Positions 1-40,762 of a DNA stretch of 40,762 bases are shown here, piece after piece (positions within the stretch are counted from its first letter, which is position 1; each line of letters opens with the position of its first letter). Below the pieces are notes generated by a model. It had not been told where the DNA came from and did no database searches. It saw only the letters and a list, made by a program, of their open reading frames with translations. The position numbers and the translations under genes are program-made. The stretch comes from a virus: IMG/VR virus record IMGVR_UViG_3300031877_000318, positions 1-40,762 of that record, one strand, 5' to 3'.

Positions 1-180
1 ATGCCCAAGGAAAAAGAACCTTTGTCCGATGCGGAAAAAACCAAAAAGGCCGAGGAGATTCTTCCTCTGCTGAAGGAGATGGCGATTAACGACGCCCTCG
101 AGGTCCTGGACTTTACCAAGGGGTACCTCCTGGACTTTATGACCTGGGAATATCCTTCTTCAACCGAGCAAAAATCTTAG
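1..180 (+). CDS. Small hypothetical protein (59 aa), possibly 5'-truncated by the window edge
   Basis: An open frame runs from the first base of the window (ATG) to a TAG at 178-180. The product is acidic and helical, with a C-terminal segment ALEVLDFTKGYLLDFM that loosely recalls short EVLDF-type helical proteins. I do not recognise the family. No ribosome binding site can be seen because the window begins at the ATG, so the true gene may begin further upstream. Its 3' end overlaps the 3' end of the convergent small membrane gene by 44 nt. Whether it is phage or host cannot be decided: no phage terminus is visible between it and the early region. Confidence 0.5.
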   Translation: MPKEKEPLSDAEKTKKAEEILPLLKEMAINDALEVLDFTKGYLLDFMTWEYPSSTEQKS

Positions 181-307
181 TGTAAAGCGAAAAGGCCTCA
201 CCGACGCCATCCGAGGTCGTTGCCTTGCCACGGGTGGCGTTGGTGAGCTGAATTAATGCCGCCACCAAGGTAAGAATAGAAGCAATGAGCGCATCTGATT
301 TTTCCAT
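137..307 (-). CDS. Small single-span membrane protein (56 aa)
   Basis: The start is chosen at the ATG whose first base is 307, because GGAGG lies seven bases upstream on the minus strand; a longer reading from 331 has no such site. The product begins MEKSDALIASILTLVAALIQ, so it has one hydrophobic segment (about residues 6-25) followed by a polar, basic tail. It is transcribed leftward, divergent from the early operon, the place where Mu-like phages put repressor or accessory immunity genes. It has no helix-turn-helix, so it is not the repressor. A superinfection or lysogeny accessory role is possible but is only inference from position. Confidence 0.55.
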   Translation of the reverse strand: MEKSDALIASILTLVAALIQLTNATRGKATTSDGVGEAFSLYTKIFARLKKDIPRS

Positions 308-325
308 AGATCCTCCGGCAGAAAA

Positions 326-349
326 GAACATAGGTTCATAAAATGAACC
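326..349. promoter_or_regulatory. Palindromic operator candidate in the divergent control region
   Basis: GGTTCAT (333-339) and ATGAACC (343-349) form a perfect 7-bp inverted repeat with a 3-nt AAA spacer. A further GAAC half-site at 326-329 pairs with GTTC (334-337) as GAAC-N4-GTTC. The site lies between the divergent starts at 307 (minus) and 384 (plus), where a phage repressor would act. GAAC-N4-GTTC also resembles the LexA box of Bacillus-type LexA. Which protein binds is unknown. Confidence 0.5.
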
Positions 350-383
350 AGGATAAATTTAACTGATTTTTTTTGCCCCGTCA

Positions 384-860
384 ATGACAAAACGGAAAAA
401 AGATTCGCAGACAAACCAACTTAACCTCTTTGAATATATCAGGTCCCAATCCCAGAGCCAACCGATGGGAAGCCTGGATATCGATTCGGAGTTGCGGGCA
501 GCCATTTCTGAGGATCTCAAGGCGGCTTGTGACGGGGCGGGCCGGGGGATATCTCGTTACGAGGTGGCTGCCCGGATCTCCGAATTGATCGGGCGCGAAG
601 TTACAGCATCAATGCTGTACAACTGGACCTCTGAATCCCACTCCGACTATAACTTTCCCTTAAAACTTTTGCCTGCATTTGTGATTGCCACTGGACGACA
701 AAGGCGGACCTTTGAGGTCCTGTCGCGGAAGGCCGGACTTTTTGCGCTTCCGGGGCCAGAGGCTTTGCGGGCGGAGATCGGGCAGATCGAGGAAGAGATC
801 CGGAGGCTGCAGGGGGAAAGGGCAAAAAGGAAATTGTTTTTGAGGGAGATGGATAGATGA
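384..860 (+). CDS. Putative early transcriptional regulator (CII/Ner-position DNA-binding protein)
   Basis: This 158-residue protein is the first rightward gene of the early operon. Residues 1-25 are polar and basic. The middle (about 50-105) carries a helix-turn-helix-like region, ISRYEVAARISELIGREVTA followed by a recognition-like helix around MLYNWTSE. The end is a basic coiled coil (EEEIRRLQGERAKRKLFLRE). In transposable phages this position holds Ner or a CII-like regulator ahead of the transposase, and the fold fits that role, but I cannot name the family. No purine-rich ribosome binding site precedes the ATG, so translation may be weak or the transcript nearly leaderless. The palindrome at 333-349 lies directly upstream and may control it. 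Confidence 0.65.
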   Translation: MTKRKKDSQTNQLNLFEYIRSQSQSQPMGSLDIDSELRAAISEDLKAACDGAGRGISRYEVAARISELIGREVTASMLYNWTSESHSDYNFPLKLLPAFVIATGRQRRTFEVLSRKAGLFALPGPEALRAEIGQIEEEIRRLQGERAKRKLFLREMDR

Positions 861-867
861 GAATGTC

Positions 868-937
868 GGGAGATCAGGGGATCAGGGGATCAGGAGATCA
901 AAGGATCAGGATATCAGGATATCAGGAGATCAGGGAA
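868..937 (+). repeat. GATCAGG short tandem repeat block 1
   Basis: About nine degenerate copies of an 8-9 nt unit (GGGATCAG, GGAGATCAG, GGATATCAG) fill the gap between the regulator and the next gene. The block ends in AGAAAGGTGGGAAATGA, which supplies the ribosome binding site and start codon of the gene at 954. Block 3 (25,357-25,420) ends in nearly the same sequence at another gene start. The GATC core also gives many Dam-type sites at close spacing. Confidence 0.85.
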
Positions 938-953
938 ACAAGAAAGGTGGGAA

Positions 954-1163
954 ATGAGGCGGGAAAGACGAAAAATTGAGCAAATGAAGATGGCGGCCAG
1001 GGCGATGCATAAACTCTGGTGGTTTAGGGAGGCCCGGGGGCGCAAAGGAAAAAAGAAAATGGTGGAAGAATGGAATCAACTCTATCCCGGGGCGCCGGTG
1101 TCGATGGCGGGCCTGCGGGCATTGGATAGGGCAGAGAAAAAACATGGACGGAGGTGCTTATGA
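954..1163 (+). CDS. Small basic hypothetical protein (69 aa)
   Basis: The ATG follows AGGTGGG at good spacing, and the ribosome binding site is part of the GATCAGG repeat tail. The product is rich in Arg and Lys (MRRERRKIEQMKMAARAMHK) with a Trp pair at about residues 21-22, then a C-terminal segment PVSMAGLRALDRAEKKHGRR. The composition suggests nucleic-acid binding but no family is recognised. It ends in an ATGA overlap with the following gene, so the two are probably translationally coupled. It belongs to the early operon upstream of the transposase. Confidence 0.55.
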   Translation: MRRERRKIEQMKMAARAMHKLWWFREARGRKGKKKMVEEWNQLYPGAPVSMAGLRALDRAEKKHGRRCL

Positions 1164-1457
1164 GATATCCTTTAGCCGGCGGCGATATTCCTCAATCTTC
1201 TTGTGAAGCTCCTCGACCCATTCGCGAAGAGATCCCAGGCATTCAGATTCTTCGTCGGGAACTGGCGAGGAAACGTCTCTTGAAAAAGGAGACTTTACGG
1301 ATCGCAGGAGAGCTTCTAGGATCTGACAGGAATTGTCAAGAGACGAAACATAGTTCAGATAAAAAAGGCAAGAATTAAGGCCCCCAGGATAGGGAAAAAA
1401 GAAAGCGCATTCGTCCTTTCTGCAGGGGCCGAAGTTGTTAAGGGGGCAGCCGGACAT
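1158..1457 (-). CDS. Antisense cysteine-motif protein (99 aa)
   Basis: The minus strand has an open frame beginning MSGCPLNNFGPCRKDECAFF, followed by a further Cys at NSCLFY and a helical, charged C-terminus ending WVEELHKKIEEYRRRLKDIS. The pattern CPLNNFxPCxxxxCAFF...C is one I associate with small conserved prophage proteins and could bind metal. The cysteine-rich N-terminus comes from 1379-1457, where the plus strand codes for nothing. The C-terminal part lies antisense to the 72-residue gene at 1160-1378. No clear ribosome binding site precedes the ATG at 1457. Both strands look protein-like here, which is unusual, so confidence is moderate. Confidence 0.45.
   Translation of the reverse strand: MSGCPLNNFGPCRKDECAFFFPYPGGLNSCLFYLNYVSSLDNSCQILEALLRSVKSPFSRDVSSPVPDEESECLGSLREWVEELHKKIEEYRRRLKDIS
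1160..1378 (+). CDS. Stand-alone protein resembling the transposase C-terminal segment (72 aa)
   Basis: The start at 1160 is supported by CGGAGG five bases upstream and by the ATGA overlap with the preceding gene. Residues 29-52 (IQILRRELARKRLLKKETLR and on) align without gaps to transposase residues about 606-630 (MEILKREMTRKRSLRRETIK and on), with 11 of 24 identical and most others conservative. In MuA the corresponding C-terminal alpha-helical domain III contacts MuB and ClpX and has non-specific DNA affinity. A small separate copy placed before the transposase could compete for these partners or for DNA; that role is inference. The DNA sequences differ mostly at third positions, so the likeness is kept at the protein level. 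An antisense gene overlaps the whole frame. Confidence 0.6.
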   Translation: MRYPLAGGDIPQSSCEAPRPIREEIPGIQILRRELARKRLLKKETLRIAGELLGSDRNCQETKHSSDKKGKN

Positions 1458-3855
1458 GAATGGAACCATAATACAAGGCGACGGAAAAAGTCAAGGGGAA
1501 GTTGATGTGGAGACGGCGGCGAGGATTTTAAAAAGGGCGCCATGCACAATTCGGCGGATGTTCAGGCGGGGGAAGATCGAGGGCCATTATATCTCATCGG
1601 AGAAAGGCGGGGGGATGGGTGGGAAGAAATTACTGATCAGGATATCGGGAGATCAGGAGAGCAGGGAATCAGGGGATCAGGGGATCGGGAAATCAGGGGA
1701 TCTCGTAGAGTCGAGTCTCCGACAGGAGATCAGGGAACCAGATAAAGAAGAAATCGAGAAAGGCAAGGGAGGAATGGAAGTCGTTGAGTCGTTGAGTCGT
1801 CGGGTTATTGGGTCGGAGACGGAGGGCCGGGAATTGCCTATCATTGGGCCTAAAATTGAAGTTATCAGCGAGAAAAATATGCGGGTTGGGAATTTGCGGG
1901 CCGATTTGCTGCGCCAGTTAGAGCTGAATTTAGCCGAGAATGGCCGGGATCGGACCGAAAAGATTCAACGGTTTCTTAATGCCTACAATTCCGGCCTTCT
2001 TTTGCCTGCCATTTTTTCCAAAATTGGGGAAATATCCCGGGCCACATTATATGAATGGATGGGCGCCATGAATCATGGCGGCATTCAAGCCTTAGCGCCG
2101 CGGTATGGAGCGGCAGAGTCCTGCCGGATCACAGAAGACGAAAAGAATATCCTCCTCTCGTTGGTCCTGAATCAAAACAAAATTAAGGTCGGCTCGGCGA
2201 TCCGGATGATGAAATATCTCTTAGAGAAAAGGAAGATCGATTCGCCCTCGAGCGATTCTACCCTACGCCGATGGGTGGAGGGATTCAAAAAAAATCATTT
2301 CGACAAATGGATTTTGTTCCGCGAGGGCGAGAAGGCCCTGAACGATCAAGTAACTCCATACATCGAGCGGGACCGCGAACTCTTGGAGGTGGGCGAGGGC
2401 CTGGTGGCCGATGGCCATCGGTTGAATTTCAACGCGATCAATCCCTTCACGGGCAAACCGTGCCGCCCCGCGATGATCCTCTTTTGGGATTGGCGGTCAT
2501 CATATCCTGTCGGTTGGGAGATCATGCTACAGGAGAATGTACAATGTATATCTTCGGCCCTCCGAATGGCCATTATTACCCTCGGCAAGATGCCCAAGTG
2601 GGTTCTAATCGACAACGGAAAAGCCTTCAAAGCCAAGGTTTTTAATTCCAAAATCGACCTCGAGGAGGCTGGGTTATTCGGAATGTATGCCCGGCTGGGC
2701 ATCCGGACGCATTTCGCCATGCCCTACAATGCCCAATCCAAGCCCGTGGAGCGGTTTTTCAGGACTTTTACGGATTGGTTTGAGCGGATGATTCCATCTT
2801 TCGTCGGCTCATCGATCGAGGATAAGCCGGCATATATGAAACGCAACGAGAAACTTATGCGGCGTATCCATAACGATTGGGTCCCGACCATCCCGGAGGC
2901 GATGGAGATGATGGCCAAATGGCGCGAATTTTACATCGATCAGCCATCACGGGGATTGAAAGGGAAGACACCCAGAGAAGTCTTTGGGTCATTGAGTCGT
3001 GGCGTCGTTGGGTCGGAGATTGACCTGGCCGATCTGCATTATTTAATGATGGCGATGGAAATCCGGACCATCCACCGCAACGGGGTCACATTCCTCGGGC
3101 GGCACTGGTATGACGATTCACTTTACGGCCTCCGAGATCGCGTTACCATACGGTACTCTTTTTCCGACCTGAGTCAGATCTACGTCTTTACGAGCAAGGG
3201 TGAATTTCTTGGTGCGGCCAGGCCCGTGACTCCCGTACATCCCATGATCTGCGAGGACGGGGATCCCCACGACATGGAAATTTTAAAACGCGAAATGACC
3301 AGGAAACGGTCTCTTAGGCGAGAGACCATCAAAGTCGCCAGGATGATTGGAGATAAGATCGACGCCGTCCTGCCCATGCGCGAGATCGTCGCGCAGATCC
3401 CAGATGTGGTGGGGGCTATTGAAAAGGCCCAGACGGAGATGCATCCGCCAGCGCTGAATCCGTCGCCCTTCCTCGAGGGCGAGGAAATGCAGGTCCCCTC
3501 ACCCCGGCCCTCTCCCGCAAGGGGCGAGGGAGGAATAAAGGAGTCCAGTTCCGCAAGGGGCGAGGGAGGAATAAAGGAGTCCAGTTCCGCAAGGGGCGAG
3601 GGAGAAATAGGTGAAGAAACCGGCTCGAGGTCGCCGCTTTCGGGGCCGTGGCAGCCGGATTCGCCGTCGAGACTCGAATGGTATGAAAGGCAGCATCCCG
3701 CAATGCTGACGGAAGCGGACAGATCATGGATTGAGGATTACAAAGTAACCCTCGAATACAACGCCATCTATGGTTCGCAGGATGGCCAAAGCCGGCTGGC
3801 GCACATCAGATCATTGAGACCTGAGAATTGCGGAGGGAGAGGAGGCAATACATGA
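1456..3855 (+). CDS. A: Mu-type DDE transposase (A protein)
   Basis: This is the strand-transfer enzyme for integration and replicative transposition of the phage. Start 1456 is preferred over the TTG at 1435 because AGGGGG lies nine bases upstream; the product has 799 residues. Residues about 15-63 form a helix-turn-helix/excisionase-like domain (EVDVETAARILKRAPCTIRR). The catalytic triad is visible as D319 (VADGHRLNF), D386 (LIDNGKAF) and E432 (KPVERFF). The D-D spacing of 67 equals that of MuA (269 to 336). A beta-barrel domain follows (about 520-585), then a basic helical segment (about 606-630) like MuA domain III. Repeat-derived, low-complexity stretches sit at about residues 64-95, 108-123 and 680-720, all in frame. 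The gene ends in an ATGA overlap with B. Confidence 0.95.
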   Translation: MNGTIIQGDGKSQGEVDVETAARILKRAPCTIRRMFRRGKIEGHYISSEKGGGMGGKKLLIRISGDQESRESGDQGIGKSGDLVESSLRQEIREPDKEEIEKGKGGMEVVESLSRRVIGSETEGRELPIIGPKIEVISEKNMRVGNLRADLLRQLELNLAENGRDRTEKIQRFLNAYNSGLLLPAIFSKIGEISRATLYEWMGAMNHGGIQALAPRYGAAESCRITEDEKNILLSLVLNQNKIKVGSAIRMMKYLLEKRKIDSPSSDSTLRRWVEGFKKNHFDKWILFREGEKALNDQVTPYIERDRELLEVGEGLVADGHRLNFNAINPFTGKPCRPAMILFWDWRSSYPVGWEIMLQENVQCISSALRMAIITLGKMPKWVLIDNGKAFKAKVFNSKIDLEEAGLFGMYARLGIRTHFAMPYNAQSKPVERFFRTFTDWFERMIPSFVGSSIEDKPAYMKRNEKLMRRIHNDWVPTIPEAMEMMAKWREFYIDQPSRGLKGKTPREVFGSLSRGVVGSEIDLADLHYLMMAMEIRTIHRNGVTFLGRHWYDDSLYGLRDRVTIRYSFSDLSQIYVFTSKGEFLGAARPVTPVHPMICEDGDPHDMEILKREMTRKRSLRRETIKVARMIGDKIDAVLPMREIVAQIPDVVGAIEKAQTEMHPPALNPSPFLEGEEMQVPSPRPSPARGEGGIKESSSARGEGGIKESSSARGEGEIGEETGSRSPLSGPWQPDSPSRLEWYERQHPAMLTEADRSWIEDYKVTLEYNAIYGSQDGQSRLAHIRSLRPENCGGRGGNT
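1634..1743 (+). repeat. GATCAGG repeat block 2, inside the transposase gene
   Basis: Degenerate units such as GGGAGATCAGG, GGGAATCAG and GGGGATCAG run through the 5' part of the transposase gene. They are read in frame as a Ser-Gly-Asp-Gln-rich linker after the helix-turn-helix domain. A 21-mer of another repeat family (1703-1723) interrupts the block. This looks like host-type repeat DNA tolerated in an interdomain linker. Confidence 0.85.
1703..1723 (-). repeat. 21-bp repeat GTCGGAGACTCG-family, inverted copy
   Basis: This is an exact reverse complement of the 21-mer present three times at 16,517-16,579 and once at 23,883-23,903. Here it is read in frame in the transposase linker. The unit is itself an imperfect palindrome centred on AGACTCGACTCT. 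Confidence 0.85.
1783..1825 (+). repeat. TTGAGTCGT..TTGGGTCGGAG repeat, copy 1
   Basis: GTTGAGTCGTTGAGTCGTCG followed by GGTTATTGGGTCGGAGA codes for a Val-Val-Glu-Ser-Leu-Ser-Arg stretch in the transposase. A related copy lies at 2987-3022 in the same gene. Confidence 0.7.
2987..3022 (+). repeat. TTGAGTCGT..TTGGGTCGGAG repeat, copy 2
   Basis: GGTCATTGAGTCGTGGCGTC followed by GTTGGGTCGGAGA matches the copy at 1783-1825 and is read as GSLSRGVVGSE in frame. It lies between the catalytic core and the beta-barrel of the transposase, a place where an insertion would be tolerated. Confidence 0.65.
3497..3612 (+). repeat. 36-bp tandem repeat with CTCTCCC..GGGGCGAGGG element
   Basis: A CTCACCCCGGCCCTCTCCCG element leads into two tandem copies of a 36-bp unit (GGCGAGGGAGGAATAAAGGA...) and a partial third. 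They are read in frame as two 12-residue ARGEGGIKESSS units plus a partial one near the transposase C-terminus. Because 36 is a multiple of three, copy number can change without breaking the gene. The leading element resembles an interspersed repeat found in many environmental bacterial genomes. Confidence 0.85.
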
Positions 3856-4526
3856 AAGATAAGTTCGTCCAGACAAAAAATGTACGGCGATTTCGCGGCG
3901 CGGTCGAGCATATCAACCATAGGTTGAAGGGCGTGGAGCGGATGGCGCTGGTCTTTTCTGATCCTGGCCTTGGAAAGACAGAGACGGCCCTACACTATGC
4001 GGCCAATAATTCGGCGATTATGATTCGGACGAAAAAGCTCATGTCGGGCCGCTGGCTTTTAGAGGAGATTGTGGAGGAGTTGGGGGCTTCTCCCGCCTGG
4101 AGAACCAAGGAGCTCTTCAACCAGGCCGTGAATCTTCTGGGCAGCCGGCCGCGTACGATTATTTTGGACGAGGTGGATTATTTTACCTCCGATTCCAAGG
4201 TTATCGAGACGCTGAGAGATTTGCACGATATCGCTCATTGCCCGATGGTTTTCATCGGCATGGGCCAGGCCGACAAGAAACTGATGCGATACACACACCT
4301 CTACGACCGCTTCGTCGAGGTGGTGAAGTTCGAAAAGCTGGATCATGAGGATGTCCAGCTTATGTGCAAGGAGCTTTCGGATGTCGAATTTCTGGCGGAT
4401 GCCGTCGATCATATCGCCTTCGAGAGCGGCGGAACGATCCGGAAGATTATCGCCCTGATTCACCGCGCAGAAAAAGTCGCGGCGGCCAACAGGGCCAAGA
4501 GTGTGGGGGCGAAGGATTTTAAATAA
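3852..4526 (+). CDS. B: MuB-like AAA+ ATPase, target DNA activator (B protein)
   Basis: The ATG at 3852 follows GGAGG at six bases and overlaps the transposase stop as ATGA; the product has 224 residues. It carries a Walker A motif DPGLGKTETA (residues 37-46) and a Walker B motif IILDEVDYF (about 103-111), with a sensor-type segment VFIGMGQ after it. MuB proteins bind DNA as ATP-dependent filaments, choose transposition targets and stimulate the transposase. The length is shorter than Mu B (about 312), because the Mu N-terminal DNA-binding extension is missing; it resembles the compact B proteins of other Mu-like phages. It is coupled to the transposase and to the winged-helix gene that follows. 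Confidence 0.9.
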   Translation: MKDKFVQTKNVRRFRGAVEHINHRLKGVERMALVFSDPGLGKTETALHYAANNSAIMIRTKKLMSGRWLLEEIVEELGASPAWRTKELFNQAVNLLGSRPRTIILDEVDYFTSDSKVIETLRDLHDIAHCPMVFIGMGQADKKLMRYTHLYDRFVEVVKFEKLDHEDVQLMCKELSDVEFLADAVDHIAFESGGTIRKIIALIHRAEKVAAANRAKSVGAKDFK

Positions 4527-5017
4527 TGGAGAAATTTAAGATCATTGGAAAGGCGGCAATTAAGCGGAATGGTTTTTTTTCTCTGATGCAGATCGCGGGA
4601 GAAACAGGGATCGACCGCATAGAATGCCGGCGAGTCCTGGAAAGAATGCGCAGGGAAGGAATCATTAAAGGAATATTCAAAATTCAAAACTCAAAATTTA
4701 AAAATGCCAGGGGGCGGCCGGAGATGAAAATCATTTATCGGCTGGCGGATCGCAAGGCCCTGGCGGCCAGGATTGCGCCGAAGATGCGCGAAAATACCGT
4801 CCTCGACCGGATGTGGAAGGTCATCCGGTATAAGAAAATTTTTACCCGGAGGGATCTCCGGGTGCTGACCGGCGCTTCGGCCGAGAATGTCAAATGGTTT
4901 ACAAAAGCGCTACGGCGGCAGGGAATTATCGTGTCTTCCGCTCGTGGAGGTCCTGGCGTCGAATGGACATTGATCAAAGGTATCGGGGCGAAGAGGCCCT
5001 ATTTGTATGATCAATAA
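4526..5017 (+). CDS. Winged-helix DNA-binding protein (early operon)
   Basis: The start overlaps the stop of the B gene in TAATG, so it is coupled. The 163-residue product has two winged-helix-like halves: residues 1-50 (GFFSLMQIAGETGIDRIECR) and about 85-150 (FTRRDLRVLTGASAENVKWF). Between them is a linker containing FKIQNSKFKNARGRPEMK, coded by AT-rich repeat DNA. A regulatory or replication-accessory role is likely from the fold and from its place between B and GemA, but no named family is recognised. Confidence 0.65.
   Translation: MEKFKIIGKAAIKRNGFFSLMQIAGETGIDRIECRRVLERMRREGIIKGIFKIQNSKFKNARGRPEMKIIYRLADRKALAARIAPKMRENTVLDRMWKVIRYKKIFTRRDLRVLTGASAENVKWFTKALRRQGIIVSSARGGPGVEWTLIKGIGAKRPYLYDQ
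4675..4704 (+). repeat. ATTCAAAATTCAAAA-type repeat read in frame
   Basis: ATTCAAAATTCAAAACTCAA and the following AATTTAAAAA form an AT-rich repeat in a GC-richer gene. It is translated as FKIQNSKFKN between the two winged-helix halves. Similar runs of AATTCAAA are common interspersed repeats in environmental bacterial genomes. Confidence 0.6.
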
Positions 5018-5408
5018 AAAACAAATTTCGCTGATCCATGTGGCCAAGGCGAAGTTAGGTCTGTCGGAGGATGAATATAGAACCATCCTCAAGACATACG
5101 GATACACGGAATCATCCAAATACCTGGATGACCTGGGGATGGAACGAGTCATGCAGGTTTTTCGGGAGTTGGGGTTCAAGAAGAAGAAAAAGCCACGGCG
5201 GCCGGATCTTTCAATCCTGGCCTCGGAAGCGCAGCGGAAGATTATTTATCATCTCATGGAAGACCTCGGATGGATTCCGCGGCGGCTGTATGGATTCATC
5301 CAGAAAATGACGGTGAAAGACATCCCGGAGCAGTTGACGAAGGAAGAGGCCTCTAAAGTGATTGAGGGATTGAAGAAGATAAGAGACCGGGAAATTGTAT
5401 GGCAATAA
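5007..5408 (+). CDS. gemA: GemA / Mu gp16-like protein (DUF1018)
   Basis: The 133-residue product begins MINKKQISLIHVAKAKLGLS and contains EDEYRTILKTYGYTESSKYL, the hallmark opening of the Mu gp16/GemA family. The C-terminal part (LMEDLGWIPRRLYGFIQKMT and on) is the second conserved block of this family. In Mu, GemA is an early protein that changes host gene expression and DNA supercoiling. The gene overlaps the preceding one by 11 nt and lies in the early operon after B, as in other Mu-like phages. Confidence 0.85.
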   Translation: MINKKQISLIHVAKAKLGLSEDEYRTILKTYGYTESSKYLDDLGMERVMQVFRELGFKKKKKPRRPDLSILASEAQRKIIYHLMEDLGWIPRRLYGFIQKMTVKDIPEQLTKEEASKVIEGLKKIRDREIVWQ

Positions 5409-5507
5409 ATCTCGCGGCTGAGGCCCTGCAAGGAACCGAGACGACCAAACCATCATAGGTAAGGGAAATGATTCAATTTATCAGGAAGATTTTTCGGAGA
5501 TAAAAAG

Positions 5508-5681
5508 ATGATCCGGATGTGCTATCGATGCAAGAAAATCATGGGCGAAAAGGAGCCCTTTGAAGATAAATCTATAACCTCCGGGCTTTGTGATGATTGC
5601 TTTCCCAAAGAACTCCAGCGAATGAAAGAGGAACAGGAAAGGTGGCACGGCATAGGTTTACGGAAGAGGAAAGAGATTTAA
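5508..5681 (+). CDS. Small zinc-finger-like protein (57 aa)
   Basis: An ATG at 5508 follows CGGAGATAAAAAG and opens a 57-residue frame. The product has two CxxC pairs, MCYRCKK at the start and LCDDCFPKEL about 27 residues later, followed by a charged helix (RMKEEQERWHG). This is a zinc-knuckle arrangement of the kind seen in small phage proteins. It overlaps the next gene by 40 nt in another frame. Function is unknown; DNA or protein binding is inferred only from the metal motif. Confidence 0.65.
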   Translation: MIRMCYRCKKIMGEKEPFEDKSITSGLCDDCFPKELQRMKEEQERWHGIGLRKRKEI

Positions 5682-6046
5682 TCCGCGAGCATTATCATGA
5701 GCCGGATGGAGTGAATCGGCTTATGAATATACTTGATGTGACGTACAGGCACATCGTTGACGCGGCCCATCACATGGGCCTGGGGCCGCGCAAAAGGGAA
5801 CACAAACATCTTAAAAAATATTATCGGGACCCTGAACCGGTGCCCCTGGAAGCGCTAAAAAGGGGGATTTGCCCGGGAAAAGGGAACGGACCATGCGGTA
5901 AGAGATTATGGCAGGAGCCCGTATTTTCGGCCAAGGGGTATAGCATGCCGGGATTATGCGATCTGGTTTGTGAGGCGGGGCACAGGTTTGCGTTGCCACA
6001 AGCAGAAGGAAAAGACAAAAGGCAAATAGCAGAAGGCGGAAGGTGA
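5642..6046 (+). CDS. HTH plus zinc-ribbon-like early protein
   Basis: I choose the GTG at 5642, behind GGAAAG, giving 134 residues; an upstream TTG at 5597 would lie wholly inside the zinc-finger gene. The N-terminal half (RHRFTEEERDLIREHYHEPD, then a helix pair around LDVTYRHIVDAAHHMGL) looks like a helix-turn-helix of Myb/SANT type. The C-terminal half has cysteines spaced like a zinc ribbon (GICPGKGNGPCGKRL and GLCDLVCEAGHRF). It sits in the early operon; a regulatory or host-takeover role is possible but not shown. Confidence 0.6.
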   Translation: MARHRFTEEERDLIREHYHEPDGVNRLMNILDVTYRHIVDAAHHMGLGPRKREHKHLKKYYRDPEPVPLEALKRGICPGKGNGPCGKRLWQEPVFSAKGYSMPGLCDLVCEAGHRFALPQAEGKDKRQIAEGGR

Positions 6047-6252
6047 TGGCGGATACGATTTGTGCGAAGAAATTAACGGAAGAAAGAGGACTAGAATCGT
6101 TTTGCAGGTGCTATCAATGTACCGGGGATTTAGGAGGTCTTTTCAAAAAGAAAGGAGACAAAGATGTGGTGGAAATTGATCACTATAGCGACCCTGGGAG
6201 TGAGCGCGATATTGCTGATCATCTCACTTCGGCAGGCAGCCAGGGAACGTGA
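6046..6252 (+). CDS. Small cysteine-containing hypothetical protein (68 aa)
   Basis: The ATG at 6046 shares its A with the preceding TGA and lies behind GGAAGG. The N-terminal half contains a cysteine cluster, FCRCYQCTGDLGG (residues about 20-32). From 6164 on, the frame overlaps a second small gene coding for a membrane protein, and the C-terminal half of this product looks less natural. The true gene could be shorter or this could be a frame of modest importance. Function is unknown. Confidence 0.4.
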   Translation: MADTICAKKLTEERGLESFCRCYQCTGDLGGLFKKKGDKDVVEIDHYSDPGSERDIADHLTSAGSQGT

Positions 6253-6286
6253 GGAAGTCTGGAAGAAAATCGGCGGGACCGATTAA
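6164..6286 (+). CDS. Single-span membrane micro-protein (40 aa)
   Basis: AAAGGAG lies six bases before the ATG at 6164. The product, MWWKLITIATLGVSAILLII then a charged tail ending EVWKKIGGTD, has one clear transmembrane helix (residues 4-22). It overlaps the 3' part of the preceding gene in a different frame and ends three bases before the next start. The hydropathy pattern and ribosome binding site make this frame more convincing than the one it overlaps. Function is unknown. Confidence 0.55.
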   Translation: MWWKLITIATLGVSAILLIISLRQAAREREEVWKKIGGTD

Positions 6287-6289
6287 AAG

Positions 6290-6784
6290 ATGAATATTAG
6301 ATGCCCCGCTTGCGGTGAATCTTTTAAACTTGAGGATTATTTGAAAGATCAGGCCCTTGTCCAGGCGATAAAGATGTTGCCGGAATTCGGGCAGCACGGT
6401 CGATTGATTTTTGAATATTGCGAGCTCTTCCGGGTCGGGTCTCCCCTCAAGAGCAGGAAGTTGCTGCGGCTGCTCCAGGAGATCCTGGAGATGTGGAAGG
6501 CGCGAAGATTTTCCTACCATAAGAGGACTTACGAAATCAGCCAGGAGGGGCTTCTCCAGGCCATGCACACGGTCTGCAATCAGCAGATGAGGACACCTTT
6601 AAGCAATCATAATTATCTTAAAAAAGTAGCCCTCGGTATTGCCGAGGAAGAATCGAAAGAGAGGAGCAAAGAAGATGAAAGGAAGTTCAGGGAAAGAGAA
6701 TCCGTTGCAAAGGTGGGAGATCGGATGGAAGCAGTTGCAGACATCCCGGGAAAAGTCCGGGAGTTGCTGGACAAGATTGGCTGA
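6290..6784 (+). CDS. Zinc-ribbon early protein (164 aa)
   Basis: The product opens with MNIRCPACGESFKLEDYLKD, a CxxC zinc half-ribbon, and continues as an alpha-helical protein with a lysine- and glutamate-rich C-terminus (about 120-164). No second CxxC is present; single Cys residues at about 44 and 96 might contribute. The family is not recognised. It is preceded by the membrane micro-protein at three bases and its last 110 nt overlap a further small frame. Confidence 0.55.
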   Translation: MNIRCPACGESFKLEDYLKDQALVQAIKMLPEFGQHGRLIFEYCELFRVGSPLKSRKLLRLLQEILEMWKARRFSYHKRTYEISQEGLLQAMHTVCNQQMRTPLSNHNYLKKVALGIAEEESKERSKEDERKFRERESVAKVGDRMEAVADIPGKVRELLDKIG

Positions 6785-6878
6785 AGCCCTAAGCGCGTTA
6801 TTTAGCAGGAAGCCCAGAATCTATGAGTTGACGCCATTTCAGCGGCTGCTGGCGCTATCGATTAGAAGGGTCAAATAA
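6675..6878 (+). CDS. Small basic hypothetical protein (67 aa), overlapping frame
   Basis: GAGGAG lies eight bases before the ATG at 6675. The first half overlaps the C-terminus of the preceding gene; the second half (LAEALSALFSRKPRIYELTP and on to SIRRVK) lies in otherwise non-coding DNA and reads like a natural helical protein. Function is unknown. The long overlap lowers confidence, but nothing else explains 6785-6878. Confidence 0.4.
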   Translation: MKGSSGKENPLQRWEIGWKQLQTSREKSGSCWTRLAEALSALFSRKPRIYELTPFQRLLALSIRRVK

Positions 6879-6892
6879 GATGGCCGAGGAAA

Positions 6893-7264
6893 ATGATTGA
6901 TATCCAGCTGACAGATCTGGAAAAAAATTTGATAGAGCTGCTCGGAGGCAGGCGAGGAGCGGCGAATGCCATTTCTCGGTTGGATCTTGTGGGATTACTC
7001 GATGGCTTTTGCGAGCGGAAGATCCGGCGCGCGATCAAACATTTGATGATGGAGCACGGAATCCCGATCGCGTCCGGGCCGTCGGGATATTATACGCCGG
7101 TTACGGAAGAGGAAGTCCAGCGGGCCTGCAAATATTATCACTCCTATGCAATGGCATCATTGACGGCGGAATCCAGATTGCGAAAATGCTCGCTGTGGGA
7201 GATCGTGGAGCAGTTGAGGATGGAATTTGGCAGACAGAGCACCATAAAGGATGGGGAGGTATGA
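6893..7264 (+). CDS. Winged-helix regulator-like protein (123 aa)
   Basis: GAGGA precedes the ATG at 6893. Residues about 1-70 form a winged-helix pattern: a first helix (DLEKNLIELLGG), a recognition-like helix (CERKIRRAIKHLMMEHG) and a wing ending GPSGYYTPVTEEEV. The rest is helical. Small proteins with this layout are common in early operons of Mu-like phages, but I cannot give it a named function. It overlaps the next gene in ATGA. Confidence 0.6.
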   Translation: MIDIQLTDLEKNLIELLGGRRGAANAISRLDLVGLLDGFCERKIRRAIKHLMMEHGIPIASGPSGYYTPVTEEEVQRACKYYHSYAMASLTAESRLRKCSLWEIVEQLRMEFGRQSTIKDGEV

Positions 7265-7482
7265 AAGCGATAAAGATAGGAAAATTGGCAAGAAAAATGT
7301 TTAAGGAAGGAGGATTAACCTGCCCGGATTGTGGCTCGCATGATTTTTTAAGGGGACCCAGGGGCGGATTATCCATAAATGTAAAATGCGCGAATTGCGG
7401 ATCAAAATATAATATATGTCCGCCTTGGTTTGCGGAGAGAATCGATAGGAGGGCAATAAATGGCTACAATGAGGGAGATTGA
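7261..7482 (+). CDS. Small zinc-ribbon phage protein (73 aa)
   Basis: The ATG at 7261 lies behind GGGGAGG and overlaps the previous stop. The product has a full zinc ribbon: LTCPDCGSHDFLRGP, then SINVKCANCGSKYN, followed by PPWFAERI. This CPxCGS...GPxGG...NVxCxxCG pattern is typical of small phage proteins with no assigned function. Its 3' end overlaps the start of gam by 23 nt. An upstream in-frame reading from 7009 lies antiparallel to no gene but within the winged-helix gene and is not needed. Confidence 0.65.
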   Translation: MKAIKIGKLARKMFKEGGLTCPDCGSHDFLRGPRGGLSINVKCANCGSKYNICPPWFAERIDRRAINGYNEGD

Positions 7483-7984
7483 GGGGAAGGCGGGGGATCT
7501 GGCCAGGGTGCGCGATATTTTGAAAGACCGGGTCAATGAGCTGGAATTTTTACTCTCGACTATGAAGAAAAAAGAACTGCCCGGGATCCGCAGGGCGGCG
7601 GAGAGCGCGGCCAAGGTCCAAGGCAAGCTGCGAGACATGATTGGCGAGAGTGCGGACTTATTTCAAAAGCCCAAGACGCAGATTTTTCACGGGATAAGAC
7701 TTGGGTATCAGAAAGCCAAAGGAAAGATAATCTGGGAAAATGACGAACAGGTCATCAAGTTGATCAAAAAGCATTTCCCAGATCAGCTGGACGTGCTGAT
7801 CAAAGTCGAGGAATATCCGCTTAAATCAGCGCTGGCGCAGCTTCCGGCAGCGGACCTGAAAAAGATCGGGGTCACCGTGGAAGATACGAATGATGAGATC
7901 ATCATCAAGCCCACGGATTCCGAGATCGACAAGATCGTGAATGCAATTCTGAAGGAAGATGAGTCTTATAAAACGGGCATGTGA
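7460..7984 (+). CDS. gam: Gam-like host-nuclease inhibitor
   Basis: The 174-residue product follows GGAGG at a good distance. Its first half is a coiled coil (DLARVRDILKDRVNELEFLL); the second half has the Gam signature QIFHGIRLGYQKAKGKIIW, DEQVIKLIKKHFPD, LPAADLKKIGVTVED and a final IKP. Mu Gam binds double-stranded DNA ends, is related to eukaryotic Ku, and shields linear phage DNA from RecBCD-type exonucleases. It lies near the end of the early operon as in Mu. Confidence 0.9.
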   Translation: MATMREIEGKAGDLARVRDILKDRVNELEFLLSTMKKKELPGIRRAAESAAKVQGKLRDMIGESADLFQKPKTQIFHGIRLGYQKAKGKIIWENDEQVIKLIKKHFPDQLDVLIKVEEYPLKSALAQLPAADLKKIGVTVEDTNDEIIIKPTDSEIDKIVNAILKEDESYKTGM

Positions 7985-8174
7985 TAGTTGCCAGTGGCGG
8001 CTTGTTAAGGCGAGTGCCATGCTGAGATGTATTGATCGCAGACAGGTGATGCGTTGCTCGAATTACTGCGGACCTTTCCCGGAGGATCATATATCGCTGC
8101 CTCATGGAGCGCCCTATTCCGACAGTTTATCGCGCGAGAGAGGCCGAAAATTGTCTAAGAGAGAAAAATCATGA
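7959..8174 (+). CDS. Cysteine-rich small protein (71 aa)
   Basis: AGGAAG directly precedes the ATG at 7959, inside the 3' end of gam. The product begins MSLIKRACDSCQWRLVKASA and has further cysteines at LRCIDRR and RCSNYCGPF, a four- to five-cysteine pattern suited to one zinc site. Function is unknown. It ends in an ATGA overlap with the next frame. Confidence 0.5.
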   Translation: MSLIKRACDSCQWRLVKASAMLRCIDRRQVMRCSNYCGPFPEDHISLPHGAPYSDSLSRERGRKLSKREKS

Positions 8175-8284
8175 ATTTTGAGGAAGCCATTTTATATTTT
8201 AAGGAGAACGAAAATCCCGAGGATAACCTTCTGCTGATTCCCGAAGATAAACAGGATACGCGATCGTGCACGCTGAGAAACTGA
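8171..8284 (+). CDS. Very small acidic protein (37 aa), last early gene
   Basis: The ATG at 8171 overlaps the previous stop in ATGA, and the stop lies 27 bases before a terminator hairpin. The product (MNFEEAILYFKENENPEDNL and on) is acidic. The coupling and position support translation, but the length leaves real doubt. Confidence 0.35.
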   Translation: MNFEEAILYFKENENPEDNLLLIPEDKQDTRSCTLRN

Positions 8285-8311
8285 TTTAAGATCCCAAAAT
8301 GGGATTCAAAC

Positions 8312-8333
8312 CCGGCTTCGGCCGGTTTTTTTA
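8312..8333 (+). terminator. Rho-independent terminator of the early operon
   Basis: CCGGC (8312-8316), a TTCG tetraloop and GCCGG (8321-8325) are followed by TTTTTTTA. It closes the early rightward transcript 27 bases after the last early gene. Confidence 0.85.
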
Positions 8334-8350
8334 TTTGTCAAAAATCGCTA

Positions 8351-8379
8351 TTGCAAAGATTTTGCTTTTTTGGTAGAAT
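8351..8379 (+). promoter_or_regulatory. Sigma70-type promoter ahead of the lysis/late region
   Basis: TTGCAA (8351-8356), a 17-nt spacer and TAGAAT (8374-8379) form a good promoter just after the early terminator. An inverted repeat AATTG-N7-CAATT (8377-8393) covers the -10 and start point and might be an operator. Predicted start is about 8386. Confidence 0.6.
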
Positions 8380-8385
8380 TGCTGA

Positions 8386-8471
8386 TAACAATTGCGGCGT
8401 TATCCGGGATGAAGTAAAGGCCCGTGCTCAGGGGGTCGGAAGTTCGGCTCCATAGAACACGGGCCTTTTTT
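8386..8471 (+). ncRNA. Candidate small RNA or leader with a two-part hairpin and terminator
   Basis: Downstream of the promoter, AAAGGCCCGTG (8416-8426) pairs perfectly over 11 bp with CACGGGCCTTT (8458-8468), followed by a T tract to 8471. Inside the loop, 8432-8439 and 8444-8451 can form a second 8-bp stem with three G-U pairs and an AAGT loop. A transcript of about 86 nt with its own promoter and terminator results. Either it is a discrete small RNA, or it is an attenuator that late transcription must read through to reach the amidase gene. No coding frame is evident. Confidence 0.5.
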
Positions 8472-8487
8472 ATTTTGAGCAGGAAAA

Positions 8488-8943
8488 ATGAGTGATCGTT
8501 GGTTTTATGTCATGCTGCACCATTCCCTCACCGAGGATGGAAGCACCGTTTCCTGGCAGGCCATTCGGCGCTGGCATAAAGGCCTCCATCCTGATTCTCC
8601 ATACAGGTCCAAGCCGATGATCGATATTGGCTATCATTTCGGCATCGAGCTCATCAACGATGAGTATGAAATATTGGTCGGCCGCGATCTGGGTCAGGCA
8701 GGTGCGCATTGTGTCGGCATGAATCACAAAGCCATCGGGATCTGCTTCGTCGGGAATTTTGATTTAGCCCCGGTCCCAGATGGGCAATGGGAGAAAGGCC
8801 TCCAGTTGGTGAGCGGTCTTGTCAAATCCCTCGACATCCCTTTGGTCAATATTGTCGGGCATCGAGATTATGCGCCAAAAGGCTGCCCGGGAAAGATGTT
8901 TAGCCTGGAAAAATTCCGACAAGATCTTTGGATGAAACTGTAA
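8488..8943 (+). CDS. Endolysin: N-acetylmuramoyl-L-alanine amidase (Amidase_2, T7 lysozyme-like)
   Basis: The 151-residue enzyme cleaves the amide bond between muramic acid and the peptide stem of peptidoglycan at lysis. Zinc ligands of the family are visible: H11 or H12 (MLHHSLT), H125 (IVGHRDYAP) and C133 (KGCPGK). The conserved YHFGI (49-53) and HKAIGICFVGNF (80-91) segments are also present. There is no signal peptide, so release depends on the holin encoded next. Start is set by AGGAAAA before the ATG. It is the first gene of the lysis module. Confidence 0.9.
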   Translation: MSDRWFYVMLHHSLTEDGSTVSWQAIRRWHKGLHPDSPYRSKPMIDIGYHFGIELINDEYEILVGRDLGQAGAHCVGMNHKAIGICFVGNFDLAPVPDGQWEKGLQLVSGLVKSLDIPLVNIVGHRDYAPKGCPGKMFSLEKFRQDLWMKL

Positions 8944-8957
8944 GGGGAGGCAATTTA

Positions 8958-9545
8958 ATGGACTTACAGCAGATGGGCAAAGATGCCTTCAAATTCATCG
9001 CCGATAAGGCTCCTTTTATAGGGACTGCTTTAGGGACTATGATCGGAGGACCAGGCGGCGGAGCGGTCGGAAGCCTTGCGGGGAACGTTCTTAAAAAATT
9101 CTTCGGCGTGGAGAGTGATGATCCAAAGATCCTGGCCGAGGCGATCCAACAAGATCCTCAAGCAGCAGCCAAATTGGCGATGGCCGAGCTTGAGTTTAAA
9201 ATTGAGTTTCGCAAATTAGATGTTGACGAGACAAGGGCATTTTTGGCCGATGTCCAATCCGCCAGAGGAAGAGAAATAGAAGTTACTAAGGCGACCGGGA
9301 AACTCAACATTCATGTTTATATTCTCGCCTGGGTTATCATTGGCGGATTTTTAGGGATAATTTTAGGCATGCTGATTCTGCAATATATTTACGGCAAAAC
9401 CCTCGCGAGCGATCCCATGTTATCGCTTCTGGTGGGCTCCTTGGCCACGGACGCCGGGATGGTCGTGGGATATTTTTTTGGCTCCAGCCTGGGAAGCTTT
9501 TATAAGACGCAAGATATGATGCAAGCGAAAAAAGAAACAAAATGA
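8958..9545 (+). CDS. Holin (GTA_holin_3TM-like)
   Basis: GGAGG precedes the ATG at 8958; the product has 195 residues. A Gly/Ala-rich N-terminal segment (about 17-48) could insert in the membrane. A charged helix follows (ELEFKIEFRKLDVDETRAFL), then two strong hydrophobic segments (about 122-145 and 152-178) and the ending VVGYFFGSSLGSFYKTQDMM. The ending closely matches the VxxYFGSSxGSxxKT pattern of gene-transfer-agent-type holins (PF11351, from memory). It forms the membrane lesion that lets the amidase reach the wall. It overlaps the next gene in ATGA. Confidence 0.75.
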   Translation: MDLQQMGKDAFKFIADKAPFIGTALGTMIGGPGGGAVGSLAGNVLKKFFGVESDDPKILAEAIQQDPQAAAKLAMAELEFKIEFRKLDVDETRAFLADVQSARGREIEVTKATGKLNIHVYILAWVIIGGFLGIILGMLILQYIYGKTLASDPMLSLLVGSLATDAGMVVGYFFGSSLGSFYKTQDMMQAKKETK

Positions 9546-9871
9546 AAAAAGCTTATCTTCTAATGGTCGGTCTCTTTCTGATGCCCGTCTTGCTTTTTGG
9601 CCAGCCCGCAGAGAAATTATTTTTTGAGGACTGGCCCGGGAAAAGCATCCTTATACGCCCCGATGGTTATCTGCAGATCATTAAATCCAACCCGGAGCAG
9701 ACGGCCGAGATCAAGGCCGTGCTTCTGATAATCGATCCTTCCACGGACATCATCAGGGCATTTTTCTTTTGGGGGCCGGATGGGACTCCCCAGATCTACG
9801 TGCTCGAAGAAGGGAAATACTCAAAAAAGATAAGCCAAGCCTGCTTTAAATGCCACAAGAGGAATATCTGA
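9542..9871 (+). CDS. Exported protein with a C-terminal CxxCH haem-binding motif
   Basis: The 109-residue product has a clear signal peptide (MKKAYLLMVGLFLMPVLLFG, cleavage likely before Q21). Its C-terminus is QACFKCHKRNI, giving C101-x-x-C104-H105, the attachment motif for c-type haem. The mature chain has no Met and no other His, so a normal sixth ligand is lacking; a five-coordinate haem, another ligand, or a chance motif are the options. The absence of a lipobox argues against an outer-membrane spanin. It is coupled by ATGA to the holin and by TGATG to the gene after it. A phage c-type cytochrome in a lysis module would be unusual. Confidence 0.65.
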   Translation: MKKAYLLMVGLFLMPVLLFGQPAEKLFFEDWPGKSILIRPDGYLQIIKSNPEQTAEIKAVLLIIDPSTDIIRAFFFWGPDGTPQIYVLEEGKYSKKISQACFKCHKRNI

Positions 9872-10203
9872 TGGATGGTTGCCTGACTTGGACTCATTTT
9901 AGTTGGCTCATCGGGGTCATTGCTGGGTGGAGTTTGGTAATCATTGCTACGGCCAGATGGACAATATCGGCCGGGATTAGGGGATTGGAAAAACGCCTTA
10001 TCGGGCAGGAGGAAAAAATATCCGCGATTGGCGAAAAGCAGCATGATCTTGAAAAACAGGTGTTGAAGCTCTGCGCGGATTTGCCCCTTTCCTACGTGCG
10101 CCGAGAAGATTTTATCCGCGAGGAAGTAACCATCAATGCGAAGTTGGACCGGCTCCGCGATCTGATCGCGGCCCATGAAAATCCCGGAGGGTTTGGCGAA
10201 TGA
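9871..10203 (+). CDS. Membrane-anchored coiled-coil protein (DUF2730 / Mu gp25-like)
   Basis: The start at 9871 overlaps the previous stop (TGATG) and lies eight bases after AGGA; an ATG at 9850 is less well placed. The 110-residue product has one N-terminal membrane helix (SWLIGVIAGWSLVIIATARW) and a long coiled coil (LEKRLIGQEEKISAIGEKQH). The layout and the position directly before gp26- and gp27-like genes match the DUF2730 proteins of Mu-like phages. A spanin-like inner-membrane role is possible, as it also adjoins the lysis genes. Confidence 0.65.
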   Translation: MDGCLTWTHFSWLIGVIAGWSLVIIATARWTISAGIRGLEKRLIGQEEKISAIGEKQHDLEKQVLKLCADLPLSYVRREDFIREEVTINAKLDRLRDLIAAHENPGGFGE

Positions 10204-10502
10204 TTCCCAACCTCAATCGTGCGAAAAGGGAAGAGCTACGCTGGTTGGTTTTGCGGACTCTTTATGCGGGCCAGGAGATCGGCGTGTCAGAAACGATCAT
10301 CCGCAATGCCGTGGAACCGGTGATACCCGATGTGACGGAGACAGAAATTCGCCGGGCGATGGATTATCTACAGGAGCGTGATTTAATTGCCATCGAGCGA
10401 AATCGGCCAATCTGGTTCGCCAAAATTAATCGGGTGGGCATCGATTTGGTGGAAGGCACGATTGAGTGCCATCCGGGCATCGCGCGCCCGAAGGATTGGT
10501 GA
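10200..10502 (+). CDS. Mu gp26-like winged-helix protein
   Basis: This 100-residue protein starts in an ATGA overlap. It has a winged-helix pattern: ELRWLVLRTLYAGQEIGVSE, then DVTETEIRRAMDYLQERDLI and a wing ending RPIWFAKINRVG, followed by a conserved-looking IDLVEGTIECHPGIARP. In Mu-like phages a protein of this size and form stands between gp25 and the small terminase, as here. Its exact job is unknown; a packaging-linked DNA-binding role is inferred from neighbours. Confidence 0.7.
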   Translation: MIPNLNRAKREELRWLVLRTLYAGQEIGVSETIIRNAVEPVIPDVTETEIRRAMDYLQERDLIAIERNRPIWFAKINRVGIDLVEGTIECHPGIARPKDW

Positions 10503-11023
10503 TGCCGGCCAGGTCTACTATTTCACAATTGCCGTCGGAGATCCGGGCGGAGCTTGATAAGCGGTTGGTTGCGGGCAGATTTTCCGACTATGCGGGTTTG
10601 GCGGCCTGGCTTAAGAAAAAAGGGGTTGAGATATCCCGGTCGGCGGCCCATCGGTACGGGCAGAAATTCGAAGCCCGGCTGACGGCCATTAAGGCGGCCA
10701 CGGACCAAGCCCGAGCAATTTCCGAAGCTGTGGATGATGACCCGGGGCGGATGGGCAAAGCATTGACCCGCCTGTGCCAAGAGAAGGCCTTTAACACGTT
10801 GATGGATATGAATGATGCCGGTGATCTTAATTTGGCGGCCCTGGGCCGGATGGTCGCGGATCTGAATCGGAGCGAGATAACGCAGGAAAGGTGGCGGGCG
10901 GAGGTCAAGGAAAAGGCGCGCCAGGCCGTCGAGAATATCGAGGAACGCGGCAAAGCCAAAGGCCTGAAGCCGGAGGCCATGCAAATCATCAAAGAAGAAA
11001 TTTATGGCATCACGGGGAAATAG
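10502..11023 (+). CDS. Small terminase subunit (DUF3486, Mu gp27-like)
   Basis: The start at 10,502 overlaps the previous stop as TGATG; the product has 173 residues. It begins MPARSTISQLPSEIRAELDK and continues with KKKGVEISRSAAHRYGQKFE, the typical DUF3486 opening with an N-terminal helix-turn-helix. The rest is helical, ending GLKPEAMQIIKEEIYGI. It recognises phage DNA for packaging and hands it to the large subunit, whose gene overlaps it by 20 nt. Confidence 0.85.
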   Translation: MPARSTISQLPSEIRAELDKRLVAGRFSDYAGLAAWLKKKGVEISRSAAHRYGQKFEARLTAIKAATDQARAISEAVDDDPGRMGKALTRLCQEKAFNTLMDMNDAGDLNLAALGRMVADLNRSEITQERWRAEVKEKARQAVENIEERGKAKGLKPEAMQIIKEEIYGITGK

Positions 11024-12443
11024 GAAAGATCCCCTCATCCCATTAACCGCCTACCAGCGGCGTTGGGTAGAGGATCGCAGCCGTTTCAAGGTCGGCAGGG
11101 TGACGCGGCAGGGTGGAAAGACTTTTGCGGCCACGCTTGAGGCCGTATTAGATTGCTACGAGAGAGTGACGAAGTGGGTCTGCCTGTCGCGCGGCGAAAG
11201 ACAGTCGAAAGAGCTGATCGCCCAGGCTAAGATCCATGCCAAGGCGATCGGGGCGGCCGTCGAGGAGATCGAGGGCCTCTTTAAGGGCGAGGAGGCCGAA
11301 TATAAAATGTTGGAAATCGTCTTTCCCAATGGCTCCCGGATAATCGGCCTCCCGGCGAATCCGGACACGGCCCGGGGCTGGTCCGCTAACATTCTCCTGG
11401 ACGAGTTCGCCCTACACAAGGACAGCCGGGCGATCTGGCGGGCGCTTTACCCCACCATTACCAGGGGATACAAGGTTCGCGTCATATCAACCCCCTTCGG
11501 CAAGAAAAATAAATTTTATGAATTATGCACGGCCGACAATGGATACGCCAAGCACGTAGTGCCGATCCAATTAGCGGTGAAGGAGGGATTGATCCTCCGG
11601 GATGAGGAAGGACATCAATCGACGATCGAGGACCTAAAAAAGGGCTTCGGCGATGATGAGGGATGGGCGCAGGAATACGAGGTTGAATTTTTGGACGAGG
11701 CCACCGCATTCCTCACCTACGACCTGATCGCCTCCGTGGAAGCGGAGCAGGCCGAGGAGTCGCCGGAATGGGCCTTGTCGCTTAGCCAAATGGCCAAGGA
11801 GGCCTATAAAGTCTATCTGCGCACCAAGACAGACCCCCCGTGGGGAGAATTGCGCGGACTGACCAGCCTCCCGGGCTTCGAGGGGGTCCTTTACACGGGA
11901 ATGGATATCGGGCGGAGGCGCGATCTTACGGTCATCTGGCTGGACGAGCAAAAGGACGGCGTGGCCTGGACCAGGGCCGCGATCGAGCTTATAAAACAGC
12001 CCTTTTTCATCCAAAAATACATCCTTTTCAGCTTTTTGAGCCACCCGAAGATGCGCCGGGCCTGCATCGATCAGACGGGCCTGGGCATGCAGATGGCCGA
12101 GGAGGCCCGGGAGAAATTCGGGGAGGGCAGGGTCGAGGGCATCGACTTCACGGCGGCCAACAAGGAAGCCCTGGCAACGGGCCTGAAGCAGGATTTCGAG
12201 GACATGAAGTCGCGGATTCCGGTCAGCCTGAAGATCCGCAATTCGCTTCATTCCGTGAAAAGATATGAGACCTCGACCGGACATTTCCGCTTCGACGCGG
12301 ATAAGACAGAGGAGACGGGGCACGCGGATCATTTTTGGGCGAAGGCGCTGGCCATGCAGGCGGCAAGCACTCCGGCAACAAAGATCGAATTTCGGAGCAC
12401 GGGCGTAAGGCGGGCTCACGCCGAGATGAGCGGATATATTTGA
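11004..12443 (+). CDS. Large terminase subunit (Mu gp28-like)
   Basis: The 479-residue packaging motor has an N-terminal ATPase with the Walker A-like VTRQGGKT (33-40) and Walker B ILLDEF (130-135, D133-E134), and a C-terminal RNase H-like nuclease beginning GMDIGRRRDLTVI (D301). IDQTGLG (about 353-359) and GHADHFWAKALA near residue 455 supply the other acidic and conserved nuclease positions. It translocates DNA through the portal and cuts concatenated host-linked genomes headful-wise, as expected for transposable phages. The gene overlaps gp27 upstream and the portal gene downstream (TGATG). Confidence 0.95.
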   Translation: MASRGNRKDPLIPLTAYQRRWVEDRSRFKVGRVTRQGGKTFAATLEAVLDCYERVTKWVCLSRGERQSKELIAQAKIHAKAIGAAVEEIEGLFKGEEAEYKMLEIVFPNGSRIIGLPANPDTARGWSANILLDEFALHKDSRAIWRALYPTITRGYKVRVISTPFGKKNKFYELCTADNGYAKHVVPIQLAVKEGLILRDEEGHQSTIEDLKKGFGDDEGWAQEYEVEFLDEATAFLTYDLIASVEAEQAEESPEWALSLSQMAKEAYKVYLRTKTDPPWGELRGLTSLPGFEGVLYTGMDIGRRRDLTVIWLDEQKDGVAWTRAAIELIKQPFFIQKYILFSFLSHPKMRRACIDQTGLGMQMAEEAREKFGEGRVEGIDFTAANKEALATGLKQDFEDMKSRIPVSLKIRNSLHSVKRYETSTGHFRFDADKTEETGHADHFWAKALAMQAASTPATKIEFRSTGVRRAHAEMSGYI

Positions 12444-14983
12444 TGAACGCGAAAAAGGCAAAGAAGAAGCCGGAGATCAACGAGATTGCCACGACGGCGA
12501 AGGATATCGACATCTTCGCCGGATGGATCAATCGCCTGGAGAATCCCGATCCGGTATTGCGCTCGGAGGCTGCCGGCAAAGGGATCAAATTATATGACGA
12601 AGTGAAACGCGACACGCACGCCGGCGGCGTGCTCGACAAACGATACCGGACTGTGGTGGGAAAAGAATGGGAGGTCATCCCCGCAACTGAAGAATCCAGG
12701 GACATGAAGATCGCCGATTCCGTAAAAGAAGTTCTGCTGGCTACCAATTTTGACCTCGGGCGAGAGAAATTATTGTCGGCCATTCTTTACGGTTATGCGG
12801 TGTCGGAAATAATGTGGCAACTCTCCGAAGGAGATATCTGGATCGATCGATTCTTGGATAAGCATCAGAGGCGTTTCATTTTCAGCCCCGAAAGGGAATT
12901 AAGGCTTCTTACCCGCCAGAGTATATTCGACGGAGAGCCAGTGACGGATCGGAAATTTATTCAATTCACCTATGGCTCTGCGGACAATCCGTACGGTGAA
13001 GGCCTGGGACAAAGATTGTGGTGGCCGGTATGGTTCAAGAAAAATGGGATCAAATTCTGGGTGATGTTCGCAGAGAAATTCGGCGGCCCTACGGGCATAG
13101 GAAAATATCCCCCCGGAGCGCTCAAAGAGGATCAGGATAAATTACTCGATGCCATTAACGCGATCCATCAGGAGACCGGAGTCATTATCCCGGAGAATAT
13201 GGCGATCAACCTGCTGGAGGCGACGCGATCCGGGACGATCAACACCTATGAAACGCTGTGCAATTTTATGAATGCGGAGATTTCCAAAGCCGTCCTGGGC
13301 GGCACCTTGACTACCGAAATCGGAAAGACGGGCGGCGCCTATGCGGCGGCAGAGACTCATTTCGAAGCCGAGCAAGGAATAATCAAGGCCGATGCGGATG
13401 CGCTCTGTGCCTGCCTGAACAAATCCGTGATACGGTGGCTGGTGGACTACAATTTTCCAGACATCCAAAAATATCCCCAGATCTGGGTCCGGACAGAGCC
13501 GGCGCAGGACTTAAAGGCCCTGGCTGAGAGAGACAAGACTCTGGTGAAAGATATCGGCGTGCCCGTCAGCAAGAAATATTTTTACGATACCTATGGCATC
13601 CCCGAGCCGCAGGAGGGGGAAGAATTGGTATCGGTGCCGGCGCCGGCAACTCCGTTTGGCTTCGCGGAATTCGCCGAGATTTCAGCGGACCTCGAAGTAT
13701 CGATGGAGCAGCAGAGGCAACGGCTGGTTTCGGAATATTTCTCCCGCCTATCTGCGGCCTTTGGGGGTTTGCGAGAAGACGCCCTGCGGCAAATCCAAGA
13801 GGCGCTTTTGCGGTCGCCGGGGATGACGGAGCAGGAGTTTACGTCCGGCGTCTATAAGATCTTAAAAACGATTTATAGCGGGATCTCCGAGGAGGCCGTG
13901 CGCAAAGCCGTCTCGCCGATCTATTCCTTTTATAGATTGTCCGACAAGGCCGCCTGGGCTGGAGAGATGCCTGGCGTGGCCATCTCCTTTGATGCTGTAG
14001 ATCGCGGAACCATTGAAGCTCTCACCAAGATCGACAGGTATTACCTCTCCAAATTCATCGATAACCAGGATATGCAGGATTCATCGATGAAATTTTTGAA
14101 GGAGCAATACCTGGAAAAAGGAGCGGGATTGTTTGGCCGGGGCAATGAGCAGGATATAGCGGGATTCCGGGCGCAATTTGGGGATGAGCTGAAAAACCTG
14201 GAGGATTGGCAGATCCGCCGGATTACCGATACATCTGTCTCGCGGATGCGGTCGCTCGGAGATCTCCGCCAGGCCGTGCAGGGCAGGACGGATGTTCGGG
14301 TGTATGTGACGCGCGGGGAGCGGGCCTGCGATATTTGCAAGCCGCATCACGGCGAAATAATCCGGGCGGATCGGATGGAAACGCGGATGTTGACCGCCGC
14401 GAAAGATCCTGAAAAATTCGGCGTGTTCAATGAGGTCCCGCCGTTTCATCCGAATTGCGTCTGCCGCCTTTTAATGCAATCTCCGTCTCAGTATCGTGAA
14501 ATATCGGACGAACAGCATCGGGCGATAATGGCAGCTCTCCGGGAAGAGGGCAAGTTGGAAGATGATCCATTGAGGGAGGAAAATCGAAAATGTCACGAGG
14601 CTGAGGAGATTTTCAACTCTGCCAAGGAAAAATATGAGGGACATCTAAAAGCGGAAACTATTTACAAGAAAAAGATGTTAGAGGGAGGAGAAGGATATAA
14701 TCCACATTCTGACGCCGTGAGAATAGCCCGAAAAGAGATGGAGGTAGCATCGGGGAAACTTGCCGACGCTCGCATTCGTTTGGCAGAGGCCAAGGAACAC
14801 AAAGAATGGACAAAAGAAGAGACCCAGAAAAGAAGGGGAAAATGGAACTCCATGATAAAGGACTGGATAACCAAAAATCCCGGGAAAAAAATTTCAGGAG
14901 AACAATTCCGAAAATTTGAAACTGAAGCCGGCTTCCAACTCCATATCCTAAAAAAACATATAGAGAGGCATGGATTGCAATGA
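12443..14983 (+). CDS. Portal (DUF935) fused to MuF head-morphogenesis domain, with C-terminal extension
   Basis: One 846-residue chain starts at the TGATG overlap with the terminase. Residues about 1-435 are the Mu gp29/DUF935 portal (EVKRDTHAGGVLDKRYRTVV, TGGAYAAAETHFEAEQGIIK, YDTYGIPEPQEGEE). Residues about 450-690 are a MuF (gp30) domain with its CDICKPHHGE (C629) and PPFHPNCVCRL (C672) signature. In Mu these are separate proteins. Residues about 695-846 are an extra helical, lysine-rich region ending FQLHILKKHIERHGLQ. MuF proteins of other phages can carry C-terminal toxin domains; the last motif resembles the opening of BECR-fold nucleases, so a truncated toxin is conceivable. Two leftward genes begin 16 bases after the stop. 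Confidence 0.9.
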   Translation: MNAKKAKKKPEINEIATTAKDIDIFAGWINRLENPDPVLRSEAAGKGIKLYDEVKRDTHAGGVLDKRYRTVVGKEWEVIPATEESRDMKIADSVKEVLLATNFDLGREKLLSAILYGYAVSEIMWQLSEGDIWIDRFLDKHQRRFIFSPERELRLLTRQSIFDGEPVTDRKFIQFTYGSADNPYGEGLGQRLWWPVWFKKNGIKFWVMFAEKFGGPTGIGKYPPGALKEDQDKLLDAINAIHQETGVIIPENMAINLLEATRSGTINTYETLCNFMNAEISKAVLGGTLTTEIGKTGGAYAAAETHFEAEQGIIKADADALCACLNKSVIRWLVDYNFPDIQKYPQIWVRTEPAQDLKALAERDKTLVKDIGVPVSKKYFYDTYGIPEPQEGEELVSVPAPATPFGFAEFAEISADLEVSMEQQRQRLVSEYFSRLSAAFGGLREDALRQIQEALLRSPGMTEQEFTSGVYKILKTIYSGISEEAVRKAVSPIYSFYRLSDKAAWAGEMPGVAISFDAVDRGTIEALTKIDRYYLSKFIDNQDMQDSSMKFLKEQYLEKGAGLFGRGNEQDIAGFRAQFGDELKNLEDWQIRRITDTSVSRMRSLGDLRQAVQGRTDVRVYVTRGERACDICKPHHGEIIRADRMETRMLTAAKDPEKFGVFNEVPPFHPNCVCRLLMQSPSQYREISDEQHRAIMAALREEGKLEDDPLREENRKCHEAEEIFNSAKEKYEGHLKAETIYKKKMLEGGEGYNPHSDAVRIARKEMEVASGKLADARIRLAEAKEHKEWTKEETQKRRGKWNSMIKDWITKNPGKKISGEQFRKFETEAGFQLHILKKHIERHGLQ

Positions 14984-14999
14984 AAGCCGGCCCGCTTAA

Positions 15000-15335
15000 T
15001 TATAATTTTCTGGGCCTTCCCCCTAGCCGTCCATTTTCCCGTGCAGCGGCAGCCTTGCGCCTTGTTTTGGCTAATCCTCCCTTGCGCCCCATTGTGGCGG
15101 CCATTTTAGCGAGGCTCACCTCGGCTTCATTTGCTGAGCCTTCGACGATTCCTGGTCCCACGGCGGCAACCGCTTCTTGGACGATGCGGTACCACTCCCC
15201 AAGATTCTCGGCTTTTTCCAGTCGGGCGACGGTATCCACAAGTCCGTCTTTCAGCAGAAGATTTTTTACGGTCGGCCTTTTGGATTTATTGGGCCATTCG
15301 AAAAGGATATCATACGATCTTTTTGTCCATCCCAT
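15000..15335 (-). CDS. Leftward cargo gene 2: basic protein with KGG/AT-hook-like tail (111 aa)
   Basis: The ATG at 15,335 lies six bases after a perfect AGGAGG; an in-frame ATG at 15,341 touches the ribosome binding site and is rejected. The product begins MGWTKRSYDILFEWPNKSKR. A helical middle follows, and the end is strongly basic: MGRKGGLAKTRRKAAAAREN then GRLGGRPRKL, a repeated KGG/GRP pattern suited to DNA minor-groove binding. It is the second gene of a two-gene operon read against the late genes. A self-regulator, like the Aca protein that follows anti-CRISPR genes, or an antitoxin are possible, but no helix-turn-helix is obvious. Convergent with the portal-MuF gene at 16 bases. Confidence 0.7.
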   Translation of the reverse strand: MGWTKRSYDILFEWPNKSKRPTVKNLLLKDGLVDTVARLEKAENLGEWYRIVQEAVAAVGPGIVEGSANEAEVSLAKMAATMGRKGGLAKTRRKAAAARENGRLGGRPRKL

Positions 15336-15360
15336 CTCCATCCTCCTTTCGATCTTTAGT

Positions 15361-15699
15361 TTAGGCGGTGCAATCGCCATAGCACCAGGTGCCACATTTC
15401 GGGCAAATACCACTTTTCAGGAGATTTTGAACCCGCTCGTCCTCATTTCTGAGATGTGCGAGAACTTTTTCTTCCGCTTTCTTCGCCTCTTCGGCCTCCA
15501 GCGCGGCGAACGCCCGAAGGAGTGCCCGCATCTCACGGACCAACTCAGTATCGGGGGCGCATTGCAGGTAAACCCAGTGAATTCCAACTTGCCCGATTGT
15601 ATTGTCATGCGGCGATCCGGGAGGCACGATCAATCCATAATAGCCAGGACTAATCGTATTATGCACGTACCGTTTGCCATTGCGCTCGATCGTTGTCAT
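15361..15699 (-). CDS. Leftward cargo gene 1: small protein with C-terminal zinc ribbon (112 aa)
   Basis: GAAAGGAG lies before the ATG at 15,699. The N-terminal half is beta-rich (MTTIERNGKRYVHNTISPGY and YGLIVPPGSPHDNTIGQVGI), the middle is an alanine- and glutamate-rich helix (about 55-90), and the C-terminus has four cysteines, GICPKCGTWCYGDCTA, as a compact metal site. It is the first gene after a consensus promoter at 15,736-15,764, so it can be expressed in the lysogen apart from the late operon. The family is not recognised. Being small, separately promoted and inserted among head genes, it is a candidate moron, for example an anti-defence protein. Confidence 0.7.
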   Translation of the reverse strand: MTTIERNGKRYVHNTISPGYYGLIVPPGSPHDNTIGQVGIHWVYLQCAPDTELVREMRALLRAFAALEAEEAKKAEEKVLAHLRNEDERVQNLLKSGICPKCGTWCYGDCTA

Positions 15700-15735
15700 T
15701 GTCCGTCTCCTTTCTCCGTCTTTTCTTATACTTAT

Positions 15736-15764
15736 AATATAATCCAAGCGGTTGGGTTTGTCAA
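15736..15764 (-). promoter_or_regulatory. Near-consensus promoter of the leftward cargo operon
   Basis: On the minus strand, TTGACA (15,759-15,764) is followed by a 17-nt spacer and TATATT (15,736-15,741). This is the strongest sigma70-type promoter I see in the phage part of the window. The leader to the ATG at 15,699 is about 30 nt and contains a direct repeat TATAAG TATAAG. It would oppose rightward late transcription. Confidence 0.8.
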
Positions 15765-15847
15765 GCATTTTTTTGGATCTGGGAAAATTATTTTCGCTGT
15801 CGGCTTCAGGGCAGGGCAAGAATCGTGCCATAAGTGGATTTTTCGAG

Positions 15848-16291
15848 ATGGAAATTAAGACGGAGATAAAAATATCCGAGAATCTCCTTAAACTTGGAGA
15901 TCGGGCGGAAGCAGGGATCGAGGCCGGACTTTTGCGGGCTGCCGGCGCCGTGGAGGCGGCAGCCGTTGAGGAGGCGCCCAAGGCGACGGGGAATCTGGCT
16001 GATGCAATCAGAAAATATCTGAGCTATGGAGAAAAAAAGGCGGTCGTGACATCGACGGCGCCGTATTCGATTTTTGTTCACCGAGGGACAGGGATCTATG
16101 GACCATATAAAATGCCGGTCGTGCCCACGACAAAAAAAGCCCTGGCCTTTAAAATCGGAGATAAATTGATTATCCGCCGGAGCATCAAAGGCATGAAGCC
16201 CAATCCGTTCATGACCCGGGCGTTGAAGAGAGTGGAATCCCGCTTGCGCGAGATTTTCATGGCGGGCTTTGAGAGCGCAATGAAAGGATAG
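15848..16291 (+). CDS. HK97 gp10-like head-tail/tail completion protein
   Basis: The 147-residue product begins MEIKTEIKISENLLKLGDRA and contains EAPKATGNLADAIRKYLSYG, STAPYSIFVHRGTGIYGPYK and IKGMKPNPFMTRALKRVE. This is the HK97 gp10 family pattern (NAPY..VHxGT, then KGxxPNPFxxxAL). Such proteins complete the head-tail interface. The ATG at 15,848 has only a weak CGAG upstream; a longer reading to 15,752 would run into the leftward promoter and has unnatural residues. It resumes the late operon after the leftward cargo. Confidence 0.75.
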   Translation: MEIKTEIKISENLLKLGDRAEAGIEAGLLRAAGAVEAAAVEEAPKATGNLADAIRKYLSYGEKKAVVTSTAPYSIFVHRGTGIYGPYKMPVVPTTKKALAFKIGDKLIIRRSIKGMKPNPFMTRALKRVESRLREIFMAGFESAMKG

Positions 16292-16294
16292 ATT

Positions 16295-17761
16295 ATGCCA
16301 TACGCGAAAAAGGAGGAATTGCCCGACGCGGTGAAGGCCCTTCCGGAACATGCGCAGGAAATCTGGATGGCGGCTTTTAATTCCGCTTGGGAGCAATATA
16401 AGGGCGACGAGGAAAGGTGTTTCGCCGTGGCCTGGGCGGCCGTGAAAAATAAATACAAAAAGGAAGGAGAAAATTGGAAGCAATATAAGGGCGACTGGGT
16501 GCCCCTTGAACACGGCGTCGGAGACTCGACTCTACGAGTCGGAGACTCGACTCTACGAGTCGGAGACTCGACTCTACGAGAAGGCCTTGAGGGCTGGGTC
16601 GAGATCTTCCGCACCGGCGAACATACGGATTCCGCGGGCAATATAAAAAAATGGACCGAAGAAGATCTTGATCAGATCACGGCTCGATACAATCCGGCCG
16701 AACACGAGGCGCCGGTTGTCATCGGGCATCCCGTGGGAAACGCCCCGGCATTCGGCTGGGTGGAGGCCGTGAGGCGGGAAGGACAATTCCTCTACGCTAA
16801 ATTCAAAAACCTCGTTCCCGAATTTGTGGATATGGTGAAAAAGGGATTATTTAAAAAGCGATCGATGTCCGTATACCAAGACGGAACGCTGCGGCATATC
16901 GGCTTTCTGGGTGCGATGCCTCCGGCTGTTAAGGGATTGGCGGACATAAAATTTGAAGCCGAGAAAAAGGCGATCACGATTGAATTTGAGCAGAAGAGAT
17001 GCCGACACCTGAATGAGGACGACACGTTTAAGGGAGGGTTTGATGGCTGCGTGGAGCACATGATGAGCTGCGAGGGCCTGAGGGAGGAGAATGCCAGAAG
17101 GCTTTGCGCATATATCGGAAGGAAGGCGGGAAAGATCGAGTCCGCAGAATCAAAGCAAAAAGGAGGTATGAAGATGAATTTCAAGGAATGGTTAAAAGGA
17201 ATCTTCACGAAGGCAGTCGATGCCATGCCGGATGGAGACTTGCAACCTCCGGCTCCGCAGACTTTCAGCGAGGCTGAAGTGAGAGCGCGGGAGGCCGAGG
17301 CGGTTAAAAGAGCCAAAGAAGAGAAAGACCGGGAATTCGCCGAGCAGAAAAAGAGAGAGGCCAAGGAGCGAAGGGCGGGGGAGGTTAAATCCTTCTGTGA
17401 GATGTTGCTCAAAGAGGGAAAGATCATCCCGGCATGGATGAAATCGGGACTACAGGAATTCCTGACCTCTTTGGATGGAGAAGAGTCGTTGGAATTCGAC
17501 GAGAAAAAAGAGAAGGCCTCACGGCTTGAATGGATGAAGAATTTTCTTTCCAAATTGCCAGAAGTCGTGAACTTCAGGGAGATAGCCAAGAGGGATGAAG
17601 CTTTCTCTGGGAATGCCGGAGAAAAGCTGAATCAACTTGTCCGGGAGAAGATGGAGAAGAAAAAGGATCTCTCATACAATCAGGCCTTCTCTGAGGTCCA
17701 GATTGAAAATCCCGACCTGGCCAGGGAATACCAGGAGGAAATCAGGCCGACTAAGAAATAA
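16295..17761 (+). CDS. ChaB-like domain fused to Mu I-type head protease and scaffold
   Basis: The 488-residue product starts three bases after the previous gene. Residues 1-58 are a ChaB-like domain (MPYAKKEELPDAVKALPEHA, QEIWMAAFNSAWEQY). Residues 75-95 are three identical VGDSTLR units coded by a tandem 21-bp DNA repeat. Residues about 98-235 resemble the Mu gpI maturation protease (APVVIGHPVGNAPAFGWVEA, LFKKRSMSVYQDGTLRHIGF). Then comes a Cys/His-containing link (GFDGCVEHMMSCEG, RRLCAYIGRKAGKI) and a charged scaffold region (294-488). The protease would remove the scaffold during capsid maturation. A second start inside the gene gives the scaffold alone. Confidence 0.85.
   Translation: MPYAKKEELPDAVKALPEHAQEIWMAAFNSAWEQYKGDEERCFAVAWAAVKNKYKKEGENWKQYKGDWVPLEHGVGDSTLRVGDSTLRVGDSTLREGLEGWVEIFRTGEHTDSAGNIKKWTEEDLDQITARYNPAEHEAPVVIGHPVGNAPAFGWVEAVRREGQFLYAKFKNLVPEFVDMVKKGLFKKRSMSVYQDGTLRHIGFLGAMPPAVKGLADIKFEAEKKAITIEFEQKRCRHLNEDDTFKGGFDGCVEHMMSCEGLREENARRLCAYIGRKAGKIESAESKQKGGMKMNFKEWLKGIFTKAVDAMPDGDLQPPAPQTFSEAEVRAREAEAVKRAKEEKDREFAEQKKREAKERRAGEVKSFCEMLLKEGKIIPAWMKSGLQEFLTSLDGEESLEFDEKKEKASRLEWMKNFLSKLPEVVNFREIAKRDEAFSGNAGEKLNQLVREKMEKKKDLSYNQAFSEVQIENPDLAREYQEEIRPTKK
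16517..16579 (+). repeat. Three perfect tandem copies of the 21-bp GTCGGAGACTCG repeat, in frame
   Basis: Copies at 16,517-16,537, 16,538-16,558 and 16,559-16,579 are identical and are translated as VGDSTLR three times, between the ChaB-like and protease domains. Identity at every base shows recent duplication. Other copies are at 1703-1723 (inverted) and 23,883-23,903. Confidence 0.95.
17174..17761 (+). CDS. Nested scaffold protein (Mu Z-like) from an internal start
   Basis: Within the protease gene, AAAGGAGGT (17,159-17,167) lies seven bases before an in-frame ATG at 17,174. This would give a 195-residue protein, MNFKEWLKGIFTKAVDAMPD and on, made of a highly charged helical region (ARAREAEAVKRAKEEKDREF-like) typical of scaffolds. 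In Mu and in many phages the scaffold is produced in just this way from the 3' part of the protease gene. The very strong internal ribosome binding site is the direct evidence. Confidence 0.7.
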   Translation: MNFKEWLKGIFTKAVDAMPDGDLQPPAPQTFSEAEVRAREAEAVKRAKEEKDREFAEQKKREAKERRAGEVKSFCEMLLKEGKIIPAWMKSGLQEFLTSLDGEESLEFDEKKEKASRLEWMKNFLSKLPEVVNFREIAKRDEAFSGNAGEKLNQLVREKMEKKKDLSYNQAFSEVQIENPDLAREYQEEIRPTKK

Positions 17762-17797
17762 CGCTGGCGCGTTAAAAAATAAAAAGGAGGAAGAAAG

Positions 17798-18547
17798 ATG
17801 GCGACAGAGCAAAGAATTTTGGATGTGAGTGAACCCGCTGCCGAGAGCCTGGTGAACGATAAATACCGATTTGTCGTTCTGACGGCCTCGGGCGTACGCA
17901 GGCCAGACAGCGAGACGGAGGGGCTATACGGAATCCTGCAGAATGCACCGGCACTTGGCGAAGCAGCCAGCGTGCGCATAGACGGAATCTCCAAGTTGGA
18001 GATGAACGCAGCCGCGGCGATCGGGACGATTCTGAAGGCTGAATACGTTTCCGCCACCGATGCAGGCAAAGGCAAAGATGCCGGAGATGGCTGGGAATAC
18101 GCTCGGGCATTGGTCGTTGAACCGTCTGGTGCAGAGGATGATTTAGCCAGCGTCCGTCTGATCGGGCCATTTCCTAAACTGACCGGGAATATGATCAGTC
18201 AGATGACAGTCACCACGAAAAGCACCGTTGGCGATGTGACTTATACGGCGGCCGAGATTCTCGGGGGAATGATCCTTCGGGATCCCAATGGTGGGGCACG
18301 AGCTGATCTATTTCCAACGGCAGCCGATATGATTGCGGCCATCAAGCAGGCTAAGGCCGGCAATGCTTTTGAGGTGACAATCCGGAATACCGCGGATGCG
18401 GCTGAGACTATAACCATGACGACCAACACCGGGCTGACTTTGAGCGGCACGATGACCATCGCCCAAAACAATTCCAAAAGATTCCTGGTCGTGGTCACAG
18501 CCGCCGATGCAGTGACCATCTACAGTCTCGGAACTGTGGTCCATTAA
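17798..18547 (+). CDS. Head decoration-like protein
   Basis: AAAAGGAGG precedes the ATG; the product has 249 residues. The first half (NDKYRFVVLTASGVRRPDSE, SVRIDGISKLEMNAAAAIGT) matches capsid decoration/cement-type small beta proteins of DUF2190 style. The second half (residues about 160-249, FPTAADMIAAIKQAKAGNAF and TITMTTNTGLTLSGTMTIAQ) is a separate beta-rich domain, as found appended to virion surface proteins. It lies between the scaffold and major capsid genes, the usual place for a decoration protein. Confidence 0.7.
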   Translation: MATEQRILDVSEPAAESLVNDKYRFVVLTASGVRRPDSETEGLYGILQNAPALGEAASVRIDGISKLEMNAAAAIGTILKAEYVSATDAGKGKDAGDGWEYARALVVEPSGAEDDLASVRLIGPFPKLTGNMISQMTVTTKSTVGDVTYTAAEILGGMILRDPNGGARADLFPTAADMIAAIKQAKAGNAFEVTIRNTADAAETITMTTNTGLTLSGTMTIAQNNSKRFLVVVTAADAVTIYSLGTVVH

Positions 18548-18596
18548 AAAACATGGGCGATTTGGTTGCCCCATATCTTAAAAGGAGGAAAAAGAA

Positions 18597-19589
18597 ATGG
18601 CTGAGCCAATCATGAGAGAATTGATCGTCGCGGGACCGTTGCCCAACATCAGCGTGGCCTACCGCAACAAAGCTTATGTCGGTGATCGGGTCTTCCCCAT
18701 CATCGATACAAGCGATCCTAAGGCCAAAATTGCCCGGTATTTGAAGGGAGCCTGGTTTGTGGATATGGCTGGTATTCGGGCGCCAAGCACGAGGGCCAAA
18801 AGGGGCGGATACCCGATAGACCTCCTGGATCTGGCTACAAAGGAATATGCCTTCGCCAAGGAGGTGACGGATGAGGATATCCGCTTTGCCAGCTCTACCG
18901 GAGCGCCGCCTTTGAAGCCAGAGCAGGATGCAGTGGAATTCTGCGCTGACAAGATCGATCTAAGCAAGGAGAAAAGGATCGCGGCTTTAGTCAAAGCTAC
19001 CGGATGGTCCGGGCAGGCGGCCGGCGGGGAGGACGCGGAAGGGAATTGGGCCTCGACTGTGACCGGAGCGAACAATACATTCATCCCGGACGTCGAGGCT
19101 CGCATCGAGACTATCCGCAGCAATACAGGTCTTCGGCCCAATGTGCTGCTGGTCTCCGCTATCACGTATAGCCATCTGAAGCAGGTGGACGCAGTCCTGG
19201 ATCGGATCAAATATACGCAACGCGGGATCGTCTCGGCCGATTTGATCGCTGCCCTATTCGGCCTGGAGGAAGTAATCATTGGGGATGCAATCGAATCGAC
19301 GGCCAAGGAAACGAAGGCGGGGACGGAATTTACCGCAGCCCAAATATGGGAGCAGAATGCCGGCAAAGGAATGGCTTTTCTTGCCTACCGGCCGCCATCT
19401 CTTGGCCTGAAGGTCCCGATGGCTGGGGTGCAAGTCCGCCTGCGCTACGAGATGGGGCTCGTACGGCGAACCAGCCGTTGGCGTGAGTCCGCAGAGCATC
19501 AAGACGTATTCGAGGTCGCCGAGGAAACAGATATTGTAGCCTGTGGAGCCGATCTCGGCTTTATGTGGAAAGATACGATCGCAACCTGA
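18597..19589 (+). CDS. Major capsid protein
   Basis: AAAAGGAGG precedes the ATG at 18,597; the product has 330 residues. Its N-terminus (AYRNKAYVGDRVFPIIDTSD) and following EVTDEDIRFASSTGAP, YSHLKQVDAVLDRIKYTQRG and VQVRLRYEMGLVRRTSRWRE fit the E-type major capsid proteins of gp13/D3112-like phages. Position after protease, scaffold and decoration genes supports this. It forms the icosahedral shell around the packaged DNA. Confidence 0.85.
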   Translation: MAEPIMRELIVAGPLPNISVAYRNKAYVGDRVFPIIDTSDPKAKIARYLKGAWFVDMAGIRAPSTRAKRGGYPIDLLDLATKEYAFAKEVTDEDIRFASSTGAPPLKPEQDAVEFCADKIDLSKEKRIAALVKATGWSGQAAGGEDAEGNWASTVTGANNTFIPDVEARIETIRSNTGLRPNVLLVSAITYSHLKQVDAVLDRIKYTQRGIVSADLIAALFGLEEVIIGDAIESTAKETKAGTEFTAAQIWEQNAGKGMAFLAYRPPSLGLKVPMAGVQVRLRYEMGLVRRTSRWRESAEHQDVFEVAEETDIVACGADLGFMWKDTIAT

Positions 19590-19616
19590 TAGCGATATCG
19601 ATTGCCAAGAGAAATA

Positions 19617-19653
19617 GATTCCCCCTTTCCCCTGCCAGAGGGTAGGGGGAATC
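19617..19653 (+). repeat. 10-bp perfect inverted repeat after the capsid gene
   Basis: GATTCCCCCT (19,617-19,626) and AGGGGGAATC (19,644-19,653) can form a strong hairpin with a 17-nt loop. No T tract follows, so it is not a normal terminator. It may stabilise the capsid mRNA end or lower downstream expression. The CCCCTTTCCCC..GAGGG.AGGGGG composition also recalls a host interspersed repeat. Confidence 0.65.
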
Positions 19654-19667
19654 TTGCAGGCATAATA

Positions 19668-19904
19668 ATGCCGAAGTTGGTTATACATACCAGGAATGGC
19701 GCCACGATAACCGCACCCTTTGAGGCCTGGATCGTGGCGCTCATTGATTCCTTGCCGGTCGAATACCAGCAGGAGGTTTTCAAACGAGTATGCCAACTTG
19801 ATGGCGCAAGTTTAATTCCCGATAAATATTTTCTTTCAGAGGATGAACTCGGGACGGTCCAGATCGTAGAGAATCCATTAATCGATTTGGGGAAGAAACT
19901 ATGA
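19668..19904 (+). CDS. Small hypothetical late protein (78 aa)
   Basis: The ATG at 19,668 opens MPKLVIHTRNGATITAPFEA and runs to an ATGA overlap with the next gene. The protein is mixed alpha/beta with an acidic C-terminal half (DKYFLSEDELGTVQIVENPL). An extension to a TTG at 19,602 would cover the hairpin and looks unnatural. Family not recognised; position after the major capsid gene suggests a head or joining component. Confidence 0.55.
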   Translation: MPKLVIHTRNGATITAPFEAWIVALIDSLPVEYQQEVFKRVCQLDGASLIPDKYFLSEDELGTVQIVENPLIDLGKKL

Positions 19905-20476
19905 ATTTTAGATCAATGACCAAAAAGCAAATCGCTTTTGAAAAGCGACGGCAGGAAAGAGAGCGTTACCCGACGTCATTTTGTTTTTATGACCTTTTGC
20001 GCATGATTCCATTTCTTGGCAGAAAACTTTTCCCTATTCCGGGATTTGCGGCCATTTATTCAATCGCCCGGCGGACAACAAATGTAACGAGCGGACAAGC
20101 TGCGCATACGATATATACCGCAGCAACGGGTCGCGGTGCGATCTTGGAGGCTGGAGTTTTCATGGGTGCGGCGACGGCCAGCACTTATTCGCTGGGCCGT
20201 CCGGCGACGGCAGGTTCAACGCCGACCTCTCCCGTTTTGCTCCAGGCGGAAGATCCTGCATCTCCGGCCGCGACAATCAACAGCGCCCTTGCCTGGACTA
20301 CCTCTCCGACAAGTCCGACTTACGATTTGCGGCGGATTGGGCTTCCTGCGACCATTGGCACAGGCGTGATTTGGACGTTTCCAAGGGGCATTATCATCGC
20401 GATTAGTTCTCAATTTGTCCTTCAGAATTTGGCAACCAATGGCGTAGTCGATTCATATTTTGTGGTGGATGAATGA
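19901..20476 (+). CDS. Virion structural protein candidate (191 aa)
   Basis: The start overlaps the previous stop (ATGA) behind GGGGAAG. The first 40 residues are basic with a hydrophobic patch; from about residue 50 the chain is rich in Ala, Thr and Gly and beta-prone (AATGRGAILEAGVFMGAATA, ITIAISSQFVL-like strands). The end, NLATNGVVDSYFVVDE, looks like a compact beta domain. This form suits a small virion surface or joining protein, but I do not recognise the family. Confidence 0.55.
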   Translation: MNFRSMTKKQIAFEKRRQERERYPTSFCFYDLLRMIPFLGRKLFPIPGFAAIYSIARRTTNVTSGQAAHTIYTAATGRGAILEAGVFMGAATASTYSLGRPATAGSTPTSPVLLQAEDPASPAATINSALAWTTSPTSPTYDLRRIGLPATIGTGVIWTFPRGIIIAISSQFVLQNLATNGVVDSYFVVDE

Positions 20477-20679
20477 TTACTCAAGCTGCTTATTTTACTT
20501 ACTTCCCATCCGGCATTGTCGGCGGAAATGGCGGCTTTGACGATCGCTTTCGATTCCGCCCATCTGGATTAAGTGCTTATACGTCAACGCAAATCCGGCG
20601 TTACCCAACTTGGCCGGATGACGCCCGAGATTTTGGTTTGCGAGACAGTCTTGCCGATAATACGTCGAGGTTGATTTAG
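20473..20679 (+). CDS. Small hypothetical late protein (68 aa)
   Basis: It begins in an ATGA overlap and ends in a one-base overlap with the next gene (TAGTG). The product, MITQAAYFTYFPSGIVGGNG and on, is rich in aromatic residues, Asp and Arg. No family is recognised. The tight coupling on both sides is the main support for it. Confidence 0.5.
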   Translation: MITQAAYFTYFPSGIVGGNGGFDDRFRFRPSGLSAYTSTQIRRYPTWPDDARDFGLRDSLADNTSRLI

Positions 20680-21905
20680 TGAGGCCCTCTCAACTTTTCA
20701 ACACACGATTCGTCTCTGGCGGGCAGACCTTTTACGTCAATGCGGATGCGGTCGCCGTTGGAGTGGCCCTGATTGTCCTGCAGGCCAGCAAAATATTTGC
20801 CTTACAGGCTGTCGGCACAACGACGGTCATTAGATCGATTGCGACATTAAAGACGATGACCGCCATTGGCGTGGCCACCCTCATTAAAAATATCATAGAA
20901 TCCTCCTTTGGCGCAGTGGCTCAAGGAATCGCCGGCCTATCGACGACAAAAATTTATCAAGTCTCATCAGCCGCGGTGGCGGTGGTATCCGCCGGGATGA
21001 CCAAAATAATTAATGCCGTTCGGGCAGGTACCGCCTCGGTCATAGTCGATTTATTGAAGGCGATCGCTATCGTCCGATCGACGCAGGCCACGCCTGTCCC
21101 GGGCAGCAATAGATTGATGGGATTGAAAATAGAGATAACGGCCACCGGTGTAGTAACATCGATAAGGACCATCTATAAAGCCGTGTTCACCGCCGTCGCA
21201 CAAGGGATCGCGGGATCGTCGATCATTAAAAATTTCTTATTTTCGGCCGCCATTGTGGCGACCGGGACAGTAAATTTGATTAAAACCATCGGGCTCAATC
21301 GCGCGATATTAGCTTCGGGGCTGGTGGCTGTATCCAAGACGATTTATGTCATGCGATCGATTCAAGCGATCGGCGTCATGGTGATGAGAAAATCAATAAA
21401 TCTTTTTAGAGAATTTACCGCCGCGGCCGTTCCTAATTTGATTAAGTCGATTACAAAATCCCCGCTGGCCATCACTGCCCAGGGGATAGTCACGGTTTCG
21501 ACGGCAAAGGTTTTTCTTTGCACGATCGCCGTAACTGCAACCGCGGTGGCCGGGTTGACTAAGGTGATCACGATAATTCGGTCCGGCTCCTCCCAAGGAG
21601 TCGCAAGCCTGACAAAACAAATCCAAATAATTCGATCGATGCAGGCGAGTGGAATTCTCTCCTTAATCAAAGCCTGCGCTTTGAATTTTCCGACAACCGC
21701 CATTGGCTCTATAGGATTCAGTAAAAAGATCTTTCTGTCCGCCTCGGCCATTGCCTTGCCGAGAATCCTGATATTCCACGCCAATATCAAGGACCTATCA
21801 ATTAGGGCACAGGCCAGAGGTTTGAATTTCATTTCACGAGCTGCGGAACTGGCAATCAAATCCGCGCGGAAATTTCTCCACCTTTTGGGCAGGCCAGAGC
21901 TATGA
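20679..21905 (+). CDS. Protein of about 19 degenerate 18-20-residue repeats
   Basis: A GTG start overlaps the previous stop; the product has 408 residues. After about 40 residues it is almost wholly made of units of the form A-[TSIQ]-G-x-x-x-[LI]-x-K-x-I-x-x-x-R-S-x-x, for example ASGLVAVSKTIYVMRSIQ, SQGVASLTKQIQIIRSMQ and ATGVVTSIRTIYKAVFTAV. The pattern alternates small, hydrophobic and basic residues, compatible with a beta-solenoid or stacked strands, less so with membrane helices because of the regular Lys/Arg. It is rich in Ile, Ala and Val and poor in acidic residues. Proteins with similar ATGxASLxR-type repeats occur in other tailed phages without known function. It lies between capsid and tail genes. 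Confidence 0.7.
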   Translation: MRPSQLFNTRFVSGGQTFYVNADAVAVGVALIVLQASKIFALQAVGTTTVIRSIATLKTMTAIGVATLIKNIIESSFGAVAQGIAGLSTTKIYQVSSAAVAVVSAGMTKIINAVRAGTASVIVDLLKAIAIVRSTQATPVPGSNRLMGLKIEITATGVVTSIRTIYKAVFTAVAQGIAGSSIIKNFLFSAAIVATGTVNLIKTIGLNRAILASGLVAVSKTIYVMRSIQAIGVMVMRKSINLFREFTAAAVPNLIKSITKSPLAITAQGIVTVSTAKVFLCTIAVTATAVAGLTKVITIIRSGSSQGVASLTKQIQIIRSMQASGILSLIKACALNFPTTAIGSIGFSKKIFLSASAIALPRILIFHANIKDLSIRAQARGLNFISRAAELAIKSARKFLHLLGRPEL

Positions 21906-22246
21906 TCCTCGATTTTGACAAATCTTTTGATAAGCAACCCAGCGAGCAACTGACTATTCGGCTGGAACTGCAAAACATTTATGATTCACTGGTCAAATCG
22001 GGATACGTGTTAAGCAGCGCAGACCTAAAGATATTTAATTCATCGGGGCAGGACGTCACAGAAACGATGCTTTCGGGGGGGATTAGCCTGGATGTGACCC
22101 TGAATTATGTCTATGCTACCATAATCAACGGTACTGATGGGTCTGATTATTTTGGGCGGCTTAAGACAACCTGGACGCTGGCTACACAACCAGATCAAAA
22201 GCCGGAGTCCGATTTTCTGATTAGGGTCCGGCAGAAAGGATTTTAA
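21902..22246 (+). CDS. Hypothetical head-tail region protein (114 aa)
   Basis: It starts in an ATGA overlap with the repeat-protein gene. The product (MILDFDKSFDKQPSEQLTIR, then SGYVLSSADLKIFNSSGQDV and DYFGRLKTTWTLATQPDQKP) looks like an immunoglobulin-like beta sandwich of the kind found in phage joining and accessory proteins. Family is not recognised with certainty. It is part of the continuous late operon. Confidence 0.6.
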   Translation: MILDFDKSFDKQPSEQLTIRLELQNIYDSLVKSGYVLSSADLKIFNSSGQDVTETMLSGGISLDVTLNYVYATIINGTDGSDYFGRLKTTWTLATQPDQKPESDFLIRVRQKGF

Positions 22247-22247
22247 G

Positions 22248-22412
22248 ATGGGAATTAGCGAATGGTTGAAAAAATTTTTTCGAAAAGATCGTAGGATCGC
22301 TTTGGCGGCTGTATCGCAGAAGAAATTAATATTGCAGATGGACGTAACCAGGGCGGATGGGTCGCGGGAAAAATATATTAAGGACGAAAAAGGTTTTAGG
22401 AGGGTGATCTGA
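22248..22412 (+). CDS. Small basic hypothetical protein (54 aa)
   Basis: AAAGGA lies seven bases before the ATG at 22,248. The product begins MGISEWLKKFFRKDRRIALA, an amphipathic basic helix, and continues DVTRADGSREKYIKDEKGFR. It ends in a TGATG overlap with the next gene. Unknown function; coupling and ribosome binding site support it. Confidence 0.55.
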   Translation: MGISEWLKKFFRKDRRIALAAVSQKKLILQMDVTRADGSREKYIKDEKGFRRVI

Positions 22413-22621
22413 TGAAAATGAGAATTGGAACTTACCCGGTGGAAAGGAAATTGTTCGATGAGGATGGCGACCAGGTCGGATCGAAAGCTGATGAGGATTT
22501 TTTATTTGCCTTCGAGGTGACCAAAAAGGAATTTAAAAAAATTTTTGGCGAGACCAAGGCCGAAGAGCTCAACCCGCGAGAGGTTTTGGCCGGGATCCTC
22601 GACAATTGGCAGAAGGGATAA
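22412..22621 (+). CDS. Small hypothetical late protein (69 aa)
   Basis: AGGAGGG lies before the ATG that overlaps the preceding stop. The product (MKMRIGTYPVERKLFDEDGD and on) is charged, with a predicted helical C-terminus (EEFKKIFGETKAEELN-like). No family is recognised. It lies in the joining region between capsid and tail genes. Confidence 0.5.
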   Translation: MKMRIGTYPVERKLFDEDGDQVGSKADEDFLFAFEVTKKEFKKIFGETKAEELNPREVLAGILDNWQKG

Positions 22622-22624
22622 TCA

Positions 22625-22984
22625 ATGGCGAACGTTTATACCCAAAAGGGCGAAGAATACGTGGAGGACTGGATCGATGGAACATTGACTCCTGGCAATC
22701 ACTATATCGGGGCCGGGACCGGCGCCGGATCTTTCTCGAAAGCTTCTAATGCGCTCTTCATCGAGGTCAGCGAAGCCAGGGTGTTGGCGAGCAAAAGCCA
22801 GCCAGCCAGCGATAAAAATCAATGGCAGGCGACGCAGACGTATACGGGAACAAAAACGATCACAAATGCCGGGGTCCTTACGTTGATCACCGGCGGAGAT
22901 CTCCTCGTGGCCGCCGATGGTCTTTCCATTGGGGTCAATAACGGCGATTCCATTCAGTACACTTTTACTTTGGAGCAAACGTAA
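22625..22984 (+). CDS. Conserved phage structural protein (119 aa)
   Basis: The product contains GNHYIGAGTGAGSFSKASNA, VSEARVLASKSQPASDKNQW and TKTITNAGVLTLITGGDLLV, then INNGDSIQYTF-like strands. This YIGxGTGAG...E.RV...ITNAGV...NNGDSIQ outline is one I associate with small beta-rich virion proteins of siphophages, sometimes linked to fibres. Assignment to a named family is uncertain. It starts four bases after the preceding gene. Confidence 0.6.
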   Translation: MANVYTQKGEEYVEDWIDGTLTPGNHYIGAGTGAGSFSKASNALFIEVSEARVLASKSQPASDKNQWQATQTYTGTKTITNAGVLTLITGGDLLVAADGLSIGVNNGDSIQYTFTLEQT

Positions 22985-23440
22985 TTGGCCTACTGTAACC
23001 TCACCGGTATCAAGAAAAAAATACCCGAGGCGACGATCGCCCAGCTCACGGATGACGTGAATGGGGCCATCATCGATGAGGCGAAGGTCAGCGAGGCGAT
23101 CGCCCAGGCGGACAAGCGAATCGATGCCAAGCTAGGCAAGGTTTATTCCGTTCCTTTTTCTCCCCCGATCCCAGGCATCGTTGTAGAGATCTCGGAAGAT
23201 ATATCGATCTACAATTTATTCTCTCGCCGGTTAGGGGAAATACCTGAGACGCAAAAAGATCGATTTAGGGACGCAGACCGGCTATTGGATGGAATCGCTG
23301 ATGGCAAGGTATCGATTGGCGAAGCCACGGAACCCCCCGGGGAGACCGATCAGATCAAGTTCAGTACCTCGCCGGAAGACCGAATATTTTCATCTGGCAA
23401 AAAGAGCGACGGCAGTAGCGGGTCGCTGGATAATTATTGA
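22985..23440 (+). CDS. DUF1320 / Mu gp36-like head-tail joining protein
   Basis: The frame starts at a TTG directly after the previous stop, with GGAG ten bases before. The 151-residue product begins MAYCNLTGIKKKIPEATIAQ and contains SEAIAQADKRIDAKLGKVYS and VEISEDISIYNLFSRRLGEI, the typical DUF1320 outline of Mu gp36. Members act as head-to-tail connector components. The acidic C-terminal tail (DQIKFSTSPEDRIFSSGKKS) is also common. It is followed by its usual partner, the gp37-like gene. Confidence 0.85.
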   Translation: MAYCNLTGIKKKIPEATIAQLTDDVNGAIIDEAKVSEAIAQADKRIDAKLGKVYSVPFSPPIPGIVVEISEDISIYNLFSRRLGEIPETQKDRFRDADRLLDGIADGKVSIGEATEPPGETDQIKFSTSPEDRIFSSGKKSDGSSGSLDNY

Positions 23441-23441
23441 G

Positions 23442-23882
23442 ATGGCTTACACCATCATTCAGGTCGAAGATAAATTAGTGGCCGTCATGAAGGCGGATGC
23501 TGGCCTTTCGGCGGCTTGCAAGACTATCGATTCTTTTAGTGGCGAGGCGGCGGACTTGGTGGATCAAATTGAACAGATGACTGCGCTTCTCCCCGCAGTC
23601 TGGGCGGTTTTTGGCGGATCGATTTTTACCGAATCCGCTAATCGATCTTTCGACGATGAAATGAGATTTATCATACTGGTGGCGGCCCAAAATCTTAGGT
23701 CCAGAGCCGCGGCCGCGCATGGGGTATATGAGATTTTGGAGTTGCTTAAGGGTCTTCTTACAAATAATAATCTGGGATTTAATATCGAGCCGCTGCATCC
23801 GATCTCGATCGATCCGATTGCCGTTACCAATCGCCTGGCAATTTATGGGGTTACCTTCAAAACACTTTTTTCGCTCGATTAA
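23442..23882 (+). CDS. DUF1834 / Mu gp37-like tail terminator-type protein
   Basis: The ATG at 23,442 lies one base after the previous stop; the product has 146 residues. It has the gp37 pattern: MAYTIIQVEDKLVAVMKADA, LPAVWAVFGGSIF, an interior VAAQNLRSRAAAAHGVYEIL and the C-terminal NRLAIYGVTFKTLFSLD. The family is thought to serve at the head-tail or tail completion step. Order gp36-gp37 is conserved with Mu-like phages. Confidence 0.8.
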   Translation: MAYTIIQVEDKLVAVMKADAGLSAACKTIDSFSGEAADLVDQIEQMTALLPAVWAVFGGSIFTESANRSFDDEMRFIILVAAQNLRSRAAAAHGVYEILELLKGLLTNNNLGFNIEPLHPISIDPIAVTNRLAIYGVTFKTLFSLD

Positions 23883-23903
23883 GTCGGAGACTCGACTCTA
23901 CGA
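23883..23903 (+). repeat. 21-bp GTCGGAGACTCG repeat, single copy at a gene start
   Basis: An exact copy of the 21-mer sits directly after the stop of the gp37-like gene. Its last bases join to give CGAGGAGG, the ribosome binding site of the gene at 23,914. The same 21-mer is tripled inside the protease gene. Confidence 0.95.
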
Positions 23904-23913
23904 GGAGGGCAAA

Positions 23914-24093
23914 ATGTATCGCTTAAAACCAAACGTGCCGGATTTCACGGTGGTTGATGGTAAATTCGCCGGGCGGACTTTTCGCGCGGGCGAACTTTAT
24001 GCGGAGGTGCCGCCAGAAGAGATCCGCCGCTTCGAAAAGGATCCCGAAGAGGCCGAGAAGCGAGAGAAAGGCAAGAAGGAGGATAAATCATGA
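23914..24093 (+). CDS. Small protein at the Mu gp38 position (59 aa)
   Basis: GAGGAGG lies six bases before the ATG and partly belongs to the 21-bp repeat. The product (MYRLKPNVPDFTVVDGKFAG, then FRAGELYAEVPPEEIRRFEK) has an N-terminal beta part and a highly charged tail. Mu gp38/DUF2635 proteins are of this size and place, between gp37 and the tail tube or sheath gene, but sequence likeness is only general. It overlaps the tail tube gene in ATGA. Confidence 0.55.
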   Translation: MYRLKPNVPDFTVVDGKFAGRTFRAGELYAEVPPEEIRRFEKDPEEAEKREKGKKEDKS

Positions 24094-25355
24094 AAAATTA
24101 TCTGGCCGATTATAACTTGCTGGCCGTCTCGGCGAACCTCAAAGAGACCGCCATCAATACGGAGCAGACGCTGGATACCTCCATGCTGGTGGATAAGGGA
24201 GATATTCTTCTTCTCGATCCACGCCGGGAGGATAACCGCGATGAGCTGACCGGGAAAGAGGAACCTGACACGGTCTACGACTTAGGCGCCCTGGCTGGCG
24301 GGACTATGAATTTCAACAAAACCCAGGCACAACATTTCGGGTTTGGCTTGGCCTTTGGTCTAGGAATCGATGCATCCTCAGCCTGGGGGACTGGATACAA
24401 GCACGTAATCACGCCAACGTCAAACATGTCGATCCCTTCTTTTACCGCGGCTATGCGATTGGGATTGACCATTTTCAAAAGGCGGTTTGCCTCTATGCAT
24501 ATCGACACGCTCACCGTGACCTTCGCCAAGGACTCATGGGCCAAGTTGGTTCTGGTCCTAAAAGGGACTGGCAAAAAAACAGACAATATGTATCAGGAGA
24601 ATGTAACCGCCGCCTATAACGCCACGCAGCTCACCCTGGCTGCGAATGGAGTTCAGGGATCGACTGCGGCAGAGCGGCTCGATAATGTCCATCTGGTCCG
24701 GGTCCAGGTGCCCACGACAAGTGAGTGGAAGGATGTTGTTGTGACTGCGGTTTCTGGGGCTACTCCTGCGGTTCTGACGATTGAAGCCCCTGGGGGATCT
24801 TTGGATCAAGTTACTTACCGCATCCTTTATGTGCCCATAGAATCGGGATGGATGTCTTTCCCCTCGAGAGTTTCTGAACCGCCTTTGCGCGTAACGGATC
24901 TGGTCCTGAAAGTTGGCGGGAAATGGAATGGGTCAACATTTTTGGGCGGCCATACGATGGCAGCCGAGATCGATTCCATCGAATACGCGCTCAATAATCA
25001 GATGCTGGTGGACTTCCGGCCCGGTGGTACAGGGGCGTATGCCAATTTCGCGTTGCGCCAGGGACGAATCCAGACGATAAGATTAAACCGCCAGGCGCGG
25101 GATTTCATCATGCAGCAAAGGATTCTGGACAATGAGTATTTCGGGGTCTACATGAAGGCCACGGGCGCCGAATTTGAAACCGGGAAAAATTATTACGTGG
25201 AGATCGTCTTCCCGCGCTGCAATGTGCTCAAAGCTCCTCTCTCAGTGGGCGGGAAAATCCTGGCCGAGGCCGGAGATTTGACCGTATTGCAGGATGATAC
25301 TTATGGCTCTGTGAGGGCTGAGGTGGCGAATAAAGTCGCGGCGTATGCAGGATAA
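24090..25355 (+). CDS. Major tail tube protein of a siphovirus-type tail
   Basis: The 421-residue product starts in an ATGA overlap. Features are the N-terminal LKETAINTEQTLDTSMLVDK, the GLAFGLGIDASSAWGTGYKH segment, and an insertion of Ig-like type (about 190-260) coding for VRVQVPTTSEWKDVVVTAVS. The C-terminal part (GKNYYVEIVFPRCNVLKAPL, VLQDDTYGSVRAEV) resembles the closing strands of tail tube proteins. No sheath gene is present, so the tail is non-contractile. It forms the hollow tube assembled around the tape measure. Confidence 0.75.
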   Translation: MKNYLADYNLLAVSANLKETAINTEQTLDTSMLVDKGDILLLDPRREDNRDELTGKEEPDTVYDLGALAGGTMNFNKTQAQHFGFGLAFGLGIDASSAWGTGYKHVITPTSNMSIPSFTAAMRLGLTIFKRRFASMHIDTLTVTFAKDSWAKLVLVLKGTGKKTDNMYQENVTAAYNATQLTLAANGVQGSTAAERLDNVHLVRVQVPTTSEWKDVVVTAVSGATPAVLTIEAPGGSLDQVTYRILYVPIESGWMSFPSRVSEPPLRVTDLVLKVGGKWNGSTFLGGHTMAAEIDSIEYALNNQMLVDFRPGGTGAYANFALRQGRIQTIRLNRQARDFIMQQRILDNEYFGVYMKATGAEFETGKNYYVEIVFPRCNVLKAPLSVGGKILAEAGDLTVLQDDTYGSVRAEVANKVAAYAG

Positions 25356-25356
25356 T

Positions 25357-25420
25357 CGGGAAATCAGGAGATCAGGGGATCAGGACATCAGGAGATCAGG
25401 GAATCAGGAAAGCAGAAAGG
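25357..25420 (+). repeat. GATCAGG repeat block 3
   Basis: About six degenerate GGAGATCAG/GGGATCAG units fill the gap after the tail tube gene. The block ends in AGAAAGGCGAGAAATGA, supplying the ribosome binding site and start codon of the chaperone gene at 25,427. This matches the tail of block 1 at 15 of 17 bases. Confidence 0.9.
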
Positions 25421-25426
25421 CGAGAA

Positions 25427-25900
25427 ATGAAGGAATATCAAATTGGCGAGAAGACCTTTATTCAAAAGCCCCTTGTCCTGGGGCAATTGATGCAGATCAT
25501 TGACTTGCTGGCAGGATTGCAAATCCCTTCCCATATTACGATCCCTGGCATCATTGCCCTCTTGCAGGATCGTCTACCTCGAGCAATGGCCATCATCCTA
25601 TGCGAGCCAGGACAAAAACTAAAGGAAAAGGATCTGGATTCTTTGACGGATTTCATGGCCGGAAAATGCGATCTTTCGACCACTCTGGAGGTAGTGGAAA
25701 ATTTTTTCGGTCTGAACAATTTGCCCTCCATCTTAGAGAAATTGGCTCAGATGAGCCAGACGGTCAAACGGCTAGTCATTGGATTGAAGAGCTCTGCGTT
25801 ATCCTCTGCGGAGGAGATATCACACGACGAGACGAAATCCTCTGGGGATACACCTTCAGAGAATGCGAGCCCTATTTTAAACACCGAGAACGTGATGTAA
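25427..25900 (+). CDS. Tail assembly chaperone, short form (G-like)
   Basis: The 157-residue product (MKEYQIGEKTFIQKPLVLGQ and on) is helical with a low-complexity Ser/Glu-rich C-terminus. It sits between tail tube and tape measure genes, the fixed place of the G/GT chaperone pair of siphophages. The chaperone coats the tape measure before tube assembly. Six codons before its stop is an in-frame T TTA AAC slippery heptamer leading to a longer -1 product. The start and ribosome binding site come from the tail of the GATCAGG repeat block. Confidence 0.8.
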   Translation: MKEYQIGEKTFIQKPLVLGQLMQIIDLLAGLQIPSHITIPGIIALLQDRLPRAMAIILCEPGQKLKEKDLDSLTDFMAGKCDLSTTLEVVENFFGLNNLPSILEKLAQMSQTVKRLVIGLKSSALSSAEEISHDETKSSGDTPSENASPILNTENVM

Positions 25901-26043
25901 TTTTCCGGGAAGCTGTGCTGGCATTTATGGGAGTGCACGCAGAGAACGAATGCAGGTCCGGAGAAAAGGAAAAATGCCGGGTCCAATTCGGCGAATATCT
26001 CGAGTGGGCGTGTAAGACATGCGAGAAAAAAACAAGAGAATAA
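25427..26043 (+). CDS. Tail assembly chaperone, -1 frameshift product (GT-like)
   Basis: If ribosomes slip back one base at 25,876-25,882, the first 152 residues of the short form continue into HRERDVIFREAVLAFMGVHA and on for 53 residues, ending at TAA 26,043. The extension contains five cysteines (ENECRSGEKEKCRV, EWACKTCEKK). The extension frame has no convincing start of its own and lies in the -1 frame, as required. Lambda gpG/gpGT and most siphophages use such a fusion, whose T part binds the tail tube protein. The protein is coded by 25,427-25,882 joined to 25,882-26,043. Confidence 0.75.
25876..25882 (+). promoter_or_regulatory. Programmed -1 ribosomal frameshift site T TTA AAC
   Basis: TTTAAAC lies exactly in the X XXY YYZ register of the chaperone frame (codons ATT TTA AAC). 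A six-codon run to the zero-frame stop follows, and the -1 frame is open to 26,043. The heptamer is among the most efficient -1 slippery sequences known. I see no obvious strong pseudoknot downstream. Confidence 0.8.
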
Positions 26044-26073
26044 GTTTCATACGACTTATAGGACATATCGTTC

Positions 26074-28239
26074 ATGCCTGAAGAAAAAGTCCAGATAACG
26101 ATCGAGGCGATCGATAAGGCCAAAGCCGCTCTTACCGACCTGGCCAATAATTTAAAAGGGATCTCCGATCGGGCCAGAACTACCGGCAAAGAGATGGCCG
26201 GATTGGGCGGAGTGCTTTCTGACCTAAAAAAGAACTGGGCCATGCTGACTATTGGCATCAACCAGGCCCTGGAGATTTTTAATAAGATCAAGGCTGCCTT
26301 CTTGATAAAGGTGGAATGGGGTGAGATGGGCGCGGCCGTAATGCGCACAGAACAGGCGTTCAAATCCATCGCCGAAACCGCCGGTTATTCCGCCGATGAA
26401 GTTGTCAGGAGCCTGCAGCGGGCGTCCAGGGGAGCGATGCACGCAAGCGACATAATGCAACGAGCTGGCCGGTTGATGCAGGAAGGAATCACTCCTCAAA
26501 AATTAGAGCAACTCATGACTCTTCTACAAAAACAGGCGCCGGCTGTTGGCGATACAATTCAGGAGGCCTGGGAAAGGATCGGAACGGCCTTGACCACGGG
26601 CAATATGATAGTTGCGAAACAATATGTGGGATTTGTCGATCTGGACCGAGAGCTCGACAATTATGCCGCTAAGCTGGGAGGGACGAAAGAGCAGCTGACC
26701 GAACATGGCCGAATTATGATGGGCGTGGACCTGGTTATAGATAAATTGACGCAAAGAACAAAAGGGCTTACATCGGGCCATGAATCATATTCGGAATCGA
26801 TCCAGCGGTCTAAAGCTGACATCAAAGGTGCCTGGGAGGAGATCTACAAATCCTTTACACCATTTGCAGACAAATTTCTTAAAGTCGTTGCCGCAGGGAT
26901 GAAAGCCATCGCCCCATCTGAAGAAAACCTCAGAAAATGGCGTGGATTAAGAAAGGAATACCAGGAGCAATTGTACGGATTTGCCATGCCCGAAGAAGCC
27001 GAACAACCAGAAGAGGCATTGAGACAAGCACCCTCACCACCAGCGACCGGTCCAATGGTCTCGGCAGCCAAACTGCTTAGGGAAGTACCACATGATATAA
27101 CAGAGCAGGTGACGAAAGCATTGGAGGCGGCTACGCAAAAAGCCAATGAATGGGGTGAGGTTGTCGTAGCCGCGCAGGAACTTGCCGAATTGGGCTGGGG
27201 CAAAGAAAAAGATATAATAGAACAAGTGAGAGAGGCGCTGGAGCGCGTTACCAGAGAAGCCAATGAAGTCGGTGAAGTTACAGTTGCCAGACAAGAATTG
27301 ATGGAGACTGGCTGGGCCAAGGAAAAGGATATCGTAGAGCAAGTAAGAGACGCAATAGAGCAGGTTACGCGAGAAGCGAATGAATGGGGCGAGGTCGCAT
27401 TGGCCGCCCAGGAGCTGGTTGAATCTGGTTGGGCAAAAGCCAAACAGGATATTGAAATAATGGCCTCCGCCTACAAAGAACTTTTTGAGAAGACCGGCAA
27501 ATATGGTCAAAATTGGGCCGATCTGCGGAAGAAAATGTTGGAGGAGGAGATCATAAATCTACGCAAAACTGGCATGGCAGAAGAGGATTTGATGCGACTT
27601 CGAGAGCTCAGGATAAAGCAGATCGAAGATGAGGCCAGCAGGACTTATCAGACATGGGTTGGGGTTGCGGAGAATCTTTCCATTGCACTCCAGAGCGGTT
27701 TTTTCGACCTTTTTAAGCAAGGGCTACAGGATGTAGGCGAGGTCTTCCGATCGTTCTGCACAAATCTGGTCAATTCTTTTTACCGGGCAATTTCGCAAAT
27801 GATCACCAATTGGATGATTTTCGGATCGATTACGGGCTATACAAAGGGCATGGTGATGGGTGGATTAATGGGCTGGATCTCGGGATTAAGTGCCACCACG
27901 CCAGCTACTGTATTGGTCCATTCTGGAGGAGTGCCAGGCCAAGCAGGATGGCGCCTTGTTCCCCGTCTACATTTCGGCCTGAGGGAAGATGAATTCCCGG
28001 CCATTTTGCAGACCGGAGAAGGCGTCGTATCGAGAAAAGGTATGAAAGCACTCGAGCAAATCAACGAAGGAAAAGTCGGAAGCGGAGCTCCGATCATCAA
28101 TAATTTTTATATCCGGACCAATGATGTGCAGAGTTTCCGGCAGTTCCTCTATGCCAACCGCGACCTGATCATTGGCGTTTATAAAGAGGATTACGAAGAA
28201 AATGGCATCACCCGCCGAACCAAAAAATGGGGGTGGTAA
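26074..28239 (+). CDS. Tail tape measure protein
   Basis: The 721-residue product is mostly helical. It opens with MPEEKVQITIEAIDKAKAAL and a coiled coil, has a minor-tail-type region (ASDIMQRAGRLMQEGITPQK), then three tandem 39-residue repeats at about residues 345-461 (each with EQVxxALExxTxxANEWGEV and an ending GWxKxKD). Hydrophobic segments follow (ITNWMIFGSITGYTKGMVMG and on). The C-terminus contains GEGVVSRKGMKALEQIN, as in many tape measures. It sets tail length and helps DNA pass the envelope. A tape of this size predicts a fairly short tail of roughly 100 nm. Confidence 0.9.
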   Translation: MPEEKVQITIEAIDKAKAALTDLANNLKGISDRARTTGKEMAGLGGVLSDLKKNWAMLTIGINQALEIFNKIKAAFLIKVEWGEMGAAVMRTEQAFKSIAETAGYSADEVVRSLQRASRGAMHASDIMQRAGRLMQEGITPQKLEQLMTLLQKQAPAVGDTIQEAWERIGTALTTGNMIVAKQYVGFVDLDRELDNYAAKLGGTKEQLTEHGRIMMGVDLVIDKLTQRTKGLTSGHESYSESIQRSKADIKGAWEEIYKSFTPFADKFLKVVAAGMKAIAPSEENLRKWRGLRKEYQEQLYGFAMPEEAEQPEEALRQAPSPPATGPMVSAAKLLREVPHDITEQVTKALEAATQKANEWGEVVVAAQELAELGWGKEKDIIEQVREALERVTREANEVGEVTVARQELMETGWAKEKDIVEQVRDAIEQVTREANEWGEVALAAQELVESGWAKAKQDIEIMASAYKELFEKTGKYGQNWADLRKKMLEEEIINLRKTGMAEEDLMRLRELRIKQIEDEASRTYQTWVGVAENLSIALQSGFFDLFKQGLQDVGEVFRSFCTNLVNSFYRAISQMITNWMIFGSITGYTKGMVMGGLMGWISGLSATTPATVLVHSGGVPGQAGWRLVPRLHFGLREDEFPAILQTGEGVVSRKGMKALEQINEGKVGSGAPIINNFYIRTNDVQSFRQFLYANRDLIIGVYKEDYEENGITRRTKKWGW
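27090..27452 (+). repeat. Three tandem 39-codon repeats in the tape measure gene
   Basis: Units beginning ITEQVTKALEAATQKANEWG, IIEQVREALERVTREANEVG and IVEQVRDAIEQVTREANEWG follow one another with a constant 39-residue (117-nt) period. Each ends in a GW.K.K motif. Protein likeness is high while many third positions differ, so the duplications are not recent. Confidence 0.8.
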
Positions 28240-28587
28240 ATGGCTAATTTTCCGGCCGATCCTATCCCCATTTATCCCGTCAAAGAACAGATCGAATTTA
28301 AAACTTTAGTTTCCGAAGCTGAATTGCCTTACCGGCAGAAGAGATCCGCCTGGGGAAACATATCCCGAAGAATCTGGAACCTCCAATATAATCATCTGAT
28401 TCCGGCCAAAATAAATATTCTCTGGAATTTCTACGTGGCTCGCAGAGGAGCCTTTGAGTCTTTTACATTCAACAATCCTAATGATGGGCAAAATTATACG
28501 GCCAGCTTTGCTCAGGATGGTATGAGCAAGGAGCAATTCGTCTACCAACTCTATACCACGGGACTGGAAATCATACAGGAGATCTAA
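28240..28587 (+). CDS. Distal tail / DUF2460-like tip protein
   Basis: The gene begins directly after the tape measure stop and codes for 115 residues. SAWGNISRRIWNLQYNHLIP and KINILWNFYVARRGAFESFT followed by FNNPNDGQNYTASF match the outline of DUF2460/gene-transfer-agent gp12-like proteins (..FYxARRGxFxSFxFxDP..). It would be part of the hub between tape measure and tip. Confidence 0.7.
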   Translation: MANFPADPIPIYPVKEQIEFKTLVSEAELPYRQKRSAWGNISRRIWNLQYNHLIPAKINILWNFYVARRGAFESFTFNNPNDGQNYTASFAQDGMSKEQFVYQLYTTGLEIIQEI

Positions 28588-29220
28588 ATGCGTCCAACTC
28601 CTCAAAGCGTTATCACCGAAAAAAATAAACTTGAGAATAAACCTATCAGGCTTTTTATCATAGATGGAGGCCCATTGGGTGCCGAGATCCTTCGCTATGC
28701 AGCCTATCCGCAGAATGTAGTCTATCCCACCAGCGGCGGTCAGACGTATTACCGGGCACCGATAATCGTCGAGGAAAGAAAAGAAAATGCCCTGGGGCAG
28801 CCGGAAAGCATGAAGATTTCCATCTCCTCGGTCGATCAATCGATTATTTGGTACTTGCAGCAAAAGGATGGTTTGCGGGGATGTCGGATGGTCGAGCGGA
28901 TCGTCTGGGAAAATCTTCTAAACGACCCGGACGCCTATCAGGACAGCATTTTATGGATAAATGAATGCGATTTGGACGACCAGAATGCCAGTTTTAAATT
29001 AGTTAGTAAATTAAATCTGCAGGGAATTAAGTTGCCCCGGAGGCGTTTCCTGCGTCTTACCTGCCAGTGGAAATTCAAATCCAGCAGGTGCGGATATTCA
29101 GGTGGTCAAACGGCCTGCAACCACACCATTCAGCGATGCCTGGAATTAAATAACCGGATCAGATTTGGCGGCTTTCCCGGCACGGGCGCAGCCTTGCGGC
29201 AGATATGGATAGGATCTTGA
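28588..29220 (+). CDS. DUF2163-like tail tip protein with cysteine cluster (lambda L analogue)
   Basis: The product has 210 residues starting MRPTPQSVITEKNKLENKPI. The middle (VEERKENALGQPESMKISIS) and the C-terminal CQWKFKSSRCGYSGGQTACN followed by HTIQRCLELNNRIRFGGFPG match the DUF2163/phage tail tip pattern. The four Cys spaced in this C-terminal block parallel the iron-sulphur site of lambda gpL. It bridges the hub to the J-like protein. Its 3' end overlaps the NlpC/P60 gene by 16 nt. Confidence 0.8.
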   Translation: MRPTPQSVITEKNKLENKPIRLFIIDGGPLGAEILRYAAYPQNVVYPTSGGQTYYRAPIIVEERKENALGQPESMKISISSVDQSIIWYLQQKDGLRGCRMVERIVWENLLNDPDAYQDSILWINECDLDDQNASFKLVSKLNLQGIKLPRRRFLRLTCQWKFKSSRCGYSGGQTACNHTIQRCLELNNRIRFGGFPGTGAALRQIWIGS

Positions 29221-29606
29221 GAACAGAAGATCTCATCGAGAAATATCGCGGGCGACCATATGATTTCCCTGCCTGGGATTGCTATAGGTTGATCACTGCC
29301 TGGTACCGAGATCTCGGTCATGAATTGCCGGATTATCGGTACGCTGAGGATTGGGCTAAAGAAGGAGAAAACATTATCTTAGAGAAATATCATGAATGGT
29401 GGGAAAAAGTATCGTCGCCCAAGATTCATGATGTGATCTTGTTTTACCTGCGTCAGACCGTGAGTCATGCCGGAATCTATCTCGGCATGGTCAATGGAGA
29501 AGAGATGTTCATCCATTGCTCCGAAGGAGCCGGCACCGCACTAGAAAGAATGAATCGATGGCGCCGTCGGGTATATGGATTTTTTCGGCTGAGAGAAAGA
29601 CGATGA
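29205..29606 (+). CDS. NlpC/P60-family tail peptidase (lambda K-like)
   Basis: The 133-residue enzyme has the catalytic Cys in YDFPAWDCYRLITAWY (C26), a catalytic His in VSHAGIYLGM (H88) and a third polar residue near FIHCSEGAG (H104). Such tail peptidases cut peptidoglycan stem peptides during DNA injection. The gene-transfer-agent-type order DUF2460, DUF2163, NlpC/P60, J is kept exactly. Start is the ATG inside the preceding gene's end. Confidence 0.85.
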   Translation: MDRILRTEDLIEKYRGRPYDFPAWDCYRLITAWYRDLGHELPDYRYAEDWAKEGENIILEKYHEWWEKVSSPKIHDVILFYLRQTVSHAGIYLGMVNGEEMFIHCSEGAGTALERMNRWRRRVYGFFRLRERR

Positions 29607-32600
29607 TCGACTTGAAATATTTTCCTGTTTCTCTGGAGGGATTTTACATTTCCGGATCTCTGGCCCCAAGATCGCTTTTGGCTGGACTGACGGAATTTGG
29701 GGAAGGTCATCGTCTGGATTGTCCTGATTTTCTGACCAGGAGATTAACCATCGAAGTAAATGGAGAAATTATAGAACCGGCCCGGTGGATTGAGGTCGAC
29801 CTGAAAGACGGGGATGTCGTCGTGATCTCTCCGGATATCGGCCGACAGGGACTCGGTGGCGTAATAATGGCAGTAGCGGGCATCGCTTTAGTCGTGGCTG
29901 CCCCATATCTGGCGCCGTACCTGGGGGTCACGGTCGCCGGTATGAGAACATTTGGGACGATGGTAGCCATAAGCGGCACATTGAGCGCAGGCCTCAGCTT
30001 GCTTACTCCTGATCCTTCTACTCCTAGCTTTGGTCTTGTCGGCCAGGATCTTGCGGCCGGCTCCCCAACATATTCTGCCGAGATGCAGGTCAATCCCACG
30101 GATCCCGGCCTGCCGGTGCCCATTATCTATGGCACGCATAAGGTCACCCCTCATCTGATCAATGCCTTTTTGACGCAGGATCTTAATATAATCTGGAACT
30201 ATGTCTTCCAAGATGACACAGCCTCCTCGCAATCTGCCCAGGGATGGATCAATGTTTTTGCTGTCACCAAAACGGGGATCGGAATCCAATTTAGACTTAG
30301 GAATCCTCAGCCTTGGGTGGGATCCGAAGGCGAATATACGATGCAGGCCGGGTGTGCTTTCAAAATCGAATATGCCCAGGTCGGCACGGAAAATTGGGCC
30401 ATCTGGCGCGAGATATTTTGGGTACCTGGCGCCTATGCCCATTATTATCAGGATACGATCCAGATTCAGGAGCTCGCGGAACAGCAATGGAAAGTCCGGG
30501 TTACGAATGTTTCCCAGGCGGGCAGCCAAGGAGATACCTGGTGGTCCGAACTTAAAGTCAAGGCCAAGTCAGACATTCATGATGCGGAAGATACGCAGCA
30601 TTTGTATCTCCTCTATGGCATCTGTGAGGGCGAGATCGATGGCATTTCGGGGATTGAGATAAATGACAGACCCATCGCCAACTTTGCCAAACAACCCGAG
30701 ATCTGGACCCGGCCGGGAACGAACAATCAAGATCCTATTCCAGGATTCAGGGAAATTCATAATTTCAAATCAGCGGGCGGCAGTGGGATAAAGCTAACTC
30801 AAAACACGCCGCAGATAATCACCACGGATGGAAACAACATTAGCGCGGTTGTCGTTCATTTACAGAGCCCTCAATTCTACCGGCAACGATCTGATGGGTC
30901 CATCATCTATAACTCGGTGGATCTGCGCATCGAATATCGCGTGAGCCCTTCCGGGGAATGGCATTCCCAGGATTTCACCATCCAGGGAAAATCGAGATCC
31001 ACGATGAAGCGCCTTTTCCGGATTCCGGGCTCATCTTACCTTTCCCCGAATACTTACGACATCCGCGTCACTCGCCTTTCACCGGATCAGACGGAATTCA
31101 CTGTGGCCAGTGACATATATCTGATGGGCATCGACGAGATACAGGATGTTAATCTATCCTATCCCGGGACAGCTCTGCTCGCCATTCGCGCTTTAATGAC
31201 TGGGGAGCTCTCGGGATCTCTGCCGCGAGTTTCTTGCATCGTCCGGGGCCTTAAAATCTACCGCCTGCAAACTCAGGATGTGGCCTGGTCGAATAATCCT
31301 TTCGATTGCCTATATGATCTTTTTACAAATGATAATTATGGTCTGGGTGGATTGATCGATTCTTCCGATATAGATATTTCCCTTTGGACTTCAGAGGCCG
31401 CCTACTGCGACGTCTTGGTGGACGGCGAGAAAAGATTCTGCCTGGATATTGTCCTGGATTCGCTCAATGAGGCCCTCGATATCATATCCCAGATCTGCCT
31501 GAATTTTCGCGGCATCCCAATCATTTCCGGAGACGCGATTCAAATCAAAATCGATAAACCTGAGACTTCGACTCAACCTTTTACGATGGGCAATATAATT
31601 AAAGATTCATATTGCGAGCGATTCCTGAGCATCTCCCGGCTGCCGAATGTGCTCGAAATCCAATTTTGCAATAAAGACAAGAATTACGAGAGAGATTTTT
31701 TGCAAGTTCGGATGTCAGATAACGAGGAAAAAGAAGAAGTCAAGCGAATTTCTCTTATCGGAACAACCCGCCCATGCCAGGCAGCGAGAATTGGGAAATA
31801 CCTTTTAAAATCCGCCAGGCCACTCATGCACCAGATCAACCTGGGCGCGATGATAGATGCCCTACGTAGCCAACCCGCGGATCGCATCGATTTTGCCCAT
31901 GATGCGCCCGGGCTGGGAATCAGCGGCCGGTTGGCCTCCGCGGCACAGACTCAAACCCGCATAGTCCTTGATCGGGATGTGACCATCGAATCAGGGTCCT
32001 CCTATTGCGTATTTTTGCGTCTGGCTGATGATGTTCTGCAGACCAAAAATGTGGATGAGGCTACCACTACGGGAGGCAATTATCCCTGGACAGGCAAGAT
32101 AATCTACATGGAAGGCACGGGCTTTACGACCATCCCGCCCGAAAAGACTCCTTATTCCTTCGGCATCATCAATGCCGAAAAAAAATCATACCGGATAAGC
32201 ACGATTTCCCGGCTGCCATCCCTGGATTTTCAGGTGGCGGCCTATGAATATGACGAATCAATTTACGATGAGACTGGCGTTGTCGTAAGCACGCCGTTTT
32301 ATTCGATGATACCCAGTCCTATGGCACCGCCGCCTGCCGTGACTGACTTGGCTCTTTCTGAGGCAGCCGATCAATTGGGAATTATCATCTCTTTTAATAT
32401 CCCCTCTCCGCGCCTGAATTTCGATTTCGCAGCCATCCAGATATCCATCGATGGGATGCATTTTTACACCGAGAAAAACGTCCGGGACAATTCGCCGATC
32501 CTACTCACCGGAATCTTAAGCGGTCAACAATATACGATCCGCGTAGTTTCCTACAATTCCCGGGGAATACCTTGCAAGACACCGCCCAGCGCGATTATTA

Positions 32601-35600
32601 CGCTTATCGGTCCGGCTTTTAGGCCTCCGGCAGTGCGAAATCTCCAGCTCAAAGATCAGGGCAATGAACAGATTTTTCTGGGCAATGACGCCCAATTTAC
32701 TTGGACCTGGTCAGATATCCAAAAAGATATCGACTATTTCTCTCATTTCCGGGTGCAGATTCTAATAGATGGGGAGGTCAAGCGCAAAGAGGTAACCAAA
32801 GACAAATCCTACAATTATACCCTGGCCAAAAATGCTCAGGATAATGGGAAACCACACCCTTCTTTCACGATTAAAGTTTCGGCCATCTCAAAGGGGATGG
32901 AATCTGACACAGCCAGCCTGAGCGTGTCCAATGCTCTTCCTCCAACGCCAGTTAACTTGACGGCTGTCGGCGGTTTCCGTTCAGTGGTTTTTGCCTGGGA
33001 AAAATCCCTTCAACCTGATCATCGGGATTGGCTCATCCGGACCAAGGTAGGCGCGGCCAACTGGTCCTCCTGGAAAGCCATCGCAGAAAACTCCTATCAG
33101 CGCAACCTGACCCAACCTGAAATTGATTCTTATGGTATTTCTGCAGGAATCCAGATTGAAGTCAAGGAAAGAGATAATTTCTTCCAATCCTCATCCACGG
33201 CGGCCAACGCCAGTTCCTCTGCCGAGGCGATTAGGCAGATCGATCTGACTGGGAGCGCTTTCCAAATTGTTCCTACTGATTCTGATGGAAATCCTATCAG
33301 CACCTTGAAGGTGTTGTATGATGCCGTTCTTTCCTCTGGTGGCGTGGCTTATGATGGTTCTGTTACCGAGGATTGGATTCAGTATGAGTTCCCGGTTTCG
33401 CACATTTTCAATCAAGTTCTCATCTGGGCGTCTGCATCGATGAATTGTTATGTGGCCTATTCGGAGAATGGTTCGACGTGGAACTATCTAAAAGGGGAGA
33501 CTGACCACACCCTCGACGCTAACGGAAAGCTTTTAGAAGCAGCCAACCAGGCTGATGCCCAAACGAATTATTGGACCACTGGCGCATCTGGATTGGTTAA
33601 AGCGCTTTGGCCTTACATGCGCCAAGGCCGGTATTTGCGCCTATATATCAAGTCGGCGGTCACCCTTTACGAACTTAAATGGTGGACTTATGTGATCGCT
33701 GATGAGATCGATGCTGGCGTCCTTCATTTGGCCAGGGGAATAAGCATTGCCTCTGTGGAAGACAGCCAGAATGCTGTGATAATTAACACGAACGGCCTGC
33801 GCGCGTATAGCGGCGGCGTTCAGAAGGTGAATATCTCTCCCACTGGCATTACCATTTCGGCTGGTTCTGGATATGCCAACCTCTCAGATAAACCCACCCA
33901 ATTAAGTAATATCAACGCATCAGAGGGAATGAAATTAAGTGGGATTGAATCGGGTGCTGATGTTACTGGGACTCACCAAGCTGCTTCAATCGCAGGTCAA
34001 GGTGCTCTTGCTACACAAAGTAGTGCCGATTTCGCCACTCAAGTTTCGGGTGCCCAAAAACCAGAAAACAATGCCACTGTTGGGGCAAATTGGAGTACCA
34101 ACCTGACAAACAGACCCACTGAATTGACTGACGGTAGAGTAGCAACGGCCCTTCATGCTGACGGTTATCTCAAAAGCAAAGTTCTTCCTGGATCAAACAT
34201 TGGGACGCCGGGGGGAGCTGGGCTATTCTTGGGCGCTGATTGTTTGGGATATTATTCGGGTTCGGAATGGAAAGTTTTCATCAAGAGTGACGCGACTTTC
34301 ACGCTCAAGGGTGATGCTAATAATCTTGTTTCTTGGGATGGCGTGACTCTAACTATCAAGGGCGCTATTGTGATCCAGAGTGGATTAGGTTATGGAAATC
34401 TTTCTGATAAACCGACTCAGTTGAGTCAGATAAATACTTCTGAGGGAACAAAGTTGAGCGGAATTGAAGCTGGCGCGGATGTTACCTCCACTCACACTGC
34501 TGCTGCAATTTCCGGTCAGGGAGCTTTGGCCACACTCAATGCTGCTGATTTTGCTACGCAAGTCTCAGGTGCTCAGAAACCCGAAAACAATGCCACTGTT
34601 GGGGCAAATTGGAGTACCAACCTTACAAATAGACCTACTGAACTGACTGATGGGAGGGTGAGTGCGGGATTGAGTTCCTCCGGATATTTGGTTAGTTGCG
34701 CTGATCCGGCGGTTCCTGCTCCCGTGGCTGGTGGGGCGGGTCTGTACCTTGGAAGCGATTATCTTGGGTACTATTCTGGATCAGCGTGGAATGCCTACAT
34801 CAAAAGCGACGGAACCTTCAAGTTCTATGGCGCTGCGGACAAGTATATCGAATGGACTGGGGCCGCCCTGAATATTCGCGGCGCTCTGACTGCTGATGAC
34901 ATAGTGGCAGGGATTTTGACTGGTAGGCACATTAGAACTGCCTCTTCTGGTGCTCGCGCTGAGATGTTTCCAAATGCCAATACGGGCTTAGTGATCTATG
35001 ATGATGCTGCTGCTGAAGTTTTAAAAGTATTGGTTGGAGGAACTGATGTTGGGGATGTGATCATTGGAAATTACTCTGGTGGAAAGGGGCTGAAGTGGGA
35101 CAAATCTGCCGCAGCTTTCTCAATCGGAAAAAGTAGCCAACTTCTCGGGGCTGAGGCTTATGTAAATAGCAATATTTATTTCCACTCTTTCTTTGAGTCC
35201 CTTGATGGTTGGGGAGTTAGTGTAATTGGAACTGGAAGTGTAACACATCAGACCACATTTGTTCGATTGCAGGGAGTAACAACGAACGATGCTGCCTTTA
35301 TGCGTTTCCATCGAATCGGCTTGATTAGAACAACATCGTGGGGAAGTAATAGGAAATTCAAAACAAAAATTAGGATGGATGCGGTGGCAAGTCAGAGGGC
35401 CTATGTTATTTCGGGTTATTGCACTTATTCAAACCCTACACCTGGGCATTTTGGCTTTTACATTAACGGATCGACTATATATGGAAGCTGTGCGAATGGT
35501 TCGGCACAGAGCACAGTAGATTTAGGTACGTCTATTTCCGGCAATTGGCAACTTTTGGAGGCAATCTTTACACCTGGTAACAATGTCGAATTTTTTATTG

Positions 35601-35743
35601 ATGGAGTTAGTAAGGGCACACTTAGCACAAATTTGCCAAGTACTGGTGTCTATCACCAATCTCTTATGATGTATCAGATTGTGGCTGATGCGGCTGTCAC
35701 AAGCTATTTGGACACATCCGAGTGTATCGTTTTGCAGGATTAG
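29603..35743 (+). CDS. J-like tail tip / host-specificity protein, multidomain
   Basis: The ATG at 29,603 overlaps the previous stop (ATGA) and gives 2046 residues. Residues 1-75 are a small lambda I/MoaD-like domain (ISGSLAPRSLLAGLTEFGEG), then a hydrophobic stretch (about 76-135), then the J core from about 165 (NPTDPGLPVPIIYGTHKV). Fibronectin-type domains are seen at about 912-1003, 1008-1110 and 1112-1200. A discoidin-like beta domain (about 1220-1370) follows, then two copies of a 173-residue module (from about 1421), and a concanavalin-like C-terminal domain (about 1860-2046; FGFYINGSTIYGSCANGS). The first part builds the tip; the C-terminal third is likely the receptor-binding part. 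Codon use becomes more A/T-rich from about 33,270, suggesting a mosaic join. Confidence 0.9.
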   Translation: MIDLKYFPVSLEGFYISGSLAPRSLLAGLTEFGEGHRLDCPDFLTRRLTIEVNGEIIEPARWIEVDLKDGDVVVISPDIGRQGLGGVIMAVAGIALVVAAPYLAPYLGVTVAGMRTFGTMVAISGTLSAGLSLLTPDPSTPSFGLVGQDLAAGSPTYSAEMQVNPTDPGLPVPIIYGTHKVTPHLINAFLTQDLNIIWNYVFQDDTASSQSAQGWINVFAVTKTGIGIQFRLRNPQPWVGSEGEYTMQAGCAFKIEYAQVGTENWAIWREIFWVPGAYAHYYQDTIQIQELAEQQWKVRVTNVSQAGSQGDTWWSELKVKAKSDIHDAEDTQHLYLLYGICEGEIDGISGIEINDRPIANFAKQPEIWTRPGTNNQDPIPGFREIHNFKSAGGSGIKLTQNTPQIITTDGNNISAVVVHLQSPQFYRQRSDGSIIYNSVDLRIEYRVSPSGEWHSQDFTIQGKSRSTMKRLFRIPGSSYLSPNTYDIRVTRLSPDQTEFTVASDIYLMGIDEIQDVNLSYPGTALLAIRALMTGELSGSLPRVSCIVRGLKIYRLQTQDVAWSNNPFDCLYDLFTNDNYGLGGLIDSSDIDISLWTSEAAYCDVLVDGEKRFCLDIVLDSLNEALDIISQICLNFRGIPIISGDAIQIKIDKPETSTQPFTMGNIIKDSYCERFLSISRLPNVLEIQFCNKDKNYERDFLQVRMSDNEEKEEVKRISLIGTTRPCQAARIGKYLLKSARPLMHQINLGAMIDALRSQPADRIDFAHDAPGLGISGRLASAAQTQTRIVLDRDVTIESGSSYCVFLRLADDVLQTKNVDEATTTGGNYPWTGKIIYMEGTGFTTIPPEKTPYSFGIINAEKKSYRISTISRLPSLDFQVAAYEYDESIYDETGVVVSTPFYSMIPSPMAPPPAVTDLALSEAADQLGIIISFNIPSPRLNFDFAAIQISIDGMHFYTEKNVRDNSPILLTGILSGQQYTIRVVSYNSRGIPCKTPPSAIITLIGPAFRPPAVRNLQLKDQGNEQIFLGNDAQFTWTWSDIQKDIDYFSHFRVQILIDGEVKRKEVTKDKSYNYTLAKNAQDNGKPHPSFTIKVSAISKGMESDTASLSVSNALPPTPVNLTAVGGFRSVVFAWEKSLQPDHRDWLIRTKVGAANWSSWKAIAENSYQRNLTQPEIDSYGISAGIQIEVKERDNFFQSSSTAANASSSAEAIRQIDLTGSAFQIVPTDSDGNPISTLKVLYDAVLSSGGVAYDGSVTEDWIQYEFPVSHIFNQVLIWASASMNCYVAYSENGSTWNYLKGETDHTLDANGKLLEAANQADAQTNYWTTGASGLVKALWPYMRQGRYLRLYIKSAVTLYELKWWTYVIADEIDAGVLHLARGISIASVEDSQNAVIINTNGLRAYSGGVQKVNISPTGITISAGSGYANLSDKPTQLSNINASEGMKLSGIESGADVTGTHQAASIAGQGALATQSSADFATQVSGAQKPENNATVGANWSTNLTNRPTELTDGRVATALHADGYLKSKVLPGSNIGTPGGAGLFLGADCLGYYSGSEWKVFIKSDATFTLKGDANNLVSWDGVTLTIKGAIVIQSGLGYGNLSDKPTQLSQINTSEGTKLSGIEAGADVTSTHTAAAISGQGALATLNAADFATQVSGAQKPENNATVGANWSTNLTNRPTELTDGRVSAGLSSSGYLVSCADPAVPAPVAGGAGLYLGSDYLGYYSGSAWNAYIKSDGTFKFYGAADKYIEWTGAALNIRGALTADDIVAGILTGRHIRTASSGARAEMFPNANTGLVIYDDAAAEVLKVLVGGTDVGDVIIGNYSGGKGLKWDKSAAAFSIGKSSQLLGAEAYVNSNIYFHSFFESLDGWGVSVIGTGSVTHQTTFVRLQGVTTNDAAFMRFHRIGLIRTTSWGSNRKFKTKIRMDAVASQRAYVISGYCTYSNPTPGHFGFYINGSTIYGSCANGSAQSTVDLGTSISGNWQLLEAIFTPGNNVEFFIDGVSKGTLSTNLPSTGVYHQSLMMYQIVADAAVTSYLDTSECIVLQD
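33867..34660 (+). repeat. Duplicated 173-codon module in the J-like gene
   Basis: The segment starting NLSDKPTQLSNINASEGMKL recurs 519 nt downstream as NLSDKPTQLSQINTSEGTKL, and both go on to ATQVSGAQKPENNATVGANW. A 41-nt stretch (starting 34,064 and 34,583) is identical in both copies, pointing to recent duplication or gene conversion. Confidence 0.85.
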
Positions 35744-35752
35744 ATATTTACT

Positions 35753-36118
35753 ATGAAGAGAATATTTTTTTTGCTAATTTTTTTGCTTTTTTCTTCGAGT
35801 TCATCCGCCACAGAACCTTGGTCAACTCAAGATATTGTGCTTGAAAGCACTTGGCTTGCTTTTCATTTAATAGATTGGGGGCAGGCCTTAGATATTGCTG
35901 ACCAACTAACTAAATATTCAGAGGTAAATCCCATCTTGGGCAAGCATCCGAGTCGGGATAAAGTTCACTTATACTTCGGGGCAACGGCTCTTGCCCATCT
36001 TGGTATAACTTATATCTTACCTCAGAAATATCGTCCTTACTGGCAGATGATTACAATTGGAATTTCAGCTACTAATGTCTTTTATGGATTTTCTGCGGGG
36101 CTACACATAAGATTTTAG
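35753..36118 (+). CDS. Exported/membrane protein beside the tail fibre genes (121 aa)
   Basis: A signal peptide-like start MKRIFFLLIFLLFSSSSSAT is followed by VLESTWLAFHLIDWGQALDI, the motif SEVNPILGKHPSRDKVHLYF and two hydrophobic helices. I recall proteins with the NPILGxHPSRxxVxxYF motif as common companions of phage tail genes, with no proven function. Lysogenic conversion, superinfection exclusion or envelope modification are possible. Its base composition is A/T-rich like the end of the J-like gene. Confidence 0.65.
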   Translation: MKRIFFLLIFLLFSSSSSATEPWSTQDIVLESTWLAFHLIDWGQALDIADQLTKYSEVNPILGKHPSRDKVHLYFGATALAHLGITYILPQKYRPYWQMITIGISATNVFYGFSAGLHIRF

Positions 36119-36145
36119 CAGGAATTGGCAGATTGGGGGAAATTA

Positions 36146-37309
36146 ATGAGTGTCTATAATGTGGGCACAGTGACTGTCACGAATGGAAGTAACGTAGTTA
36201 CGGGCTACGGGACGTCATTCTCGGCCAATGTGAGTGTAGGAGACAGGTTCATACGGCTGGGCGACGCCGTCTGGTATACCGTCTCCTCGGTGGATAGCAA
36301 CACGCAACTCCATCTTTCGTCGAACTACGGCGGGGCGTCGGGAAGTGGCCTTTATTATGAAATTTACAGAGATTTTACCCCCAATGCGAAATTGCCCAAG
36401 TTGTACGGGGGGGATCGGGCGGATTGGCCGGTCGTCATCGCTGACTTGGCGGACAAGATTGACAATTGGGCGTTGGGTTGGAACGAGACGCCCTTCACTT
36501 GCACTTATGCGTCCGCCACTTCTTTTACTTGCTCCGGCGACAAAACATCCTTGTTCACGACAGGGACCCGACTTAAGATTGTTCATGCCGGTGGGACGAC
36601 TTACCACAACGTCACCGGTTCATCGTATTCCGCGCCCAATACTACGGTGAATATAGACGGAAGTATCTCGACGCCGATCTCGCAGGTTCAGCATTCGCTC
36701 ATGATCATGGGGGCCAATGGCCCGTTGCAGAATCCCGTCTTTGCCACGATCAAGCTGACTAGCCTGACAGATGGGTACGTTCCGTACCACGTCAGCGATG
36801 CAGCGGGGTTGGCGAATAGTGGACTCTATTGGGATAGTGTCAATTTGAGGTTGGGCATCGGGACGACGACGCCAAACGCTCCTTTGTCTCTTATTGGTGG
36901 ATCAGATATTAGATTCTTGGTCTATGATGGTAGGAAAATAGCAGAAGGCGGAAATGGGGTTTTTGTAGGTTTTAGTATAGATATGCCAACAAATTCATTT
37001 AATATGCTGGCTCATAGTTTGGGCTTTCTCCTCTTTGGCAGATTTACTAACATGAATGATTTGAATAATATAACGGAGTTTATGAGGATAACCAATGCTG
37101 GCAACGTCGGCATCAATCAGGGCAACCCAATAATCTCCGGTACAGGCAAGTTACACATGACTGCCGACACCTTCCGGCTCGACACAGCTCGTACTCCTGC
37201 GAGTGCAGGCGCTGCGGGAAATGCAGGAGAATATTGCTGGGATGCAAACTATCTGTATATATGTATTGCTGCCAATGCTTGGCAAAGAGTAGCGCATAGT
37301 AGTTGGTAA
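36146..37309 (+). CDS. Tail fibre / receptor-binding protein
   Basis: The ATG at 36,146 has GGGGGA five bases upstream; a TTG at 36,125 would extend it by seven residues (LADWGKL) and cannot be excluded. The 387-residue product begins with a beta-rich attachment domain, MSVYNVGTVTVTNGSNVVTG, common in tail fibres and head fibres of siphophages. A repetitive middle follows, then a C-terminal half with GLYWDSVNLRLGIGTTTPNA and GNVGINQGNPIISGTGKLHM, typical of trimeric fibre shafts. It ends SAGAAGNAGEYCWDANYLYI, a small beta-knob. Confidence 0.75.
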   Translation: MSVYNVGTVTVTNGSNVVTGYGTSFSANVSVGDRFIRLGDAVWYTVSSVDSNTQLHLSSNYGGASGSGLYYEIYRDFTPNAKLPKLYGGDRADWPVVIADLADKIDNWALGWNETPFTCTYASATSFTCSGDKTSLFTTGTRLKIVHAGGTTYHNVTGSSYSAPNTTVNIDGSISTPISQVQHSLMIMGANGPLQNPVFATIKLTSLTDGYVPYHVSDAAGLANSGLYWDSVNLRLGIGTTTPNAPLSLIGGSDIRFLVYDGRKIAEGGNGVFVGFSIDMPTNSFNMLAHSLGFLLFGRFTNMNDLNNITEFMRITNAGNVGINQGNPIISGTGKLHMTADTFRLDTARTPASAGAAGNAGEYCWDANYLYICIAANAWQRVAHSSW

Positions 37310-37326
37310 TCTGGGGAGGTCAAGAA

Positions 37327-37779
37327 ATGAGTTGGCTTTCCAATTGGTGGGATAAGTGGATAGGTCACACTTCCGATGATTTGCGTAACTTTGGCTGGAG
37401 AATTAGCGAATACTTCAGGGTGGAGGTGGAATCGGCAAAATACGTCGTCGATCTAAGGATGGGATTCAAACGGGAGGGCAAGTGGCGGATTGGCCAATTA
37501 AGAATCTGGAAGCCTGTCGAGCAGAACTTTTGGAATGGGATGTTTACCGCAAATATCTACGTCTCTCAGGTGAGGTTCCTCCGCCGGACGATTCCGTTTT
37601 GGCTTCCACGTATGAATCTTGTTATTAGGTATAGTAAGGATCATCCGTGGCTTATTGGTGTTGGTTGGTTGTTTGACAGGGGAGAATTTGGATTTAAATT
37701 TGCTCATATGTGTTGGTGGAGTGAAAAGTATGAATACGGTTGCACCGAACCAAGGGGTTGGGACGAAGGTTCAATCTAA
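37327..37779 (+). CDS. Unknown right-end protein, Trp-rich (150 aa)
   Basis: GGAGG lies seven bases before the ATG at 37,327. The product (MSWLSNWWDKWIGHTSDDLR and on) has about 15 Trp residues and many aromatic and basic residues, with repeated GEFGFKFAHMCWWSEKYEYG-like beta segments. It has no signal peptide. The family is not recognised. Position after the fibre gene suggests a fibre assembly factor or a right-end accessory gene. Confidence 0.55.
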   Translation: MSWLSNWWDKWIGHTSDDLRNFGWRISEYFRVEVESAKYVVDLRMGFKREGKWRIGQLRIWKPVEQNFWNGMFTANIYVSQVRFLRRTIPFWLPRMNLVIRYSKDHPWLIGVGWLFDRGEFGFKFAHMCWWSEKYEYGCTEPRGWDEGSI

Positions 37780-37794
37780 ATGGGAGGCATGCAA

Positions 37795-38130
37795 ATGAAG
37801 AAAATCAAGCTCTATAAAAAGAAGGTTTTGGTTGACCGCCAAGGCGTGCCTGTTCAAGAAATAGAATTGAGGTCTATTGAATTTATGAAAGTTGCGTTGG
37901 AATTGTATCCGGGCAATCTGCGAGGATTGGAAAAACTTGCGCAGGCATCCGCGCTTTACGCCAGACTGAAAGGGGTGACTCCTGACATGGAGGAGCTGCT
38001 CCTGGAAGAAAGTGAATACGTGTTATTAAAGGAGTCGATAGACCAGGCGACAGGGTGGTCGCCTTTAATTTTACATTTCCCGGAGTTCTTGGATTCCATA
38101 AGAAGCGCCGAAAATGTCGTTTTGAGATAA
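37795..38130 (+). CDS. Unknown right-end helical protein (111 aa)
   Basis: GGAGG (37,782-37,786) lies eight bases before the ATG at 37,795, which is preferred over ATGs at 37,780 and 37,789. The product, MKKIKLYKKKVLVDRQGVPV and on, is helical with ELYPGNLRGLEKLAQASALY and an acidic segment MEELLLEESEYVLLKESIDQ. This resembles small chaperone-like or assembly proteins found at the end of tail modules, without a clear family. It is the last recognisable phage gene. Confidence 0.55.
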   Translation: MKKIKLYKKKVLVDRQGVPVQEIELRSIEFMKVALELYPGNLRGLEKLAQASALYARLKGVTPDMEELLLEESEYVLLKESIDQATGWSPLILHFPEFLDSIRSAENVVLR

Positions 38131-38267
38131 GGTTTTTCCTTTTAACCCTGTTGTTTTGATCGGGCCGATAATATCTGGATTTCCGCCGCTTTTCTCATCT
38201 AAAATCGACCCCACAAAACACTACCCGATACGTGTATCTTGCCTCTCGTTATTCTCTCCATTCTCAC

Positions 38268-38288
38268 TTATCCACAGACTTATCCACA
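38268..38288 (+). promoter_or_regulatory. Two tandem DnaA-box-like TTATCCACA sequences
   Basis: TTATCCACA occurs at 38,268-38,276 and 38,280-38,288 with a 12-bp period. It is the perfect high-affinity DnaA box. Two perfect boxes this close are unlikely by chance. They may be a host DnaA-binding site or part of the phage right end. Confidence 0.65.
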
Positions 38289-38292
38289 GATT

Positions 38293-38333
38293 TTTCCAGA
38301 AAGTTTGACAAAATTTCCAGAACCGTTTGACAA
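38293..38333 (+). repeat. Two direct repeats, candidate transposase-binding sites
   Basis: TTTCCAGAAAGTTTGACAA (38,293-38,311) and TTTCCAGAACCGTTTGACAA (38,314-38,333) differ by one substitution and one base of length. Their starts are 21 bp apart, two helical turns, as in the R1/R2 transposase sites of Mu ends. No inverted partner is visible in the left 400 bases of the window. Confidence 0.55.
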
Positions 38334-38389
38334 GCCATACGAAGCAATAAGCGGAAGGAAAGAGATAACTTACACTTGAGCAAAGCCCT

Positions 38390-38477
38390 TGGTGCCTGGG
38401 ACCGGAATCGAACCGGTACGGTGCTGAGCACCAAGGGATTTTAAGTCCCTTGCGTCTACCAATTCCGCCACCCAGGC
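38390..38477 (-). tRNA. tRNA-Leu (UAA)
   Basis: On the minus strand a full cloverleaf begins GCCTGGGTGGCGGAATTGGT and ends with the acceptor CCCAGGC, discriminator A and an encoded CCA (38,390-38,392). The anticodon loop CTTAAAA gives UAA. A long variable arm (GGTGCTCAGCACC) marks a class II leucine tRNA. The T arm GGTTCGATTCC is standard. This is host DNA and marks the right side of the prophage. Confidence 0.95.
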
Positions 38478-38497
38478 ATATGGGTCAGTGTTTTTTT

Positions 38498-38525
38498 ATT
38501 ATATTGTTCCCCTATTTTTTTTCAA
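38498..38525 (-). promoter_or_regulatory. Promoter of the tRNA-Leu gene
   Basis: On the minus strand TTGAAA (38,520-38,525), a 16-nt spacer and a perfect TATAAT (38,498-38,503) lie about 20 bases before the mature tRNA 5' end. Confidence 0.7.
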
Positions 38526-38615
38526 GGCATTTTTGGCGGCAAATTTTTCCCCTTGGAAAAAGGGAATTTCTTTGATATTTTACTTTGAAGAAGGCTGGTG
38601 AAAGCTGGAGGTCCA

Positions 38616-38879
38616 ATGGAAACGGAGAATGGAGAGACAACCAAGAAACCTGAAGAAGCAAAAATTTCTTCCCCTGATCAAACGCTTCCGCCAGAGGAGC
38701 CCATCGTATTGAAAAAGCTCTACCCCGAGGCCAAACAGGACCTCGACGCTCTCTTTCCGGAACCCCCCATGAAAAAGCTGCTCAAAGATTTGGCCCGCAC
38801 TCGGCGAAAGAACGAACGCTTCCTGAAAAGAATCAACCTTGGAGAGATCTCCTCTGAAGAGGAAGACGAATCAGGCTAA
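38616..38879 (+). CDS. Host hypothetical acidic protein (87 aa)
   Basis: GGAGG lies six bases before the ATG at 38,616; a GTG at 38,598 is less likely. The product (METENGETTKKPEEAKISSP and on) is rich in Glu, Lys and Pro, appears disordered in its first half, and has a basic helix (KKLLKDLARTRRKNERFLKR) before an acidic end. No family is recognised. It is divergent from the tRNA gene and has a weak promoter candidate, TTGGAA-17-TATTTT, just upstream. Confidence 0.6.
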   Translation: METENGETTKKPEEAKISSPDQTLPPEEPIVLKKLYPEAKQDLDALFPEPPMKKLLKDLARTRRKNERFLKRINLGEISSEEEDESG

Positions 38880-38987
38880 ATTCTGGCGCACGACAAAAAA
38901 ATAATTCTGGGAATTCTTTCCGCTATTGTCCTGGGGCAGTGAAGGGGAGCAAGCTCAGAAGTCAGGGTCGCTCAAGGTCAAAAGAGA

Positions 38988-39032
38988 TGGAGGCGGCACC
39001 CGGATTTGAACCGGGGAATCGCGGTTTTGCAG
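38988..39032 (-). pseudogene. tRNA-Cys 3' half (attachment-site-like remnant)
   Basis: On the minus strand CTGCAAAACCGC, then the T arm CCCCGGTTCAAATCCGGGTG and the acceptor GCCGCC, U73 and CCA, reproduce tRNA-Cys(GCA) from the anticodon loop to the 3' end. The 5' partner is missing: GCGGT and GGCGGCA do not precede it, though GGCCTTGTGGT upstream faintly recalls a D arm. A 3' tRNA half starting at the anticodon loop is the typical trace of site-specific integration by a tyrosine recombinase. Confidence 0.75.
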
Positions 39033-39223
39033 GGCGTTCAGATGGTAACCACAAGGCCTCGATATTGCTTATGTTTTAATAGGTTATGTCCAATCTGTGG
39101 GCCGCAATCGCCCGCCAAATGATTTAAACGCAGTCCCGTTTTGACACCATGCGGACACCGTTGACCGGCAATCTGGACACCAGCAAGCTGCTAAACCCGC
39201 CGCATAACCCGTCTATAAAAACG

Positions 39224-39250
39224 AAAGCCAGCTTGATGAGGGCTGGTTTT
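39224..39250 (+). terminator. Terminator-like hairpin
   Basis: AAAGCCAGC (39,224-39,232) pairs with GCTGGTTTT (39,242-39,250) over nine base pairs with one G-U pair, and ends in T residues. The A-rich opposite side would let it work in both directions. Confidence 0.55.
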
Positions 39251-39364
39251 CATAGACTGACGACTTCACCTACACTTCAGCCAAGGGCTTCTTTACTGAC
39301 TGATCATTACGGGTAAAATTGCGTGGCCCGATTCAATAAATGTTATCGATATCGAAAGCTTATC

Positions 39365-39424
39365 GATGATCAGGATACAGATGGAGATATTGCAGATAAC
39401 GCGAATATTTGTCCAAATGTCTGA
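39365..39424 (+). pseudogene. Remnant of a thrombospondin type-3 repeat protein gene
   Basis: The frame reads DDQDTDGDIADNANICPNV then stop, close to the DxDxDGxxDxxDxCPxV calcium-binding type-3 repeat. An in-frame stop 60 nt upstream and the lack of a start show that only a fragment remains. Confidence 0.55.
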
Positions 39425-39467
39425 AACACAGTAAAGAAATCTTAAAATGCTGATCCATAAAGATTTT

Positions 39468-40460
39468 TTATTTAGGAGGCGGGGTCTTTTCGGGCGGGGG
39501 AGGAAGCTTTTCTACCTTCACTTTTGAAATCCTTTGCCCTATCATTTCCACAACACTAATTCGCTTCTCTTCTATAACTACGGTCTCGCCAACTTGCGGA
39601 ATCTTCTGCAATACCGTCATCAGGAATCCTCCAAGGGTTTCATATTCCGGCGATTCCGGAAATTGCAGATTAAAGTCTTCCCTTAGATCCCTCAGACTGA
39701 CGGAGGCATCGATCTGCATGGTCCCGTCAGCAAGTTTCACTACTGGATTTTCAACATCATATTCATCGCGAATCTCTCCAACGATTTCTTCTAATAGATC
39801 CTCGATGGTCACCAGACCCGAAATTCCTCCATATTCATCTACCGCCAAAGCCATATGGCTTCTCTTCCTTTGCATTTCTCTTAATAAGAGACTGATTTTC
39901 ATGGTCTCGGGGATGGAAAAGGGGGCCTTAATCATTTTACGGATATCGACATCCCCCGTTCTTGCAAGATTCGTGAGGAACTCTTTGGCATGAAGCACCC
40001 CCCGAATATCATTCAGCCCTTTTCCAAAAACCGGGTAACGCGAGAATTGCTCCACTTCAATGAGTGCCATGATATCTTTTGGGGTCTGATCGATCTGAAT
40101 TGCTACCATCCCGGTGGCTGGCACCATGACCTCTTTGACTGACATGTCTGTGAATTCAAAAATGCTTTGGAGGATTTTTTCTTCCGTCGGCTCGAATACG
40201 CCATGCTTTCCCCCTTCTTTGATCAGCAACTTCACCTCTTCCTCAGTGACGTATGCCCGTTCGGTAAAAGGTTTTCTCCCCGAAGGGCTGAGCACAATGG
40301 CCGTACTGAAGGTAAGGATTTTGACAAAAATGTTGGAAACTTTTGAAAAAATATCTATCGACCTTGCTGTGCGCAGGCCTATGGCTTCAGGATGGGCCAA
40401 GGCGATCGACTTCGGCACCAATTCTCCGAAAATCAAAGAAAAATACGTAATAATGACCAC
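39468..40460 (-). CDS. CorC/HlyC-type transporter-associated protein, C-terminal part (frameshifted gene)
   Basis: This 330-residue frame, read from a GTG at 40,460, holds the end of a CNNM/DUF21 membrane domain (ITYFSLIFGELVPKSIALAH). Two CBS repeats follow (MVPATGMVAIQIDQTPKDIM and HMALAVDEYGGISGLVTIED), then the CorC_HlyC domain (LRDLREDFNLQFPESPEYET). The family is linked to divalent cation, mainly magnesium, homeostasis. The missing N-terminus is found in the next frame just upstream (40,469-40,762), so one gene has been split by a single-base shift near 40,461-40,470. It could be a true mutation or an assembly error. Confidence 0.85.
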   Translation of the reverse strand: MVIITYFSLIFGELVPKSIALAHPEAIGLRTARSIDIFSKVSNIFVKILTFSTAIVLSPSGRKPFTERAYVTEEEVKLLIKEGGKHGVFEPTEEKILQSIFEFTDMSVKEVMVPATGMVAIQIDQTPKDIMALIEVEQFSRYPVFGKGLNDIRGVLHAKEFLTNLARTGDVDIRKMIKAPFSIPETMKISLLLREMQRKRSHMALAVDEYGGISGLVTIEDLLEEIVGEIRDEYDVENPVVKLADGTMQIDASVSLRDLREDFNLQFPESPEYETLGGFLMTVLQKIPQVGETVVIEEKRISVVEMIGQRISKVKVEKLPPPPEKTPPPK

Positions 40461-40468
40461 GACGATTC

Positions 40469-40762
40469 CTACTTGATGGGGACTTTTTGTAGGATTGGTT
40501 TAATAACTTCGATTGCCGCTGCCCCTCCAATCGCCGAGGCGAGGACTCCTACAATCGTAATGCCAATCTGGATGGTGGCCAGAAATCGGTCCGGTTCTTC
40601 CTTGAGTTTCAAAAATATTTTCGCATTCTTTTTTCCGGCTTCCGCCAACTGTTTGATATGGCTTTTCCGAGCCGTTACCACCGCAATCTCTGTTCCAGAT
40701 AAATAACCATTCACGAGAATGAGAATAAAGATCAAAAATATGTCAATAAAAAGGTCATCCAT
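40469..40762 (-). CDS. CorC/HlyC-type protein, N-terminal part (frameshifted gene)
   Basis: From the ATG at the window edge (40,762) the frame codes for 97 residues, MDDLFIDIFLIFILILVNGY, then LSGTEIAVVTARKSHIKQLA and LATIQIGITIVGVLASAIGG, the start of a DUF21/CNNM membrane domain. It stops at TAG directly before GGAATCGTCG. Removing the one-base shift would read on as VGIVVVIITYFSLIFGEL in the downstream part, giving about 430 residues, the usual family length. Confidence 0.8.
   Translation of the reverse strand: MDDLFIDIFLIFILILVNGYLSGTEIAVVTARKSHIKQLAEAGKKNAKIFLKLKEEPDRFLATIQIGITIVGVLASAIGGAAAIEVIKPILQKVPIK

Follow-up and report, generated by a model that had tools for sequence, protein, structure and literature searches.

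What two small genes are doing on the opposite strand inside the head operon of a transposable phage, and how their expression is controlled, is the question raised by this locus. The stretch of DNA analyzed (IMG/VR virus record, 40762 bases, hereafter the window) is a transposable Mu-like siphophage that encodes MuA, MuB, Gam and terminase. Its head genes follow the Mu order: a portal-MuF fusion, a gpG-like neck protein, a protease, a scaffold and the major head protein. In a first-pass annotation, two leftward genes of 112 and 111 residues had been placed between portal-MuF and the gp10-like/protease genes, and this layout was borne out (Table 1). Both genes have good ribosome binding sites, with AAAGGAG preceding the ATG of gene 1 and AGGAGG that of gene 2, and both display gene-like codon-position GC with a dip at position 2. 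The rightward ORF overlapping them (14980-15858) displays a flat codon-position GC. At the other end of the record, positions 38400-40762 appear to be a host-like flank, the record seemingly running past the right end of the phage. By eye this flank holds an apparent tRNA-Leu, and a CNNM/CBS transporter gene lies there in two pieces (39468-40460 and 40469-40762).

Table 1. Positions of the genes, motifs and regulatory elements at the locus, as numbered in the window.
Feature	Position	Strand	Remarks
Portal-MuF fusion	12335-14983		Ends at 14983, before the leftward pair
171-residue C-terminal MuF extension	14468..14983	+	Within the insertion; without known relatives
Insertion relative to nearest phages	14478..15847	.	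In those phages MuF ends ..CVCRLVMNI-stop, with the gpG start 43 nt on
Gene 2 (P0002, 111 aa)	15000-15335	-	Predicted autorepressor; helical N-terminal domain and basic tail
Gene 2 tail module, residues 79-111	15003..15101	-	Pattern G..GG......K......NG..GGRP
Gene 1 (P0001, 112 aa)	15361-15699	-	Candidate cargo; a long helix is predicted, and the C-terminus has a zinc knuckle
Gene 1 C-terminal motif CPKCGTWCYGDC	15370..15405	-	Invariant in six aligned relatives except one Trp/Tyr position
-10 hexamer TATATT	15736..15741	-	
Putative operator AACCCAACCGCTTGGATT	15741..15758	-	1 mismatch in 18 against consensus AACCYAANCGNTTRGGTT; fills the -35/-10 spacer
-35 hexamer TTGACA	15759..15764	-	
HK97-gp10/Mu-gpG-like gene	15848-16291		
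Protease gene	16295-17761		

The insertion in the head-gene region

The MuF/gpG junction was compared with that of the nearest relatives, L010 and L011 (at 70%), L034 (at 64%), and L035-L038 and L063 (at ~55%). In these phages MuF terminates in ..PPFHPNCVCRLVMNI-stop or similar and gpG follows near-immediately (43 nt past the stop in L010); none of them has leftward genes between MuF and gpG. In the window the junction is split by an inserted stretch of ~1.3 kb, in which MuF runs 171 residues further and is followed by the leftward pair. The cassette is thus inserted cargo, with its own promoter and absent from all close relatives, which upholds the earlier proposal of a variable moron or cargo locus. 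L043 has a different gene at the MuF/gpG gap, a rightward gene of 177 aa with a winged-HTH look (by eye). L010 holds an HNH endonuclease-type gene (3431-4036) between gpG and protease that is absent in the closely related L011, which suggests that the head region gained or lost this gene recently. Since neighboring gaps hold other cargo in these relatives, the region is a variable insertion zone. Leftward genes that greedy ORF maps displayed in L043 and others were rejected as antisense ORFs.

The MuF extension belongs to the same insertion as the leftward pair, a point that goes beyond the first-pass annotation. Among the near relatives it is present in the window phage alone, and its GC content is lower, at about 45%. 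It had no match in Pfam, PHROGs, NCBIfam, PADLOC, PDB, phages or plasmids. A toxin domain of the MuF polymorphic toxin kind was suspected in the extension and then set aside, as no domain match was obtained.

The gene 2 tail and the promoter palindrome

Both genes had been described as unrecognized, and neither protein matched a family in Pfam, PHROGs, NCBIfam or PADLOC. For gene 2, direct homology searches were also empty in PDB, phages and plasmids, and no HTH family, the mark of an Aca protein, was found by Pfam, NCBIfam or PHROGs. Searches with gene 2 return its C-terminal tail alone (C-terminus GRKGGLAKTRRKAAAARENGRLGGRPRKL), carried by otherwise unrelated proteins whose lengths range from 42 to about 260 aa and which include DUF2442 proteins adjoining DUF4160. 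In 19 tail proteins, positions G83, G86, G87, K94, N101, G102, G105, G106, R107 and P108 (P0002 numbering) are invariant, and the window gene 2 has every one of them. The AlphaFold2 model of P0002 (pLDDT 75, moderate confidence) predicts a helix at 62-88, a turn, a helix at 92-103 and an extended GGRPRKL arm. With the same moderate confidence, and in outline only, the modeled tail resembles a small helix-turn-helix extended by a minor-groove arm. A fold search with the model gave no significant match among solved structures (PDB). The tail has no domain model in Pfam, PHROGs or NCBIfam, and searching the open-access literature for tail peptides and operator strings yielded no relevant paper.

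The leftward promoter reported earlier, TTGACA-17-TATATT (15764-15736), scored 11 of 12 and ranked first among 5 sites in 2 kb; shuffled sequences average 1.9 sites at the lower threshold of 9 of 12. What had not been noted before is that its spacer is palindromic, and that the same palindrome turns up in unrelated phages. The operator was spotted by comparing the window promoter with that of L148, an unrelated phage in which the tail gene belongs to a three-gene cassette that is placed between the two terminase subunit genes, small and large, and is transcribed in the opposite direction to them. The two spacers match (AACCCAACCGCTTGGAT and AACCTAAACGCTTTGAT). In a scan of all examined loci the palindrome AACCYAANCGNTTRGGTT was found upstream of many tail genes. 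Promoters scoring 9-12 of 12 contain 13 of 17 sites, as compared to 0.9% of random positions, and the palindrome usually fills the 17-bp spacer. A dimer bound to it would exclude RNA polymerase. Some tail genes placed under the palindrome encode just 42-54 aa, little beyond the tail, and the N-terminal parts of the tail proteins have no mutual similarity except in two DUF2442 proteins. The tail is therefore the common unit and, for the same reasons, the most economical candidate for the unit that recognizes the palindrome.

The pairing of tail and palindrome was assessed by forward and reciprocal tests. For the forward test, 19 dereplicated genes were picked by protein tail only. A palindrome with at most 3 mismatches was present within 1.3 kb upstream of 11 of these genes, as against 0 of 1065 control stretches taken from their own loci, a comparison that is partly circular in that the consensus was read from some of the same loci; per-gene shuffles were also run. 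No palindrome was recognizable within 1.3 kb of the other 8 genes; two tail genes on Acidithiobacillus plasmids likewise had none in the stretch examined. For the reciprocal test, which is the cleaner of the two, the viral collection was scanned for the palindrome plus WT with proteins ignored, which gave 29 further viral loci. A tail HMM trained on tail-selected loci only was then run on their 2241 ORFs. It matched 20 ORFs in 19 of the 29 loci, about 14 of these matches being distinct non-seed genes. All 20 share the strand of the site and end 0.2-1.5 kb downstream of it.

Ten of the 29 palindrome loci had no tail gene by the tail HMM. In one of them (L171) the contig breaks off 190 bp past a perfect promoter; promoter scores below 9 were obtained for the seven other distinct loci tested. 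Some palindrome matches without tail genes are explained by terminator-like sites: in L177, L178, L181 and L182 the palindrome is followed by T runs, as in an intrinsic terminator. Among 198 Desulfobacterota genomes the palindrome, searched without the WT suffix, occurred once, at position 3720 of contig 257 in G204, with a tail gene 0.5 kb downstream at 4243; this gene is one of four tail genes in 395 Desulfobacterota genomes. A stricter operator pattern with the WT suffix returned zero sites in 247 genomes because the sole real site reads GGTTTA.

The window carries both a tail and a promoter palindrome in one operon and so belongs to the tail/operator group. As far as sequence comparison reaches, the insertion is established, and so is the pairing of tail and operator in occurrence, order, strand and geometry. 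This strong comparative pairing argues for the earlier suggestion that gene 2 acts as a repressor.

Companions of tail genes and relatives of gene 1

Tail operons carry different genes elsewhere. L172 holds a HicA-HicB pair with the tail on HicB. In L134, L135 and L137 (Desulfobacterota), a DUF4160-DUF2442 pair lies downstream of the palindrome, with DUF2442 as the tailed member. In phage MW202801.1 (L191) a perfect operator precedes an operon of an ArdC anti-restriction gene and a tail gene. The cassette of L148 is also found in L146 and L157, again with promoter and operator and transcribed against the terminase subunit genes that flank it; it consists of a 114-aa gene, the tail gene and a 217-aa gene. 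The last of these (L148) looks phospholipase-D-like by eye, yet has no Pfam match. The remaining tail-operon genes are small unknowns, and the tail gene may be the only gene of its operon or be accompanied by ardC or by several genes.

The gene order of the window recurs in BK063671.1 (L194, 854-1917), where a zinc-knuckle protein with the motif CFSCESYCHGDC is followed by a tail gene under a promoter with TTGACA and a degenerate site (four mismatches). The host of BK063671.1 is given as Methanomicrobiales, though its TTGACA promoter looks bacterial; either the case is archaeal or the host assignment is wrong. In L140 a zinc-knuckle gene and a tail gene lie 1 kb apart. L161 (11593-12998) has the operator, a 215-aa protein, a 121-aa unknown and a tail gene in one operon, and by eye the 215-aa protein resembles the N-terminal part of the zinc-knuckle protein of L141.

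Gene 1 had no match by direct homology in Pfam, PHROGs, NCBIfam, PADLOC, PDB, phages or plasmids, and a toxin-family match was sought without success. Searched as a DNA pattern, its CPKCGTWCYGDC motif was found in eight viral contigs. One 124-aa protein aligns with gene 1 over almost its whole length (33% over 104 columns), and the motif is also found at the end of proteins whose N-terminal region differs (L140, L141, L143). In 395 Desulfobacterota genomes the search for P0001 relatives gave a single weak match, with stops inside. The predicted structure of P0001 (pLDDT 65) was too poor for a fold search; profile and structure searches, as proposed in the first-pass annotation, left both proteins without a family match and P0002 without a fold match. 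Relatives of gene 1 adjoin other small genes. In L142, L143 and L145 the related zinc-knuckle genes adjoin small proteins that by eye resemble ribbon-helix-helix regulators, as if the type of regulator beside zinc-knuckle genes were exchangeable. Gene 1, a zinc-knuckle gene recurrent in phages, is best read as the cargo or effector of the cassette.

Control of the cassette and its meaning

The explanation that best accounts for the locus, and that we hold with good confidence, is a self-regulated cargo (moron) cassette with a tail-type autorepressor. The leftward promoter would drive the zinc-knuckle cargo gene 1 together with gene 2, whose C-terminal tail of about 33 residues would bind the palindrome in the -35/-10 spacer and so block RNA polymerase. 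When the phage enters a new cell, where repressor is absent, a burst of cargo would be followed by shutdown, as in acr-aca operons and as with antitoxins on toxin-antitoxin operons. We infer tail binding, repression and the burst, as well as an action of gene 1 on the host. Most probably gene 1 would be a counter-defense factor; this is favored because the logic matches that of acr-aca operons and because a sister operon carries ardC. The best reading of gene 2 is an Aca-like or antitoxin-like autorepressor with a putative DNA-binding tail that is absent from domain libraries.

The reading that comes nearest to this one makes gene 1 a toxin and gene 2 its antitoxin, with neutralization by the helical N-terminal domain of gene 2 and autoregulation of the operon by the tail, so that the autorepressor part is common to both explanations. 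This is unlikely but has to be taken seriously because other sister operons are toxin-antitoxin pairs. Tails are found on HicB and DUF2442 proteins adjoining HicA and DUF4160, DUF4160/DUF2442 (DhiTA) is a reported toxin-antitoxin system (PMC8198452), and the toxin-first gene order fits. However, gene 1 has no toxin-family match and its relatives adjoin other small genes, and a tail gene may occur elsewhere alone, with ardC or with several genes.

MuF proteins with C-terminal toxin domains are known, and the MuF extension could be an ejected effector, with the leftward genes as its immunity gene and regulator, expressed in the lysogen. The joint absence of extension and pair from all near relatives agrees with this. 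It is nonetheless improbable, as the extension has neither a toxin-domain match nor any relatives, an immunity gene would usually come next on the same strand, and the tail/operator pairing occurs elsewhere without MuF. It is quite improbable that the palindrome is the site of a host-wide regulator and that tail genes merely share mobility with it. Palindrome and tail genes do both spread horizontally, but there is a single site among 198 genomes of the host phylum, located at a tail gene. The tail-only genes of 42-54 aa directly under the site and the strict relation of tail to site in strand and distance also speak against such a regulator. Fixed structural or morphogenetic head genes of the phage group, as the position within the head operon might suggest, are highly improbable given that the pair is missing from every close relative, where MuF lies directly before gpG, and has its own promoter on the opposite strand.

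The favored explanation, a self-regulated cargo cassette, can be set beside described systems. Acr-Aca operons are similar in combining small cargo and small autorepressor genes in one operon of variable phage regions, with a palindromic operator overlapping the promoter. They differ in that no acr homologue is known at the window locus, and in that Aca proteins are HTH whereas gene 2 has no known domain and recognition is provisionally assigned to its 33-residue tail. All of the described Aca families (12/12) have an HTH domain (PMC9765179), and for HicB the C-terminal domain is described as either HTH or RHH (PMC11594946); gene 2 is therefore not an Aca by family membership, and it would be in its working that it resembles one. 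In L172 the tail gene is a HicB beside HicA, and the HicB C-terminus is where a DNA-binding domain is carried; this HicB has the tail in place of the HTH/RHH, whereas the window genes are neither HicA nor HicB. The tailed DUF4160-DUF2442 pairs with their upstream palindrome correspond to DhiTA, but the window proteins are unrelated to either family.

Accessory and acr genes form plasticity regions in Mu-like phages of P. aeruginosa, and these D3112/DMS3-type regions share with the window a Mu-like phage having small variable genes between core genes (PMC4378225). They differ in having no sequence relation to the window and in that their acr loci use HTH Aca. In archaeal viruses, a shared promoter element, in some cases with inverted repeats, marks putative anti-defense genes (PMC11065993). 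Those genes have other promoters and regulators (wHTH Aca8, leucine-zipper-like proteins), and their motifs are specific to one virus or group, whereas the palindrome described here is common to unrelated phages.

On balance, we lean towards the view that the tail is a previously undescribed, portable DNA-binding domain of ~33 residues with its own 18-bp operator. It would have been joined to unrelated N-terminal domains by phages and elements of several host groups, making autorepressors of toxin and anti-defense operons, and tail plus operator would be a general bait for counter-defense genes. Autorepressors are one of the main handles on anti-defense genes, and current methods seek HTH proteins. 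If this view is correct, HicB-type antitoxins would have a third kind of DNA-binding end, and the tail together with a promoter palindrome would provide a second easy signature, allowing guilt-by-association for many unannotated small-gene operons.

Follow-up and report, generated by a model that had tools for sequence, protein, structure and literature searches.

A 21-bp palindromic repeat of bacteria, probably mobile, is carried in five copies by a Mu-like phage

Introduction

What kind of sequence can stand three times, head to tail, inside a phage protease gene, a fourth time inverted within the transposase gene of the same phage and a fifth time between genes, with every copy identical? 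The DNA in question (hereafter the window, a virus record analysed over its full 40,762 bases) comes from a Mu-like phage with a Mu-type portal, a Mu-transpos_C transposase, a TniB-like ATPase and a terminase. An initial annotation had read the repeated 21-mer, GTCGGAGACTCGACTCTACGA, as a tiny mobile or slipped-copy element that had spread recently and that phage genes tolerate in linkers. The locus bears on a broader problem, as mobile palindromes are thought to be mostly extragenic and the spread of REPs is unsolved.

Results

The window contains five exact copies of the 21-mer, a head-to-tail triple and two singles (Table 1), and the initial annotation had placed all five correctly: the triple in the protease gene, the inverted copy in the transposase gene and the copy directly before the gene at 23,914. 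The first 12 bases of the unit occur 5 times in the whole virus record, and a backwards-read control occurs 0 times. The triple encodes VGDSTLR three times, in frame, in an ORF whose product takes the name head maturation protease from one related phage record. In this ORF, a ChaB domain (16319-16480) is fused at the N-terminus ahead of the head protease-like part, and the ChaB part is also aligned in several related phages. The inverted copy reads in frame as GDL-VESSLR-QEIREP and interrupts an array of 8-bp GATCAGGG-type repeats (GATC / element / AGGAGATC). The remaining copy starts right after a TAA codon (23880-23882), upstream of the ribosome site and the ATG at 23914; at the same place in the related phage L206, GGGAGG directly follows the TAA with no element between. 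With insertions at three separate places in 41 kb, the phage is densely occupied relative to bacterial genome G001, which has 17 copies in 2.1 Mb.

Table 1. Positions of the 21-bp element, its carrier genes and the bacterial flank in the window
Feature	Position	Strand	Basis
Carrier gene: Mu/TniA-like transposase (Mu-transpos_C)	1435..3855	+	ORF, domain match
21-bp element, inverted, in frame in the Mu-like transposase gene	1703..1723	-	exact match
Carrier gene: ChaB domain, then head maturation protease-like part	16295..17761	+	ORF, domain match, relatives
21-bp element, first of head-to-tail triple, VGDSTLR	16517..16537	+	exact match
21-bp element, second of triple	16538..16558	+	exact match
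21-bp element, third of triple, then target-like GAAG	16559..16579	+	exact match
21-bp element, single, intergenic	23883..23903	+	exact match
CNNM/CorC gene, bacterial flank at right end of window	39468..40762	-	used for host placement

The window has other repeats. Degenerate arrays of the 8-bp GATCAGGG-type repeat lie at 840-968, 1627-1761 and 25338-25450, one of them split by the 21-bp element. Three tandem 36-bp repeats (3515-3622) encode an ARGEGGIKESS-type peptide at the transposase C-terminus, and a 62-bp stretch with GTCGTTGAGTCGTTG-like units occurs twice in the transposase gene (1758-1819 and 2958-3019, 76% identity). The largest ORF (2075 aa) contains a 279-bp direct repeat (33862-34140 and 34381-34659, 76%). 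Comparison of the window with Rfam returned a tRNA as the sole match; a tRNA gene lies on the minus strand at 38393-38477, between the phage genes and the bacterial flank.

The insert measures exactly 21 bp, a 20-bp near-palindrome, TCGNAGACTCGACTCTNCGA, followed by one G. Positions 2-21 pair with one another with the sole exception of position 5 against position 18, and the earlier description of an imperfect palindrome is borne out by this single unpaired position pair. The same two positions, opposed in the hairpin, are free to vary while the others are nearly fixed (94 of 131 mismatches among the 116 copies that differ from the 21-mer at no more than 2 positions). Because they vary equally within and outside genes, this variation does not reflect codon choice. 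By analogy with E. coli REPs, in which a bulge is read by the mobilising enzyme (PMC8266576, in the portion available), the 5/18 mismatch suggests, without proving, a structural feature that a mobilising enzyme would recognise. As single-stranded DNA, the common G..A variant folded no better than shuffles (z of -0.35 and 0.06), and the T..A variant folded only slightly better (z of -1.5 and -1.15).

The unit is almost invariant across genera, and the exact identity of copies therefore cannot date them. The initial annotation had taken identity as a sign of recent spread, but identity alone dates nothing; the case for recent insertion rests instead on empty sites in relatives.

Such empty sites are present in orthologous bacterial genes, some of whose filled copies came from an exact-pattern search. 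Among 18 genomes compared, G004 and G001 have the unit at the first uvrC site (CTT|GATG) and the other 16 are empty there; at the second uvrC site, only G004 has it. At the mutS site, compared in the 16 of these 18 genomes with a match, the unit is present in G001, G006 and G141 and missing from the other 13. Filled and empty versions of uvrC and mutS always differ by 21 nt, with alignable flanks and no target duplication. Five further sets of filled and empty loci were found (L108/L014, L111/L150, L124/L008, L139/L149 and L157, and L158/L115). Compared with proteins of solved structure, GcvH has exactly 7 residues more than three homologues across the matching span; the MutS and SecA inserts stand opposite gaps of 8 and 7, respectively, in the aligned structures. 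The exact 21-bp filled/empty orthologue pairs prove insertion.

In a two-protein tree, G001 groups with G006 and G141, and G004 groups with G146; the first uvrC site is empty in G006, G141 and G146, and its two carriers bear different variants (G versus T at position 5). Because the carriers are not sisters and their nearest relatives are empty, the same uvrC nucleotide was struck at least two times independently, unless the unit was precisely lost many times. The mutS copy of G141 has two additional substitutions. Copies also interrupt older repeats in the window and in loci L106 and L147. Apparent 7-bp direct repeats at L106 and L147 were considered as target duplications and rejected, as they are pre-existing arrays.

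These data bear on the proposal that replication slippage or gene conversion produced the copies without any mobility. The protease triple, identical and head to tail, is what such a process would leave, and slippage is a possible origin for the triple. As an account of dispersal it is refuted by unrelated flanks at 89 independent sites (defined below) and by the exact empty sites of orthologues, making it very improbable as a general explanation. Consequently, the mobile half of the initial reading is upheld by the filled/empty pairs, while its slipped-copy half may explain the triple but not the three separate sites. Nor is the element confined to linkers, as had been supposed, since copies lie in conserved MutS, SecA, GcvH and UvrC. 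The suggestion that a length of seven codons keeps the frame did hold, with 21-bp inserts found in conserved protein genes.

We characterized the target by collecting copies at up to 3 mismatches (175 entries, with most of the extra rows being the same copies on the opposite strand), keeping the 103 within 1 mismatch of a degenerate consensus and thinning orthologues to 89 independent sites. On the 3′ side, the first base is G at 89 of 89 sites, followed by A (87%), A or T (79%) and G (79%), and the complete GAWG motif is present at 48 of the 89. The signal on the 5′ side is weak (C 48%, A 60%, the last place almost never C). Read on the bottom strand, both unit ends are preceded by C; the 5′ boundary is C^T, and the 3′ boundary is C^A or C^T in 64 of 89 cases. 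A palindromic target (CAT-G-ATG) was also considered and dropped, its flanks being without covariation. Guide-like covariation between element variants and target was not significant after correction (best of 29 tests, p=0.0035).

A site-specific recombinase of the tyrosine, serine or IS110-like kind, inserting a 21-bp cassette at a short core, would produce the fixed length and junction and could reuse the same uvrC nucleotide. Against it, target information is mostly one-sided and the flank arms do not covary, and we consider it improbable.

The element is largely intragenic. When ORFs were taken as the longest stop-to-stop frames with no gene caller, 64 of the 103 copies fell well within ORFs of 150 aa or longer; another 21 were close to an ORF end, and the remaining 18 occurred in short ORFs only. 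At the 54 independent inside sites, the V[GVAE]DSTLR frame is used 36 times versus 18.6 expected from GAWG phases, and the SETRLY frame once versus 12.1 expected, where the expectations derive from 380 ORFs of loci selected because they contain the element or a Y1 gene. Target phase accounts for part of this bias and protein selection probably for the remainder. The predominance of one frame could also be taken to mean that VGDSTLR is an ancient protein feature under amino-acid selection. However, copies occupy all six frames, some lie outside long ORFs, relatives are without the insert and positions 5 and 18 vary alike in and out of genes. The empty orthologues refute an ancient peptide, which is left with next to no probability.

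A scan of genome contigs located the exact 21-mer on 29 contigs of 10 genomes titled Thermodesulfovibrionales, Nitrospirae, Nitrospinota, Syntrophaceae and Deltaproteobacteria. The carriers are groundwater and sediment bacteria, together with a virus infecting such bacteria. These 10 genomes, which were selected for carrying the element, hold 81 copies at up to 2 mismatches (2 to 17 each; control 0). When 1 mismatch was tolerated and positions 5 and 18 were left free, 14 of 176 genomes of the Thermodesulfovibrionales order had the unit, at up to 18 copies; this is the order of G006, and G004, titled Nitrospinota, falls within it. With no mismatch tolerated, the same pattern is present in 8 of 395 genomes across the phylum of G002. 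The reversed control pattern had 0 matches in the 10 carrier genomes and in the scans of the G006 and G002 orders, which argues against a sequencing adapter or an assembly artefact in metagenome bins. Such an artefact would fit the metagenome-assembled origin of the named carriers, but the copies come from several projects, and orthologous insertions fit the tree and decay with descent, as in the mutS gene of G141; we regard it as exceedingly improbable.

Two arrangements of units were also observed in bacterial loci. In L009, L125, L126 and L063 (G003), the element is central in larger inverted repeats that resemble GTAG-type REPs, for example TAGGGGCGATTC..GAATCGCCCCTA in L009. In L028, two 21-bp units lie 4 bp apart in the same gene (approximately 3262-3307).

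We placed the host by using the CNNM/CorC gene in the bacterial flank. This gene is 71-77% identical in 15 of 17 genomes of G002's order and at most 66% identical across the 176 genomes of the Thermodesulfovibrionales order, and a host in the latter was rejected. Given the higher identity in G002's order, which also has the repeat, the phage's host most likely lies in or near that order, as judged from this one flanking gene. The host species itself had no match among the 17 genomes or the 176. An in-frame TAG at 40469-40471 splits the flanking gene, reflecting either a nonsense mutation or a sequencing error.

Against its own reading, the initial annotation had set one pattern: a 21-mer absent from host genomes and an insert fixed in related phages. 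Both parts turned out otherwise. In the order that probably includes the host, 12 of 17 genomes have dispersed copies of the unit when positions 5 and 18 are left free and 1 mismatch is allowed. We compared 85 viral loci, comprising 80 portal relatives (one of which, L035, is also a protease relative), 4 further protease relatives and L197; 75 of the 85 match the protease, and the triple is absent in all 17 whose alignment spans the insertion point. The repeat is bacterial, and the phage carries it without being its only home.

Judged on the protease, the closest relatives are L198 and L199, with 67% identity across the N-terminal part. Among the viral loci, the element occurs within 3 mismatches only in L197, a member of the same phage group that was retrieved by the degenerate element pattern itself, and there it is located between genes. 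L197 was also the one match to the degenerate pattern among viral contigs; the exact unit had no match in that search, which the window's own record possibly lies outside, and a two-unit query had none among known phages. Within the L197 portal gene (5827-8109), a peptide is duplicated in frame (FSERNDRRW.IDDRRKKK.RPSSLIPHPSS), a further insert in this related phage that resembles a dispersed repeat.

Two origins of the protease triple are possible, repeated hits on a retained GAAG target or slippage of a single insert. As the target stays directly 3′ of the insert, repeated hits would yield head-to-tail arrays, and the triple would need no slippage.

Discussion

Single units insert exactly and without duplication beside a short, one-sided G-A-W-G target, mostly within genes. 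We conclude, with a probability of about 0.8, that bacteria harbour the 21-mer as a non-autonomous mobile DNA repeat and that this Mu-like phage carries it too.

How the unit moves can be proposed more tentatively, at somewhat less than even odds. We infer that it would travel in single-stranded, folded form and be attached to the 3′ side of CWTC in the bottom strand, through an HUH/Y1-type enzyme (IS200/IS605- or REP-type) acting in trans. The C^T and C^A boundaries of the bottom strand speak for this route; the weak folding, the missing association with Y1 genes described below, the lack of guide covariation and the presence of the full GAWG motif at only 48 of 89 sites speak against it. Protein-level selection would afterwards retain mainly those insertions reading V[GVAE]DSTLR. 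IS200/IS605 elements, mobilised by HUH Y1 enzymes, insert 3′ of a short one-strand target without duplication and are recognised through hairpins. The 21-mer shares with them the one-sided target motif and the lack of target duplication; it differs in encoding no enzyme and having no separate left and right ends, and no guide covariation was found.

A related explanation invokes a conventional REP element that depends for its movement on a RAYT (TnpA-REP) retained by these genomes. TnpA-REP enzymes cleave at CT, and one also at CA (PMC8266576, portion available), and the C^T/C^A boundaries, the hairpin of REP size (20 bp), the lack of target duplication, the long Y1 genes of many carriers and the existence of intragenic REPs (PMC3733652, in part) all agree with it. 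Yet none of 40 fetched Y1-transposase loci had the element nearby, and the presence of Y1 genes does not follow that of the element: two carriers, with 9 and 3 copies, have none, while three non-carriers have 2 to 5. The GTAG lies within the stem and is lost at 27 of 89 sites, where position 18 is not A. Moreover, single units move here, whereas REP singlets are probably immobile and the mobile unit of P. fluorescens is an inverted pair, according to the available part of PMC3116915. Mobilisation by a resident RAYT is accordingly unlikely, though deserving of attention.

A broader version of the preferred reading, in which the 21-mer by itself makes up the whole mobile unit, an undescribed, non-RAYT enzyme moves it in trans and Mu-like phages shuttle it between Desulfobacterota and Nitrospirota, is speculative, at less than even odds. 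If true, its length and lack of target duplication would make it a frame-safe insertion element able to enter core genes. The element offers a route for seven-residue insertions in mutS, uvrC, secA and gcvH without loss of frame, with phages as carriers. The direction of single 21-bp changes can be read from a tree, close relatives have empty sites and one uvrC nucleotide was apparently struck twice, which renders the target rule and the enzyme testable.

A literature search for the DNA and the peptide, covering sources available in part, returned nothing relevant; its one 12-mer match was in an HIV paper. The available part of PMC12306157 names Thermodesulfovibrio yellowstonii in a genome table.

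Among known systems, the GTAG REP/RAYT REPtrons (Di Nocera 2013, PMC3733652, in the part available) share the dispersed palindrome of 20-40 bp, sometimes intragenic and found in repair genes as well; intragenic GTAG/CGTC repeats occur in several species, many in repair genes, although most REPs are intergenic. GTAG REPs have an unpaired, terminal GTAG, are associated with RAYTs and are mainly extragenic, in contrast to the stem-embedded GTAG, absent from 27 of 89 sites, the absence of Y1 association and the mostly intragenic sites found here. The 21-mer was also seen at no more than 18 copies per genome, and its single array is head to tail. By these described features it is set apart from the 24 GTAG families of the same source, as far as the available part describes them, and is not a member.

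Rickettsia palindromic elements (PMC2229807, in part) are likewise selfish palindromes that sit in frame within conserved protein genes. They are 105-146 bp long and were described in Rickettsia genes, whereas the present element is 21 bp long, occurs in other phyla and combines a short target motif with demonstrated empty sites. REPINs (PMC3116915, in part) share the character of miniature, mobile palindromic DNA, but their mobile unit is the inverted pair, while filled and empty sites here differ by single units. MITEs produce a target site duplication, and none is present at the 21-mer sites. The closest kind is therefore REP/RPE, and what is new here is a single 21-bp palindrome that is mobile, largely intragenic and carried by phages.
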